Origin: Cladocopium goreaui | Taxonomy: Eukaryota; Sar; Dinophyceae; Suessiales; Symbiodiniaceae | Length of the DNA: 64,000 nucleotides | Direction of reading: 5' to 3' | NCBI GenBank assembly: GCA_947184155.2 | Contig: CAMXCT020003691.1 | Span: forward strand, 124,001-188,000 | Part shown: positions 1-64,000 of the stretch, piece by piece | Numbering within the stretch: the first letter of the stretch is position 1 | Layout of the letters: each line of letters begins with the position of its first letter | Position numbers and translations under genes: made by a program | Notes under the pieces: model-generated | What the model saw: only the letters and a program-made list of their open reading frames with translations | Told to the model about the DNA's origin: nothing | Databases searched by the model: none

Positions 1-2
1 GT

Positions 3-3000
3 GATGAACACAATTGTATGCCTAAAGCCATCGTGGGTGATGAAGCTTTCTTTCAAGAAGACTTTCTGACTTATTACCGAACTCATGGTATCAAGGAATG
101 TCCCTGTGGTTCAAGAACCCCATGGCCTAACAGAGCTGAATCAGCTGTCAGACTTTTCAAACGACAATGGCAAATCATGTCCAAGAACCTTGAAGATGAT
201 AGGTTCAGAGGAATTACCATCAGAGAAGCTGTGAAGCGTACTGTTTGGGCCAGAAACACTCAACTCACTGTTAGTGGTTATTCTCCTTTGGAAATTGCCA
301 CTGGTAGAAGACCACCAGATCTTCTGGACATTGAGACTTCTGATCCTGCTCAACTTAGTGTTGATCCTTTACCTGAAGACAAAACACAACTCGAGTTGCA
401 AAGGTTAGCACTGAGGGCACATCAGGAAGCCAGACAAGCTGCTGACCTCAGACATGACATGGCCAAACGAACAATGCCATCAGATGGACCTTACAAACCA
501 GGTGACAAGGTTTTCGTTTGGAGTTCCCCTGTCAATGCTAATGCTATTGCTTCAAAGGCATGGAAGAAGGAAAGATGGATCAGAGGTACTGTTATCTCTC
601 AAGAAGGTGCTATGGTCAATGTTCATGTTGATAACGCAGTCATGCGTGTTAATCAATCAAAGGTGAGACGTGACCATGATGAATGGCATGATGTTGCTGT
701 TCCTGGACTTGACACATCAGAACCTGTTCCACTTGCAGTTGAAGATGAAGATGACTATGAACCAGATATCGCTGAATATGCTGAAGCCTACTTAGGTGAA
801 CAAGCTCACTGGTTTTGTCAAACTGGCAAGTGTGATGTTGTGGAACTTTTCAGTAGCAACACTGGTCTTAGTTGGCACATGGCACGATTGAACATGAAGG
901 TTGGTGAACCCGTTGACCACAAGCATGGTTGGAGTTTCAACAGTAAAAAGAAACAAAACCAAGTTTGGAAACAACTTGAGAAGCTTGATCCTGAATACGT
1001 GTTGATCACAAATCCTTCACCAAATTCCTGGAAATACTCGGTATTCAAGTTTTGCCTTGATGTGATGAAATGGCAAGCTGACCGAGGAAAAGGTTTCTTG
1101 GTGATTGCACCACCTGATTCAGGATTTGCTCAGTTTTTGGCTTGGAAGAAATTTCAGAAGGACAGAATCAAGTATCACATTGGTTGTTTCAACCTTGACA
1201 TGACAAATTACTGTCGTTGTGATCCTTCAATCAAGAACTTGCGTGTGTATTACAATCATGATGAAGACTTTGACATGTTGGAACCACAGCATGCCTTCAA
1301 TAGAGAAGGGAAGCTTTGGAATGATCCACAATGGAAGGTCTTACCATCTTACTTGTGTTCATTCATTGCGCAGTTCACACAACTTGTACCTTTGCAGAAC
1401 ATGAGACAATGTTTCTTGTTTGAAGATCTGTTGGAACATTTTGATGATGGAGCATTGTGTGGCACTTCAATGTTTTTGGACCGTGAACCTGAGTGCTCAT
1501 GTTTGTTGCAAGACTTGCATAATGTTGAGACCTCGATTCCAGTGCCGTTGAAGCACATTCTTCCACAGAGGTTTACCACTCAGTTACTTGTTCAAACATT
1601 GAGGAAGATTGATCAGTTGCCAAGGAGTACAGAGGCTAGTGTCAGAGAATCAACTGACCCCAGAATCATTGAACTGATTCCTGGACTTCAAGATGTCAGA
1701 AAGAAGACATTGCCTCAAATGTACTTTGAAGATTGCAGTGTGTTCAGAGGAACTTATGGAAGAGTGAATCCTTTGTTTCAACATCCTGAAGATGCTGTCC
1801 TACTTATTTGGAAACCTGGTGACTATGATCATGTTTACTTCATGTTTGTGTCACAGTTGTATCCACATCATGAACAGTTCAAAATCCATGAATGGAGTAT
1901 GATCGTCTTTTCACGAGAAACGACTGGTGCTATCAAAAGGAGAGTTGAAGATCCTCCTAGTTCAAGTAGCACACCACCAAATGGTGACGATCCCATTCAT
2001 CCAGATCAGCATGGTGATGTTCCACCAAATGATGATGAGATGTTGAGTGGTGATGAACCAGATGATCCTCTGGATGATGATAATCAACCTGATTACAATA
2101 CTGGACCTGATCCAGGTGATGATGATGATCAAGAGTACATCATTCCAGATGATTATGGACCACCACCTGATGATGATTTGGATATGCCAGGAATACAGGA
2201 CTCGGGGGAAACACATCAACCAAGTTCACCATCAACTCCGTTTTCCAATCCTGACATTCCAATCGAAGAGATTGCTGATCCTGGACAAGATGACGATTCT
2301 CCACCAGGACCTGATCCGACGTCAGAGCCTATCAGAGTTCAAAGGAAACAGAGACAGATCTCAACTGATTCTACTGATGCTTTACCAAAGGCAAAGGCAA
2401 GGGTGATTATCAAGAGGCCAAAGGTTCAATTACCAGGTCATGTTCAGCCAATTTCAGTTCCTACTCAGAAACCTCATGAAGATGAAGAGGAAGGACCTTC
2501 ACATGATCCTACTGCCTCAAGTTCACATGATAATACAATTCCTTTGCCTACTACTACACCAACATCGTTTACGCCAGGTGACTTTGCGCAGCCAGCGCAA
2601 CAGCAGTCTTCACAAGGAACACCAGAATTGGTATCACCACAACATGATGATGATGAAACAGAACCATATGAAACAGACGACACTCCTGTTTTGACTGAGG
2701 ATGACATTGCTCAGCTTCAGGAAGAAGATGTGGACACTGAACCTTACACATCAGACCACTCTCACTTTGTCGATGTTGATGGTACTGTTTTCGTTCCTTT
2801 AGGACCAAAGGTCCAAGCTGCACCTGAGTTTGGTTCATACGATGTTACTGGATTCAAACAGTTTGAACAGTATCTTGCCAAGAATGGAAAGAAGCAGCCA
2901 AAGGCAGAATCAGTTATCACTCAAGAAGTCTTGAGAAAGTGTGCTAAGGAGATCAAACAAGCCAAGCTTGAAGAATTCAGAAGTTTTCTGGATTTCACTG

Positions 3001-5225
3001 CCATGACTTTCAGAGACAAGAGACGTCATAAGATTGATAACTATGTCACTGGCAGATGGGTGCTTACCATCAAGGTTGATAAGGATGGACAGTTCAAGAA
3101 GTTCAAGGCTAGATGGGTATGTAGAGGCTTTCAAGATGCTCAAAAGTATGACTTACAGACTGACAGTCCTACTGCTACCAGGTATGGTTTTCGTGTGGCA
3201 TCTCAGCATGCAGCCTCGATGTACTGGGATTTACTCCATTTAGACTTGAAAACTGCCTTCCTTCAGGGGGAAACATACGACTTAGACCGCCGCGTTATCC
3301 ATGTTCAGTTGCCTACTGACATTGGTTTGCCTCCTTATTTGGTTGGTTTGTGCACTCGTTCCGTCTATGGACTTGCGGACGCACCACGTAGATGGTGGAA
3401 CCGCCTTGACAAATTTCTGATTTCGCTTGGTACTCAACCAACAAGAGCTGACAGGTGTACATATGTATGCTATGATGGTGCTTTTAAGGAGCCAAAACAG
3501 GTTAGCTTTGCTGACTCTGAGGCAACAGAACCAGCACCTGTGACATACTACGTAAGCTCACAAGACAGTGAGGAAACGCGTGATGAATCCTCCGACATTG
3601 CTGAGGAAGTTCATAAGTCTCTTTTGGTTGAAGAAAGATTGTTTTCAGCTTGCTATCAACAAACCCAAACATGGAAACAGAGGAAAGAGTTCAAGGAGAA
3701 GAAGGTTGAAGATTGTGCTTGGACTCCTGTTGTTGATGAAACCTTGTTGAAGTTTTTGGAATCTGTTGAACACAAGTCTGGTTGGTATCCTTTTGAAAAT
3801 GGTCATGCTCAAGTTGCTTATCGTGCAAAAGCTTTGAGAACTCCTGATTCACATTATGATCGAAAGAAGTTTCACTTGAGAACTTCTATTGTGAAGAGGA
3901 AGGGAGTCTGGTGGTTGCTTGAGATGAATCATGACATGAACAAGGACAATGTTTCCATAAGTTTGGAAGAAGAAGCTGAAGTACTTGTTTCAGTCTTCTT
4001 ACCTTCAGAGCGTACTTATATTGCCACGACACCACAGTTGACACCAGAGATTGTTGAACAACCCTTGGAACACTTCATGGACCCTGTGAATGGCAGTAAT
4101 GCCAAGGGAAGAAAACCTATTGGCATGTGTTGTTTGCATGTTTACGACTTGTTCATTACTGGAACTCCAGAGTTTCTGGAGAAGTTCAAGAAAGTTGTCA
4201 AGTCACAATTCAAGATTGGTCATGAAGATGTGAATGACTTGCTGTTCACTGGTCAACGTGTGAAATGGATCATTGATGAGAAGACCAAGAAGAAATCACA
4301 CATCACTGTTGAACAATCACTTTGTGTCAGTGAACTTACTGAGGTTGTCATACCAAAAGGTTTGAAGGATGAAGACAAATGTGACAAGGATCTCCACACT
4401 GCCTATAGATCACTCTTAGGTAGTATCAACTGGTTACAATCAAGAACTCAATTTCAGTCATGTTATCAGTTTTCACGTTGTGCTTCTGCCGCTGCTTCCC
4501 CCACCATAGGTGATTGCAAAACGCTGAACAAACTTTGCAGACAAATTGTAGGTGACCCGATGGAACTTATGTTCTGGCCACTGCAAGGTGATCCTAGATT
4601 AGTTGCAATGCCAGATGCAGCGTTTAGGAACAACAGCGACAAATCCTCACAGCGCGCGATCGTTATTTTCATGGCTGAACCAAGAAAGGAAAAGAGCAAA
4701 AACACCAGAGGTTCTCTTATTTTCTTTGAATCAACCAAAATCAAACGTACCACGTTGAGCACAACTGTTGCAGAGTTGTATGCACTCATGAAGTGTTATG
4801 GTACATGTCAAATGTTGAGAGGACTGATCAAGGACATCACTGGACTTTCAAGTGAGATTCATATGAGGACTGATGCAAACAATCTTGTGACTACTGCCAG
4901 CACTACTCATGTTCCTGAACAACAAGAGACTATTCATATGATTCAGATGCTTAGGAAGGAAGCATGTTCAGGTTCCATTGCTGACTTGTCACATATCAGA
5001 ACTCAATGGGGTTTAGCCGATTGTTTGACCAAGAAGTCTGCCAATCCTCAGAATCTTATTGATGCTGTTCGACAAGGTGTTCTTAAGGAAGTTGATGCTC
5101 ATCCACCATTCAGATCATTACTGGAACACAAGGCTTACCTCAGGTCATGGTTGCCAACAGTTTGCAGTCATATTGATTTCAGACATGATGTATTTCTGTT
5201 AGGTGACACCTTGAGGGATTCTTGA
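3..5225 (+). CDS. copia-type Pol polyprotein: integrase, reverse transcriptase, RNase H (5' partial)
   Basis: The frame is open from the window edge, so the ATG at 18 is internal; residues are numbered from it. The integrase C-terminal half has Asp8 and Glu41 (PNRAE) of the DDE triad. Residues about 270-440 start with VVELFSSNTGL and look like a degenerate cytosine-methyltransferase fold. An Asp/Pro-rich linker covers about 640-950. The RT has LDLKTAFLQGE (Asp1076) and SVYGLADAPRRWW, but motif C reads HVYD, with Tyr1376 where copia has Asp (YVDD). About 215 extra residues separate the YGL motif from motif C. RNase H has Asp1533, Glu1586 (TTVAELYAL), Asp1619 and Asp1668 (LADCLTK). It would copy element RNA into cDNA and integrate it; the HVYD change makes this copy's RT doubtful. 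The 1,735 codons are otherwise unbroken. Confidence 0.9.
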   Translation, partial: DEHNCMPKAIVGDEAFFQEDFLTYYRTHGIKECPCGSRTPWPNRAESAVRLFKRQWQIMSKNLEDDRFRGITIREAVKRTVWARNTQLTVSGYSPLEIATGRRPPDLLDIETSDPAQLSVDPLPEDKTQLELQRLALRAHQEARQAADLRHDMAKRTMPSDGPYKPGDKVFVWSSPVNANAIASKAWKKERWIRGTVISQEGAMVNVHVDNAVMRVNQSKVRRDHDEWHDVAVPGLDTSEPVPLAVEDEDDYEPDIAEYAEAYLGEQAHWFCQTGKCDVVELFSSNTGLSWHMARLNMKVGEPVDHKHGWSFNSKKKQNQVWKQLEKLDPEYVLITNPSPNSWKYSVFKFCLDVMKWQADRGKGFLVIAPPDSGFAQFLAWKKFQKDRIKYHIGCFNLDMTNYCRCDPSIKNLRVYYNHDEDFDMLEPQHAFNREGKLWNDPQWKVLPSYLCSFIAQFTQLVPLQNMRQCFLFEDLLEHFDDGALCGTSMFLDREPECSCLLQDLHNVETSIPVPLKHILPQRFTTQLLVQTLRKIDQLPRSTEASVRESTDPRIIELIPGLQDVRKKTLPQMYFEDCSVFRGTYGRVNPLFQHPEDAVLLIWKPGDYDHVYFMFVSQLYPHHEQFKIHEWSMIVFSRETTGAIKRRVEDPPSSSSTPPNGDDPIHPDQHGDVPPNDDEMLSGDEPDDPLDDDNQPDYNTGPDPGDDDDQEYIIPDDYGPPPDDDLDMPGIQDSGETHQPSSPSTPFSNPDIPIEEIADPGQDDDSPPGPDPTSEPIRVQRKQRQISTDSTDALPKAKARVIIKRPKVQLPGHVQPISVPTQKPHEDEEEGPSHDPTASSSHDNTIPLPTTTPTSFTPGDFAQPAQQQSSQGTPELVSPQHDDDETEPYETDDTPVLTEDDIAQLQEEDVDTEPYTSDHSHFVDVDGTVFVPLGPKVQAAPEFGSYDVTGFKQFEQYLAKNGKKQPKAESVITQEVLRKCAKEIKQAKLEEFRSFLDFTAMTFRDKRRHKIDNYVTGRWVLTIKVDKDGQFKKFKARWVCRGFQDAQKYDLQTDSPTATRYGFRVASQHAASMYWDLLHLDLKTAFLQGETYDLDRRVIHVQLPTDIGLPPYLVGLCTRSVYGLADAPRRWWNRLDKFLISLGTQPTRADRCTYVCYDGAFKEPKQVSFADSEATEPAPVTYYVSSQDSEETRDESSDIAEEVHKSLLVEERLFSACYQQTQTWKQRKEFKEKKVEDCAWTPVVDETLLKFLESVEHKSGWYPFENGHAQVAYRAKALRTPDSHYDRKKFHLRTSIVKRKGVWWLLEMNHDMNKDNVSISLEEEAEVLVSVFLPSERTYIATTPQLTPEIVEQPLEHFMDPVNGSNAKGRKPIGMCCLHVYDLFITGTPEFLEKFKKVVKSQFKIGHEDVNDLLFTGQRVKWIIDEKTKKKSHITVEQSLCVSELTEVVIPKGLKDEDKCDKDLHTAYRSLLGSINWLQSRTQFQSCYQFSRCASAAASPTIGDCKTLNKLCRQIVGDPMELMFWPLQGDPRLVAMPDAAFRNNSDKSSQRAIVIFMAEPRKEKSKNTRGSLIFFESTKIKRTTLSTTVAELYALMKCYGTCQMLRGLIKDITGLSSEIHMRTDANNLVTTASTTHVPEQQETIHMIQMLRKEACSGSIADLSHIRTQWGLADCLTKKSANPQNLIDAVRQGVLKEVDAHPPFRSLLEHKAYLRSWLPTVCSHIDFRHDVFLLGDTLRDS

Positions 5226-5230
5226 CTATT

Positions 5231-5247
5231 TTTTGAATTTGTGCCTG
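5231..5247 (+). promoter_or_regulatory. 17-nt direct repeat upstream of second ORF (copy 1)
   Basis: TTTTGAATTTGTGCCTG sits just after the pol stop codon and 44 bp before the ATG of the Tpt1-like ORF. An identical copy lies at 11465 in the 3' tail. A shared promoter or processing signal is possible; only the identity is seen. Confidence 0.3.
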
Positions 5248-5290
5248 CGGCTCAAAAGGCAGAGTCTCGAGGGCGCACTGTTTCTTCAAC

Positions 5291-6568
5291 ATGTCGAGCT
5301 CTAGCCGGTGGAACAGGGCCTCAGCCGCAGCATCTAGTGATCAGGCACAATCGAACACTCGAGGTCAAGAACATCAAAGCTATGATTTTAGTCGAAGACA
5401 TTCAGCTGATGGATATGCTCTGAGAAGATCAGAGGAAATCCCAGCTGACCAATTTCGAACACCATCGACATTACCCGATGAGGATCATTTATCATTTTGC
5501 TATGATTACAGGCGCCAAACAGATTGGTTTCAGGCTCACGAGCAAGTGAGGAAGAAGAGAGAGCGCAATTTACATACATTGATGGGTCCACACAACATGA
5601 GATCAACTGACAGACATGAAATGTTCATGGACGCAATAGCTTGGATTTTGCACTGGGGAACTAGTCATGGAGAATTTGATGAATCTTTGAAATGGACTTC
5701 AAGTTTTCTGAAGTATCTCTGTGGCTTTACAACTCAGGAAGAAGAAAACTGGTTTGATGAACGATGCAATGATTTCCACGTGGACATGACTAGCTCATCA
5801 AGGAGAAGTTATTATATGTCATGTAGCAAGAGGCTATCCAATGTGTTGAGACATTGCAGAGACAAAACGTTATTCACTGCCAGTGGAGCTATGAACATTT
5901 CTTTACTGTTTGATCAGATGCAAGGAGACAATCCAAAGGAATATCACATGTCTGGAGCAGATTTTGCTGCTATGTTACTGTGTAATCCAAAACAACGTTT
6001 CTTTGTTGAGATCTCCATGAGATGGCAGTGGTACCCATATAGCTCAATGGCAGAGTATCCATTCGACGTTCGTCTTGGTGCTTTTCAAGGACATAGCAAC
6101 CAAGTTGTCGATCCCACTGTGGCACACCACCAACTGACATATGATGAGGCTATGAGTTTGGGCTGGATTTTTCATGTCACTGATTACATGAATTTAGATT
6201 CCATGCAACAATCAGGCCTGAAGACCTTTGTGAAAGGAAGTGGAAAAGGCAGAAGGGATGCAGTTCACTTCATGTACCACAATGACAATGGTCAGGGCTA
6301 CATAAGGATGGCAGAGGGCACGAAGCCTCCAAGAAACTATAGGCGATCAGTGTACCTCGTGTTGGATCCAAGTTTTATTGTGGACAACCAACTCTATCTG
6401 ACAAAGAATGGTGTCATTTTATTTCATGGTGACATTCCTTTCCAGTACCTCCACGTCAAGGAACAACTCCCTACCATTGCATGCAACGTTGTTCATCAAG
6501 GACGTGGTCACTCTCTACCTCCATCGGTTACAGGTGGTTCATGGCACACCTGGACAAGACATTCCTGA
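5291..6568 (+). CDS. Tpt1/KptA-like RNA 2'-phosphotransferase domain protein in retroelement
   Basis: The Tpt1/KptA family removes a 2'-phosphate from RNA splice junctions and transfers it to NAD+. Motifs appear in family order: SKRLSNVLRH (Arg187, His188), VRLGAFQGHS (Arg261, His268), FHVT (His295, where the family has HGT), DAVHF (His326, for the HVH motif), YRRSVYLVLD (Arg351/Arg352) and NGVILFHGDIP. The Arg-His-Arg-Arg set essential in yeast Tpt1 can therefore be matched. The first 150 residues are Ser/Gln-rich and unrecognised. The ORF starts 65 bp after pol, in another frame. Its last 50 codons overlap the next ORF, which continues the protein in the +1 frame; the residues after about GGSW are probably out of frame. 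Role in the element is unknown; RNA repair or ADP-ribosylation of host RNA or protein is speculation. Confidence 0.75.
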   Translation: MSSSSRWNRASAAASSDQAQSNTRGQEHQSYDFSRRHSADGYALRRSEEIPADQFRTPSTLPDEDHLSFCYDYRRQTDWFQAHEQVRKKRERNLHTLMGPHNMRSTDRHEMFMDAIAWILHWGTSHGEFDESLKWTSSFLKYLCGFTTQEEENWFDERCNDFHVDMTSSSRRSYYMSCSKRLSNVLRHCRDKTLFTASGAMNISLLFDQMQGDNPKEYHMSGADFAAMLLCNPKQRFFVEISMRWQWYPYSSMAEYPFDVRLGAFQGHSNQVVDPTVAHHQLTYDEAMSLGWIFHVTDYMNLDSMQQSGLKTFVKGSGKGRRDAVHFMYHNDNGQGYIRMAEGTKPPRNYRRSVYLVLDPSFIVDNQLYLTKNGVILFHGDIPFQYLHVKEQLPTIACNVVHQGRGHSLPPSVTGGSWHTWTRHS

Positions 6569-9500
6569 GGAAGTCAGAATCACAGCATGGGAGTTCATGG
6601 GTCAGCAGGTTCCACAAAACTATGGAAGATTGGTTTTTGGTACACCACTATGCAACGAGAATGACTTTGACCCGGTTGTGGAATCAATCTATGGTGCTGC
6701 AGCAGAAGGCTCTCGAGAAAGAGAGGTATCTGCGCAGGCTGATGAAACCATGGAAAATCCATATGAACAACCATCAAGAAGAGGACGCTCTCCAGAAAGA
6801 GAGGAACCTCAAGATGTATGGGAGCAACAACGCTCCTCATCAGGAAGTCCAGAATCACCACAACATGATGATCCTCAACAAGATGCTCAAGACAATCAAC
6901 AAGAGGAGCCATCAGTGGACGTCCATGACGACCCAATGGGTGAAGAGGCTGTCAATCTTTGGGAAGCAGAAGATCCACCAGATGATATCGAAGACCCTGT
7001 TGTAGAACAGGCTACCAAAAGTTCAATTTCTGCATCGAATCCCTGGGTCCTGTATGAGGCAGGAATTGTCTGTGCAAGAGAAGAGAGCGGTGAACTCATC
7101 AAGAACTCCTCAGGAGAAAAAGTGATAGTTCTGCGTGAATGGAACCTACTACTCTCTTCACAAAAGATAGCACTTCGTAGACAATCGATCACTCGCTCAG
7201 ACTGGGAGAAGCTACCATGGACAGGACATCTATGCTTACTCTTCACAAGAGCTTGGGAGATTGGACGCATGTTGGCACACTTCCATCGAGAAGGAGACAT
7301 TGACGCCATGGAAGGTTACATGAACTCTTGTCGACAATATTGGACAGACTGGATGCGAGGTCAAACTGCCCCAACAGGTTGGGAAGACAGACACAATATC
7401 AACAGAGACGAATGGAGAGAGAAGTTCTTGCTATACGAAAGAGACTTAGCAATACAGAAGGACATGGAGTATCTCTCAGAAGCAGTCTTTGTCTTTTACA
7501 CCAAGCATCTTGATCAGTTCATTAGAGAGAACAACAAACTCTGGGGAGATTTCTGCAAGAGAAAGAAAGACCGTGATGGTAACATTTTGGATGCACTGGA
7601 GTTGAACACACATGGGTATGACATGACTATACAAGGAATTACAGTTCCCATGAACAAGAGAACAGTCATCCCTGAACCTGAACGGCACTTCTCGTTTTCC
7701 ACAAAGATGATGATCATGGCAATCGATCTGTATGAAGATGAAGCACCTGCTAGCTTCAGCCATTTCACAGTTTTTGCTCTGAACAAGCTTCGACAATTTG
7801 TGGATAGCAGAAAGGAATTGACAGCTCAATCCTACAGATTCTTTGTTGAACATGCCTACAATCAATTCTTTCAGCATGAAGCATTCCATCAATCTGCAAG
7901 AGCAAGGACAAAGGTCAGGGAATGCGGTTCAGGTGACTTCCACACATCTACAAAGCTCGATGGCTACATCTGGGTAGCTGGAAAGGACAAGATTGCTCAC
8001 ATCCCAGAATCAGAGCAACAGAATGTGGACATGGAAGATCACGATGATGATGATGCTGAAGATGATTTGGAGTTTTTGCCAAGACTACAAGTTTTTGTCA
8101 GGAAAGAGGAGGAAAAGGCATCAGGCTCTCAGGAAAGAGAGGAAGAAGGTGTATGCTCTCAAGAAAGAGAGGAAACACAACCACAACAAGAAGATGAGGT
8201 ATTACCAGATGCAAATCCTCGAAGAAATATGGAAGATCGACAGGGACTGTTTTTAGTCAGGCAACTCAAACCAGAGCACAGGAGGATCCTACAGGATATT
8301 ACACTTGCAGGCCAATCAATCCTCACCGGAGATGATCTTGAAGGAGGTCAACCCCTTGAACGTGGTGACATAAGCTTCTTCTCATTATGGTTGATGATGT
8401 CGGCATTATCAGATGCTTCCTTTTCAACATTTATGGAGCAGTATGCACCTATGATGGGTTGTGAGATCTCTTACGACAAGTATCATGAGTTCAAACTGGA
8501 TATTGACCAAGTTCTCAGGGAGAATGAACACCTTGGCGCAGAAAATTTCTTTGGAGCAGAGGATCCTGATTTGGTGGACGATGATCCAGACACTCCTCTT
8601 CCAGATCTTCAAAGACCAGGCGCAGGTGATCCTGAGTACAAACATACTATTGAAAGTTTGAACATTGAGGACAAACATATCATTTTGGAAACTGATGATG
8701 ACAAATTGGTTGAGTGTACATTGAAATGGATCAGTATGTGCAATCAGAATGTTCAACAAAAGATCAAGGACAGTTTTGTCAAACCAGAAGAACGACAAGA
8801 GAAAGAAGAGGATGAAGAAGAGGAAATTGCTGTCGAAGAAGAAGAAGAAAAAGACACACAGGAGCCACATGTCCCAGCTGAAGGCTCTTCAGAGAAAGAG
8901 GAATCAGCTCCACCTGAACGCTCCTCAGAAAAGGAGGAATCAGGGGAGAAGAAAACAGACATTCAAGATGATGAGACAGCTCCTGAAGTGAAACCTGCAA
9001 TTCGACTTTACTATGGTCAAGATATCACTGGAAACGAAGATGATTCAGTTTTTCGAAAATTGAAGGATTGTTTTTCAGATGATTACCATGGTGAATGGGC
9101 AGGATTTTACAACAAAGGTTATCCAGCGTCTTCGAAGCATCGACACATGTTTTGGCATGTCAAGTACAGAAAGACCATGTCTCCACATCAAGATTATTGG
9201 TACCATCTTACAGATGAACAGTTGATGGTTGAGTACATTGCCAGACACAAGGATCAGAATCCACAACTAGAATTACAAGAACTCAATCAGCGCATTGAAT
9301 ATGGTTGTAGTGATCCTAGGATGCATCCTCTTCATCAAGACAAAGCAGAAAGATCCTCAAAAGAAGCAGAAAAGAGGATTGATGATGATTTCGGAAATCT
9401 CACAAGGGTACTCCAAGATTACGTTGAGAACCACAAGGTCTTGCCTTACTGTATGATCTTGCATAGCTTGGCTTACAGGTATTTAGGTGGAGGCCTATCA

Positions 9501-9929
9501 GACCCAACTTACAAGGATGCCGAATTTCCATACAGATCCTCTCCACAGATAACAGCAATGTTTTGGAATTTGGGAAACTGGTGCAGAAACAGATTTGAAA
9601 AATGCCCGGTTCCAGAAAGATTTCAACAATTCATTCCACACATTGACTACACCATCGATGAGGATCATGAAAAATTTGATGAAAACAAATCACAGTTCAA
9701 CAATCACTTCATCAATGTCATCAAGAACTTTGGAGGACATCTTTTCATGAATTGCGAGGCTGGTTCATTGTATCCTCACAGAGAAAGACTCAACGAGGTT
9801 GACTTGAAAACTTGCTTCAATGACTATCATGACTTGATGGTGGCAGCTCGCCTTGGAAAGGATGGCTATATCAAGCAAATTGCTGGATATCACACAGATG
9901 ACAACGACACACGAGTTCGACAAGTCTAA
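6408..9929 (+). CDS. Retroelement accessory protein: acidic linkers and first half of EEP domain
   Basis: The open frame begins at 6408, but true coding in it probably starts near 6540, continuing the Tpt1-like ORF after a +1 frame change; codons 1-45 would then be spurious. It has Glu/Gln/Ser-rich segments with repeated SxEREE and SSEKEES motifs (about 110-180, 560-620, 780-860), a Trp/aromatic-rich middle I do not recognise, and a C-terminal EEP start: FWNLGNW (Asn1054) and NCEAGSL (Glu1117) fit the first two catalytic motifs. A TAA at 9927-9929 ends the frame, yet the same frame stays open on the other side and carries the rest of the domain. This is therefore a nonsense mutation or a readthrough site, not a natural end. 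Confidence 0.75.
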   Translation: MVSFYFMVTFLSSTSTSRNNSLPLHATLFIKDVVTLYLHRLQVVHGTPGQDIPEEVRITAWEFMGQQVPQNYGRLVFGTPLCNENDFDPVVESIYGAAAEGSREREVSAQADETMENPYEQPSRRGRSPEREEPQDVWEQQRSSSGSPESPQHDDPQQDAQDNQQEEPSVDVHDDPMGEEAVNLWEAEDPPDDIEDPVVEQATKSSISASNPWVLYEAGIVCAREESGELIKNSSGEKVIVLREWNLLLSSQKIALRRQSITRSDWEKLPWTGHLCLLFTRAWEIGRMLAHFHREGDIDAMEGYMNSCRQYWTDWMRGQTAPTGWEDRHNINRDEWREKFLLYERDLAIQKDMEYLSEAVFVFYTKHLDQFIRENNKLWGDFCKRKKDRDGNILDALELNTHGYDMTIQGITVPMNKRTVIPEPERHFSFSTKMMIMAIDLYEDEAPASFSHFTVFALNKLRQFVDSRKELTAQSYRFFVEHAYNQFFQHEAFHQSARARTKVRECGSGDFHTSTKLDGYIWVAGKDKIAHIPESEQQNVDMEDHDDDDAEDDLEFLPRLQVFVRKEEEKASGSQEREEEGVCSQEREETQPQQEDEVLPDANPRRNMEDRQGLFLVRQLKPEHRRILQDITLAGQSILTGDDLEGGQPLERGDISFFSLWLMMSALSDASFSTFMEQYAPMMGCEISYDKYHEFKLDIDQVLRENEHLGAENFFGAEDPDLVDDDPDTPLPDLQRPGAGDPEYKHTIESLNIEDKHIILETDDDKLVECTLKWISMCNQNVQQKIKDSFVKPEERQEKEEDEEEEIAVEEEEEKDTQEPHVPAEGSSEKEESAPPERSSEKEESGEKKTDIQDDETAPEVKPAIRLYYGQDITGNEDDSVFRKLKDCFSDDYHGEWAGFYNKGYPASSKHRHMFWHVKYRKTMSPHQDYWYHLTDEQLMVEYIARHKDQNPQLELQELNQRIEYGCSDPRMHPLHQDKAERSSKEAEKRIDDDFGNLTRVLQDYVENHKVLPYCMILHSLAYRYLGGGLSDPTYKDAEFPYRSSPQITAMFWNLGNWCRNRFEKCPVPERFQQFIPHIDYTIDEDHEKFDENKSQFNNHFINVIKNFGGHLFMNCEAGSLYPHRERLNEVDLKTCFNDYHDLMVAARLGKDGYIKQIAGYHTDDNDTRVRQV

Positions 9930-10823
9930 TGGGCAATCTTTGAAGTATCTTGGGGAAAGACAAAGAATCGAGATACAGATGAGATTGTTGACTTGACAAG
10001 AGCTAGGATGAGAATGACACGTGTGTGCGTTTATCACGTCGGACAGAAGTATGCATCAGACTCTGCGGGGATTGCTGGTGAGTGCTTAGCTGTTATGGCT
10101 TTTGAGTGTGCCAGATATCAAGTTGACTTCATCGCAGGTGATGGGAACAAGGCATGCTATTACAGCACACCAAAATCTCCAGGTGTCCCTACATATCAAC
10201 ACAGCCTTATCCAATTCTGGATCAACAGAATGGTAGGTGTTGCAACACAAGCCATGCGCAAGTATTTTGATTCATCTTGCCCTCCAATCAGGGTCAAGCA
10301 TTTCATTTCTTGCAGTTATCGTGACTTGGATTTTCTTGCAACGCACTTGGATGGCATTACAACAGCAACATACACCGACGAGCTCATGACCAAGACGAAT
10401 GGTAAAGGTGATTGTTGTATGTTAACAGTTGTTGAGTGGGGTCATTCACGTTTGATGTGTGAGGAACACCCAGAAGACTTTGAGGATGAAGATCACATGA
10501 ACTATGTGGGTGAATTTTACTTCAAGGTAAATGAAACTTGCTTACATGGTGATCACAACATCTTCATGGTTGCTCCAAATGATCGCGATGCTCATAATCC
10601 AATTCTTATCCATCTTGATCCTTCTGATATGTCATGGAATGAACGACATCATTACAAACAGGCCTACAAGAAGAAGCAGTATGCTGATTCAAGAAAGGAA
10701 AGACAGAAGGAGAAAAAGAGAAAGGTATATGAAGATCAAGCATCGACGTATCAGGGCAACACAGAGTGGGGTGGATCCTCCTCTTCAGCGTCCAGACCAT
10801 GGAGATCAAGTGAGTGGCGATGA
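9930..10823 (+). CDS. Second half of EEP domain, same frame after TAA
   Basis: The frame reads straight on from the TAA with no further stop; the first ATG is at 9993 and residues are numbered from it. GDGN (Asp50, Asn52) matches the EEP GDFN motif, and DAHNPI (Asp199, His201) matches the closing SDH motif. Together with WN and CEA before the stop, the four core EEP motifs are complete. The last 50 residues are Lys/Arg/Ser-rich. EEP proteins are metal-dependent nucleases or phosphatases (APE1, LINE endonucleases, deadenylases, 2'-5' phosphodiesterases). Which of these applies here cannot be told. If the TAA is not read through, this half is dead or needs its own start. Confidence 0.65.
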   Translation, partial: WAIFEVSWGKTKNRDTDEIVDLTRARMRMTRVCVYHVGQKYASDSAGIAGECLAVMAFECARYQVDFIAGDGNKACYYSTPKSPGVPTYQHSLIQFWINRMVGVATQAMRKYFDSSCPPIRVKHFISCSYRDLDFLATHLDGITTATYTDELMTKTNGKGDCCMLTVVEWGHSRLMCEEHPEDFEDEDHMNYVGEFYFKVNETCLHGDHNIFMVAPNDRDAHNPILIHLDPSDMSWNERHHYKQAYKKKQYADSRKERQKEKKRKVYEDQASTYQGNTEWGGSSSSASRPWRSSEWR

Positions 10824-11660
10824 GTGAGTGTACACTTCTTTAATTGAAGATAACACAGCATGAGAAGCCGTGTGCAGTTTTTCTGTGCGTTCAACTTATT
10901 TCACACAAATGGCATATACTCTTTTAGATAGAGATAATGCCACAAGTGTCTGAACTTCAATTTAATGTAAAATAGAGACTCTTGTAAATAGAGATACTAT
11001 ATACATTTATCTCCATGAATCATCCGGCGAGCAGACCACTCCGAATGGAGCGAACTCCAAAAATTTACCAACTTCGATTTCAGTCCATTGTTTGCTTGAA
11101 TGAGCAACTTTGGAGATCCGCTATTTCCGTTTATTTCGTGATTTGGTCAATTGTTTTTCGTATGACCTGAATTTCTGAATCTTGCGAACCCGAACTTTTC
11201 AATTCGAACTTTCCCCGGTAGAGCAAGGCATTTTGCCTATGGAGAGACCGTGCGCGAAGCACCATTGGTCGCTACTGGAAAAATTAGCGAATCCGCTGTT
11301 CTTTTTCGACATGTCCTTAGGACATTCGCTGCTTTCACGTGTTTTTCAATTCGAAGTCACTGCGTAACTCCGGTTTCTTTTGCTATTTGCCATTGTGTAG
11401 AGAAGTCAGGAAGATACTCTTAATACCAATTGGGTACGGCAAGGCGTAGTGCTCTACTCATTGCTTTTGAATTTGTGCCTGTGTTTTTGTTTCGACCTAA
11501 TACCTACATAGGTACATGCACGAGTATTGAGCACATTTATATGCGCCCTTCAAGGCTCAAGAGGTATATAGAGTAACCCTGTAGACAAGCACTGACCGGC
11601 AACAGGCTGAGAGTAAAAGAGTGCTGTCATTGGGGAAGATGCCTTAGCTGATCTTGAAGT
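10824..11660. other. Retroelement 3' tail, no gene seen
   Basis: No convincing ORF. It contains repeated TAGAGATA motifs (about 10925-11010) and the second 17-nt repeat. It probably holds 3' UTR and LTR sequence of the retroelement, but no matching LTR lies in the window to prove it. Confidence 0.4.
11465..11481 (+). promoter_or_regulatory. 17-nt direct repeat in 3' tail (copy 2)
   Basis: Identical to 5231-5247; the flanks differ. See copy 1. Confidence 0.3.
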
Positions 11661-11679
11661 AGACGCTAGGGCCCCTCTT

Positions 11680-12000
11680 CACCCCCTCCCCCCCCCACCA
11701 CCACCACCACCATCACCACCACCATCATCATCATCATCATCATCGTCATCATCATCGTCATCGTCCTCGCCATCGTCCTCGTCCTCGTCATCGTCATCAT
11801 CATCATCATCACCATCACCACCATCATCATCGTCATCATCATCGTCATCATCATCATCATCATCATCGTCATCGTCCTCGCCATCGTCCTCGTCATCGTC
11901 ATCATCATCATCGTCCTCGTCCTCGTCCTTGTCCTCGTCATCGTCCTCGTCATCGTCATCGTCATCGTCATCATCATCATCATCATCATCACCATCATCG
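11680..12000. repeat. CAT/CGT trinucleotide microsatellite
   Basis: About 320 bp of CAT, CGT and CCT triplets after a C-rich run. The reverse strand reads as poly-Asp or poly-Met; this is not taken as coding. Confidence 0.95.
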
Positions 12001-12004
12001 TTAA

Positions 12005-12330
12005 TCAATTACATTTTATCATTATTGGCAATTATTTGCAGTATCACGAAAGCTAGCGTCAGCTCGCTAGAGTCTTCTTGCTTTAGCAAGTATTCCGGGG
12101 CTCCCCAAGGACATCACGTGCTTTTTCACGCGAAAGGGCCCCCCCCTGCCCCCTCCCCCATATATATCATTGTTATAGTTATATATCATATATCATATAT
12201 CATTGTTGCATCCTCGTTGGGACGAACAATGCCGCGACACGATGATGACAGTCCCTCCGCAACTCACCTCTTCCCTTCCTTCTTTCTCCTACCCCGCTAG
12301 CTTTCGTCATCCACCCCCGGCCTCAAGTAA
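12005..12330. other. Unassigned spacer
   Basis: Mostly single-copy sequence with a small CTAGCG/CGCTAG hairpin (12052-12070) and a C-rich run. No gene or known repeat seen. Confidence 0.4.
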
Positions 12331-13705
12331 ATCGATATGATACCATATAAAAACCATATAAATCCATATAGACACCATCTAAATCCATATAAAAATCAAT
12401 TTAAATCCATATAAATCAATTTAAATCAATATAAAAACATATAAAAACCATATAAAAACCATATAAAAACAATTTGAATCCATATAAACACCATCTAAAT
12501 CCATATAAAACACACATAAAATCCATATAAAAACCATATAAAAACCATATAAATCCATATAAAAAACATATAAATCCACATAAAAACCCATATAAAAACC
12601 ATACAAAAACCATATTTAAAAAAAAAAAAAACATATAAAAAAACATAAAATCCATATGAAAAAACATATAAAATCCATATAAAAACCATATAAAAACCAT
12701 ATAAATCCATATAAATCCATATAAACCCATTTTAAAACCATACAAAAACCATATAAAAACCATACAAAAACCATATAAAAACCATATAAAAAACATATAA
12801 AATCCATATAAAAACCATATAAACACCATCTAAACCCATATAAAAAAAAAACATATAAATCCATATTTAAAAAAAACATATAAAATCCATATAAAAACCC
12901 ATTTAAAAACCATATAAATCATATAAAAACCATATAAAGACCATATAAATCCATATAAAAACCATATAAACACCATTTGAAAACCATATAAAAACCATAT
13001 GAAAACCATATAAAAACCATATAAATCCATATATATATATTAACAAAAAAACATATAAAATCCATATAAACCCATATAAAAACCATTATACTTAAAAAAA
13101 ATCATATAAAGACCATATAAAACCATATAAAAACCATATAAATCCATATAAAAACCATATGAAAACCATATAAAAACCATATAAATCCATATATATATAT
13201 ATTTAAAGGAAAAAAAACATATAAAACCCATATAAAAACCATATAAAATCCATATATATAAAAAGAAAAACATATAAAATCCATATAAAACCATATAAAA
13301 ACTATATAAATCCATATAAATACGATTTCAATCCATATAAAACCATATAAACACCATATAAATCCATATAAAAACCATATAAATCCATATAAAAAAAACA
13401 TATAAAATCCATATAAACCCATATAAAAACCATTATACTTAAACAAAAACATATAAAATCCATATAAACCCATATAAAAACCATTATACTTAAACAAAAA
13501 CATATAAAATCCATATAAAACCATATAAAAACCATATAAATCCATATAAAAACCATATGAAAACCATATAAAAACCATATAAATCCATATATATATATAT
13601 TCAAAAAAAAAAACATATAAAATCCATATAAAAACCATATAAAATCTATATAAAAACCATATGAAAACCATATAAAAACCATATAAAACCATATAAAATC
13701 CATAA
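12331..13705. repeat. CCATATAAA-type satellite, about 1.4 kb
   Basis: Many near-copies of CCATATAAAAA and CCATATAAAT. A higher-order block ending in ATCCATATATATATAT recurs near 13030, 13190 and 13590. Long reverse-strand ORFs rich in YGFYMVFIWFL come from the repeat itself. Confidence 0.95.
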
Positions 13706-13760
13706 AAACACCATATGTTGTATATCTTAGCACCCATTGGGTTGGTCGGATTCCTGGGAG

Positions 13761-13832
13761 GCCTTGGATGCGCGTCTGCCTCTACGTCAGCTGCGCTGCA
13801 GCGAGTGCCGTGGCGGCGATGTCTTGGCACAG
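13761..13832 (+). CDS. LRR unit 1 exon (24 codons)
   Basis: Follows GGGAG and precedes GCGGGC (GC donor). Divergent unit: ALDARL, then LxxLRC and GGDVLAQ, two residues short of the 26-residue type. GC-rich next to the satellite. It is the leftmost unit; no upstream exon was identified. Confidence 0.5.
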
Positions 13833-13927
13833 GCGGGCTGGATGTCTCCGTCGTAACGAGATTTCCATGGGAATTTCATGGGACTTATGGGGACTTTATG
13901 GGTTATTTCTATGGCAAATTTATGGGT

Positions 13928-14068
13928 CAGTTAATGGGATTTAATGGGATTTAATGGTGATTTATGGTGATTTAATGGGATTTAAGGAGATTTAATGGGA
14001 TTTAATGGGATGTTTAACTAAGAACAATAGGGACTTAATGGGATTTAATGAGATTTAATGGGATTTAG
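13928..14068. repeat. TTTAATGGGA tandem repeats
   Basis: Degenerate 10-mers such as GATTTAATGG repeated about ten times. Confidence 0.85.
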
Positions 14069-14089
14069 CCTCCGCTGTCCTCAAACATG

Positions 14090-14160
14090 GCTCGCTTGAG
14101 AATCCCCGAACCAAATGGAGGTTTAGTTCGCTGGGAAAATCATGGAACTAAATGGCGGGT
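14090..14160. repeat. Family J repeat
   Basis: Shares AATCCCCGAACCAAAT and AAAATCAT with 60248-60318. Confidence 0.5.
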
Positions 14161-14209
14161 TTTTTTATTGCTACAGTATTGATTACAAAAAAATATACGG
14201 AATTCTAAC

Positions 14210-14330
14210 CTGGTTGGTGGTTTGGAACATGGTTTTTATTTTTCCTAATAGTTGGGATGATGATCCAATCTGACGAACTCCATCATTTTTCAGGGGGGTA
14301 GGTATACCATGGTATACCACCAGTAACCAA
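14210..14330 (+). mobile_element. Family A inverted-repeat element
   Basis: Starts CTGGTTGGTGG; internal TTTTTCAG; the right end is altered by a GGTATACC duplication. Confidence 0.7.
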
Positions 14331-14428
14331 CAACAATACGGACAGACTTGGGATGTAATTGGATAATATCTATCTTTGGATGAATGATCGGGTCAATCCC
14401 AACAGCCATTCGCAGCAAAAAAATGCAG

Positions 14429-14509
14429 GCCGCAGCGTTGGCTCTACGGCACTGCTCTCTGAGTCAACTGGTGCTGGCACATGACCACATCAGTGTGAAG
14501 GGCGCTGAG
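14429..14509 (+). CDS. LRR unit 2 exon (27 codons)
   Basis: TGCAG|GCC start and GAG|GCGCTG end (GC donor). Residues: AAALAL, LVLAHDHI, KGAE. The sequence just inside the donor, GCGCTG, again reads Ala-Leu, like the start of the next unit. Confidence 0.8.
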
Positions 14510-14523
14510 GCGCTGCTTCCATA

Positions 14524-14625
14524 AATGGGGGTACCCAGCTGGATGGTTTCTGGATTTAGAATATGTTCTGGACAATCTGATTGCATTGGGTGATTTGGGG
14601 GTACCCGCATTTTGGGAAACCTCCA
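14524..14625. mobile_element. Family D inverted-repeat element
   Basis: GGGGGTACCC arms, then TTTTGGGAAACCTCC; begins 14 bp after the unit 2 donor. Confidence 0.55.
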
Positions 14626-14715
14626 TATATATATATAATATCTCCAAATATATATATATATGTATATTTGTAATGGAATATACTGAGATAATCTACTGAA
14701 ACTATGGAATCATGA

Positions 14716-14788
14716 TCTGGGTAAAGTTGATCACGACCTCACTGCGACCTCACTGGAATGGTGGTGAATGTTTTTGGGGGATCCCAGA
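14716..14788 (+). mobile_element. Family C element, internally deleted
   Basis: TCTGGGTAAA start, CCTCACTGCGACCTCACTGG core, ATCCCAGA end. Confidence 0.6.
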
Positions 14789-14844
14789 TCACGTGATCTG
14801 ATGGGATTGCTGAACTGGGATATGATTGGCATATCCTTAGAATA

Positions 14845-14953
14845 TACCCTCTGGTAAACATACAAAAAGCTATGGAAAATCACCATTTTTAATAGGTAAA
14901 CCATCTATTTCTATGGGCCATTTTCCATGGTTATGTTAAATAACCAGAGGGTA
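14845..14953. mobile_element. Family B palindromic element
   Basis: TACCCTCTGG to CCAGAGGGTA; nearly palindromic throughout; TA at both ends. Confidence 0.8.
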
Positions 14954-14971
14954 ACGTATCTATATATATAT

Positions 14972-15070
14972 TCAATGGATTGGTTTAAGGGAAATTTTAC
15001 AGGAAAACCCCATATTTAATGGGAAAATCGATGGTTTCCTGTGGATTTTCCCTTAAACCCATCCATTGAT
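14972..15070. mobile_element. Family I inverted-repeat element
   Basis: TCAATGGATTGGTTTAAGGG is mirrored by CCCTTAAACCCATCCATTGA. Confidence 0.75.
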
Positions 15071-15759
15071 ATATATGTTTAAAATAACACCTTTATGATA
15101 TGGTCCAAGCTGGAGCCCAATAGCTAGCTAAGTAGGTTCATTAGGTTTTTAACTGGTAGAATCTGGTAGATATATCTTTAGTTCATGGCATTTTTGAAGC
15201 ATCTTACATTACCGGCGGTTTTTGTTCCCAATACTAGGACGATGTCAACCGCACATATAGACTAAATCAGACACACAATGAGAGTCAGCTGAAATCTAAC
15301 TTTAGGTATCCTTCACCAGAATATCAGAAAAATGTCTATAAATGTCGGAAACCCAATAATAAACTATCCCCAAATTTATCATTTTTGATGGGTTGTACAT
15401 ATCATTTTGAACATGTAGGTTTGTTGTTGAGCGATCATATCCCATGACTGGTCAGAAGTCTTTGGTGCAGGAAATTAGATTCAGATATAGCCAAGTAAAC
15501 CCCCTAGATACAGCAGTTTAGATACAAGAAAACACAAACACATCCTGAGCACTTTTCTACAACATACACCTTGGTATACACAGCGTGGTACTAGCACAAT
15601 CGCCATTTTTTTGTCAGAGAAAAAACGAATCGTTATAATGATTATATAATGATATATATATATATATACATGATTAAAACATCAAGTCGCAAACTTGAGC
15701 CAATAACATCCATCATTTGCAGCGCTATCCTCAGCTATCGCTATCCTCCAATGTCCCAG

Positions 15760-15840
15760 GCCTTGGCAGAAGCTTTGCAGCAGAACCGGCTGACGGAGTT
15801 GGTCCTGGATCACAACCAGCTGAGACCCCGTGGGGCTGAG
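15760..15840 (+). CDS. LRR unit 3 exon (27 codons)
   Basis: CCCAG|GCCTTGGC start, GAG|GCGCGC end. Residues: ALAEALQQN, LVLDHNQL, RGAE. A 566-bp segment that recurs at 18706 begins 24 bp downstream. Confidence 0.85.
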
Positions 15841-15917
15841 GCGCGCTGGACGCTTTTAGTCGTTGTGATCCAAGATGAATGGCCTAAAGATATGGAAGCC
15901 ACTGAATCTTATGGATA

Positions 15918-16112
15918 ATAATGGTGATTAATGATGGTTAATGATGTTGGTTAATGATGTTGGTTAATGATGGTTAATGATGGTTAATGATGGTTAATGA
16001 TGTTGGTTAATGATGGTTAATGATGGTTAATGATGTTGGTTAATGATGGTTAATGATGGTTAATGATGTTGGTTAATGATGGTTAATGATGTTGGTTAAT
16101 GGTGATTAATGT
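15918..16112. repeat. TTAATGATGG/TTAATGATGTTGG tract
   Basis: Tandem 10- to 13-mers directly upstream of a family A core; the same tract precedes or follows many other A copies. Confidence 0.9.
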
Positions 16113-16233
16113 CTGGTTGGTGGTGACTGGAACATGGTTTTTATGACTTTCCCATCATATTCGGAATGGAATAATCATCCCAACTGACTTTAACTCCATC
16201 ATTTTTCAGAGGGGTAGGTATACCACCAACCAG
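16113..16233 (+). mobile_element. Family A element
   Basis: CTGGTTGGTGG to CCACCAACCAG with internal TTTTTCAGAGGGGTAGGT. Confidence 0.85.
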
Positions 16234-17260
16234 TTTATGTTTATTCATGGTCGAATATTGTCGTAAGAACAGCATGATGTAATCAGACGATATCTTCGAT
16301 CTTGAGCCATCAACCATTCCCCTGCACCAACAGATAGCAGGCAGATAGCAGGATCACTTCCTGAGTGCCACTGACAAGAACCATTCCCATATGCTCCATG
16401 TATGGAATATTTACCAACATGTGCCTTAAAAAAAATCCAATGAAAAAATGGCCAAAGTTGTCACCAACCAGTAATTATTAGCCATAATTAATCATCAACC
16501 ATCATTAAATCACCAGAAAAATCACCATTAATCACCAGTTGTAAAGTTGAAGTGGAATTTGATCCAGATAGATGATTCAGAGGAGATTTGATCCGTGGTT
16601 GTTTTTTGGAAGGATAGTGGATAGCTGGATGGTTTTTATTGCGCCAATGCAAGTAGACATACTTGCGGGACACGATATAAAAGTATCTGCATATATATAT
16701 ATATATACGTATTATAATATATTATATTCATATTTCCAGATCCATACATAGATGCGGCTATCATACAATGTTTTTTTTTGGGTGGCATACTGCCATTGCC
16801 AAGGAGATGAATTCTGTCAGATACTTCACCGCCAAGTGGCGGTCACTGGTTGATTGGTTGATTTTCCCAACATGGACACGTGACGTTGCGCAAATCATAT
16901 CATAGCATACTACATCCATCTATATCCCATGAAACGGGCGTTTGACCCCCTTTTCCGATACATCCGAGTTCATTTTTGGTGCTTCACTACACTTGGGCGC
17001 CGCTCAGCCATGCTAAGCCATGCTTAGCCATTTCTGGATCCGAGAAAAGATTAAAATCCATGGTCTGGGGTTGAACATATGTCCAGTGTCACCATGTCAT
17101 TGCCATCCAATGGCATATATGATAAATCGAATGGGCTAATGGGGATACAGTTAAGATGTTTTATGATGTTTTATGGACATTTCAGTAATATTCATTGTCA
17201 CCAGTGTTGGATGTGGGATTTCCAGAAAATGGAATCAGACCAGCCATTTTATGGGGATAT

Positions 17261-17387
17261 ACAATGTGAGCCCCCCGTTCGATAGCTAAGTTGGTTTATA
17301 GCTCCAATAACTATGGTTTATGGTACTTATAACTATAGTTACTGGGGCTTATAAACCAACTTATAACTGGGGGGCCTCACATTGTAG
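17261..17387 (+). mobile_element. Family E inverted-repeat element
   Basis: ACAATGTGAGCCCCCC is mirrored by GGGGGGCCTCACATTGT, with inner GTTGGTTTATA/TATAAACCAAC. Confidence 0.85.
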
Positions 17388-17542
17388 GAGGGATATGTTT
17401 TTTTGGGATATGGTTTCCAACACCGATGGCTGTTTGTCAGGGAACCTTACTGTTCAAACCCAATTTTTTCTCGAATTTCTTGTGCATATCCCATTTTTGT
17501 ACTATGCCATGGCCCCCATGAGATCGCCATGAGTTTTTCTAG

Positions 17543-17626
17543 GCCTTGGGCAAAGCTTTGAGATGGAACCAGACATTGATTCATTTGGACTTGGCCCACA
17601 ATTTCATCGGCTACAAGGGCGCAGAG
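17543..17626 (+). CDS. LRR unit 4 exon (28 codons)
   Basis: TCTAG|GCCTTGG start, GAG|GATCGG end (GA donor). Residues: ALGKALRWN, LDLAHNFI, KGAE. Exactly 84 nt, phase 0. Confidence 0.9.
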
Positions 17627-17847
17627 GATCGGAACAAGCTCGGAAAACTTCGCAGGTGGTGAGTTGGGTCTGAAAAGTTCGGGGGAAAGATGGGAAAAAC
17701 ACAGAAAAACCTCTGAATCCATGGGTTCATCATCATTTTCCCATTTTTTCCCTATTAAAAGTAGCATTTTGCAGGAAAAAAAGCCCTTTCAGATCTAGTT
17801 TTCGAGGGATCACAGCTGCGATATTTGAAGTCTACAAGCAACCAAAG

Positions 17848-17984
17848 GTGGTTGGTGGTTTGGAACATTTGGATTATTTTTCCTGGAACATGGCTTTTAT
17901 GACTTTCCCATCATATTGGGAATGTCATCATCCCATTTGACGAACTCATATTTTTCAGAGGGGTAGGTTGAAACCACCAACCAG
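17848..17984 (+). mobile_element. Family A element with internal duplication
   Basis: GGTTGGTGGTTTGG start and CCACCAACCAG end; the GGAACAT/GGATTATTTTTCC part is repeated. TCATTATTAACCATCATTAA repeats follow to about 18050. Confidence 0.75.
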
Positions 17985-18204
17985 TCATTATTAACCATCA
18001 TTAATCATCATTAACCATCATTAAATCACCATTAATCACCATTAATTGGGGTTGATGTATACTGGCTCCCAATATACACCAATATCCTGGGTCCACTGGC
18101 TCGAAAACCCAGCTGTGGATCGAAAAAACATGGCGCATGTTTGGCTCGGAAAATTCATCGCAGATGGCCCCACTTTACAATGATGATGTTATATACAATA
18201 ATAT

Positions 18205-18600
18205 ACAATATAGTATATATATATATAGTGTGTATATATATAGTGTATATATATAGTGTGTATATATATATATATATAGTGTATATATATATTGTATATA
18301 TATATAGTGTATATATATATTGTATATATATATATAGTGTATATATATATATATAGTGTATATATATAGTGTGTATATATATATAGTGTATATATATAGT
18401 GTATATATATAGTGTGTATATATATATATATATATAGTGTGTATATATAGTGTATATATATATAGTGTATATATATAGTGTGTATATATATATAGTGTAT
18501 ATATATATAGTGTATATATATAGTGTATATATATAGTGTATATATATAGTGTGTATATATATAGTGTATATATATAGTGTATATATATAGTGTATATATG
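18205..18600. repeat. TATATATAGTG satellite
   Basis: About 400 bp of TATATA runs broken by GTG or TTG. Reverse-strand YIYTIYI ORFs are artefacts of it. Confidence 0.95.
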
Positions 18601-18705
18601 GTAACGGATACTCAGTTCCAGTATGTGGCATTTGTTGCATCGCATTGATTCGCGATCTTTCGATCAAACTCGATCGTACCAAATCTGCGGTTGGAATCCA
18701 AGTCA

Positions 18706-19117
18706 GTGATCCAAGATGAATGGCCTAAAGATATGGAAGCCACTGGATCTTGTGGATAATAATGGTGATTAATGATGGTTAATGGTGATTAATGTCTGGT
18801 TGGTGGTGACTGGAACATGGCTTTTATGACTTTCCCATCATATTCGGAATGGAATAATCATCCCAACTGACTTTAACTCCATCATTTTTCAGAGGGGTAG
18901 GTGGCTCAACCACCAACCAGTTTATGTTCATCCATGGTCGAATATTGTTGTAAGAACAGCATGATGTAATCAGACGATATCTTCGATCTTGAGCCATCAA
19001 CCATTGCCCTGCACCAACAGATAGCAGGCAGATAGCAGGATCACTTCCTGAGTGCCACTGACAAGAACCATTCCCATATGCTCCATGTATGGAATATTTA
19101 CCAACATTTGCCTTAAA
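18706..19117 (+). repeat. Segmental duplication, copy 2
   Basis: Matches 15865-16430, with the TTAATGATGG tract reduced to about two units. Confidence 0.9.
18796..18920 (+). mobile_element. Family A element
   Basis: Part of duplication copy 2; CTGGTTGGTGG to CCACCAACCAG. Confidence 0.85.
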
Positions 19118-19343
19118 GATCACCCAAATGTAGGTAAATATACCATACATGGAGCCTATGGGATTAGTCACTAGAATTCAATAATCCTAGATGGCTGGGA
19201 AATCTCATAAATGTCGGCATCGTGGAGATTCAAAATACGACTCTCGTAACAGGAAATATGCCTTTCATAGCCATTAATACATATATACTTATACATATTA
19301 TATATATAGAGATATTACAGATGTATCGCAGGTATTTCCCATA

Positions 19344-19467
19344 TACTCTCCGGTAGTTTAACGTCGCTATGGAAAAACACAATGTTCAAAAAGTAACTCA
19401 TTATAAATCGTCGAATTTCTCATGAGCCATGGTTTCCAGTTCCCAAACTATTAAATAACCAGAGGGT
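19344..19467. mobile_element. Family B element, degraded left end
   Basis: TACTCTCCGGTA start, AACCAGAGGGTA end. Confidence 0.55.
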
Positions 19468-19789
19468 AAACCATCATAAAACACATTCCAGACTTCCTAA
19501 AACTCTAGGATTGAAATTCTCAGCTGCATACTGCTATCACCACCTTTTGTTTGCTCTAAGTTGCTTGGGATATATGAATTTCTCTGACAAAAAATGCAGT
19601 CAAACATCGAAATTGATGAAAAATGATGTTTATTCATGTTTGTCAATGTTTATCCTCATTTTGCATGAAAATGCGTGGTGTATCATGGAAGAATCATATA
19701 TCTTTTAGCCATATATTCCAAAAGTTCACCGAATTTCATAGGTATCTTGAGGTTTTTGTAACTTCATCCCATGAAGTTCGCAGCCCCAG

Positions 19790-19836
19790 GAGTTCTCCAA
19801 GTCTTTGCGATTGAACCACACTCTACAGCGCCTACT
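19790..19836 (+). CDS. LRR unit 5, first part (47 nt)
   Basis: CCCAG|GAGTTC start. Cut before GCGACC (GC donor) it gives 15 codons plus 2 nt: EFSKSLRLN then TLQRL. With 20446-20482 it makes exactly 84 nt, one complete 28-residue LRR. Confidence 0.7.
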
Positions 19837-20445
19837 GCGACCCGACGCAGACGGTTCGAACCCCTGTTATGATGGTTTATCTTCTGGTGATGGGTCAAGA
19901 CCTATTATGTTTACATATTTGGGGGAATAACCATTCATTAACCATCTATAACCATCTATTTTTTTGTACCCAAACGGTACCCAAACGGATTAGGTACACA
20001 ACCATCTATTGCTGGTTAATTAATGGATGTTTATCCCCCTAAAAATGCTATCCCCAATTTGAAAAAATCATCCCTACTGATGGCCCAACTCTTCAAGTTC
20101 GTGGCACTCACGGAGATCCATTATACTGATGGCCCGCTGGTAAATTAACATTAGGGTGTGAAAAGAATCAATGTTTTGTGGAAACTAGTCGTCACCTATC
20201 TGCTAGGGTCTATATGAATTTGTTGGAGCTTATTTAATTGAACATAGGGATATAGTGGCCATTGGTTTTTGATGGGATATATAAGGGTAAAGCAGGGGAT
20301 ATAATGGGATGATGAAATGATTTATCAATAGTTATGGGAATAGTAATGATCAATATCTGAATATTATGCTCTCCCAATCTCACAACTACAGTAAACACAA
20401 TAATCTATATATAATCTATATAATGGATATTAATTTTCGGCCCAG
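19837..20445. other. Intron inside LRR unit 5
   Basis: 609 bp, AT-rich, no full family A, B or C element recognised. An inverted pair of AACCATCTAT / AGATGG-like words lies near 19940-20010. Confidence 0.5.
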
Positions 20446-20482
20446 GCTTCCCTTCAACAACATCAAAGACAAAGGTGCTGAG
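20446..20482 (+). CDS. LRR unit 5, second part (37 nt)
   Basis: CCCAG|GCTTCC start, GAG|GCGGCG end. Supplies LPFNNI and KGAE. Joined to 19790-19836 the frame and the Leu/Asn spacing are restored. Confidence 0.7.
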
Positions 20483-20914
20483 GCGGCGGATCATGGCGGT
20501 CTTGGCGAGTGAAAAAAAATCCTGGGAATATCATAGGATAATAAAGTTATATGGCATATGTGTGATTGTGGCAACTATAATATAGTTATTAACAGTTAAT
20601 CATAATATTAGTATAATTAACTATCATCCCTGTTAATATCATGGGATAATGGATAATGAAGTTATAATAATAGTATATAATAGTGGGATAAATAATGATA
20701 ATATAGCATATAATGATATAATAGCATATAATATAGTGGGAGAACTGTTATTAGTGATTAACTATTGTGAATGTGGGATAAACAATGATGGGATATGTGT
20801 GACAATAAAGCACCTATCAATATGGGATTATAATGGGATTATAATGGAATATAATGGAAAAAACACCTGGAATAATGGGATAATAATGGTTATATAATGG
20901 TTTAATCCAACATC

Positions 20915-21024
20915 TATCCTCTGGTAAACTAGCAGTTTGCTGTGGAAAATCACCATTTTTAAGTTCGGTAAATAAACTATAAATGGGCCATGGCTTCAAT
21001 CGCTATGTTAAATTACCAAAGGGT
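20915..21024. mobile_element. Family B element
   Basis: TATCCTCTGGTAAACT to TTACCAAAGGGTA. Confidence 0.7.
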
Positions 21025-21206
21025 AACTACCTCAGTGTTCATAGTTTCATGTAGATGGCACAAGGGGGTCCAGCCACCCATTAGTTAATGATTTCATATG
21101 GAAAAACCTAGGTTTTTCCCCATGTTTGCAGTTGTTGTTTTGTTGAATCCTCATATTAGTTGACAAAATGCCCAAAATCCTCATGGTTCTGTGGATTTTG
21201 CACTTC

Positions 21207-21300
21207 GATATATCAATCGATTGGTTCAAGGGAAAATCTACAGGAAACCATCGATTTTCCCAAACTCATATTTTTCAGAGGGGTAGGTATACCACCAACA
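21207..21300 (+). mobile_element. Family I fragment joined to family A right end
   Basis: ATCGATTGGTTCAAGGG (family I) runs into CATATTTTTCAGAGGGG and CCACCAAC (family A) at about 21262; one is likely inserted in the other. Confidence 0.5.
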
Positions 21301-21458
21301 AGCTACACACCCAAACATTGTGGGAATTCCTGCTAGAACCTGGTAGGGTTGTCCCATGATCAGAACCATGTCTTCAGCGACACTTGATCCCTGGAAATCG
21401 TCGTATTTCGCCAAGTTACGGACATCGACTGAAAATCTGTGGGAGTTCATGGAAACCG

Positions 21459-21566
21459 GATGGTGGTTTGGAACGTGGCGTTTATTTTTCCATATATTGG
21501 GAATGTCAATGAATGTCATCATCCAACTCCATCATTTTTCAGAGGGGTAGGTATACCACCAACCAG
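21459..21566 (+). mobile_element. Family A element
   Basis: GATGGTGGTTTGGAACGTGG to CCACCAACCAG; ends 35 bp before the unit 6 exon. Confidence 0.8.
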
Positions 21567-21601
21567 GAAATTACGCATTTTTCCACCCCAACTAAAGCCA
21601 G

Positions 21602-21679
21602 GCCCTGGCTTTAGCCCTGCCCAGCAGCTTGCAGCACTTGGATCTCACCAGCAACGACCTTCGAGAAGCTGCCGCGGAG
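21602..21679 (+). CDS. LRR unit 6 exon (26 codons)
   Basis: GCCAG|GCCCTGG start, GAG|GTTTTT end (GT donor). Residues: ALALALPSS, LDLTSNDL, AAAE. It is a two-residue-shorter LRR type shared with units 7 and 14. Confidence 0.85.
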
Positions 21680-22411
21680 GTTTTTTCACTCAGCTGAGTT
21701 CAACCGTAGCAACCAACTTGGGGACCCCAGTCATAGAAAAGTCTGAACCCTGGAAATGCGTACTAGATATTATTGTCTTTTTGGTGAGGACTAAAATATG
21801 ATAAGTCTGGTGGTTATAATGTAATATGCTATAGGTACAATATAATAATAGTAATATATATAATATATATATATATAGAGAGTAAGCCCAATTTTCAACA
21901 GTATTTCATGAATGAATCCCTTTGGTCATTTCAGAGTTTGCTATGCAAAAGCCTCATGTGGGCCTTTTTGCTACACCTTTTCATCAGGTGGGGAGACCAT
22001 CTCACCATGACTTCCAGTTCCCCACTGTTTTTTCGACCCAAAAAAGAGACCCAAAAGAGGCCCCAGGTTTGGTATGTTGGGACCATAGAATCAACCCAGA
22101 ACATCCCCTCATGACTCATGATATCTCATGTTTTTCACCCTCTGGCGTGGATTATGAGCACAAACTGGTGGCTAAGTACAAAGGAGTCATTAGACTTTCC
22201 GCGAAATGCAACATCGTTGTATAATCCATAATAATGACCATTATAATCCGAAATCACCATTATTAATCATAGTTTTATAGTCACAACATCCATAATGGTG
22301 ATCAACATCGTTTTATAGCCAAAACTTGGATTATTTATTCAACATACACTTTAGTAATGATCAACAGTTTGCGAGAAGGTGGCCCGGTGGCCCATTCAAA
22401 AATTCCATGAT

Positions 22412-22517
22412 GTACCCTCTGGTAAACTAACATAGCTATTGAACATGGTAATTTATAGTGAGTTTTCCCATGAAAAATTGTGATTTTCCATAGTTTTTTG
22501 TATGTTTACCAGAGGTA
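22412..22517. mobile_element. Family B element
   Basis: TACCCTCTGGTAAACTAACA to GTTTACCAGAGGTA. Confidence 0.8.
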
Positions 22518-22922
22518 CCGTTTCAAAGATTCTGATGTTCCGTAGCAAATCGTTGAATTACCAGAGCGAAAAAAAAGTAAATGTGTACATCTTATTTGGA
22601 TCGATGGTGATATACATAGGGGGAATTAGATATTCATGATTTCAATATAGCTAATGGTGATATACATATGATGATATACATCTAAATTTCAATGGTACTA
22701 TACTATTAGCTATACTTCATGAAATTGATAGCTAATAGTGAATCTCGATGAACAATAATAATAATATCAACGTCACTGTGACGTCACGAAAGCACGAAAG
22801 ATGATAGTTATGTCTTACATATATATATATATACATGTATATTATTTATTGTAGTATATATACATGTATATTATTTATTGTAGTATATATATATATATAT
22901 TATGGTATAGTTTATATATTAT

Positions 22923-22982
22923 ATGAGGAATCATCCCAAAATGGCCGAACTTTTCAGGTTGCTGATTAAAAAATAGTGTATT
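22923..22982 (+). mobile_element. Family C fragment
   Basis: GAGGAATCATCCCAAAATGG and ACTTTTCAGGTT core only. Confidence 0.55.
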
Positions 22983-23401
22983 TCAGCAAGATAGCCAGAT
23001 AGCCGTTGATTTTTATGGCAATGTTCACGGGGATCTGATGGTGACAATTTTTCGGGGAGTTTCATTGTCAGATCATTGGATACAAAACGGATATCCTGGG
23101 ATATATATCTCCGAATATCGTGGATTCCCAGTATAACTGTGTTTTATTTGGGATACCTCCATATGTGGTATGCTGTAGATAATGAATATATATATATATA
23201 TATATATATGGTGTGTTTGGAAATGTGATATACACCCATGAAATGTTAGAATTTTAATGGAATGTTTTATTATGATGTTTTTAAAGACTTTGCATCTTTT
23301 CGGAGGCACACCCTATGATAGGGGGATCTAGTGTTTGAAAACGGGTGGATGGGCCAGCGAAATCCAGTTATCACCAGTTGAAAACGGTGCTAAAGATCCC
23401 A

Positions 23402-23503
23402 TTGGTGGTTTGGAACATCGTTTTTTTCCAGATATTGGGAATTTCATCATCCCAACTGACGAACACATATTTTTCAGAGGGGTTGGTTGAAACCACCAGC
23501 CAG
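23402..23503 (+). mobile_element. Family A element with flanking direct repeat
   Basis: TTGGTGGTTTGG to CCACCAGCCAG. TAAAGATCCCATTG occurs on both sides (23391-23404 and 23504-23517). Confidence 0.8.
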
Positions 23504-23653
23504 TAAAGATCCCATTGTTTTTGTTGGGTTGAAAAACCATCCTTTTGGTGATGCAGTGATGCAGGATTTCGCTGGCCCATCCACAGTATCATCACGGGAT
23601 ATAAAAAGCACAGCATGGGAGAAAATAAGATTACCTCATGGGATAAGAGGGAT

Positions 23654-23727
23654 ATGTGTAATGTCATCATCCCAACTGACTTTCATATTTTTCAACATGG
23701 TTGAAACAGGTTGAAACCACCAACCAG
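23654..23727 (+). mobile_element. Family A fragment
   Basis: ATGTCATCATCCCAACTGAC to CCACCAACCAG; left part missing. Confidence 0.65.
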
Positions 23728-24551
23728 TTATTGTGTGATCAACAATATGAGATGGCTCTGTCCAGCAGTGGGGTGAATCCCCAAAATGCTCCTGTCCTGC
23801 AACCAGAGGAACAATGAGGATTATCCTTCGGATTTCAAACGCAAAACATGGGTAGAGTAACCTTTACCAATTGCGAGTTCCTTTGGCCAGCAAAACATGT
23901 AGCTGCCATTTTGTGGGAATAAACAAAAACCAAGAAGTTCTAGTTGCTTCAAGTTTGAACTTGGAATGATGTGGTTTCTGAGACAATGATCCCAATTGAC
24001 TACAGGATATGTTGACTTCTTTGTGCGATTTTTATTGACATTCACCCTGCACACATATTCACAAATTGTATACTCTGATCAGACGTGACAGTGGAAAATC
24101 CCTCAATGTATAGCAAATGTTCCCAGCTTGAAACCTTAGTGGTTCCTGGGTCATGTCTCACAGTCTACTTTGGGATTTCCATAAATGGAGGATAGCTGGG
24201 TGGTTTATAATGGAAGATTTCATTACCCCCCCCTCCCTTTTAGGAAGCCTTCATTTCATGTCTATGAATTTCTAGTGTCTCGTATGTATTTTCTTGTTAT
24301 TTCAGAACTCATGCTGGTTGGTGGTTGACCACATTCGGACGGTTTTTCATTGAGTTTACCTGACACCATTTAATTCTATGTGGGTAATGGGATTATAAAA
24401 TATTATAAATATCGTACATCCTCCCTCATTATTCCAGGAGTCTATGGATTTCTATCCTTACACCTGGCTCAGCTGGGCAAATCACCATGACATCACCCTG
24501 AAATCACCATTTTTTGGGTAAAATCCCCATCTCGGGGAAGTTTTTCAGCAG

Positions 24552-24629
24552 GTGCTAGCTGCGTGTTTAAACCATCACCTTCGGCGGCTGGATCTGGGTA
24601 TGAACCGCCTTGGTGATGGTGGAGCAGAG
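24552..24629 (+). CDS. LRR unit 7 exon (26 codons)
   Basis: CAGCAG|GTGCTAG start (or three bases earlier), GAG|GTGGGA end (GT donor). Residues: VLAACLNHH, LDLGMNRL, GDGGAE. Confidence 0.85.
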
Positions 24630-26496
24630 GTGGGACATTTGGACATGGCTCTGCGATGTTCTTTTCCGGATTTCATGGGCGGAAAATGGAAAACTGGTTG
24701 GTGGTAATGACTGGTTAATCATGGTTAATGATGGTTAATGATGTTGGTTAATGGTGATTAATGTCTGGTTGGTGGTTTGGAACTTGGCTTTTATGACTTT
24801 CCATATGTTGGGAATGGAATAATCATCCCAACTGACGACCTCCATCATTTTTCAGAGGGGTTGGTTGAAACCATCAACCAGAAAATGTCTGTGGGGCTTC
24901 ATAGGATTTCATGAGATTTCATAGGGAAATGTACGGAATTTTCCATGGGAAATATGTGGGACATCTACAGTATGATTTTTGTTCGGATTTCATGGAAGAA
25001 TTCCGGCAAATATAATGACAAATATGAGTTCTTTTATGGATTGCATGAAAAATTTAATGGTATACAATGAAATATTTGGGATTCAATGAAAGTCCATGGG
25101 ACATATACATACATATATATGTATATATATATGAGGTAAATGGATAAAGATACAAGGGTATATAAAAATTGCATATCAATGGGGATATAATATGATATAA
25201 TCCCATCCACCTCGTTGGTGGATGTGGATGGATGGTCCTTGTGAACCTCGGTTTTTGCGGGGGTTCATCATCAAAGATGTGGATAGAAGTGATCAATGAT
25301 GGTTGGTGATTAAATGGGACTATATTACATGGGAATATATGCTATGATTACTACCATATGGGGATATCATTCATGAATATCTATGATATAGTTGATAAAC
25401 GATAGTGGGTTGGTGATTCTGGCGGGATTTAGCCATCTAACACGACTTTATCACTACGAGACATGGTGATATAACGGATAAATGGTTGTAAAAACAAGTT
25501 TTTGATGTAATGAGAATTTAGCTGATTTAACCATCGTCGTTAGATTCATTAATTTTATTCACAGCAAGTTACTATGGTGCAAGAATTGACCAGTGGTTGA
25601 GAATTAGTTCGGGGATTATCCTACCCAAACTATTGGGTGTTATCATCCATGAACTGAAGAAAGGTAATCCTCATTAGCCAACCAATGTGGAATGACACAC
25701 TTCGGGTTTTGAACACAAAAATGAAGGGGGGGATAAACAGGCATGCTAGAAACGAACTTTGCATATTGGACCAATGACAACATCACCATGTTTCTTGGTA
25801 ATATCGGTCATGTTTACTCTTGAACATTGGGAGGCGCGGTGGAAATGCTGTGTAAAATGCACTTTGTTTTACAACAAACTTTGCACATTTTGATATTTTG
25901 TTGTTCGTTCAGCACTGGTTGATTTGCAGGCAGCCATTTGCTTACCGCACTATACACAGGCCCCATGGACCATGGATATAGCCAGACCCTACAAACCAGT
26001 TAGCAACATCAGAATCCATCCCGGCAATCTCAATCCGATTTTGGGTTTATGATTTTACCATATTTAACCCTCGATCTCCGGATTTTGGAAGCTGAAGTCA
26101 CGATTTGGGGGATGGGATTTTGCAGGGATTATTCATTGTTTACAATCCCTTGTTCCTGGGGGTATTCGAGTTTGCTGTTGGTTGAATTCCCAATTGAGTT
26201 TATACTTTATATCTATGTGTATGAATACTTATACTGACAGGACTATATGCAGGTACAGACAGACTGACAGACAGACTTACAGACTTGCAGACTTACTTAC
26301 ACACATGATCATACATGACACCAATGATTACACCGATTGCACCCCTTAAATTTCACATGGGAACCCCCCCCTTTTTTGATTTTCCTCTTGAATTATGGCG
26401 AAAATTTGAGTTTCATATTGAATTTATCACTCATATGGACTCATATTAGATATTTAGGTGGTGAATATGATCATTGAAGCTGCAAACATCCAATAG
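24630..26496. other. Intron between LRR units 7 and 8
   Basis: One full family A copy, then about 1.6 kb without a recognised element. A 30-nt stretch at 25930-25959 has AG|G and CAG|GC borders but no clear LRR match. TACATATA runs lie near 25110, and a GACAGACAGACT run near 26250. Confidence 0.5.
24694..24881 (+). mobile_element. Family A element, full length, TSD AAAA
   Basis: CTGGTTGGTGG, TTAATGATGG tract, second CTGGTTGGTGG at 24765, end CCATCAACCAG; AAAA on both sides. Confidence 0.85.
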
Positions 26497-26580
26497 GCCT
26501 TGGCCAATGCCTTGCGCGGCAACGAATGCCTGACGCATTTGGACCTCTCGCACAACGATTTGCAGCGCCCAGCTGGTGAG
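26497..26580 (+). CDS. LRR unit 8 exon (28 codons)
   Basis: ATAG|GCCTTGGCC start, GAG|GCAGTG end (GC donor). Residues: ALANALRGN, LDLSHNDL, PAGE. Exactly 84 nt. Confidence 0.9.
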
Positions 26581-26858
26581 GCAGTGGTGCGTTGCCGAAA
26601 CAGTTGGAAAAAGTGGGAAACTATGGGGAAAAACATCAGCAAGCTAATCTAAAGCATCCTGGTTTCACTTTTCGAGCTCTTTGTTTGGGGTTATTACGTA
26701 GATAATGGATGATAATGGGACTGGATCAGGACCCATTATGCATCATTATACCATATTTGGGGGCGCATGAATAGCAATGGCTGTTTGCGAGCTATTTCGG
26801 TGTTCACCAGAGTACAAGGATTTGGAGCCACACCCATATGCCCATTTATATATATATA

Positions 26859-26958
26859 TGGGTAAATTATAACAACCTCACTGCGACCTCACTGGAATCA
26901 TGGTTAATAAGGGGAATCATCCCAAAATGGCCTTAATTCAGGTTAGTGAATTATTATA
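26859..26958 (+). mobile_element. Family C element
   Basis: TGGGTAAATTATAACAACCT to TATAATTTACCCA; internal TTAATTCAGGTTAGTGAA. Confidence 0.8.
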
Positions 26959-26991
26959 ATTTACCCATATATATATGTGTGTGTGTAATAT

Positions 26992-27097
26992 GAAGGTTTC
27001 CTAAAATGGGATACCCCCAATCATCCAAGTCATGGATGACAATTTGTTAGTATTGAAACCCATGGTTTGAGGGATCCCCCATTTTAAGAAACCCCCA
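26992..27097. mobile_element. Family D inverted-repeat element
   Basis: GGTTTCCTAAAATGGGAT is mirrored by ATCCCCCATTTTAAGAAACC. Confidence 0.7.
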
Positions 27098-27461
27098 GAT
27101 TATAGAGAGAGAGAGATTCAAATGTTTGTTTATGTGTTTACTGATGTGTTGCGTGGTTTATTTTCAGTTGGGTTTTGTAGTTGGAATTTTCAATTGTACT
27201 GAGCATGTTGAATTCACTTACTACAAACTTGGTAAAGGGACATCCCCATGATTTTGGTACATCTAGCCACCGGGGGGTTCTCGACCAGGGCACGATCCCT
27301 GAATTGGAGGATAATGTGTTCCTCAAAGTGAAAACTCAATTTGTGTCTATATTGTAACATCCAAACAACAATCCATACCAATCCCCCATTTTTTTGCTGT
27401 TCTTTACCCCAGATCTTGTTGGATTTTGACAACGAACCCCAGATCCAGAGAATCTGTAAAG

Positions 27462-27545
27462 GCTCTAGCGGATGCCCTGCGGGTCAACACAAGTCTTTCG
27501 CATTTGGACCTGGCTCGCAATGAGTTGCGGCAGCGGGGCGCTGAG
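27462..27545 (+). CDS. LRR unit 9 exon (28 codons)
   Basis: TAAAG|GCTCTAGCG start, GAG|GCCGTC end (GC donor). Residues: ALADALRVN, LDLARNEL, QRGAE. Exactly 84 nt. Confidence 0.9.
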
Positions 27546-27941
27546 GCCGTCCACAGCGATGGTGGCCGTGCTGGCTTGATGGTAGAAATCCTTAAGCATT
27601 TTTCACACGAATTTTTGACGAAAATAATGTTCTAAATTCTAAAACGTCTTAAAAAAGCATGAAATGTTGGTGGTGTTCCGCTGTTTTTTTCAAAAAAAAA
27701 TGTCACAGAAAGAACAGTGAGTGGCTGCTAAAGCCCTTGGATGATTAGTTCAGGGGTTCTACCCTTTATTGGGGAATCTGCCAGAGGATCAATCTGGGCG
27801 GATTTTTTATGCGCCAAGTCTCGGTGGAAGTCTTTTGAAAGCAACAAAGCCTATGGGGATTTTTGACATACGAAACAGCTAAAGAAAAAACAAGATTGGA
27901 AGGTTTATGAGGGTTTATGGTTTGGTGGATGAATTAACTAT

Positions 27942-28080
27942 GGTTTATGGTAGATATAACTTTACAACATTTTACAACTATAGTTAATGAGGCCATTAAA
28001 ACTGGATCTTAGGTGGATTAACTATGGTTTATGGTAGATATAACGAACTAGTTAATGGGGATGATAATGGTTTATAAACC
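27942..28080 (+). repeat. Family E-like direct repeats
   Basis: ACTATGGTTTATGGTAGATA occurs twice about 80 bp apart; resembles the core of the 17261 element. Confidence 0.6.
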
Positions 28081-28091
28081 AACAAGATTAA

Positions 28092-28199
28092 CTGGTTGGT
28101 GGTTTGGAACATGTGGATTATTGTTCCCATCATATTGAGAATGCCATCATCCCATTTGACTTTCATATTTTTCAGAGGGGTAGGTATACCACCAACCAG
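28092..28199 (+). mobile_element. Family A element
   Basis: CTGGTTGGTGG to CCACCAACCAG; TTAA and TTAG flanks. Confidence 0.85.
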
Positions 28200-28523
28200 T
28201 TAGCCATGTTTAAAACCAAAACAAGTGGAGGATTATGATGGATTATGACTATTCGGTGACGTGTTGGTAACGTGTTTTGGCTGGATTTTTGTGGGTGGCT
28301 TCTGCTAAACACGGGGTGCCCCTCGAAAAAAAGAGGGATCGAATCGGATGGATTCGCCGCTGAAACGATTTCCGAATGTGCAAAAAAAGATGAGTGCCAT
28401 GGTTATTAATAGACTATCATTGGGAATATCCATGGTTAATAATGGTTATTAATGGGAAACAATCAAGAGTCATGGATGAATAGTGTTCAACAAAAAGATG
28501 CGGTTCATTCCCCTGTAAAGCGG

Positions 28524-28645
28524 TACTCTCTGGTAATTTGTTACAGAGCTATTGAAACCAATTCACCCCATAGAAATAGTTGATTTACCTACTATAGCAG
28601 TGGTGATTTTCCACTTCGCAAATTGTGACAGTTTACCAGAGGCTA
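28524..28645. mobile_element. Family B element
   Basis: TACTCTCTGGTAATTTG to GTTTACCAGAGGCTA. Confidence 0.65.
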
Positions 28646-29189
28646 ATTCTAATCCTCTGGATCCTTGGGATTTGGGTATATCTCATATGTTTAGTCACCC
28701 GTTGCGGAAAAAAATCCGGCTGGCTGAAATCATGGTGAATCTTCCATGTTGGGAAAGCCATCGTTGCATAGTCCAAGGCTCTTGTTGCAAGTTATGATGG
28801 TGTATGAAATACCAAAACCATCAGAGGGGTTCACCATGGTTCACCATGGTTCACCATTGTTTGGGAAAACCATCATTTTGGGAAGAAATTATATGAAATA
28901 CTCTGAGTTGCAAGGAAAATCAGGGACCCTGGACAGGGAACAAGAATCATCTTAAGATTGGATGCGAATCGTGCACCAAAAAAAACATCGAAAATCCCAG
29001 AAAATTGTTGATTTTAGCATGACTATCGTATGGAGTCGAGTGTCAATGATTGAAAATCTACAGAAAGGCATGTTCTTTTGAAACTTGGATTTTCTTTCTA
29101 TGGTATCCACCAATTCTGAGATAAAATTGGCGTGATCCCAATTTTTGTCAAAGTTTTGTCAAAGATCCTCGTTTATAACGCCGTTGCAG

Positions 29190-29273
29190 GCGTTGATCGG
29201 AGCCCTGCATGAGAATCGCACGCTGCGGCATTTGGATCTGGCGGAGAATCGTGTGGGCTTCAAAGTGGCGGAG
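29190..29273 (+). CDS. LRR unit 10 exon (28 codons)
   Basis: TGCAG|GCGTTG start, GAG|GCGGGA end (GC donor). Residues: ALIGALHEN, LDLAENRV, KVAE. GGACCCG/CGGGTCC inverted repeat begins 3 nt inside the intron. Confidence 0.9.
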
Positions 29274-29421
29274 GCGGGACCCGCCCCTTTTTCGGGTCCG
29301 AGTGGAGAGACTCTGTGTGAACGTTGGCAATGCAAAGTTGGGATTGAGTTTTAGTTGATGAGTTGTACGAATGTGAGCGAATATGGGGTTGATCAATGTT
29401 TAAAACAACTTTGATGATAGT

Positions 29422-29525
29422 TACCCTCTGGTAATTTAACATAGCTATTGAAAATGACCATTTATAGTGGATCTTCCCATTGAAAATGGTGATTTTCCAT
29501 AGTTATGTTAGTTTACCAGAGGGTA
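29422..29525. mobile_element. Family B element
   Basis: TACCCTCTGGTAATTTAACA to TTTACCAGAGGGTA. Confidence 0.85.
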
Positions 29526-30399
29526 TATACACATGCCATGTATATTTCAAGGTACTGGGTGTTTGCATGGTGTTGACTAGGGACGGTTGAAAGGAATAAA
29601 GATAATTGCTGTCTTTGCATGGTGTCTAAACCTGGGAGGAACAGGGCCCACTTAATGCAATCAGTCCGTATAGCGATACGGGTTTCTGCGAAAATGAAGT
29701 ATCTCATAATAGTGCTATAGTATAATGGTTAGTAATCGTTAAGTATCATTAGTCATAGTTAAATCCAGTGTAATAATATATATAGTATATATATATATCA
29801 TTATCTTATTGTATATATCCATTGGTTAGTCATAATTGTCCTTAGAGCAGATCCACCAACACGGCGCCGGTAGTTGGAAAAGGGCTAGAAATGCTATCCC
29901 AACTACCTGAGGGGTGCATCCCAGACATGGAAAGTGGATGAAAATAGCATGCGTTATGCTGTGTATCAAAAGCCAATTGTATGTTAAATATCGCCAGGAA
30001 TATATATATATATAGATATGGCCATGATCTAATATAGGGCTACAATTCCCTTTTGATGAATGCAATGAATGCACATGCAGGTGAAGTTGATGAATGTCAA
30101 GCCTTGATTTTGTTGGGCTGCTGATCATGGAGTACCATTAGTAGCAGCTTTTTTAAGCATTTTCTGGCGGTCAACAGAGGGGATAATGGTCCCTCCGAAT
30201 TTTGGATGACAGTCTCAGAGGTGTTTCCAAGTTATGGGCGCACCGTTTCCCACGTTTTGTGGCTGACCTTGCCATTATGGTTGATGTTGATGTTGGCTAT
30301 CTCGCCAAGGATATCCATGATGTCCCAACTGGTTCTGAGACAAGAAATGGAGGGTTGGCAGTAATTGGCGCTTGAAGCACGGTACATCCCGACTTTTGA

Positions 30400-30505
30400 T
30401 ACCCTCTGGTAATGACTAACATAGCTATTGAAAATGACCATTTATAGTGGATTTTCCCATTGAAAATTGTGATTTTCCATAGTTATGTTAGTTTACCAGA
30501 GGGTA
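30400..30505. mobile_element. Family B element
   Basis: TACCCTCTGGTAATGACT to GTTTACCAGAGGGTA. Confidence 0.85.
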
Positions 30506-30612
30506 TTCCGTGACTCTTGCTGATCTCCATTTTTATAGCGACGTCATGCCGCATCCCCATAGACTGATAGACCCCTGTATCAACCTCGCCTTGCTCCGCT
30601 GGATTCTGTGAG

Positions 30613-30645
30613 GCTTTGGCAGAGCTTCACAAACTCAATGAGGAG
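30613..30645 (+). CDS. LRR unit 11, first part only (33 nt)
   Basis: GTGAG|GCTTTGGC start, GAG|GTAGGC end (GT donor). ALAELHKLN, 11 codons in phase 0, ending where units 17 and 18 are also cut. The expected 51-nt partner was not found before unit 12, so it may be lost or too diverged. Confidence 0.5.
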
Positions 30646-31070
30646 GTAGGCTAAACTGATGGTTGGAGGATTGATCATCTATTCAACATGGATATGTTTC
30701 GAATATTTTCGAATGGAATCTCATGGGATTTTCATTCGGAGGGTGATTTAAGTCAAATCGCATTCAGGGATGGCTATGGGTTTGGGTATGGGCTGCCCCA
30801 AAAAATATCCAAAAGTTAGATTGTTAATACGGGTTAATACGTGTTAATACGTGTGTTAATACTAAACATACATCAAAATCATTGAAAATCTGTGGTCCCT
30901 TCTGCTTTGCTGCCCGGCAAATGCTGCCCCAAATCATCCCAGTCGATGACCATGAATCGAAAGCCACGGTGACTAGGGATCCCATGGAAAGGTGGAGGTT
31001 CTCTTAGAGTACGAAGCCCCTTGGCTCCGGTTGGGCTGGTCTAAATAAAAAGGGATGGAATGGATAGGAT

Positions 31071-31134
31071 TCTGGGAATGATCCCTTAAAAGGCCGAACT
31101 TTTCAGCTTAGTGAACTATCATACTTTATCCAGA
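31071..31134 (+). mobile_element. Family C element, 5' deleted
   Basis: TCTGGGAATGATCCC, ACTTTTCAGCTTAGTGAA, TTATCCAGA. Confidence 0.65.
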
Positions 31135-31440
31135 TACAGTATATATATATATATATGTATACATATATATACCATGTTATAATCAGTTGATATCATTTAT
31201 ATACCAACTATTCAGGTTAGCAATGAACAGTTGAGCCCTTTTGGTGAAAAAACTCTGGACTAGACTGCATTGAGAATCCTGCCAGAACGGTTTGGGTAGT
31301 GCACGTTTCAACTGTTTAATCACCATATCACCATATGGCAGGATCTCTTGGCGGATCCGAAGATGAAAGATCGCAATTGCTGATAGGAACATCATGATAA
31401 CATCATTTTTTGATTTCTGTGTCCAGATTAGATTGCCAGA

Positions 31441-31530
31441 TACCCCAACAAAGAAATCCAGATGGATATTCCATTATAAACAATCCAGCTATTGGGGTAC
31501 AGTACCTCGATTTATGAAAACCTCCACATA
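31441..31530. mobile_element. Family D-like element
   Basis: TACCCCAACAAAG with CCAGCTATTGGGGTAC and TTTATGAAAACCTCC. Confidence 0.4.
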
Positions 31531-31696
31531 TATTATGGTACCCCATTATGGAACCTCCATATTGTTGAAGAATCCCATCAGCCTAATATTAAACACACAT
31601 TTATTATCGTCCCAATTATGTGGAAATTCCCTACTAAACCATGGTTTCATTTAGGGAGTGTTTAATATTAGGGGGAAGGGATTAATCATTGCTATT

Positions 31697-31810
31697 AATG
31701 TGGTTAAAACAATGTCATAAACCTTCCCCCAGTAATCACCATAAATATATAGGTGCTATGGTTACCATTCCCAGTCACGGGTGGTTTATGGCATTGTTTC
31801 ATCCACATTA
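31697..31810. mobile_element. Family H inverted-repeat element
   Basis: TAATGTGG and ACAATGTCATAAACC are mirrored by GGTTTATGGCATTGT and CCACATTA. Confidence 0.75.
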
Positions 31811-31849
31811 TTCATTAAATCCCATGACTATACCACGCTTAGTCATTTA

Positions 31850-32010
31850 CTATATCATATCCCATTAATATCCCATTCATATACCATTGAAATTCATTGA
31901 CCATTAGTATACCATTAACATTCCATTAACCATGAGTATACCAGTACTATTCCATTTTTTACCATTGGTACACCATTAAATTAGTATTCCACTAACCATT
32001 AGTATACCAT
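31850..32010. repeat. CCATTAGTATA-type tandem repeats
   Basis: ACCATTAGTATACCATTAA words repeated with variation; similar words in reverse at 52945-53030. Confidence 0.75.
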
Positions 32011-32050
32011 CAATGAGGGACAGCATCTATTGAGGCCACCTCCGTAAGTG

Positions 32051-32084
32051 GCGTTTCCGATGCTGACGACGGCATCGGAAACGC
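32051..32084. other. Perfect 13-bp GC-rich hairpin
   Basis: GCGTTTCCGATGC and GCATCGGAAACGC flank an 8-nt loop. It stands out in AT-rich intron. Confidence 0.8.
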
Positions 32085-32154
32085 GCCGGTGCGTTGCAAG
32101 GTGCCGGGCAGGGTTTGTTGCGATGAAACGGTGGAGTTCACTATTAAAACTGGG

Positions 32155-32339
32155 ATAATAATGGTGATTAATGATGGTTAATGATGGTTAATCATGGATA
32201 ATAATGGTTAATGATGTTGGTTAATGGTGATTAATGTTTGGTTGGTGGTTTGGAACATTTGGATTATTTTTCCAGATATTGGGAATAATGCTCCCAACTG
32301 ACTTTCATATTTTTCAGAGAGGTTGAAACCACCAACCAG
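32155..32339 (+). mobile_element. Family A element with TTAATGATGG tract
   Basis: Tract to 32237, then TTGGTTGGTGGTTTGG to CCACCAACCAG. Confidence 0.8.
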
Positions 32340-32457
32340 TATAAAGATATAAATAGATAAAAACAGATCAAGCCCTTAAAATCACAATGTTGAGGTTATA
32401 ATCATGCACTTACAGTAGCCCTAGTATTCATTATTGGCTTCACTTGTTTTGAATAAA

Positions 32458-32574
32458 CAGATCAATTGCAACAACCTCACATCCCGACGTCACTTGCGTG
32501 ATGCTTAGGATTTGAGGAATCAGCCCGAAATGGCAGAACTTTTCAGGTCTGTGAACTCTTACAATTTATCCAGA
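32458..32574 (+). mobile_element. Family C element
   Basis: CAACAACCTCAC, AGGAATCAGCCCGAAATGG, ACTTTTCAGGTCTGTGAA, TTATCCAGA. Confidence 0.75.
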
Positions 32575-32762
32575 TGATTTATGGAGATTTTATGAGATAT
32601 TCAAACATTTCAAACATTTCAAACATTTCAGGAGATCTCTCCAAGAGATCCCGAAATCCCATTTTAACTTTGGCTTGCGAGATTCAGCCCATCCACTCAA
32701 GGATGGTCAAACCATCTGGAAATCCGCGTTCGAAAGGACCTAAGCCATTCACCATTTTTGGT

Positions 32763-32911
32763 ATACCCTCTGGATCCCTCTGGTAAATAAACATACATAG
32801 ACCCTGAAAATCAATGAAAATCACCCATTTTTAATGGAAACTAGTCTTGTCACAACCAGTCTTCCAAGCCCGATGACTGCCAGGGTCGAAGTGTTAATTT
32901 ACCAGAGGGTA
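32763..32911. mobile_element. Family B element with inserted sequence
   Basis: TACCCTCTGGATCCCTCTGG start (partly doubled), TTACCAGAGGGTA end; longer than usual. Confidence 0.7.
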
Positions 32912-33284
32912 ACTAATTCCCAGTGATGGTTTCTATAAATACCATGATAATAGGTATATTAATTTAATTCACTGTAATCAATATGGCATAATCTATGTAA
33001 TATTATATATATATAATATTAGATTAATATGTAATTACCAGTGATAAATATCCCTATCTCGATTTTAATGAAAAACACGTCAGGTCCCATGGTTTCTTTT
33101 TTGGATTGACCAGTGATAGGATGGTCGGGATGACCTTTTCATATCACAAAAAGCAGCAGCCCAGCTCCGCACAGCTCTCTGGCACGGTTTGTGACGGCAG
33201 CTGGGATTGCAAATCCAAATAGCACAGTTAACAAATAGCACGGTAAATGGGATATTTACCATGGATATACATGGTTGTAAATGG

Positions 33285-33373
33285 TTAATAGTGGTTAATC
33301 ATGGTTAATGGTGGCTAATTAAGAATGGTCAATGGTCAATAATGGTCAATAGTGGCGAACAATGGTGAAGACA
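33285..33373 (+). repeat. Dispersed repeat, inverted copy at 56949
   Basis: GGCTAATTAAGAATGGTCAA and GCGAACAATGGTGAAGAC reappear in reverse complement at 56949-57025. Confidence 0.75.
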
Positions 33374-33374
33374 A

Positions 33375-33477
33375 TCCCATGACGGATCCATGGTGCTGCT
33401 ATATATGGTAACATGGATCCCATCAATATACCCCAGTCATGTTAGCATATATACCAGCACCATGGATCCTATGGGTA
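33375..33477 (+). mobile_element. Family F inverted-repeat element
   Basis: GGATCCATGGTGCTG is mirrored by CAGCACCATGGATCC. Confidence 0.85.
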
Positions 33478-33480
33478 CTA

Positions 33481-33600
33481 TGTGGGGCCCCCGTTTACGA
33501 CGAAATCGCTAAGTTGGTGGGTTTCTAACTCCAATTTCACTCTGGTTTATGATACTTATAATTAACTATACTTAATGGGGTTTACAAACCCCACATTGTA
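33481..33600 (+). mobile_element. Family E element
   Basis: TGTGGGGCCCCCGTTT to AAACCCCACATTGTA; starts 4 bp after family F. Confidence 0.75.
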
Positions 33601-33709
33601 GATATATTTATTGATTTAACATTAATTTATAGAAGCTGATGCCGCAGCGAAAAAGACACCAGGTTGGTAAACACAGCTCCAAGAACCGTTGGGTTGATGT
33701 ATGTATTAT

Positions 33710-33827
33710 CTGGTTGGTGGTTTCATTCATGGCTTTTATTTTCCATTTCATATATGGGAAATATATGGGATGTCATCCTTCCCATTGACGAACTCCATTT
33801 TTAAACATGGTTAAAACCACCAACCAG
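33710..33827 (+). mobile_element. Family A element, TSD TTAT
   Basis: CTGGTTGGTGG to CCACCAACCAG; TTAT on both sides. Confidence 0.85.
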
Positions 33828-33960
33828 TTATGATCTATTTAACGCGTGAATGGGGCCTTGACCATCTGATTTGGGGCCACCTTGACCACTGGCAGCTTGC
33901 ATCGCTCAGAGACATATCCCACAGATATCCCCACTGAGCTTCAAAGGTCAATTTGTCATA

Positions 33961-34080
33961 TGCTTCATATGGGTTTGTCTGAAAATAGTGTACCCCTACA
34001 CCCAATGGTTAATGATTATCCCTACTAAATGGCTATAATTGGGGGTATACCCCATTTTCAAACATACCCATATGCGTTTC
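33961..34080. mobile_element. CATATGGGT inverted-repeat element
   Basis: CATATGGGTTTGTCTGAAAAT is mirrored by ATTTTCAAACATACCCATATG, one base apart from perfect in the outer part. Related ends at 48995-49095, 54885-54905 and 59408-59430. Confidence 0.7.
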
Positions 34081-34534
34081 AGCCGTGGCCATGAAACTTG
34101 ATATCTGACCACTGACCAAATTTTGTTGCAAGCAAATTCTCAGCATCGGAAATCGGCTGAGGATGGAAAACTGACAGAATGTGTCCCCCCCAAACATGGA
34201 GCAAAAGCAATGGCGATGACAATTCTTGGCAGGGTTCATAGCCCAATTCTTTGGAGGGTTTACACCTCCGAAATTGCATATTATGTAACTCACATATGAT
34301 ATATAGAAATATATAATTTATATATACACATATAGTTGTTCCCAAAAAACAATCTGAGAAATCCGATATTTTTTTTTATGTCAATGGAAAACCTCAGAAT
34401 CCGGTCGGGTGCATGGCATGTCATCCACAGCCCAGAAATACCATGATATCCTATCAATACATCATAAAACCATGATATTCATTGATTAAACCCTATGACC
34501 TATGATCCCCTATGTGTGCTTCAAACATTCTATA

Positions 34535-34644
34535 CTGGTTGGTGGTTTGGAACATGTGGATTATTTTCCATTTCATATATGGGTTCTCATCCTTCCCATT
34601 GACGAACTCATATGTTTCAAGATGGCTATTGCACCCCCAACCAG
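34535..34644 (+). mobile_element. Family A element, TSD CTATA
   Basis: CTGGTTGGTGG to CCCCCAACCAG; CTATA on both sides. Confidence 0.85.
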
Positions 34645-34758
34645 CTATAGGATATCCACTAACATAGCTATGGAAAATCACCATTTTTAATGGGTAAATC
34701 CACTATTTCTATGGCCATTTCCAAGTTTGCAAACTGTAAACGTTTACCAGGCCGGGTA
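34645..34758. mobile_element. Family B element abutting family A
   Basis: GATATCCACTAACATAGCTA to GTTTACCAGGCCGGGTA; lies 45 bp before the unit 12 exon. Confidence 0.65.
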
Positions 34759-34803
34759 TCCAAAAAAAAGATGGCACAGACAGAGATCGATCTCCGAAAT
34801 CAG

Positions 34804-34887
34804 GCCCTTGCGGCAGATCTTCGCAGCGGGGCGATGTTGAGCACGTTGAAGTTGGCACGTGATGAGTTGAGTGGTGGGGGAATTCAG
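34804..34887 (+). CDS. LRR unit 12 exon (28 codons)
   Basis: ATCAG|GCCCTTGCGG start, CAG|GCGGAT end (GC donor). Residues: ALAADLRSG, LKLARDEL, GGGIQ. First of the GIQ/GIK-ending units. Exactly 84 nt. Confidence 0.85.
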
Positions 34888-35137
34888 GCGGATGGGAAAG
34901 CTCCAGGGGTGACTAATGGGGGGTTACCCTCTGGTTATTTGATGGTATCTAATGGTATCTAATGGTTACTCATTTACTTACCATTATATCCCTATGTCCC
35001 ATAATATATATATACCCTCTGGTGATTTGTTACATAGCCAGTGATCCCTGGTGATCCCAGTTGTCTAAATGGGATGATTTTCCAGTTGCCTCCCAGTGAT
35101 GGGAAGAACTATGGAATAACTATGGAATAACTATGGT

Positions 35138-35257
35138 TACCCTCTGGTTATGACTAACAGTTCGCCATGGTTTTTCGATGGCCCATAGAAATAGATGGTT
35201 TACCGAACTTGAAAATGGGTGGATCTTTCCATGGCTATGTTAAGTAATCAGATGGTA
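35138..35257. mobile_element. Family B element
   Basis: TACCCTCTGGTTATGACT to TAATCAGATGGTA. Confidence 0.75.
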
Positions 35258-35274
35258 CATGGGGGTTTACTAAT

Positions 35275-35403
35275 GGTGGGCCCCGGCAGTGATGTGAACG
35301 TTGGTTTATAAAGCCCATTCACTGCTTAGCTAGTTCAATATATCTAGCATAAACCATGTAAAACTAGTTATAAACCAACTTCGCTATCGTTTTGGGGGCC
35401 GGA
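35275..35403 (-). mobile_element. Family E element, reverse orientation
   Basis: GTGGGCCCC and GTTGGTTTATAA arms; core ATAAACCATG reads opposite to 17261. Confidence 0.65.
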
Positions 35404-36212
35404 AGACCACTTTCCAAGCAAAAAGACAGGGCAATTCTCATGGTCGAACTGTTCATTTAGGAGTGTATTTGGCTCGAAATTAGATGAATCAGTTGGCTTT
35501 GGTTAGTTTGTTGCTTTAAAACCGAACGCGGTCTTTGGAAAACCGAACTTCATGGCGTCCAAATCTTTCACAAACGAGTAGTCCTATGAGAGGAAGCGGA
35601 AGCAGCTGAGGGGGCAGCCATGTCAACGCATGGTTTTTGATGGAGATTGTGTCAAGCAGCACTGGGCTCCTCACGTAGCTGGCTTATGGGTGACAAGGGA
35701 TGAGATTTTTTTACGTGATGAACCCAAGAAAATTCAACAACAGCCCCAATCTTTTGAAGATTTGTGACGATAAACTTGGAATACCAACGCTCAATTAACC
35801 TGTTTCATGATAACACATATTTCATATGTCTTGGAAAAATACTTAGGTTATAATATGTTATAATCATACCTTAGTATCCTTAGTAGTGTTACCGTTAGTT
35901 CTATTTGTTATCATCAATCATATATTTGGCTGGTGATTTGACATGCCAGATGATCCCTGCTCTCCCATTTTTCAGGTGCCGAGGCGGCCTCAAGCAGAAA
36001 TTGGTTTTTTGCACATCCCTGTTGCACAAAAAATCTTCATTGGTTGAAGCATCATAAAGACCTATTTAATTGATGGCTCAAACTACGAAAAAAAAAAACC
36101 TTGTTGATGGTTGAAGCATCGACAAAAATATCTTAAAGCCTGATGTTTGAAGCCTTTGAAGCATCAAAGATCACTGCCTGAAACATCCCGTGCCAAAAAC
36201 TGCCTTGAGCAG

Positions 36213-36296
36213 GTCTTGGCGGATGCCTTGAGCATCAACAGCTCGGTCCGCAGCTTGTGCCTGGAAGGTGCAGAACTGGGCGACTTTGGGATCCAG
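36213..36296 (+). CDS. LRR unit 13 exon (28 codons)
   Basis: AGCAG|GTCTTGGCGG start, CAG|GTGCTC end (GT donor). Residues: VLADALSIN, LCLEGAEL, FGIQ. A GCTCCC/GGGAGC inverted repeat lies just inside the intron. Confidence 0.9.
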
Positions 36297-38103
36297 GTGC
36301 TCCCGCCGCTCCCGGGGGAGCCTTGGGGATTGGTGGTTTTTCACCCGATTTTGGGGGTAAACCCATGGGTAAAAGCATGGGAAAAAGCTAAGGAAAAAGG
36401 GAGGAGCCTAGGGTAAAAGCGAAACCATGAACATTACGAGTGGAGATGGTTTTATGAAGGGGATTGATCAGCCAACTGATGTTCATTTGTCGAGAATGCT
36501 CTCGCCATAAATCTTTTCGGTACGTCAACATGTGGGATCCCCTCGAAAAGGCTAAGGAATTGTTGAATCCGAAGAACATGAATAACTGGGCAGTGATGCA
36601 TTTTAGATCAAAGGCGGAGTCCACATTGTGGAGAACAAGGGAAATTGACTTTTTGGTTTGCATCAATCATTTCTGAATCATCCTGTTTTGCAATGAGATA
36701 ATCACTGAATCACCTTGATGTTCACACCATGTATACCACATACCAGGTGTCACTCAGTATCTCAACTAATATCAACCCCAAAAGAGGACTTAAGAGGCGG
36801 CTTGGGAAACTATACTTCGTAAGATTCATAGATTTCATATCGTCAAAAAACACCACGAAAACCATCAAATCAACTCAATCGAGGCTTTTCGGAAACCAAC
36901 TCGCCATCACCACGGCCGTAACAGGTATTGGCAGAAGGTCTGAAGAAAAACAACTCCATCAGGACTGTGGCGAACTGGCGAACGGACGGGCAGTCGAAAA
37001 TCCCCATTGGGAACCCAATAATCTCATATACCCTCTGGTAAACTGCCACATAACTATGGAAAGATCCACCCATTTTTAATGGGTAAACCATCTATAAATG
37101 GCATGTTCAATAGCTATGTTAGTTTACCAGAGGGTAATATTATATAATGTCCAATCATCGCCAATCTGTAGGATTGGGAAATCTGCATGTAGCCATCATC
37201 TGGTTGGTTTCTTGATGACTTTGGTGCTGCCAGATCATATTCAAATAGGGGATGTAAATCACACTGTTTCTGGATGAATTTCATCGTGATCTCACATCAC
37301 GATCAGGTCCGAGTTGCAGGTTCGATCGAAATTAGCACAGGCAGAGCCTGTGGCACAAGTGGCTTGACCATAGAATACAAATGTGGATAAACATTTTGGG
37401 TACTAGCTGCTGTTCGGGTGAGTTAATCCGATCATGATATCGATTGGTTCTCGATATTTTCGGTGTCGACGTCCCACTGTTTTTAGGTAACGATGATATG
37501 GCGTTGATGGTTAGCGACAATTGGGAGAAACAATCAAGGTGAAAACTTTGCCAAAGTCTTGAAATATTCTGGTGTCGGGGGTGTGAGATGTGTATAATAC
37601 TGTTGATGTCTAGGCAGCACATGTTGTTGGGGTGGAATTTGGTCTAAAAGAGCAAAAATAGTTTGTGAATTGCACGGCTTATTTGGAATGAGAGAGATGC
37701 GACATTGAGACTAGGGAAAACCAGGTGCGCGTCGCACTGCACCGTGGCGTTCACCTGGGCTAGGCGATACAGGCATAGGATCATAGCCTTGACTTGTGAT
37801 TTTCCGTGCAACATCTGGATGCTCCAGGTCAATTTGAAATGCAGGTGCTAAACTCGACCTTTTCCAGCTGACCTTGTTTGTGTACAGGCGTTCGACCCAA
37901 CTGAATGCAACATCAGATACCTCTCATCTGCACCCAAAAAATGAATAGACCCAATTCCAATACTAAGCTAGGGTTGATAAGGGAACATATAGTACTTTCA
38001 TGTATTACATATAAAACCATATAAAGCCCATTTAACATCCCTTAACAAACTCTCACTATAGATATATCATGATATATCTAACCATAAGCCAAGGTTTACC
38101 CAG
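36297..38103. other. Intron between LRR units 13 and 14
   Basis: One family B copy; otherwise short ORFs without recognisable product. A GTGCGCGTCGCACTGCACC stretch at 37725 follows CCAG but reaches a stop and fits no LRR. Confidence 0.5.
37029..37136. mobile_element. Family B element
   Basis: TACCCTCTGGTAAACTG to GTTTACCAGAGGGTA. Confidence 0.85.
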
Positions 38104-38135
38104 GCCCACCTTGGATGTCTGGTGGAAAATCTCGA
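38104..38135 (+). CDS. LRR unit 14, first part (32 nt)
   Basis: CCCAG|GCCCACC start, CTCGA|GATCCC end (GA donor). AHLGCLVEN. With 38841-38886 gives 78 nt, a 26-residue LRR of the unit 6/7 type. Confidence 0.6.
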
Positions 38136-38268
38136 GATCCCTTGGAAGGTCATGGGAAAACCATGGGGAAGTAATCGAAAAATCCCTGGGAAAATCTCTA
38201 TGAATGGAAGTTTATAGCTGGGATTTCACCATCGAAGTTGATTTGAAGGATTTTCCAGCCTTGATGAC

Positions 38269-38372
38269 TACCCTCTGGTAAACTAACATAACTATGGACA
38301 ATTACCATTTTTAATGGGAAAACTCACTATCAATGGCCATTTTCAATAGCATTTTGACATAACCAGAGGGTA
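38269..38372. mobile_element. Family B element
   Basis: TACCCTCTGGTAAACTAACA to CATAACCAGAGGGTA. Confidence 0.85.
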
Positions 38373-38390
38373 AATAATACTAAATAACAT

Positions 38391-38513
38391 TACCCTCTGG
38401 CAATCCAACACGGCAACTGAATCCACTAACTGTGGACAAGCACGTCCCACGTGCTTTCTTGGTTCCGGACATGTTCCGGATGTTGAATTTCCAAGTTGGG
38501 TTACCAGAGGGCA
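38391..38513. mobile_element. Family B-ended element with foreign core
   Basis: TACCCTCTGGCAATCC to GGTTACCAGAGGGCA, but the core (GGACAAGCACGTCCCACGTG) differs from other B copies. Confidence 0.65.
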
Positions 38514-38618
38514 CATGATAATCAATATAGATTGACATATAGATTGATAAATCAATATAGGTTGATATATAGTAATATAGATTGTGTAATTTACATAGTA
38601 TATAATCAGGAATGTCAT

Positions 38619-38743
38619 CTGGTTGGTGGTTTGGAACATGGCTTTTATTTGTCCCATCATATTGGGAATGTCATCATCCCAACTGCAACTGACGAACTCA
38701 CTCCATCTTTTTCAGAGGGGTAGGTATAACAACCACCAACCAG
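38619..38743 (+). mobile_element. Family A element, TSD TCAT
   Basis: CTGGTTGGTGG to CCACCAACCAG; TCAT on both sides, then a TTAACCATCATTAA tract to 38810. Confidence 0.85.
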
Positions 38744-38840
38744 TCATTATTAACCATCATTAATCATCATTCACCGTCATTAAATCACCATTAATCACCA
38801 TTAACTGGGGCTGGTCTAATGCTGGGATGCGTATCGCCAG

Positions 38841-38886
38841 GATATTGAACCTGCGCGACAATTTGATTGGCGATCCTGGAATCAAG
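38841..38886 (+). CDS. LRR unit 14, second part (46 nt)
   Basis: GCCAG|GATATTG start, AAG|GCCGGC end (GC donor). LNLRDNLIGDPGIK. GAT stands at both the donor of part one and the start of this part. Confidence 0.75.
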
Positions 38887-39006
38887 GCCGGCTATGGGTC
38901 TCGATTTGTGTCCAAAACTGGTTGCATAAACTGGGCGTCAAAAGCAACATCTTCAGTTGTTTTTTTTGAATTCGCTGGTGACTTGATGTTACTTGAGAAA
39001 CAATAA

Positions 39007-39110
39007 CTGGTTGGTGGTTTGGAACATGGCTTTTATTTTTCCCATCACATTGGGAATGTCATCATCCCAACTGACTCATATTTTTCAGAGGGGTTGAAAC
39101 CACCAACCAG
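39007..39110 (+). mobile_element. Family A element, TSD ATAA
   Basis: CTGGTTGGTGG to CCACCAACCAG; ATAA on both sides. Confidence 0.9.
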
Positions 39111-39527
39111 ATAAACAAGGTGATGTTGATGTGGGAAAAGTTGACTGTTTGGTGTCTTTTTAGTTTTCTTGCTATCCGATGAACCTGGGAAATATGATTA
39201 TTGGCCTGGGTGGTGTTAAAATCCAACATGAGAATGTAAAACACCTGGGTGAAATTCAAATGTTTGAGTGGTTACAATCCCATTTTGGAAGGATTCTGAT
39301 ACGAATTCCACAGAAAGTTCCTGCTTCATCACCCATCAGCAACCCCATTAATGATGAAACCGGTATTATTGTTAACCCAAGATTAGTAAACCACCGTTAA
39401 ACCACCAGTTTACTCCTTATATTTTATGTTTTTTTTGTCGCGTTGATTTTGGGGGCGCGGTTTGCTATATATTTGCCATGCCTTAGATTGATCATCCCAA
39501 CAGTGTCATGTTCCATCATCCAATAAG

Positions 39528-39555
39528 GCCTTGGCCGGCGCGCTGAAGAGAAACG
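39528..39555 (+). CDS. LRR unit 15, first part (28 nt)
   Basis: ATAAG|GCCTTGGCC start, AAACG|GACGCT end (GA donor). ALAGALKRN. With 40776-40831 makes exactly 84 nt. Confidence 0.75.
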
Positions 39556-39706
39556 GACGCTTGGCAGCCCTCGGATGGTGCAACCCCTGACTTCGCAACA
39601 AAAAACCTCTTCTTACCCTGGCAACAAGCATGTCCACATCTCATGATGCATATTTTGTTTGAAAAAAATAAAATAACTGTGTTTCGTGTGATTTAGGCTT
39701 GAATTT

Positions 39707-39800
39707 TAGGGTGTTAGAATATAGGGTTTTGGTGTTTATGGTTTTTGGGTTTATGGTGTAGGGCTTTGGTGTTTTGGGGTCTAGGGTTTATGCTGGTTCT
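39707..39800 (+). repeat. Degenerate TTTAGGG-like repeats
   Basis: TTAGGGTGTTAGAATATAGGG, GTAGGGCTTTGG and CTAGGGTTTA: imperfect heptamers of plant/alveolate telomere type. Confidence 0.5.
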
Positions 39801-40390
39801 TTCCTGAAAAGGAACGATAGAAATAAGGTTTTATGCAGTATACAGCAGTATACAAATATTCTTCCACGTAGAGCGCGGGCAAAGGTGGGGGTTGCAACGA
39901 ACATATTTAAACGACTAATTTGCAGAGTGTTGAACCTGAATTAGTTGAGTCGATGATTTTGGGCATTTTCCTAAAGGGAAATCCACTACGATGGGGAACA
40001 TGTGTTATTTTTTTGGGTTCCTTAATCAAATCAATGCAAGTGAAACAATTAATTTGGAGAGTCTGGATTTCCAGTGATTTACCGGAGAACCTTCTATTTG
40101 GGGGCAATAGTAACAATGAAAATTAGGATATGATTGGATATGCTATGGGAGATATCAACTAGATATGATTTTGTGTCTGAAAATGTGGTTTACCATACCC
40201 TTTTTCTATGGTAATTTCATGTTCTTGGCTTATCGTTTGCTGTGCGGGGAAAGTTGGATATGGAAAAACATGTCATCATGTCCAAAAAAAGTCGTAGCAA
40301 ACAGCCAAGTTTGGAGAGCATGAGCTCAAAATCCTGATGTGGTGGCTTGATTGAAAATAGGTTTTGCCATGTTTTGCCTAAAACCCTATG

Positions 40391-40502
40391 CTGGTTGGTG
40401 GTTTGGAATATAGCTTTCATTTTTCCCATCATATTGGGAATGTCATCATCCCAACTGACGAACTCCATCATTTTTCAGAGGGGTAGGTCAACCACCAACC
40501 AG
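40391..40502 (+). mobile_element. Family A element
   Basis: CTGGTTGGTGG to CCACCAACCAG, then a TCATTAACCA tract to about 40710. Confidence 0.85.
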
Positions 40503-40710
40503 TCATTAAAAAAAACAATCATTAATCATCATTGACCATCATGAAAAATCACCAGAAAAATCATCATTAACAGGTCAGTATGTCGTTCTATTATACTCAT
40601 CATTAAATCACCATTAATCACCATTAATCATCATTAACCATCAGTTATCATCATTAACCATCAGTAACCATCATTAACCATCATTAACCATCATTAACCA
40701 TTAACCCTGT
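40503..40710. repeat. TTAACCATCA tract
   Basis: ATCATTAACCATCATTAACC repeats, reverse complement of the TTAATGATGG tract. Confidence 0.85.
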
Positions 40711-40775
40711 TTATTCTTTAAAAAAAATGCCTTTTTTGTCATGGCATCTTTCGATGTTCGGACGCCGGATCTCAG

Positions 40776-40831
40776 GCAGCATCAGACTCTTGAAGCTAGA
40801 GATCAACGAAATTGGCGATGAGGGAATCAAG
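40776..40831 (+). CDS. LRR unit 15, second part (56 nt)
   Basis: CTCAG|GCAGC start, AAG|GTGAAT end (GT donor). SIRLLKLEINEIGDEGIK. Joined to 39528-39555 it restores a textbook 28-residue LRR. Confidence 0.8.
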
Positions 40832-40839
40832 GTGAATTG

Positions 40840-40936
40840 AACCATGGGAACGGGACAATTTCACCGGAAAAACCCATCGAAAATCATGGGAAAATCTGTG
40901 GTTTCCGGTTAAGATGCTAACAAACCAATCCATTGA
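40840..40936. mobile_element. Family I element next to splice donor
   Basis: AACCATGGGAACGGGA, TTTCACCGGAAA and TTTCCGGTT, then CAATCCATTGA; begins within 10 nt of the unit 15 donor. Confidence 0.55.
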
Positions 40937-41801
40937 GAATTGGAATCACAGAGATGGGGAGAGAAAATGATAGAAATAGGACATGCCGACATGCCCACCA
41001 TGAGGGTTAATAATAATATGGTTAATGATGGTTAATATATGGTTATTATATGGTTAATAATGGTTGGTATCTAACCAGGGGGATTGAGACAACGATTTTT
41101 GTTGACCACATATGGCAGCAATATGTGCCCAGTTGCTGGGGTTTTCTTCTCAGATATTCAGTGTGATGGTCATCACTGGGAGATGTAGGGTCCTACCATC
41201 CTCCCAATAAAGACCCTGAGAATCACCATTTTTTAGAAGAAAGTGGTTGGGAGACTCCCCAACAGTATTTGGCAGGGTCTACTTCAGCTGGATGTAGACT
41301 TTGTCTTTGTATGTGTCCACTTTGAGGAGTGGAGATGATAACAACATTTTGTCACATAAGCCTCAACAACAACAACAATGGAAGGATGTTGTAGTTACAT
41401 ATCTATAGTAATCCCCAAAAACAGATCCCCAACAACAGAAGTCATATCATCACTATTCTGATATGGAAGTAAATTGTTCATTTAGATGTTTACGTTGGTT
41501 TACTGGAAGGTATTTCCTGAATACTTGTCAGTTTTTGTCTTAAAACTTGGTATCGCCAAATCCCATGATGATTGAAAAATGATGTTGTTTAAGCAAGAAA
41601 AAACATGATTTCCCCATTTTCTATGGCATTTTCCATCTTAAACGGCCATTGAAAATGGGATCCAATATCCCCAAGTTTCAGACACACGAACAATGGTATT
41701 TCAAGATCCAGTATCCTGTAAGATTGAGACCAAAACACTCAGAAGCAAGTTAAAATGGATGAAGAGTGGAGATTGTGTGGGGAAAAACCATGGTTTCACT
41801 A

Positions 41802-41900
41802 ACCCATAGGATCCATGTATGGTATATATGCTAACATGACTGGGGTATATTGATGGGATCTATGTTACCATATATGGCAGCACCATGGATCCTATGGGTA
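41802..41900 (-). mobile_element. Family F element, reverse orientation
   Basis: CCCATAGGATCCATG is mirrored by CATGGATCCTATGGG; core reverse to 33375. TAA on both sides. Confidence 0.85.
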
Positions 41901-42073
41901 ACAATAAGATCCTTAAAACCATGGGTTTTTCCCCACAATCCACGATGGCTGGAAGGTCCCCAGGTCCCCGTGGCCGAAAATACAACGGAGGTTAAACGTT
42001 CGTTCGCTGGGAATGGATGGGAAAAACGGCCATCCGGTGGATCTTCCGGCTATCATAACTCAGATCAACCAAC

Positions 42074-42181
42074 TACCCTCTGGTTGTGTCAAAATAGCTA
42101 TTGAAAATGACCATAGAAATAGTGGATTGTCCCATAAACAATGGTGATTTTCCATAGCTATGTTAAATTTACCAGAGGGTA
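42074..42181. mobile_element. Family B element
   Basis: TACCCTCTGGTTGTGTC to TTTACCAGAGGGTA. Confidence 0.85.
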
Positions 42182-42413
42182 TCATGGCCCATTCATGATC
42201 CCATAAATCTTCCCCTATACCAAACCCATGGCTTTTCCATGGTGCTGGAATATGAATCCCAACATTTACCCCATAAATGAGCCAGTTTTGTAGGTAAATA
42301 TACTATACATGGAGCATCTGGGAAATATGGTTTTTCATAGCCTTTAAAATTAAATCCCCACGTTTTTGGCTTGTTTCATGGAAAAAAATGCATCAAAACA
42401 TGGAATCCGGCAG

Positions 42414-42497
42414 GCCTTGGCCGTGGCGTTGAAGTCGAACCGAGCCCTGCGGACGCTGTTTCTGGGGAACAATGAGATTGGAGACGAGGGAATCAAG
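42414..42497 (+). CDS. LRR unit 16 exon (28 codons)
   Basis: GGCAG|GCCTTGGCC start, AAG|GCGCTC end (GC donor). ALAVALKSN, LFLGNNEIGDEGIK. The donor sits in an ATCAAGGC/GCCTTGAT hairpin (42490-42517). Confidence 0.95.
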
Positions 42498-43040
42498 GCG
42501 CTCCGCGGCCTGCCTTGATGGAACGGGTGACATGGAGTGCGGCCTTCCATTCGAATGGTTTTTTATCTAAAAAAATCGCTGTGTAGAAAGGTCCCAAAAG
42601 AAAAGAAGCTTCAGATTTGGGTGAAATCTCATTCTCAGTGGCAAACTGAACTTGTTCTATTTTTTGGGGGTGTGATATATTTGGAGTGGTTCGGAGCTAG
42701 GAATAGAGTTTTCAAAGCACATTGGGTTGCCTGTTTGGGTTGATGTGTTGAATCGAAATCATTGCACGGAAATTTGACGTTATCCTGGGTTACTTAAATT
42801 CTGGCAACAGACATTCTGAAATTGAGGTGGTGTATATATATATACCAGTAGTACCGCACAAGGCGGTGGCGGAAGTTTCAGAATAGGAAACCTATAGGAG
42901 ACGTTGGTTGTTGTGAATCACGGATGGCAGAGCGAATCCACTGATTGACCGAAAGGTGGTTGGAGTTGTGTTTGCTGGAGTGGTTGCAATGGTTGCAGTG
43001 GTCACCTCACCCACAACTGCTGGATGTAGTGTGATGTACT
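42498..43040. other. Intron start, unassigned
   Basis: No gene or known repeat family recognised. Confidence 0.4.
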
Positions 43041-43440
43041 GCAACTGTAGTTGTAGTTGTAGCGTAGTAGAGTTGTAGTTGTGGTGTAATGTAATTAGTG
43101 TAGTGTAGTTGCAGTCATATAGTTGTAGCTGTAGTTGTTTTGTAGTTGTAGTTGTTGTGTAGTTGTAGTTGTAGTTGTTGTAGTTGTAGTTGTAGTTGTT
43201 GTAGTTGTTGTAGTTGTAGCTGTAGTTGTTGTGTAGTTGTAGTTGTTGTGTAGTGTAGTTGTAGTTGTTGTGTAGTGTAGTTGTAGTTGTAGTTGTAGTA
43301 GTAGTAGTAGTTGTTGTTGTTGTTGCTGTAGCTGTAGTTGTTGTTGTTGTTGTTGTTGTTGTAGCTGTAGTTGTTGTAGTTCTAGTTGTAGTTGTAGTTG
43401 TTGTGTAGTTGTAGATTGTAGATTGTAGTTGTAGTTGTGC
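43041..43440. repeat. TTGTAG/GTTGTA microsatellite
   Basis: About 400 bp of GTT and TAG triplets; the reverse-strand poly-Thr ORF is an artefact. Confidence 0.95.
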
Positions 43441-43449
43441 TGTTGTCGT

Positions 43450-43510
43450 CGAAGTAAGGGTAGTTAAGTTAGTGAAGTTAGTTAAGTTAGTCAAGTTAGT
43501 TAAGTTAATC
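43450..43510. repeat. AAGTTAGTT tandem repeat
   Basis: Seven or so GTTAAGTTAGT words. Confidence 0.85.
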
Positions 43511-43555
43511 ACTATCTACTTTTTCGACATCTTAATGTCAAAAAAGGCTCAAAAC

Positions 43556-44010
43556 CCTCAGTTTTTTACACTTTTGACTTCGAAATGTGCTTCGCGCCAC
43601 AACAGCGTGCACTTTTTCAACATCCGAACCTCCAAAAGTGGCGCGAACATGTGGTGTTTTGCACATTTTGACTTCGAAATGTGCTTCGCGCCACAACGGC
43701 GTGCACTTTTTCGACATCGGAACTTCCAAAAGTGGTCCGACATTGGTGTGTTTTGTACATTTTGACTTCCAAATGTGCTTCGCGCCACAACGGCGTGCAC
43801 TTTTTCGACATCGCAACTTCCAAAAGTGGTCCGACTTCAAAATGTGCTTCGCGCCACAACGGCGTGCACTTTTTCGACATCTCAACTTCCAAAAGTGGTC
43901 CGCTCCTCTAGTGTTTTGTCCATTTTGACTTGGAAATGTGCTTCGCGCCACAACGGCGTGCACTTTTTCATGTCTCATCTGGCCAGCTGGCTCCGCACCC
44001 GCCGCTTTAG
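43556..44010. repeat. 94-bp tandem repeat, five copies
   Basis: TGTGCTTCGCGCCACAAC begins at 43586, 43680, 43774, 43843 and 43937: spacings 94, 94, 69, 94. Open in several frames on both strands because of the repeat. I recall similar ORFs in Symbiodiniaceae predictions, unverified. Confidence 0.9.
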
Positions 44011-44158
44011 CGAGCCTACTTTTCGACCCTCCGGAGCCACAAATCATTGGAAAAACACAGTGAATCGCGACTTTCCTATCTTTTCGCGCATCTACCTCTT
44101 CTTTCTTCTGATCTTTTCTCTTCTGACTCTTCTCACCTCTGCTTTTCAACTGTCCATA

Positions 44159-44196
44159 TTGTCGGAAGTTTCACTTCTAAACTTCCTTCGACAATA
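44159..44196. other. Terminal inverted repeat after the 94-bp array
   Basis: ATTGTCGGAAGTTT and AAACTTCCTTCGACAAT pair except for three extra bases. Confidence 0.7.
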
Positions 44197-44460
44197 GATT
44201 TATATTAGGATTTTCTGGGATATTGATCTGATGTTTGAATCACCAAGATAATCAATGATCAAGATTAACTGGTTGCGAACATGTTGTTTTGATCACATCG
44301 ATAATCATGAACAATTGCAACATAGAATATATAGGCATTGATTGACATGATGCAGTATGATTTTCTGAAAGTTTTGGTATTAGTTTTTTTTTCGGAAGTG
44401 GGGCGTAGCAACTGTTTTATTTGAGAACCTGATCAGTGTGGCTACGGATCGTTCTATTCA

Positions 44461-44591
44461 TCCGGATGACTTTGATCACAACCTGAGGTCGCGACATCAC
44501 CAGAATGATGTTTAGTAGAAGGAATCATCCCAAATGACCGCCGAACAGTTTACTTCCAGGTTAGTGAATCATTCATTGGACTTCAGCCAGA
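44461..44591 (+). mobile_element. Family C element
   Basis: TCCGGATGACTTTGATCACA, AGGAATCATCCCAAATGACC, CCAGGTTAGTGAATC, CCAGA. Confidence 0.65.
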
Positions 44592-44642
44592 TGAATTGGG
44601 GTTCAAGGTCTAGGATTCTATATATATATATTTATATATATA

Positions 44643-44759
44643 TACACTCTCTGGTTATTTAACATAGCCATGGAAAATGGTTCATTTATAGATGATTTTC
44701 CCATTAAAACATCCATTTATAAGGGATTTTCCATGGCTATGTTAAATAACCAGATGGTA
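44643..44759. mobile_element. Family B element
   Basis: TACACTCTCTGGTTATTT to AATAACCAGATGGTA. Confidence 0.75.
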
Positions 44760-45074
44760 TATATCCATTGCATGGTGTTCAGGTTTCAAAGCCCCAACAT
44801 GTTTCTTGATGAAAGTGTTACAGGGAACATCAGGGAACCGTTGGAAGGTGGTGCCCCCAAGTTACGTTTGTTGGTTGAAGAAAACATGAACTAGTGTTCG
44901 ATATACCATAAACCCAACAGTTCTTGCAGTTATGTTTAGCAATTTAGCTAAATCATGGTAAATCGAAAGTCTTAATCCACATGTTGGATCATTTTGCATG
45001 TGGATTTATATGCGAAAAGAAAACATGACCATGACCTTGACCTTTCATGTCGGGTTTTTTCATGGTGATTTACA

Positions 45075-45179
45075 TACCATCTGATTATTTAACATAGCCA
45101 TGGAAAATCATTATTTTTAATAGGTAAACCATCTATAAATGGACCATTTTCCATGGCTATGTTAAAAAACCAGAGGGTA
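45075..45179. mobile_element. Family B element
   Basis: TACCATCTGATTATTTAACA to AACCAGAGGGTA. Confidence 0.8.
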
Positions 45180-45410
45180 ATGATGACTAACCATTGGAAT
45201 GGGGGTTGCTGGGATGATTATTACTAGTGATTATGGATCATTCCTGAAAATACCCTATGTTTAGCACCAGTAAGAAAAGAAACCATTTCATCATTAATCA
45301 CCATCATTAACCACCATTAATCACCATTAACCACCATTAACAAAAGAAACCATTTCATCATTTCTGTTGCTAGAAACCTCCCCATGGTGATGGACCTCGA
45401 TGCTCGACAG

Positions 45411-45443
45411 GCCTTGGCTGAAGCCTTGCAAGAGAACACTTCA
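45411..45443 (+). CDS. LRR unit 17, first part (33 nt)
   Basis: GACAG|GCCTTGGCTG start, TCA|GCAACT end (GC donor). ALAEALQENTS, cut after codon 11 as in unit 18. Confidence 0.65.
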
Positions 45444-46400
45444 GCAACTGGGCCCCAAAATGCTGACGAAGCACCAAAGATGGCATGAAGTTTGTGTAGT
45501 TTATTGATGTTTATTGGGATTTCATGATGATTTATTGGGATTTCGTGTTTTTGTAGAATCAGCTGAAACTTAGTCATAGTTTTAAGCAACTGAATCTAGG
45601 ACCCTTTGGTAGTCACTAACACGGAAGCCATCGGTAGGCCCAGAAATGGATCCAGAATTCTTCTGGTCGAGCTGGTCATTTGTGTCTGAAAATGCTGGAT
45701 TGACCCTCCCCAAAAAAAAAAACAGTTCAAGAGTGAAGATGATGATAATCCATGATAATCTGGTTGGTGCTTTGGAATATGGCTTTTATATATTGTTATA
45801 ATATATTATAATATAACTTACATAACCATTGTATCTAATACAGAAGATGATGATAATCCATTGGATTCTGGGGAACCCCGTAATCCTATTTTTGACAGAC
45901 ATTGGCAATGGATGGCAATGGCAGTTTCAGCACGGGCTAGGTGATCGCCATTCGAATTTCAGCACCCTACGGCCCAAAAAATCTTGGTCTCCCTTCAGGA
46001 ATCCTCATTGAGCCCCCATGGACAAGCCCACTTGTTGAAAGAAAGTTGTTAAATCATGTGTATATATATATATATATTGTGTATATATATATATATTGTA
46101 TATATATATATATTAGTACCATAGTACCCACATATTACTGCGGATATCTGCGGATAATACATATTATATATATATATATACTAAAGGTAATAGTTATATT
46201 ATATCATGTTTTAATTTCAAATCAACATATATTATATTATTATAGTGTCTCAAACTATTTTATATCATGATATGTCATGCTATATAATTCACTTAATTAT
46301 ATATAGAATATTTATATATATATATATTATATACATCGTGTGTATACTGTATATTTATGTATATTTATGGTGTATTTCATGATCATTCCCCCCTCGCCAG
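45444..46400. other. Intron inside LRR unit 17
   Basis: 957 bp: a family A left end (45760-45790) flanked by a 19-nt direct repeat (45735 and 45843), then TATA and TTGTGTATATA runs (46050-46340). Confidence 0.6.
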
Positions 46401-46502
46401 GTGAACACCTTGGGCATCCGCGGCAAGAACATCTTGCGCATCACCTCTGCCACGGCACCACTGTACCTGGTGCACAACGAGCTGGGCGACGACGCCATCA
46501 AG
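46401..46502 (+). CDS. LRR unit 17, second part, doubled (102 nt)
   Basis: GCCAG|GTGAAC start, AAG|GCCGGG end (GC donor). Exactly 2 x 51 nt: VNTLGIRGKNI fits LRR positions 12-22, and TAPLYLVHNELGDDAIK fits positions 12-28. Either a duplicated second half or a fused exon. AGGCC/GGCCT hairpin at the donor. Confidence 0.65.
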
Positions 46503-47457
46503 GCCGGGGCCTGGAAAATGATGGGAAAATCCATGGAAATCCATGAACGTCAACTTTTTATGGAAGTTTATAGCTCATAATGTCTATAGCTCATAATGGT
46601 TAATGATGGTTAATCATGGATAATAATGGTTAATGATGTTGGTTAATGGTGATTAATGACTGGTTGGTGGTGACTGGAACATGGCTGGATTATGACTTTC
46701 CCATCATAGTGGGAATGTCATCATCCCAACTGACGAAGTCCATCATTTTTCAGAGGGGTAGGTTGAACCCACCAACCAGTTATAGTCACAATTACCATAA
46801 TCATTTAGCATTGATTATTAGCCCAGCATTTAAAGTTAAAACCACCAACCAGTTATAGTTGGGAAAATCAAAAAAAACTGCTGGATATTTTCTCTAAAGG
46901 TCAACGACTATGTGTTTCTTGGGAATGTTCCTGAAGATTCATGAAATTCATTTGCATATGAAATGTGGGGTTCCCGTAGGGATATTATATTATGCACATA
47001 TGCTGCACATATACTGTGTTTTGGCAATGGAAAAGATCATTGGAGTAGATCAAATACGAATATTTCGAAAAAAAAAAAAACTCACTCATATGTTTGAATG
47101 GGAATCTGACTGAAAACGGCATCTTCTGTCTACTTCAGGATGATTACAGCCGACAATGGATGGGATAGGGGTAGCAGTGGCTGCTAAACTCCTACTGGTA
47201 ATTATAATGCGATCAAATTATAAAGCAATACTAGGAATATTTATGAACCAAGCAGTACAATGGAATGGGATGGGATGTTGAAAGCCTGTTGGTTGCTGAT
47301 TGAAGGGGGTCATACTACCAAATATCTGGGAGATTATCAAACGCCAAGAAATTGGAATCCCGCGTTGAAACAACCGGCATTTCATGGAATGTTCGAAAGG
47401 CTGAACACTGCTCAAATGGTTGAGACAGGTTGACTATAACAGTCCCATAGCTGCCAG
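46503..47457. other. Intron between LRR units 17 and 18
   Basis: Family K-like start, TTAATGATGG tract, family A, then a second CCACCAACCAG fragment at 46839-46852. 46910-47450 unassigned. Confidence 0.55.
46575..46779 (+). mobile_element. Family A element with TTAATGATGG tract
   Basis: Tract to 46659, CTGGTTGGTGG at 46660, CCACCAACCAG end. Confidence 0.85.
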
Positions 47458-47490
47458 GCACTGGCTGAAGCTTTGAAGGTGAACAGATCA
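47458..47490 (+). CDS. LRR unit 18, first part (33 nt)
   Basis: GCCAG|GCACTGGC start, TCA|GTCACA end (GT donor). ALAEALKVNRS. With 48535-48585 gives exactly 84 nt. Confidence 0.8.
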
Positions 47491-48534
47491 GTCACATGGC
47501 GCTTCGAAGGGTCGTTGAAAGATTTGGAACCAAGTTACAAGACGAATAGCCTCTGGTAAACTCACATAGCTGTTGAAAATAACCATTTATTAATGGGAAA
47601 ATCCACGATTTCTATGACCATGTTAGCTATGTTAAATTACCAGAGGGTAGAAGAAAAACCATGTTTATTCAACCAATTGCAGATGTCTCCTGTAGATATA
47701 TTGTAAATTGTCCCTGAAAAATTCTGGGCAACTTGAGGAGTGATTATTCAAGCACTGTGACTTGAAATCTAAGTAGCAACCAGTCGGCGCAAACATGTGA
47801 GCTGGCAAAGTACATGACATGCCCGTATTTGTTCATCCCCACCCAAGTTGACTCATCTGTTTATCGGGTAAATAGAAATAGAACCCAATCCAAGGACTGA
47901 TTAAGTTGCAGTCGGAACCAGCAAGCGTCAAGTACTGTATAATTATGGGATAGTATGGGGGGTGTGAATGGATACGGGCTATCCAATGTCAAAGTCAACC
48001 AACCCCATGTTGATGCTTGCCCATGCAAAATTCATCCACAAACGAACTCATATTCAACAAACACCCAAACAGAAGCAACAAGCATGGTTCATATTGAGAA
48101 TGGGGTCTCCAAATTTCAGGGTCATGGGTCCCATGTTTGGACGTATTTTCAAGGGATTGGAGTGCGTTGTGCTTATATTCTTAGGGGAAAAAAGACACCT
48201 TTTCAGTAGCAGGCAGCTGGCACTCGTTTGTTTTGTACTCCGTATGCCGTATGCCCTGGAAAGGAGAACAACCAGATTGCCTCAGCCAGGCCTGGTAGGT
48301 CAACTGCTCAAATTCCCATAGCATGCATATCCGTTGAAAAAAGCACCTTTTTTGATCCCTTGTTTAGATGTTGAGACCCTCATGTTTCATAGATAAAATC
48401 ATGAAGAAGAACAACATGATCAAACCATGATGAAAAACCATATAGATTCATGATAAAACATGATAAAACCATATAGAACCCCATGTTTTCATGGAAAAAA
48501 ATATCCCAGTCGGTCAATCCTCCAAGCTTCTGAG
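47491..48534. other. Intron inside LRR unit 18
   Basis: 1,044 bp with one family B copy; about 47650-48350 unassigned, AACCATATAGA repeats near 48430. Confidence 0.6.
47547..47649. mobile_element. Family B element
   Basis: TAGCCTCTGGTAAACTCACA to TTACCAGAGGGTA. Confidence 0.8.
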
Positions 48535-48585
48535 GTCAGCCAGCTCTATCTGGGTGATCATGACATTGGCGACGAAGGCATCAAG
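48535..48585 (+). CDS. LRR unit 18, second part (51 nt)
   Basis: TGAG|GTCAGC start, AAG|GCGACA end (GC donor). VSQLYLGDHDIGDEGIK. GTCA stands both at the donor of part one and at the start of this part. Confidence 0.85.
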
Positions 48586-48806
48586 GCGACAGCCAGGGGC
48601 GACTTCGGAAACCTCCGCATGGCGGTGTCTGAAAATAGCGGGTAAAATAGTGCATGATTACAAAATAGATTATGATTATCTCTTAGTAAGTGGGTAAAAC
48701 CTCCATGTCTATTATTAAATAGTGGATAAAATAGGATTATCAGCATGGCCCACTTACCTATAGATACCAAATAAAACCAATAGATGATGTTTTCCTATTT
48801 TTACCT

Positions 48807-48920
48807 AATGTGGGTAAAACAGTATCACAAACCATCCATGACTGGGAATGTTAACCATACCACCTATAAAATGGTGACGACTGGGGGATGGTAAACATGA
48901 CAGCCAGTTTTACCCACATT
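48807..48920. mobile_element. Family H element, reverse orientation to 31697
   Basis: AATGTGGGTAAAAC is mirrored by GTTTTACCCACATT; TTACC on both sides. Confidence 0.75.
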
Positions 48921-48994
48921 TTACCGGCCAAAAAACCATACAATAACAATTTTCATGGGAAACTGATGATAAACGCTGATAAATCGTGAAATTT

Positions 48995-49100
48995 TGGGGT
49001 ACCCTATTTTCAGACAAAACCACATTACTATACACATATGGGGAGTCAAACATTCTGCCCTATTGAGGTACCCAATTCGTTCCCATACCCATATGGGGAG
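48995..49100. mobile_element. CATATGGGG element, related to 33961
   Basis: GGGGTACCCTATTTTCAGAC with ACATATGGGGAGT and CCATATGGGGAGT. Confidence 0.5.
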
Positions 49101-50083
49101 TTTAGGGATATATAACATGTGAGCATGGTTTTCTTAGAAATTACACAGCATGCCTCATGATGTATAATACACATACATATAGATATATTATATATAATGT
49201 TAAATAAATATACGTATATATATATATGCATATGCATATATATATATATGCGTAGAAAATGGTTGAGTTTCTACCTCCACTTCATTCTAAATGTTCCCAT
49301 GGAAAATCCCAACGCCAGGCATTGGAGGCGTTGAAAGATGAGAAGTTGCGGCAGGGCCAACGTTTGGTATCTTGATGGCACCCAACGCCAGGGGAAAATG
49401 ATGGAGTTGGCAACACCTACCCATGGCTTTCCCTTGGAAAATGATTGGAAATCCATGGAAATCCGTGAAAATCATCTATAGATGGAGGTGTATAGTTTGG
49501 GAAATCATCTATAAATGGCAGGATTTTCCATTGGCACCCTTGATTCCCGTAGGGGAATTGAATGGACTTGATATTTTCATTCAAGTGCCATGGTCAAACC
49601 ATGAGACTGCAAAAGAGGAACGCTAGGGGTGCTTAAACCCCCCGCTCCCCCCCTTCAAAAAAAAAAAAGGAGGTTGCCTACTTTGGCACTTGAAAATCTG
49701 GTCACGCCTTGCGATTCCTCACCCTTCCTATTCTGTTTTGATACCCACTTCCCTTTGGGTTAAATTTTGCGACACTACAATTATGTGCATGATGCATGCT
49801 CTTATCGTATACCAACTCTTGGGGCGCTCCGATTGTTGGCCCTGGTCTTCTCTTGACCTACACGATATTCAGTCACCATAGTTTCAAATGCACTGACCCC
49901 ACCACCAGAGTCCGGGGCTGTGTCATTATGGACCTCTGAGTTCATGCGAGAGTCGAGTCAAACCATGGATTGTTTTCCCATTTCCTGGGGGATGGGTATT
50001 TTTTGTGGTATACGGTATAATCAATCCCTTTTTGTACGGATGGAACGATGATTTTTTAGGATTTAATGATGGTTTATGGATTT

Positions 50084-50193
50084 ACCCTCCAGCAATCGCT
50101 GGCAATTCCACTATTTAGTTCGATGATTTTCTCGGCTATAAACATACATCTATCGGGTATGCCCAATTGACATGTTTGATTACCGGAGGGTGT
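50084..50193. mobile_element. Family B element, diverged
   Basis: TACCCTCCAGCAATC to GATTACCGGAGGGTG. Confidence 0.6.
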
Positions 50194-50812
50194 ATGTAAA
50201 GTATGACAAGGGCTATGATGATATATGATGATATATATATATATATTTACTGTATATACATGTATGATCCTATCACATGTGTTTTTTCATGCATTAATCT
50301 GGATGATGTGTCGATCATTTCTTTTTAACATTGAAACATGACTAGGTCACTGTACTGACTTGTAGATAATCAGGTTATTAATTTTGGAAAATCAAAAACA
50401 GATACGGGTTTAAGCAACATAAAATTTGACGTTGAGCCACCATAGAACCAACAAACATTGAGATAACTTAAAATTTAACCAATTTAAAAAACTCAGATTG
50501 GTTGCAAACCCATTGTTGGATACAAGGACATTATGCTCCCATGCAACAGGGTGTCCCGGTCTTAGGTAAATAATATCCGATTCTGTAAATAAAATTGAAG
50601 AGTACCACCCAATTCATCATTTTTTCTTGGTAAATATGGAAGTCATCGGATAATTCCAGAGGTAAATGATAGCAATTTCTATGTTTGACCGTTTTTCCCA
50701 ATAGACTGACCCTGTCAAAACGCCCTGGGAAGCACGGGAGCCACGTTTTTCCGGCAGGTTTTGGAGTACTGAACGGGTGAGTTTGAGTCCTGGGTGGATT
50801 TCACCAACTGAG

Positions 50813-50920
50813 GGGCTCTGGTAAACTAAGAGTTTGCGAACTGGAAAATCACCATTTTGAATAGGTAAATCAGTTATAAATGGTGTATGTTCAATAGCTA
50901 TGTTAAATTACCAGAGGGTA
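50813..50920. mobile_element. Family B element
   Basis: GGCTCTGGTAAACTAAG to TTACCAGAGGGTA. Confidence 0.75.
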
Positions 50921-51671
50921 CATCTAATTACCTAAAATTAGGGATTCTGATAGAATATCACAATCCATGGGCAGTGCTCAACTTAGATGGGGTTGTTCTG
51001 TGAAAAACTAACTTGATATGGATTTTATGATTGAAAATGGGGTATCCCCAAATAGCAGTTCACTCAAAGGTTTGGTGTTCTTAAGTATTTTAAATGTTCA
51101 TCTTGACTTTCAACTTATCAATTTGTTCCTTTGGTTTGGTTACTTTTGAATTCAGGATTCCCTTATGAGAGGAGTACCGTGGGATATCCCCAAAATGTAT
51201 CTATCACCAAAAATCCACATCAATCCAAACCACCAGCTAATCATTCGTCTAATCATTCGTTGATTACTTGGGGTGATTGTTCCTAATGCCCACCGCTCCA
51301 ACCGGTCATGGGCTGTTCTTTGAACTTCGAAATTGTCAAGAAGGGTGAGTTGCACTATTCAATGATGGCCCCCACCACATGTAAACTGGGGTATCGTTAC
51401 CACCAGCGGAGTTAATTTAACTGCAACATTACTGGGACTTGGACAGTAGAGGCTATTCATTGGAAGCCATCAAAAACAGCTTTCAAAAAAGATGTCCACA
51501 ACAGAACGGACTCGCTCCTCTTTTTGTTTTTTTCGACCGAGTGTCGGACGCAGAATTCAGATCGAATTCAATGCATCTGCCGAACGACAGCAGCAGACAA
51601 GCTCAACCAAGGGAGCAGAAAGACACCACTCGGGTGACTGCCGAGATCGAAAAAATCACATGGTTGATAAA

Positions 51672-51793
51672 TCTGGGTAAATTTCATCACGACCTCACAG
51701 CGACCGAGCCCTGGAAATCATGGTTTATTTTAGGGAGATCATCCCCTTTTATTGCCTTAATTCAGCTTGGTGAAATATGATAATTTACCCAGA
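51672..51793 (+). mobile_element. Family C element, TSD TAAA
   Basis: TCTGGGTAAATTTCATC to TAATTTACCCAGA; internal TTAATTCAGCTTGGTGAA. Confidence 0.85.
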
Positions 51794-52520
51794 TAAATGA
51801 TGATAAATGGTTTGCGCAGTTGTCTTAAACTTACAAGGCCTGCAACACATCTAAAACGATGGTTTTTTGATGTTTACTCCAATGGCTCCCAGAACCTGAT
51901 TGAAATATGGTTCAAGGTTCCTCGAGAGGATACAGAGAAGTATTGTTTGGGCATCGTCCTTCAATTTGTTGTAAACTGATCCTGTTGCTGGTTTTTAGAC
52001 TGTTTCAGGTGTCTTGGTTCTTGTTTCGCTACCCATTTGCAAAGATTGATAAAGACTATACATAAATCTGCAAGATGTGGGGTGGGCCAAGAATCAATTC
52101 CGAGTTTGAGTTGCACGCATGCCTATACAAAGATTGAACTTGGCACTGTGAGATTGCTAATTTCACCAACACCCCAGCAACGAAGTTCCTGGTTTCCCCT
52201 TTGTTGGTTGCTACATGCTCAGAGTTGACGGGTTGCGTCCCGTTTTGAAAAGCGGACAAGTCTCTTCTATGCTTATAAAATCTTGTAAATGTGTTTCAAC
52301 TTCAGTCAACTTCATCATGCGTTAATCTGTGGCTGCAGTGCCATCCAAATATGAGGCATCCATGAATTCTCCCTCTTGTTGCTGATTTTAGCAACAACTC
52401 TGTAGGTCTATGTACCCTTTTTGTGTTAGTTAGATCATGTTAGATCAATTGAAATGCATCACCAAAAAGAAAAAGACCATTGGACATTTATTGGACATAT
52501 CGCTATCATTTATATAGGAT

Positions 52521-52575
52521 GTCATCCTTCCTATTGACTCATATTCTTCAAGATGGTTATTGCACCACCAACCAG
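52521..52575 (+). mobile_element. Family A fragment
   Basis: GTCATCCTTCCTATTGACTC to CCACCAACCAG; resembles 34535. Confidence 0.65.
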
Positions 52576-52619
52576 TATAATTAGACGCAACGCCCACCAT
52601 TTGCCCCACAGTTTACATG

Positions 52620-52792
52620 GGGTAGGATGGGGTGGGATGGGGTGCGGTAGGGTGGGGTGGGGGGATGTTAACGTTCCCTCGACCACGTTCCCTCAACCTT
52701 GCACAAGATGTTGATACTACGCTCACAATTTTCAAGGAATCTGTCAAAGAAGACGATGATCATACCAGCGATGTTGCTGTTGTTGTTGTTGT

Positions 52793-52823
<31 letters not shown>

Positions 52824-52895
52824 GATGACGATGATGATGATGATGGTGGTGATGATGATGACGATGATGATGTTGATGATAGTGATGATGACAAT
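52620..52895. repeat. GGGGT and GAT simple repeats
   Basis: TGGGGTGGGATGGGGT run, then GATGATGATGAC run; the Asp-rich ORF is not counted as a gene. Confidence 0.85.
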
Positions 52896-52944
52896 GGTCC
52901 CGTCGAACTCTTCCAGAAGCGGGGCAAATGGTGGGAGTTGATCG

Positions 52945-54209
52945 TATAATTACTAATAGTTACTAATGGAATAACTAATGCTCAATGGACTATTGATGGT
53001 ATACTAATGGAATATTAGTGGTATGTTAACACCATCATCATATCATTGGGAACTATTGGACATATCAACTGCTATCATTTCAAAGCTCATTTGTCTTGGG
53101 CTCAAGAGGATCGAATCTCCCCATCATTCGATCTCTGCATCAGCGACTAACAAAGCCAGGTCGGGCTTCATCGTGGATGGGAAATCCCTCATTTTTTCCC
53201 GGTTGGATTAGATCCATGATAATCCCCAATGTGATATTGGGTAGAATCATGTCGATCATGTAGAATCCCAGAACCAAAATCATGAACGCCCACATGGATC
53301 AACCACAGTCGTGGTGAAACATAAAATAGATACACTTTCCAGCTGGTGGTTTTACCCAAGAGTCATTGGCATCCCTTGGTCTCTTAGTTTCTTTTTGGAA
53401 TGTCGATGAACAGATTCTTCCTGTGGTCACTATGATAATATGCGAGGCGATCGTACCAGGTACTGCCCAATTTGGGTGTTTAACCAACAACGATAGGGAG
53501 TGATAGGGATATGTATATATATATACATATCATATACATACATATACAACCAACAAGAATACAACCAACAAGAATACGGATATACTTGGGATTTTTCGGA
53601 TATCTAGATCTGGATGAATTAAATCATGGACCCAAATCGTGACATCTCTGGAATGATGGTTAGGATTGGGGGGACTCATCCCCATAGCTGGCTGTGATGT
53701 TAGTGAATTACTATAATTCCGCCAGATAAATAGTACTGACAAGATTAAATCTAAATAGGAACCTATTCTGGATAATAGAATTACCAAGATTATACCAAGC
53801 CATTTTGATTTTCCAAACGAAACTAACCAAGCAGGGATTCTAGAAACGAATGATCTCGTCAGAAGATGTCCGGATGTATCCTCTTCCAACCACAGGTTGT
53901 GGCGATTCTATTCAAAACTTGGGATTCTTGAGCCTACCATAGCCAAATCATGTTTAATAATGCCTAATAGACTAGCTATATGCCCACGAATTATTCACGT
54001 GAATCCTTGCAAGATTAGAAGACTGCCACATCACGAAAAAACCATCAAATTCTCCGCATCAACGACTCACATCCGTTGGTACATCCGTTGGTACATCCGC
54101 ACTCGCAAACAACGGAGGATGACAGAAGTATTGTGTAACAAAGTGTAACCGTGTAAGCCATCCGATGGTCTGAAAATCGCACCCAAAATCCAGCCAGGTT
54201 CATCATCAT
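52945..54209. other. Unassigned with one family C
   Basis: ACTAATGGAATA repeats to 53030. No recognisable gene; 53885-54150 ORF has no known match to me. Confidence 0.45.
53609..53726 (+). mobile_element. Family C element
   Basis: TCTGGATGAATTAAATC to ATAATTCCGCCAGA; GATGTTAGTGAATTAC core. Confidence 0.7.
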
Positions 54210-54314
54210 TACCCTCTGGTTATGTCAAAATAGCTATTGAAAATGGCCATTGATGGTTGATTTACCCACTAAAAATGGTGATTTTCTACAGCTATGTTAG
54301 TTTACCAGAGGGTA
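54210..54314. mobile_element. Family B element
   Basis: TACCCTCTGGTTATGTC to TTTACCAGAGGGTA. Confidence 0.85.
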
Positions 54315-54460
54315 TCCCTATAAAAATCGCCATCATTGGGGGCGTAGCCTATTGATCCTGTTAGTTCCTAGCTACTTGATGTGTCCTGAGAAACAGGGGG
54401 GATCAATCCTGTCACATGGAGGGTATATGCCCATGACATGCCCATTCTTTACCTAAGATG

Positions 54461-54580
54461 TACCCTCTGGTATGTAAACTGTCACATAACTATGGAAAAT
54501 CACCACTTTTAATGGGTAAATCGACTATTTCGACTGGGCCATTTTCAAGTTCGCAAACTGTTAACGTTTACTGGAGGGTA
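54461..54580. mobile_element. Family B element
   Basis: TACCCTCTGGTATGTAAACT to GTTTACTGGAGGGTA. Confidence 0.8.
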
Positions 54581-56089
54581 CTTCCTGTTCCCAGGAATTG
54601 TGCTACAAATGTGTTTCATTAGTATGTTGTTCATTGGTTTTCCCATCAGAGTGGGCTCACTACACCCGTTTTTCCGGGGTTTTTCCACCATGAGGTGCCG
54701 GTGAACATGGCCTGTTGCGATGAAGAAGAAGTCTTGACAGCCGGCAGCAGATACTTGGCCCCACAATGTGGTCGAAATGGCTCTGAAAATCGAGCCCGAA
54801 AAAAGCCCTATGGTTTTTAGATGGTTTTTTATCATCATTTCTATTCATTTCTCCTACTACATTGCCGGTATACCATGGTATACCCCATTTCCAGACACAC
54901 CCAAATGGGAGATCATTGAACATTGGATTCTTTGAGCTTATTTTCAGACGCCCACATGGATCGACATCCCCGGTAAAAAAAAGACAGGCCGAATTTGTCG
55001 GGAAAAATCCACATGCTTTTAAATGTTGCACAGCGAGATGTGCACCGAATCGATCCAGATCCTCGATGTGTCCATTTCACCCTTTCATCACCAAAGGATT
55101 CAACCGCTGTGAAGGTTTTTTTGTGGTGTTCCCATGCTGCCAGTCAATGGACAACCTTTCTTATTGCGAGCATGTGTTCTGACATCTATAGGGCATATAA
55201 TGGCATATATATTTTGATATATTCATTGACTTGTAATTTGGAGTTTCTTGGAAATGAAACTGATCGCGTTTTGAATCCGTTTGAGTGATGTCCTAGGACC
55301 AATGAAGCCATGACACATCAGATTCCATGAGAGCCACACAATGTTTGGCCTTTTCGAGAATCCTGGCCATCATATGTTTCGTTTTTGGGTAGATTTCAAC
55401 CCAACAGACCCAGTCCAAGCATGTGTGGGAGACACTCGAAATGTTCCCCTGGAAGTGTTTAGCCAGTGCTTTCTGTTTCTGTTGCAATCCACCCAAGTCC
55501 ATCGAAGTCGTTTGCGCCGAATTTTCAGACAGATCATATGATATCGACACCTTAGTGATGCTTCCAAGCTCGAAAGACAGAGACATTGGTGTTTCAGTCA
55601 TTCACAATTTGTAGAACTTTGGTGAAGCTTAGGGAATCAGGTCGGAGCCGAATGTGTGGGGGTTGGGAGCCTGTTGAGTTTACGAGATTGCTGATATGAA
55701 TATATTCCCTCTAAGTCTGGTTATTTTAAAGGAAATGGCCCATAGAATCATAGAAATAGATGATAAACATATATAAACATGATGATTGACCTATTATTTG
55801 ATTGGTGAGTTTCCAGTTTACGTTGAAGATGTGAACTTTGCTTAGTTGTTTCCCCGGCACATGGCTGCCATGGCCCCAAGGATATCACTATGTGGGTCAG
55901 GGCCTTCAGACCTCGAAACCCAGGGTGATGTCGAAGTGAAAGTCTGTTGAGATGAAACCCAGGAAGCTCCAAAAAAAACCAGGAATCCCAGAGGGTTTGA
56001 TGGATATGTAGATTGCTTGGCTTTGTCTGAAAATGGGTTATACCTCAAACTCCCATTGGGTTCTCAACATTTTCCCAATTTGAAATATT
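54581..56089. other. Unassigned region
   Basis: Several short ORFs on both strands, none recognisable. No full inverted-repeat element seen. Confidence 0.4.
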
Positions 56090-56204
56090 TACCCTCTGGT
56101 AATTTAACATAGCTATTGAAAATGGCCATTTATAATATTTATAGTTGATTTTCCCATTAATAGCATGGTGATTTTCCACAGCTATGTTAGTTTACCAGAG
56201 GGTA
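56090..56204. mobile_element. Family B element
   Basis: TACCCTCTGGTAATTTAACA to TTTACCAGAGGGTA. Confidence 0.85.
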
Positions 56205-56264
56205 CCCAAGGTGGTACCCTGTTGGTGGTGCCCCTCCAGTTATAAATGGGTTACAATCCCCTGA

Positions 56265-56369
56265 CTGGTTGGTGGTGACTGGAACATGGCTTTTGTTTTT
56301 CCGGGAATGTCATCATCCCAACTGACGAAGTCCATCATTTTTCAGAGGGGTAGGTATACCACCAACCAG
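56265..56369 (+). mobile_element. Family A element with 15-bp flanking repeats
   Basis: CTGGTTGGTGG to CCACCAACCAG; GTTACAATCCCCTGA before and GTTATAATCCCATGA after (13 of 15 match). Confidence 0.8.
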
Positions 56370-56948
56370 GTTATAATCCCATGAAAACTATATATCACCT
56401 ATAAACCATAGTGAAATTGGACTTATGTTCACCAACTTAGCTAACTATGGGGCATCACCCTGCAAAGTCTCGGTGTTTTTCTTAACATTTGTTTCACGGG
56501 ATGTCCATCGCGTTTCCCTGTGATGTTTCGATGTCAAAGTTGAGACACATAATTCCAGCACTGGCCACCCGCTAAAGCAAAGCCAAATTGTCCTGTAGTT
56601 TTTGGTGGGACCTCCCAGCATTGATTCTTTCACATGGTTTCCATGTTTTCTTGAAGACGGTCATACGGTCGTGGGTTTCACCTTTCCCCCTTTCCCAGAA
56701 AGGGCTAGAACACGTGCACTGTTCATGTCCAGGTCACGTGTGAAGAAATGTCGAAATTGCTACCCTGGGAGCCACAGCATCATCAGCATCATGTCCATGC
56801 TGAACAAGGATCATTTGTTCATGCGGATAACCCACTTGCATAAATCATCCCCAAGTCATCACCATTTTGATGGGTGGGATTTTAACATATTTCAACCATC
56901 CCCAGTCATGGTGTAGTTTCTGGCATGCGGTTTCCCACATGATCTTCA

Positions 56949-57025
56949 TTTCCATGGTCTTCACCATTGTTCGCCACTATGGACCATTATTAACCATTGA
57001 CCATTCTTAATTAGCCACTATTAAT
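56949..57025 (-). repeat. Dispersed repeat, inverted copy of 33285
   Basis: TCTTCACCATTGTTCGCCAC and TTGACCATTCTTAATTAGCC. Confidence 0.75.
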
Positions 57026-57124
57026 GGGAAGTTGGCAGGCAAAGAATGGATGGAATCTTTTGCATCGATCTGCATGAAATACATTGAAATACCAATGGGC
57101 CATGGATTATGAGGCATGTTTCGA

Positions 57125-57245
57125 TCTGGGCAAAATTATAACGACCTCACTGTTCTCCCGAAGCCTGGTTCATCATGGTTTATTTGAGGGGAATCATCCC
57201 AAAATGACCATATATTTTGGGTTAACTATCATAATTTGCCCAGAT
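57125..57245 (+). mobile_element. Family C element
   Basis: TCTGGGCAAAATTATAACG to CATAATTTGCCCAGA. Confidence 0.8.
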
Positions 57246-57685
57246 GCATTATAGATGCAATACCAAACTATCCGGCATAGCTTGGCTTATGAGTGTCTTC
57301 TCCCCTTTGGACGATGTTTTCGATGGTCAAAATTCACCAGTGCCCTGGTGCCCTCTGGCGATGCGTTTCGCAGACTTGGGACCGTGCTGTTTTCTTTGAT
57401 GGCTATGTTATTTGTCCAGTCCAAGAAATGTGGGGTACATATGGGTACATGGTTTTTCTTATACTCCATTACTCCAATATATGAATGGGAATTTCAGGAC
57501 CCAAAAATAGAGGTACGTTTTTTTTTCAAAACCATATTTAGAGTCATACTTTGTGGGGATCTTCCCTGACATCTAGCCATGACATATCCTTAGGCCTTGT
57601 ACATGGTAGGTACACTGTAGCTACCTCTTATGATCATCCTTCAGGACCTGTCGGCTGTACAAATCCATGGACTTGGTTATGCATA

Positions 57686-57799
57686 CCCATGACGGATCCG
57701 GCTGGTGCTGGCATATTAATGGTGTGCCATGGATCCCATCAATATACCCCAGTAAAATGTTAGCATTTTTCTACCAGCACCAGCCGGATCCGTCATGGG
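57686..57799 (+). mobile_element. Family F element
   Basis: CCCATGACGGATCCGGCTGG is mirrored by CCAGCCGGATCCGTCATGGG; ATA on both sides. Confidence 0.9.
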
Positions 57800-58528
57800 A
57801 TATGTTATACAAGTATCCCATAAATCCCATAAATCATATAAATCCAAAACATATTCCCATCTGATATCATTATATTTATATACCGTTACATTCAAGTACA
57901 TGTATGTAGCGCTGTTCGATAATTTCGATATCTAGCATAGAATTATCTTGATATCTAGCATAGAATTATCCCATTAAACATCATTCAGTATAAATTTATC
58001 CCATAAGATATTAGTCACATTTACAGATGTGTAGTTTTATATGCATGTCACATATATATAGTCTATTATACATATACACATCCACGAGGTTATCCCCATC
58101 CAAGATTTGCGGACTTCGAGGCCCTAGTTCTGGAGCATACGAACAAGTCACAGAGTTGAAGTATGTGGGTGAAGGCGGGGCCACAGGAAGCCCAACTCAT
58201 GATGGTCACCGCTTGATTTGTTTCTGGAGCAACATCTCATTGCAATCATCACTGTTTTGGGGCTTCTATAACTTGGGACATAAACGTTTATATGGGTATG
58301 GATCAATACCTATTAATACCATTTTTAGGGGGATGAACATCCATTTACCAGCTATTTTGATGTTCGCCAGGGGTACAAGGTTTTGACACGCTGCCATATC
58401 ATTTATTACGTTTATTGAACTTGAGTTATGTCCTACTCACCAAGGGAGGGCTGAAAAAAGTGCTCGAAAAAACCCAAGATGTATGGTCCGACACCTCGGA
58501 TTTGTTCACACATAGTCATTGCAACGGG
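57800..58528. other. Unassigned with possible LRR relic
   Basis: TATCTAGCATAGAATTATC is doubled at 57932-57970. At 58121-58186 a 66-nt stretch has AG|GCCCTAG and CAG|GA borders and reads ALVLEHTNK, then VTELKYVGEGGA in another frame: a possible frameshifted LRR relic. Confidence 0.4.
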
Positions 58529-58633
58529 TACCCTCTGGTTATTTAACATAGCTATTGAAAATGGCCCATTTATAGATGGTTTACCTATGAAAAAGGGTGA
58601 TTTTCCATGGCTATGTTAAATAACCAGATGGTA
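58529..58633. mobile_element. Family B element
   Basis: TACCCTCTGGTTATTTAACA to AATAACCAGATGGTA. Confidence 0.85.
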
Positions 58634-58993
58634 TTTGATTCTGAAAGTGTATTGATTTACTGTAAGTGGTGCGTAGCATCATGTAACAGTATCATACTAC
58701 GTATCCCTGCGTGTTCAAAGATGCATTCAATCAATGGCCATGACTCAGGAACCTAAACCGGAGGTACCTACCATATATAAGGCCTATTTCTTAGGCCTAA
58801 ATTTCAGGGAATATCCCCACAAAATATGGCCAGAAATATGGTACGTTTACGTACCTCCATCTGTTGGATCCTGAAGATTTCCCAGTGATTCAATTCAAAT
58901 TCATGTGTGCCTCATCCATTTTCCCATAGCTTCCGTCCGATCATCGGCGCTGTTGCCATGGACCATGAAAAACCTGGGTTGAACAACCAGAGA

Positions 58994-59112
58994 TACCCTC
59001 TGGTCATGACTAACATAGCCATGGAAAATGGCCCATTTATAGATGATTTTCCAGCTAGAAACCTCCATTTATAAGGGATTTTCCATGGCTATGTTAGTCA
59101 TAACCAGAGATT
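58994..59112. mobile_element. Family B element
   Basis: TACCCTCTGGTCATGACT to AGTCATAACCAGAGA. Confidence 0.8.
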
Positions 59113-59140
59113 TTCATGCCATGGTCATCCCCCCATTGAT

Positions 59141-59251
59141 ACTGTGGATGGTTGTGAAATCCTGCACCAGATGGTAGCTATTGATAACCTTGCACTTCAA
59201 ATAATGGTATTATTTGATAAGGGATAAACCAATGCAGGATTTCTTCCACAG
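59141..59251. mobile_element. Family G inverted-repeat element
   Basis: TACTGTGGATGG and GAAATCCTGCA are mirrored by TGCAGGATTTC and CCACAGTA. Confidence 0.75.
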
Positions 59252-59894
59252 TAGGGATCAATAAAGCCCTAATTTATGGATTCCCAGGTAGAAGATTGTG
59301 GAAATGCGGTTCAATCCAATGTTTGAGTCAGGAAAAATTGCACCATCGGTCATCAAGCATTCTTCGGAGACCATCCATATAGTTATCAGAATCATCCATA
59401 TCATCTCATATGGGTGTGTCTAAGAATGGGATCAACCCATATTAACCCCTCCAAAGTGTAATGTTTTCGGAAAATGATGATGAATCAGTAGATGAGATTG
59501 TTTTCGCTAAAACCCATCTGAAACCGGGTAAAACCCATGGTTTTTCCACTAGTTGAACAGTTGAACAACCCTAGATTTTCCTTGAAACGAATCCATTAAG
59601 CAACTATGATGTGTATCATTAAGGGCATTAACCCCCATGTTTTGCTGGTAAACACTGGTAAACCCCCGATGTTTCAGGGTTAAGCTCCGATTTTTCATGG
59701 ATAATCCATGTCAACCCAAGATTTTTCCCCATCCGAGCGACACCTTCTGCCCACACTGCCTTTTTAGGACAGGGGAGCATCTCGAAAGAACAGGTGAAAG
59801 AAACAAAGCCAGGTGTCCCCTGGGTGTGGTGTCCCTCGGTGAAATGTCCGCGTTGCAATGGGGGTCAGATCTTTCGAAAAACCTTGGCATAGAA

Positions 59895-60018
59895 TCTGGG
59901 TAAATTTCATCGACCGAAGCCTGTTCTCCTGAACCTTGGAATCATGGTTTATTTGAGGGAAATCCTCCCCATGGGAGGCCTTAATTCAGATTAGTGAAAT
60001 ATGTTCCATTTGCCCAGA
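59895..60018 (+). mobile_element. Family C element, TSD TAGAA
   Basis: TCTGGGTAAATTTCATC to CCATTTGCCCAGA; internal TTAATTCAGATTAGTGAA. Confidence 0.85.
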
Positions 60019-60097
60019 TAGAATGAATGGATAGGGTTGCGAGCAGTTCATTGAAGTCCCGGTTGAACATGGTTTTTCAGATACCAGGTATCCCGGG

Positions 60098-60216
60098 TAT
60101 CCTCTGATTATTTAACAGTTTGACATGGAAAAAATGACCTTGAAAAGAATAGGAACCAGGTAAACTATCTACAGATTGATAGTTTTCCATTGCGAACAAT
60201 AGCTAACCAGAGGGTA
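60098..60216. mobile_element. Family B element
   Basis: TATCCTCTGATTATTTAACA to GCTAACCAGAGGGTA. Confidence 0.75.
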
Positions 60217-60247
60217 TCTCGTTACCCTCCTGTGTCATCAAAACAAT

Positions 60248-60318
60248 GGCTAGCTGGAAAATCCCCGAACCAAATAGGCATCTAAATATTAAATGGTAAA
60301 ATCATCGAACTAGATTAG
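60248..60318. repeat. Family J repeat
   Basis: See 14090. Confidence 0.5.
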
Positions 60319-60873
60319 AGATGTTCCGAAAAAAAACATGTGATCAAGACTTCTTGGATGATAAGAAGTGTATTAAATCCATGTGGGGGATGATTTGGAG
60401 AGGTAGACAATCCATGGATGATAAAAATCTGGATTTCCAGCTGAACCTGGCGGCACGGATGTTCTGAGTCGGTAATGTGGCGGAAGTTTATTTCGAGACT
60501 TGTCATGTGAGAAATCTAAGAGGAATCTGTTCAAGCAAAGACATGATGAAAGAAGAGGAGACATGTCGTGTCATGTCGTGTCATTGGGTTGATTTTAAGT
60601 TTCATGGCTTATGTGGGGATGGATCAGATCGAATTATTGTACCATATTTTCGGGAAGACCAGATGACCCATGGAAATCCCAGCTATTTTGGTGCGAAAAG
60701 AACGGGTCCTGATCAAGTTTTGACCCATAGCCATGTCATGCAATTGCCGTGGTCAGCTCCATTTTTTGCAATAGTTGGGTGTGCTATCCATGGATCTAGT
60801 GGGTCAATTGCAGAGCAACAAAAACAGCCACCACATCCTTTTTCAGAGATAGGCCTGAGATAGGCTATGATAA

Positions 60874-60986
60874 CTGTGGATGGTTGCGAAATCCTGCACC
60901 AGTTGAAAACGGTGGTTTATCCCATGATTTTGTTTGGGTTTCAACAATCCTTAAGTGGTGGTGCAGGATTTCTCAACCATCAACAG
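60874..60986. mobile_element. Family G element
   Basis: CTGTGGATGGTTGCGAAATC is mirrored by GATTTCTCAACCATCAACAG; TAA on both sides. Confidence 0.8.
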
Positions 60987-61017
60987 TAAGCTCAGCAGAA
61001 AGGAATTGGCTAAATGG

Positions 61018-61134
61018 TACCCTCTGGTTATTTAACATAGCCATGGAAAGATCCACCCATTTTTAATAGGTAAACCGTAAACCATCTATGAATGGGTCAT
61101 TTTCCATGGCTATGTTAGTCATAACCAGAGGGTA
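61018..61134. mobile_element. Family B element
   Basis: TACCCTCTGGTTATTTAACA to CATAACCAGAGGGTA. Confidence 0.85.
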
Positions 61135-61214
61135 AACGGTCCACCGGGGCGCTGGCCGGCGCACAATAAGGTGCCTGTTTGGCAACTCGCTCGCAAGATT
61201 GTCTCCGTCAGTTT

Positions 61215-61415
61215 GGGAAGCCACTGGAAATCTTCTGGTTGGTGATGGTTAATGATGGTTAATGACGGTTAATGATGTTGATTAATTGTGATTAATGTCT
61301 GGTTGGTGACTGGAACATGGCTGGATTATGACTTTCCCATCATATTGGGAATTTCTCATAATCCCAATTGACGAACTCCATCATTTTTCAGAGGGGTAGG
61401 TATACCACCAACCAG
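61215..61415 (+). mobile_element. Family A element, full length, TSD TCTT
   Basis: CTGGTTGGTGATGG, TTAATGATGG tract, inner CTGGTTGGTGAC at 61299, end CCACCAACCAG; TCTT on both sides. Best view of the complete structure. Confidence 0.9.
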
Positions 61416-62000
61416 TCTTTGGTGTTTCTTTAGTGGCCCTTCAGCAAACCCAAGTTATTGACTTTGACCCCTGATGAGTGTTTAGGACTTTGAGCACAAC
61501 CCACGCGTCGAGTGATGGTTGTAACCATCGTGTCCCAATTCAGATCCATCGGTCTGTCAAAGTTCAAAGGGATTCAAGACATTTCAAGACCTGAAATTTA
61601 AGAAGTACACTGCTACCTCACATCCCTCATTCCATGGATGGGATTATCCAAGTTGACAAGTTGACGTTCTCACTGTTCCTGGTTCAAGCCACATCGTGTG
61701 TTGTCAAATCATTTGATCTTGGACTAGCTGGACTAGTCATAGCCGTCGCTAATCTGACCAGTCATGGCTAGTGAGTCGTCAACCACAAAAAAACCGTGTG
61801 ACCATGGTGATTTCAGACACATAGATTGAGGTATGAAGCCCCAAAAATTGTGACTACATAGCTACTTAATTACTAAGCAGCTGTGTCTGGAGATGAGATA
61901 TACCCCCAAACAACCATTAAACATCGGGGAGTTCCCCATCTTCAAATTAATTGAAAAAACATCAAAAAGTGTTGTGTGTTTTTTTCTCATTTTTTTTCAG

Positions 62001-62173
62001 GTACCAAGTGACCCACAGTGTAACTCCATCCAAAGCAAGCCACAGGCGCCTCTGTTGATCTTGCCCTTCCTGCCCTTTTTCTTCATCAATCCCGCATCCT
62101 TCGAGAACGAAGTTCAAATGGGAGCCGCCCCAGTAATCACCACGACGTCGAGCCCGCGACAAATCATCATCAG
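62001..62173 (+). CDS. Possible exon, product unknown
   Basis: A long T-rich tract ending TTTTTTTTCAG precedes GTACCAAG. The frame is open with a hydrophobic LLILPFLPFFF stretch; a GC donor (CAG|GCAGGG) is possible at 62174. No family recognised; could be chance. Confidence 0.25.
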
Positions 62174-63150
62174 GCAGGGTATCCTCTGGTAATCTTTTTG
62201 AATGGAAGTTTATAACTGGGAAAATCATCCGATGGAGATGTTCCAGTGTTCCAGCTAAATGGATGCTTAAAAATTATGGGCAACAAGATAACTGGAGTTT
62301 CATAGCGAAAATCATGGAGCTACGCAGCTACATGGTGGATTTTCCAGCCTCGTTTGATTAGCGGTTTTCTATGGGCCAGGGTCACGTGGATGCGCTCCGC
62401 ATCGCGAAAGGACGTTCTGATGAGGTTGAGATGCTAACAATAGGGAAGGCCAAATTTACATCGCCAACATGTTGAATGATACCTCATGTTTGATCTATGG
62501 GACTGATTGCGAAGCTGCACCAACAGAGAAGCGGCTACGTTGACTTTGGTGGATGGATCTTCATGGGTGGAGACAAGCTGGCAGTGGAGATTTCTTTGTT
62601 TCAAGGTGACCAGGGAGACAGATTGACAAGGCAACTCAAGGACAAGGGTCGGACAAGGTGGTCATTATCGGAGTTCGAAGCAAGTACACTGCAAAAGCGC
62701 CACCACTTGCGATGTCAAGCTATGATTCCAATTTTTTGTCGCTCCTGATGGCCAAAGATGGCCAATGAGGTCAGGACCTCACCACATTTGGGGGGTATCG
62801 CGGCATCCCGGATATCCCTATGACGCCAGTCTCGCCACAGTTAGATGAGCCCAGCTACAGCGATGATTGGCGATTCATAGGATGTAATCCCCCATGGTTT
62901 CTGGGTACCCAGCCGTTGGTTTGTTCATCGTTTCTTCATCGTTTGTTGGCTGGGCACTCAAAAAAGGAAACCCCTCAAACTATGGTGTTTCCGGTTTTTT
63001 TCCTGTGTTCCCTTAAACAACCCAAGCAAGCAAATATCCTGATGTTCGATGATTTTCGATGGTGAAGCCTTCATTTTGATGGTTCACCCAGTTCACCCCT
63101 GAAATTTTCATGGTCCCATGTTTTAGCCAATATTTACCACATTTTGTCAG

Positions 63151-63238
63151 ATCCGTCAGGCACCACGTGATACACCGCAATCGGGTGGTTCATGTACCAG
63201 TGCCGATGCCTGGCGCGCCACATGTGGTCTATGACAAG
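63151..63238 (+). CDS. Possible exon with VPVP motif
   Basis: TTTTGTCAG precedes it and AAG|GTGGGG follows (GT donor). Less AT-rich than its surroundings; encodes HVIHRNRVVHVPVPMPG. VPVP-rich strings occur in alveolins, but the match is too short to name it. Confidence 0.3.
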
Positions 63239-63324
63239 GTGGGGGATGGTGGGGGATTTGGAGGATCGCAGGATCCCCACTGGGTCGGTGGGTCGAAGAT
63301 AGAAAGTAACTGGGCTGTGATTTA

Positions 63325-63506
63325 GTAATGGTGATTTATGGTGATTTTATGGTGATTTATGGTGATTTTATGGTGATTTATGGTGATTTTATGGTGATTT
63401 ATGGGGATTTTATGGTGATTTATGGGGATTTATAAGGGGATTTATAGGGGATATAATGGGATTTATGGGGATTTATAAGGGGATTTATAGGGGATATAAT
63501 GGGATT
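63325..63506. repeat. ATTTATGGTGATTTT tandem repeats
   Basis: TTTATGGTGA and GGGGATTTATA units repeated. Confidence 0.9.
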
Positions 63507-63627
63507 TACCCTCTGGTGATTTGTTACAGTCCGCCATGGAAAATGATGGCCCATAGCTAAATAGATGGTTTACCGAACTTAAAAATGGGTGGATCTTTCC
63601 ATGGCTATGTTAAATAACCAGATGGTA
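63507..63627. mobile_element. Family B element
   Basis: TACCCTCTGGTGATTTG to AATAACCAGATGGTA. Confidence 0.8.
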
Positions 63628-63782
63628 ACATATGGTAACCCATTTATAAATGGGAGCCACGTTCAGAAAGGGGACTTACTAACCACTTACTGGATTTGCC
63701 ACGTACTACTCCCCTTCCTTGCAGAATCATCCCACCAAGTGGGTAAATGTTCGTAAGCCAGGTGAATAAATCTATATACTGC

Positions 63783-64000
63783 ATGGTTGGTGGTTTGGAA
63801 CATGGCTTTTATATTGCTTTAATGGTTAATGAACTTGTTGATGGTTAATGACTGGTTAATGATGGTTAATGATGTTGGTTAATGATGGTTAATGATGTTG
63901 GTTAATGGTGATTAATGTCTGGTTGGTGACTGGAACATGGCTTTTATGACTTTCCCATCATATTGGGAATGTCATCATCCCAACTGACTTTAACTCCATG
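63783..64000 (+). mobile_element. Family A element(s), cut by window end
   Basis: GGTTGGTGGTTTGGAACATGG fragment, TTAATGATGG tract, then CTGGTTGGTGAC at 63919; the right end lies outside. Confidence 0.8.

Follow-up and report, generated by a model that had tools for sequence, protein, structure and literature searches.

A stretch of Cladocopium goreaui DNA carries 16 ribonuclease-inhibitor-type leucine-rich repeats (LRRs) on its + strand between positions 14429 and 48585. Whole phase-0 exons account for 11 of these 16 units, and the remaining five are each divided by an inner intron (47+37, 38+46, 28+56, 33+102 and 33+51 nt). The reading that we favour, with a probability of about 80%, is that the array forms the LRR portion of a single protein-coding gene that ancestrally had one exon per repeat, that the inner introns were gained later and that the divided parts are spliced together exactly. 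Intron gain in dinoflagellates is an already known process; for split LRR exons in these organisms, no earlier description was found among the titles and abstract beginnings listed from one open-licence library.

Whole and divided repeats of the LRR array

The window, meaning the whole stretch of 64,000 nt analysed here, spans positions 124001–188000 of contig CAMXCT020003691.1, and the assembly searched comprises 1.166 Gb in 6202 contigs. A 28-column profile was built from the 11 whole LRR units, with the split units kept out of training, and leave-one-out scores of the whole units ranged from 19.6 to 56.9 bits. When all window positions were scored without a splice requirement, the 11 whole units reached 52.0–69.9 bits on the + strand. 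If out-of-register hits to these units are set aside, the positions ranking next (5–13 bits) were the ends and beginnings of split units; no position on the minus strand exceeded 5 bits. Whole exons measure 78, 81 or 84 nt and have AG/G edges, the slash marking the border. The same profile column carries AG/G at both edges in all 11 whole units, which shows only that the column is constant across them, since the profile was aligned so that its first column falls on the exon edge.

Split units were sought by a join scan for two fragments, the first starting at AG/G and ending at G[T/C/A], the second rejoining at AG/G, with a sum of 84, 81 or 78 nt. In the list below, whole units were placed by the profile and divided units by the join scan, except that unit 15 came from a search for unit beginnings and ends.

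13761..13832, + strand: tentative LRR-like exon 0, 72 nt, AG/G start and AG/GC end; weak, not among the 16 units
14429..14509, + strand: LRR unit 1, whole exon of 81 nt
15760..15840, + strand: LRR unit 2, whole exon of 81 nt
17543..17626, + strand: LRR unit 3, whole exon of 84 nt
19790..19836, + strand: LRR unit 4, N-part of 47 nt, donor GC; 19.6 bits when joined
20446..20482, + strand: LRR unit 4, C-part of 37 nt, joined with 19790
21602..21679, + strand: LRR unit 5, whole exon of 78 nt
24552..24629, + strand: LRR unit 6, whole exon of 78 nt
26497..26580, + strand: LRR unit 7, whole exon of 84 nt
27462..27545, + strand: LRR unit 8, whole exon of 84 nt
29190..29273, + strand: LRR unit 9, whole exon of 84 nt
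34804..34887, + strand: LRR unit 10, whole exon of 84 nt
36213..36296, + strand: LRR unit 11, whole exon of 84 nt
36925..36962, + strand: LRR unit 12, N-part of 38 nt, donor GA; 24.8 bits when joined
38841..38886, + strand: LRR unit 12, C-part of 46 nt, joined with 36925
39528..39555, + strand: LRR unit 13, N-part of 28 nt, donor GA; 39.4 bits when joined
40776..40831, + strand: LRR unit 13, C-part of 56 nt, joined with 39528
42414..42497, + strand: LRR unit 14, whole exon of 84 nt
45411..45443, + strand: LRR unit 15, N-part of 33 nt, donor GC
46401..46502, + strand: LRR unit 15, C-part exon of 102 nt (51+51), 17 residues longer than a unit
47458..47490, + strand: LRR unit 16, N-part of 33 nt, donor GT; 43.4 bits when joined
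48535..48585, + strand: LRR unit 16, C-part of 51 nt, joined with 47458

The tentative exon at 13761–13832 lies within a GC-rich block, and its N-part score of 5.7 bits is at background level.

Within the window, 24 joins exceeded 14 bits. Among the 23 of these that were listed, the best join for each unit end was 47458/48535, 39528/40776, 36925/38841 or 19790/20446, and the others were alternative beginnings for the same four ends. High-scoring alternatives included a 22+56 variant of 39528/40776 (38.5 bits) and 45411 placed before 48535, which reaches 43.0 bits since 45411 begins a unit of its own. In a separate check, the first 28 nt of exon 36213 placed before 40776 gave 44.0 bits; as that exon is whole, the fit is read as homology and not as a rival join. 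Unit 14 is the closest DNA relative of unit 13 (0.667) among the 84-nt units compared. Altogether, the five further unit beginnings (19790, 36925, 39528, 45411 and 47458) and the five further ends (20482, 38886, 40831, 46502 and 48585) alternate strictly along the + strand. A search of twelve gaps for further split units returned background-level parts only, the best N-part scoring 6.9 bits (30613) and the best C-part 8.2 bits (25846); the latter, an end-like piece out of alternation, was taken as background.

Two divided units weigh against the favoured reading. Unit 4 is a weak LRR, its N-part scoring 8.6 bits. Unit 15 does not give 84 nt on joining, and its cut point within the unit is the same as that of 47490/48535. 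Position 46401 is the nearest AG/G upstream of the end of unit 15, and the unit scores 37.1 bits without the first 51 nt of the 46401 exon and 8.6 bits without the last 51; the exon at 46401–46502 therefore carries 51 nt beyond one unit. Its first 51 nt are poor as unit columns 12–28 and its second 51 nt are good, the two halves being 29% identical.

The original prediction had proposed four reconstructed repeats. Three are recovered exactly, each as a 28-residue LRR with acceptor AG/G: 39528–39555 with 40776–40831 (28+56 nt, donor GA), 47458–47490 with 48535–48585 (33+51 nt, donor GT) and 19790–19836 with 20446–20482 (47+37 nt, donor GC). The fourth, which joined 38104 to 38841 (32+46 = 78 nt), was a mispairing: this join scores 14.0 bits, against 24.8 bits and 84 nt for 36925/38841, and 38104–38135 was accordingly replaced by 36925–36962 as the N-part of unit 12. 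The split unit 45411/46401 was absent from that list of four pairs. The broader proposal of the original prediction, one ancestral exon per LRR into which introns later entered, fits well, with 11 of 16 units whole, even if one pair was wrong and one split unit was overlooked.

Joined in order, the 21 exons form 1377 nt or 459 codons with no stop and with fitting phases. All boundary introns are in phase 0, and the inner introns fall at unit nt 47, 38, 28, 33 and 33, in phases 2, 2, 1, 0 and 0. Unit and exon borders, splice grammar and open frame are in this sense established by computation. A Pfam search covering the LRR part matched the joined protein to LRR_6 (1.3e-59), and ribonuclease inhibitors are among its best PDB relatives, with NLRP chains also present among the matches. 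The array shares with ribonuclease-inhibitor (RI)-type LRR proteins, including the LRR domains of NLRs, a repeat of 26–28 residues and the pattern LxxLxLxxN...G..GAxALAxAL. Vertebrate RI and NLR genes have one or two repeats per exon, and LRR genes with one exon per repeat are known in animals. Unlike in the RI and NLR systems, five of the 16 repeats here are cut by an inner intron and, in contrast to NLRs, neither NACHT nor any other partner domain was recognised in the LRR part, the portion that was searched.

Other sequence features of the window were also recorded. Positions 18–10823 (+) hold an open frame for a Copia-type reverse transcriptase (RVT_2, 2.8e-16), downstream of it an open frame at 5291–6568 (+) with a Tpt1/KptA RNA 2'-phosphotransferase domain (3.6e-9), and another two open frames that lack a Pfam match. 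Between 14200 and 50900, many introns contain palindromic MITE-like repeats of two families, the first with CTGGTTGGTGGTTT / AACCACCAACCAG ends and the second with TACCCTCTGGT / ACCAGAGGGTA ends.

Strength of the joins and splice grammar

The joins exceed chance by far. With whole units as the sole training data, the four joins of the scan scored 19.6–43.4 bits, whereas second-order Markov resampling of the window (150 resamples) gave 5.3 bits at best and 24 loci from elsewhere in the genome gave at best 4.5 bits (454,648 strand-bases, 12 joins above 0 bits); no minus-strand join in the window exceeded 8 bits. The evidential strength of the joins comes from the fit of LRR letters on both sides and not from the sum. 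A sum of 84 nt is permitted by 9.8% of 19,844 random AG/G start/end pairs, and one of 84, 81 or 78 nt by 21.8%; taken alone, the 84-nt sum is modest evidence. The earlier judgement that a four-fold fit could hardly arise by chance had given too much weight to the sum alone. As the scan required AG/G and G[T/C/A] and penalised stops, the edges of the split units and the open frame do not constitute independent evidence.

Outside 14429–48585, in 114 kb of contig, ten unpaired LRR-like parts scored 8.1–11.4 bits, overlapping the weakest true part; parts alone at that level are therefore not significant. When scanned for joins, the ten parts stayed at or below 5 bits in the flanking loci and at or below 14 bits within the window. 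Base composition also separates the split parts from the introns (GC 51.8% versus 38.8%), a value never reached when intron pieces were drawn at random 5000 times.

An alternative is that exon shuffling or pseudo-exons account for some of the parts, which would then be unspliced relics of broken units with coincidental 84-nt fits. The share of random edge pairs that permit such a fit is compatible with this, unit 15 is irregular, and the DNA past the 28-nt part at 39528 encodes two leucines that keep the LRR register ahead of a stop. However, the strict alternation of beginnings and ends, the open frame across all 459 codons and join scores far above both nulls make this explanation very unlikely.

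The splice signals agree with those of dinoflagellate spliceosomal introns, which also use GT, GC or GA donors and an AG/G acceptor, and no departure was found. The 21 exon-end donors comprise 13 GC, five GT and three GA, and the acceptor is AG/G in 21 of 21 exons, an edge that the scan required for the split units. In S. natans, D. trenchii and C. proliferum, the donor shares given in PMC10666404 are 44–58% GC, 24–37% GT and 17–20% GA, with AGG at 96–97% of acceptors.

The Prp8 gene of the same genome, located by family search and with junctions placed by protein alignment to human Prp8, served as a control of this grammar. G[T/C/A]...AG/G was found at 17 of 17 placed junctions between adjacent exons, a count that leaves out L034–L035 and L050–L051, where the intervening exon or exons were not found. 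The joined central part aligns with human Prp8 over 317 residues with no gap, and domain IV is interrupted once, by a nine-residue gap where an exon was not found. Since donor and acceptor classes guided the placing, the control demonstrates consistency and not independence.

Origin of the inner introns

Under the favoured reading, each ribonuclease-inhibitor-type LRR would ancestrally have occupied one phase-0 exon, and spliceosomal introns would later have entered units at four positions (nt 47, 38, 28 and 33). In the predicted transcript, the parts would be spliced exactly, restoring the solenoid repeat. Whole LRR exons without an inner intron on four other contigs make gain the best reading, and we infer that the inner introns represent gains and not losses. 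The intron at nt 33 is common to the adjacent units 15 and 16, for which the simplest account is a single gain followed by duplication of the split unit; independent gains at nt 33 in the two units are the alternative. No homology between these two introns appeared among the 46 intron pairs listed, in a comparison of the introns of the LRR gene with each other.

The opposite history, in which every unit once had an inner intron that was lost from most of them, would account for the division of five of the 16 units and for the shared position in units 15 and 16. We regard it as highly improbable, because four inner positions in three phases would demand intron sliding or many separate ancestral introns, and because no real split unit was found at seven loci with whole LRR exons on other contigs. 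Contigs C1184, C5045, C4556 and C3037 hold at least 29 distinct whole LRR exons, 27 of them retrieved with the motif ALAEALxxNTSVTSIDL (30 rows, three of them repeat entries from overlapping loci) and a further two in L033. This motif could not match any split exon, and splits were therefore sought separately by join scan in L001, L002, L004, L006, L007, L008 and L033, where no real one was found; L033 gave the only two joins above 14 bits, each combining 72 nt of a whole exon with 12 nt of another, and these were rejected. The nearest such exon to unit 16 (0.70 DNA identity) is uninterrupted at the position of unit 16's intron. The whole LRR exons found elsewhere are for the most part tandem duplicates and do not count as independent witnesses.

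Arrays of other layouts occur in the same genome. In L001, L002, L004 and L006 (C1184, C5045 and C4556), a whole 84-nt LRR exon and an intron of ~370–400 nt recur in tandem every 453–483 bases. On contig C3502 (L003 and L005), LRR open frames run for several hundred codons without an intron, and matches span ~156 kb; the 84-nt repeats there mostly start and end at AG/G, and the join scan fires trivially between neighbours (up to 44.9 bits). A genome search with a 329-residue query gave matches outside the window of 30–48% identity, mostly in long open frames, and no recent paralogue of the LRR gene was present among the 122 of 538 candidates scored.

Introners, donor bases and the counting of intron gains

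Introner elements of dinoflagellates create new introns inside exons, as proposed here for the LRR gene. Introners and intron gain in this group are described in PMC11453091, PMC10666404, PMC7789003 and PMC9860276, and the review PMC11453091, citing Roy et al. 2023, reports recently active introners in four of five dinoflagellate genomes. In Symbiodinium microadriaticum, 4-bp duplications and co-opted donors are described (PMC9860276), and the inner introns could likewise be introner transposons whose 4-bp target duplication supplied the donor from its copy. A GTCA direct repeat flanks the intron at 47491–48534, and the intron at 36963–38840 is flanked by CAG/GA and has a 7-nt inverted repeat near its ends. 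Introners have been recognised by inverted repeats of 8–20 nt that lie no more than 30 nt from either end of the intron (PMC10666404). Unlike the ends so described, none of the five inner introns has an exact terminal inverted repeat of at least 8 nt, the longest being 7 nt. In-register direct repeats measure 2, 5, 2, 1 and 4 nt and, in a shuffle test, are only marginal when summed over the five introns (P 0.048; longest, P 0.20). End direct repeats of 3–5 nt occur in two of the five inner introns (5 and 4 nt) and those of 3–6 nt in 15 of 15 boundary introns, where the AG/G consensus alone largely yields them. None of this amounts to a clear introner signature in the inner introns, and an origin from such elements is unlikely.

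A second signal concerns the donor itself. In 15 of the 20 introns of the LRR gene, the donor and the exon downstream of it agree in their second base, against 9.35 expected (P 0.0045, post hoc, with 15 informative offsets examined); by class, the match holds in 12 of 15 boundary introns (P 0.021) and three of five inner introns. It was not replicated in 17 Prp8 introns (7 versus 5.7 expected, P 0.33), and pooling the LRR gene with Prp8 gave 22 of 37 against 14.5 expected (P 0.006). No literature tying dinoflagellate splice donors to target site duplication was found. We advance as a rather unlikely, speculative idea that repeat arrays serve as an internal clock of intron gain and that GC, GT and GA donors may partly be fossils of a duplicated AGGN target. 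The whole sister units, in this gene and elsewhere in the genome, act as intron-free references, so that at least four independent gains would be recognisable in one gene without an outgroup.

The gene structure is real and well defined, of a known kind and a useful test case. It would imply that a spliceosome tolerant of GC and GA donors recognises exons of 28–38 nt exactly. Should transcripts bear out the joins, dinoflagellate repeat genes would offer a clean and cheap count of intron gains, because the repeats left whole show the exon as it was before insertion.
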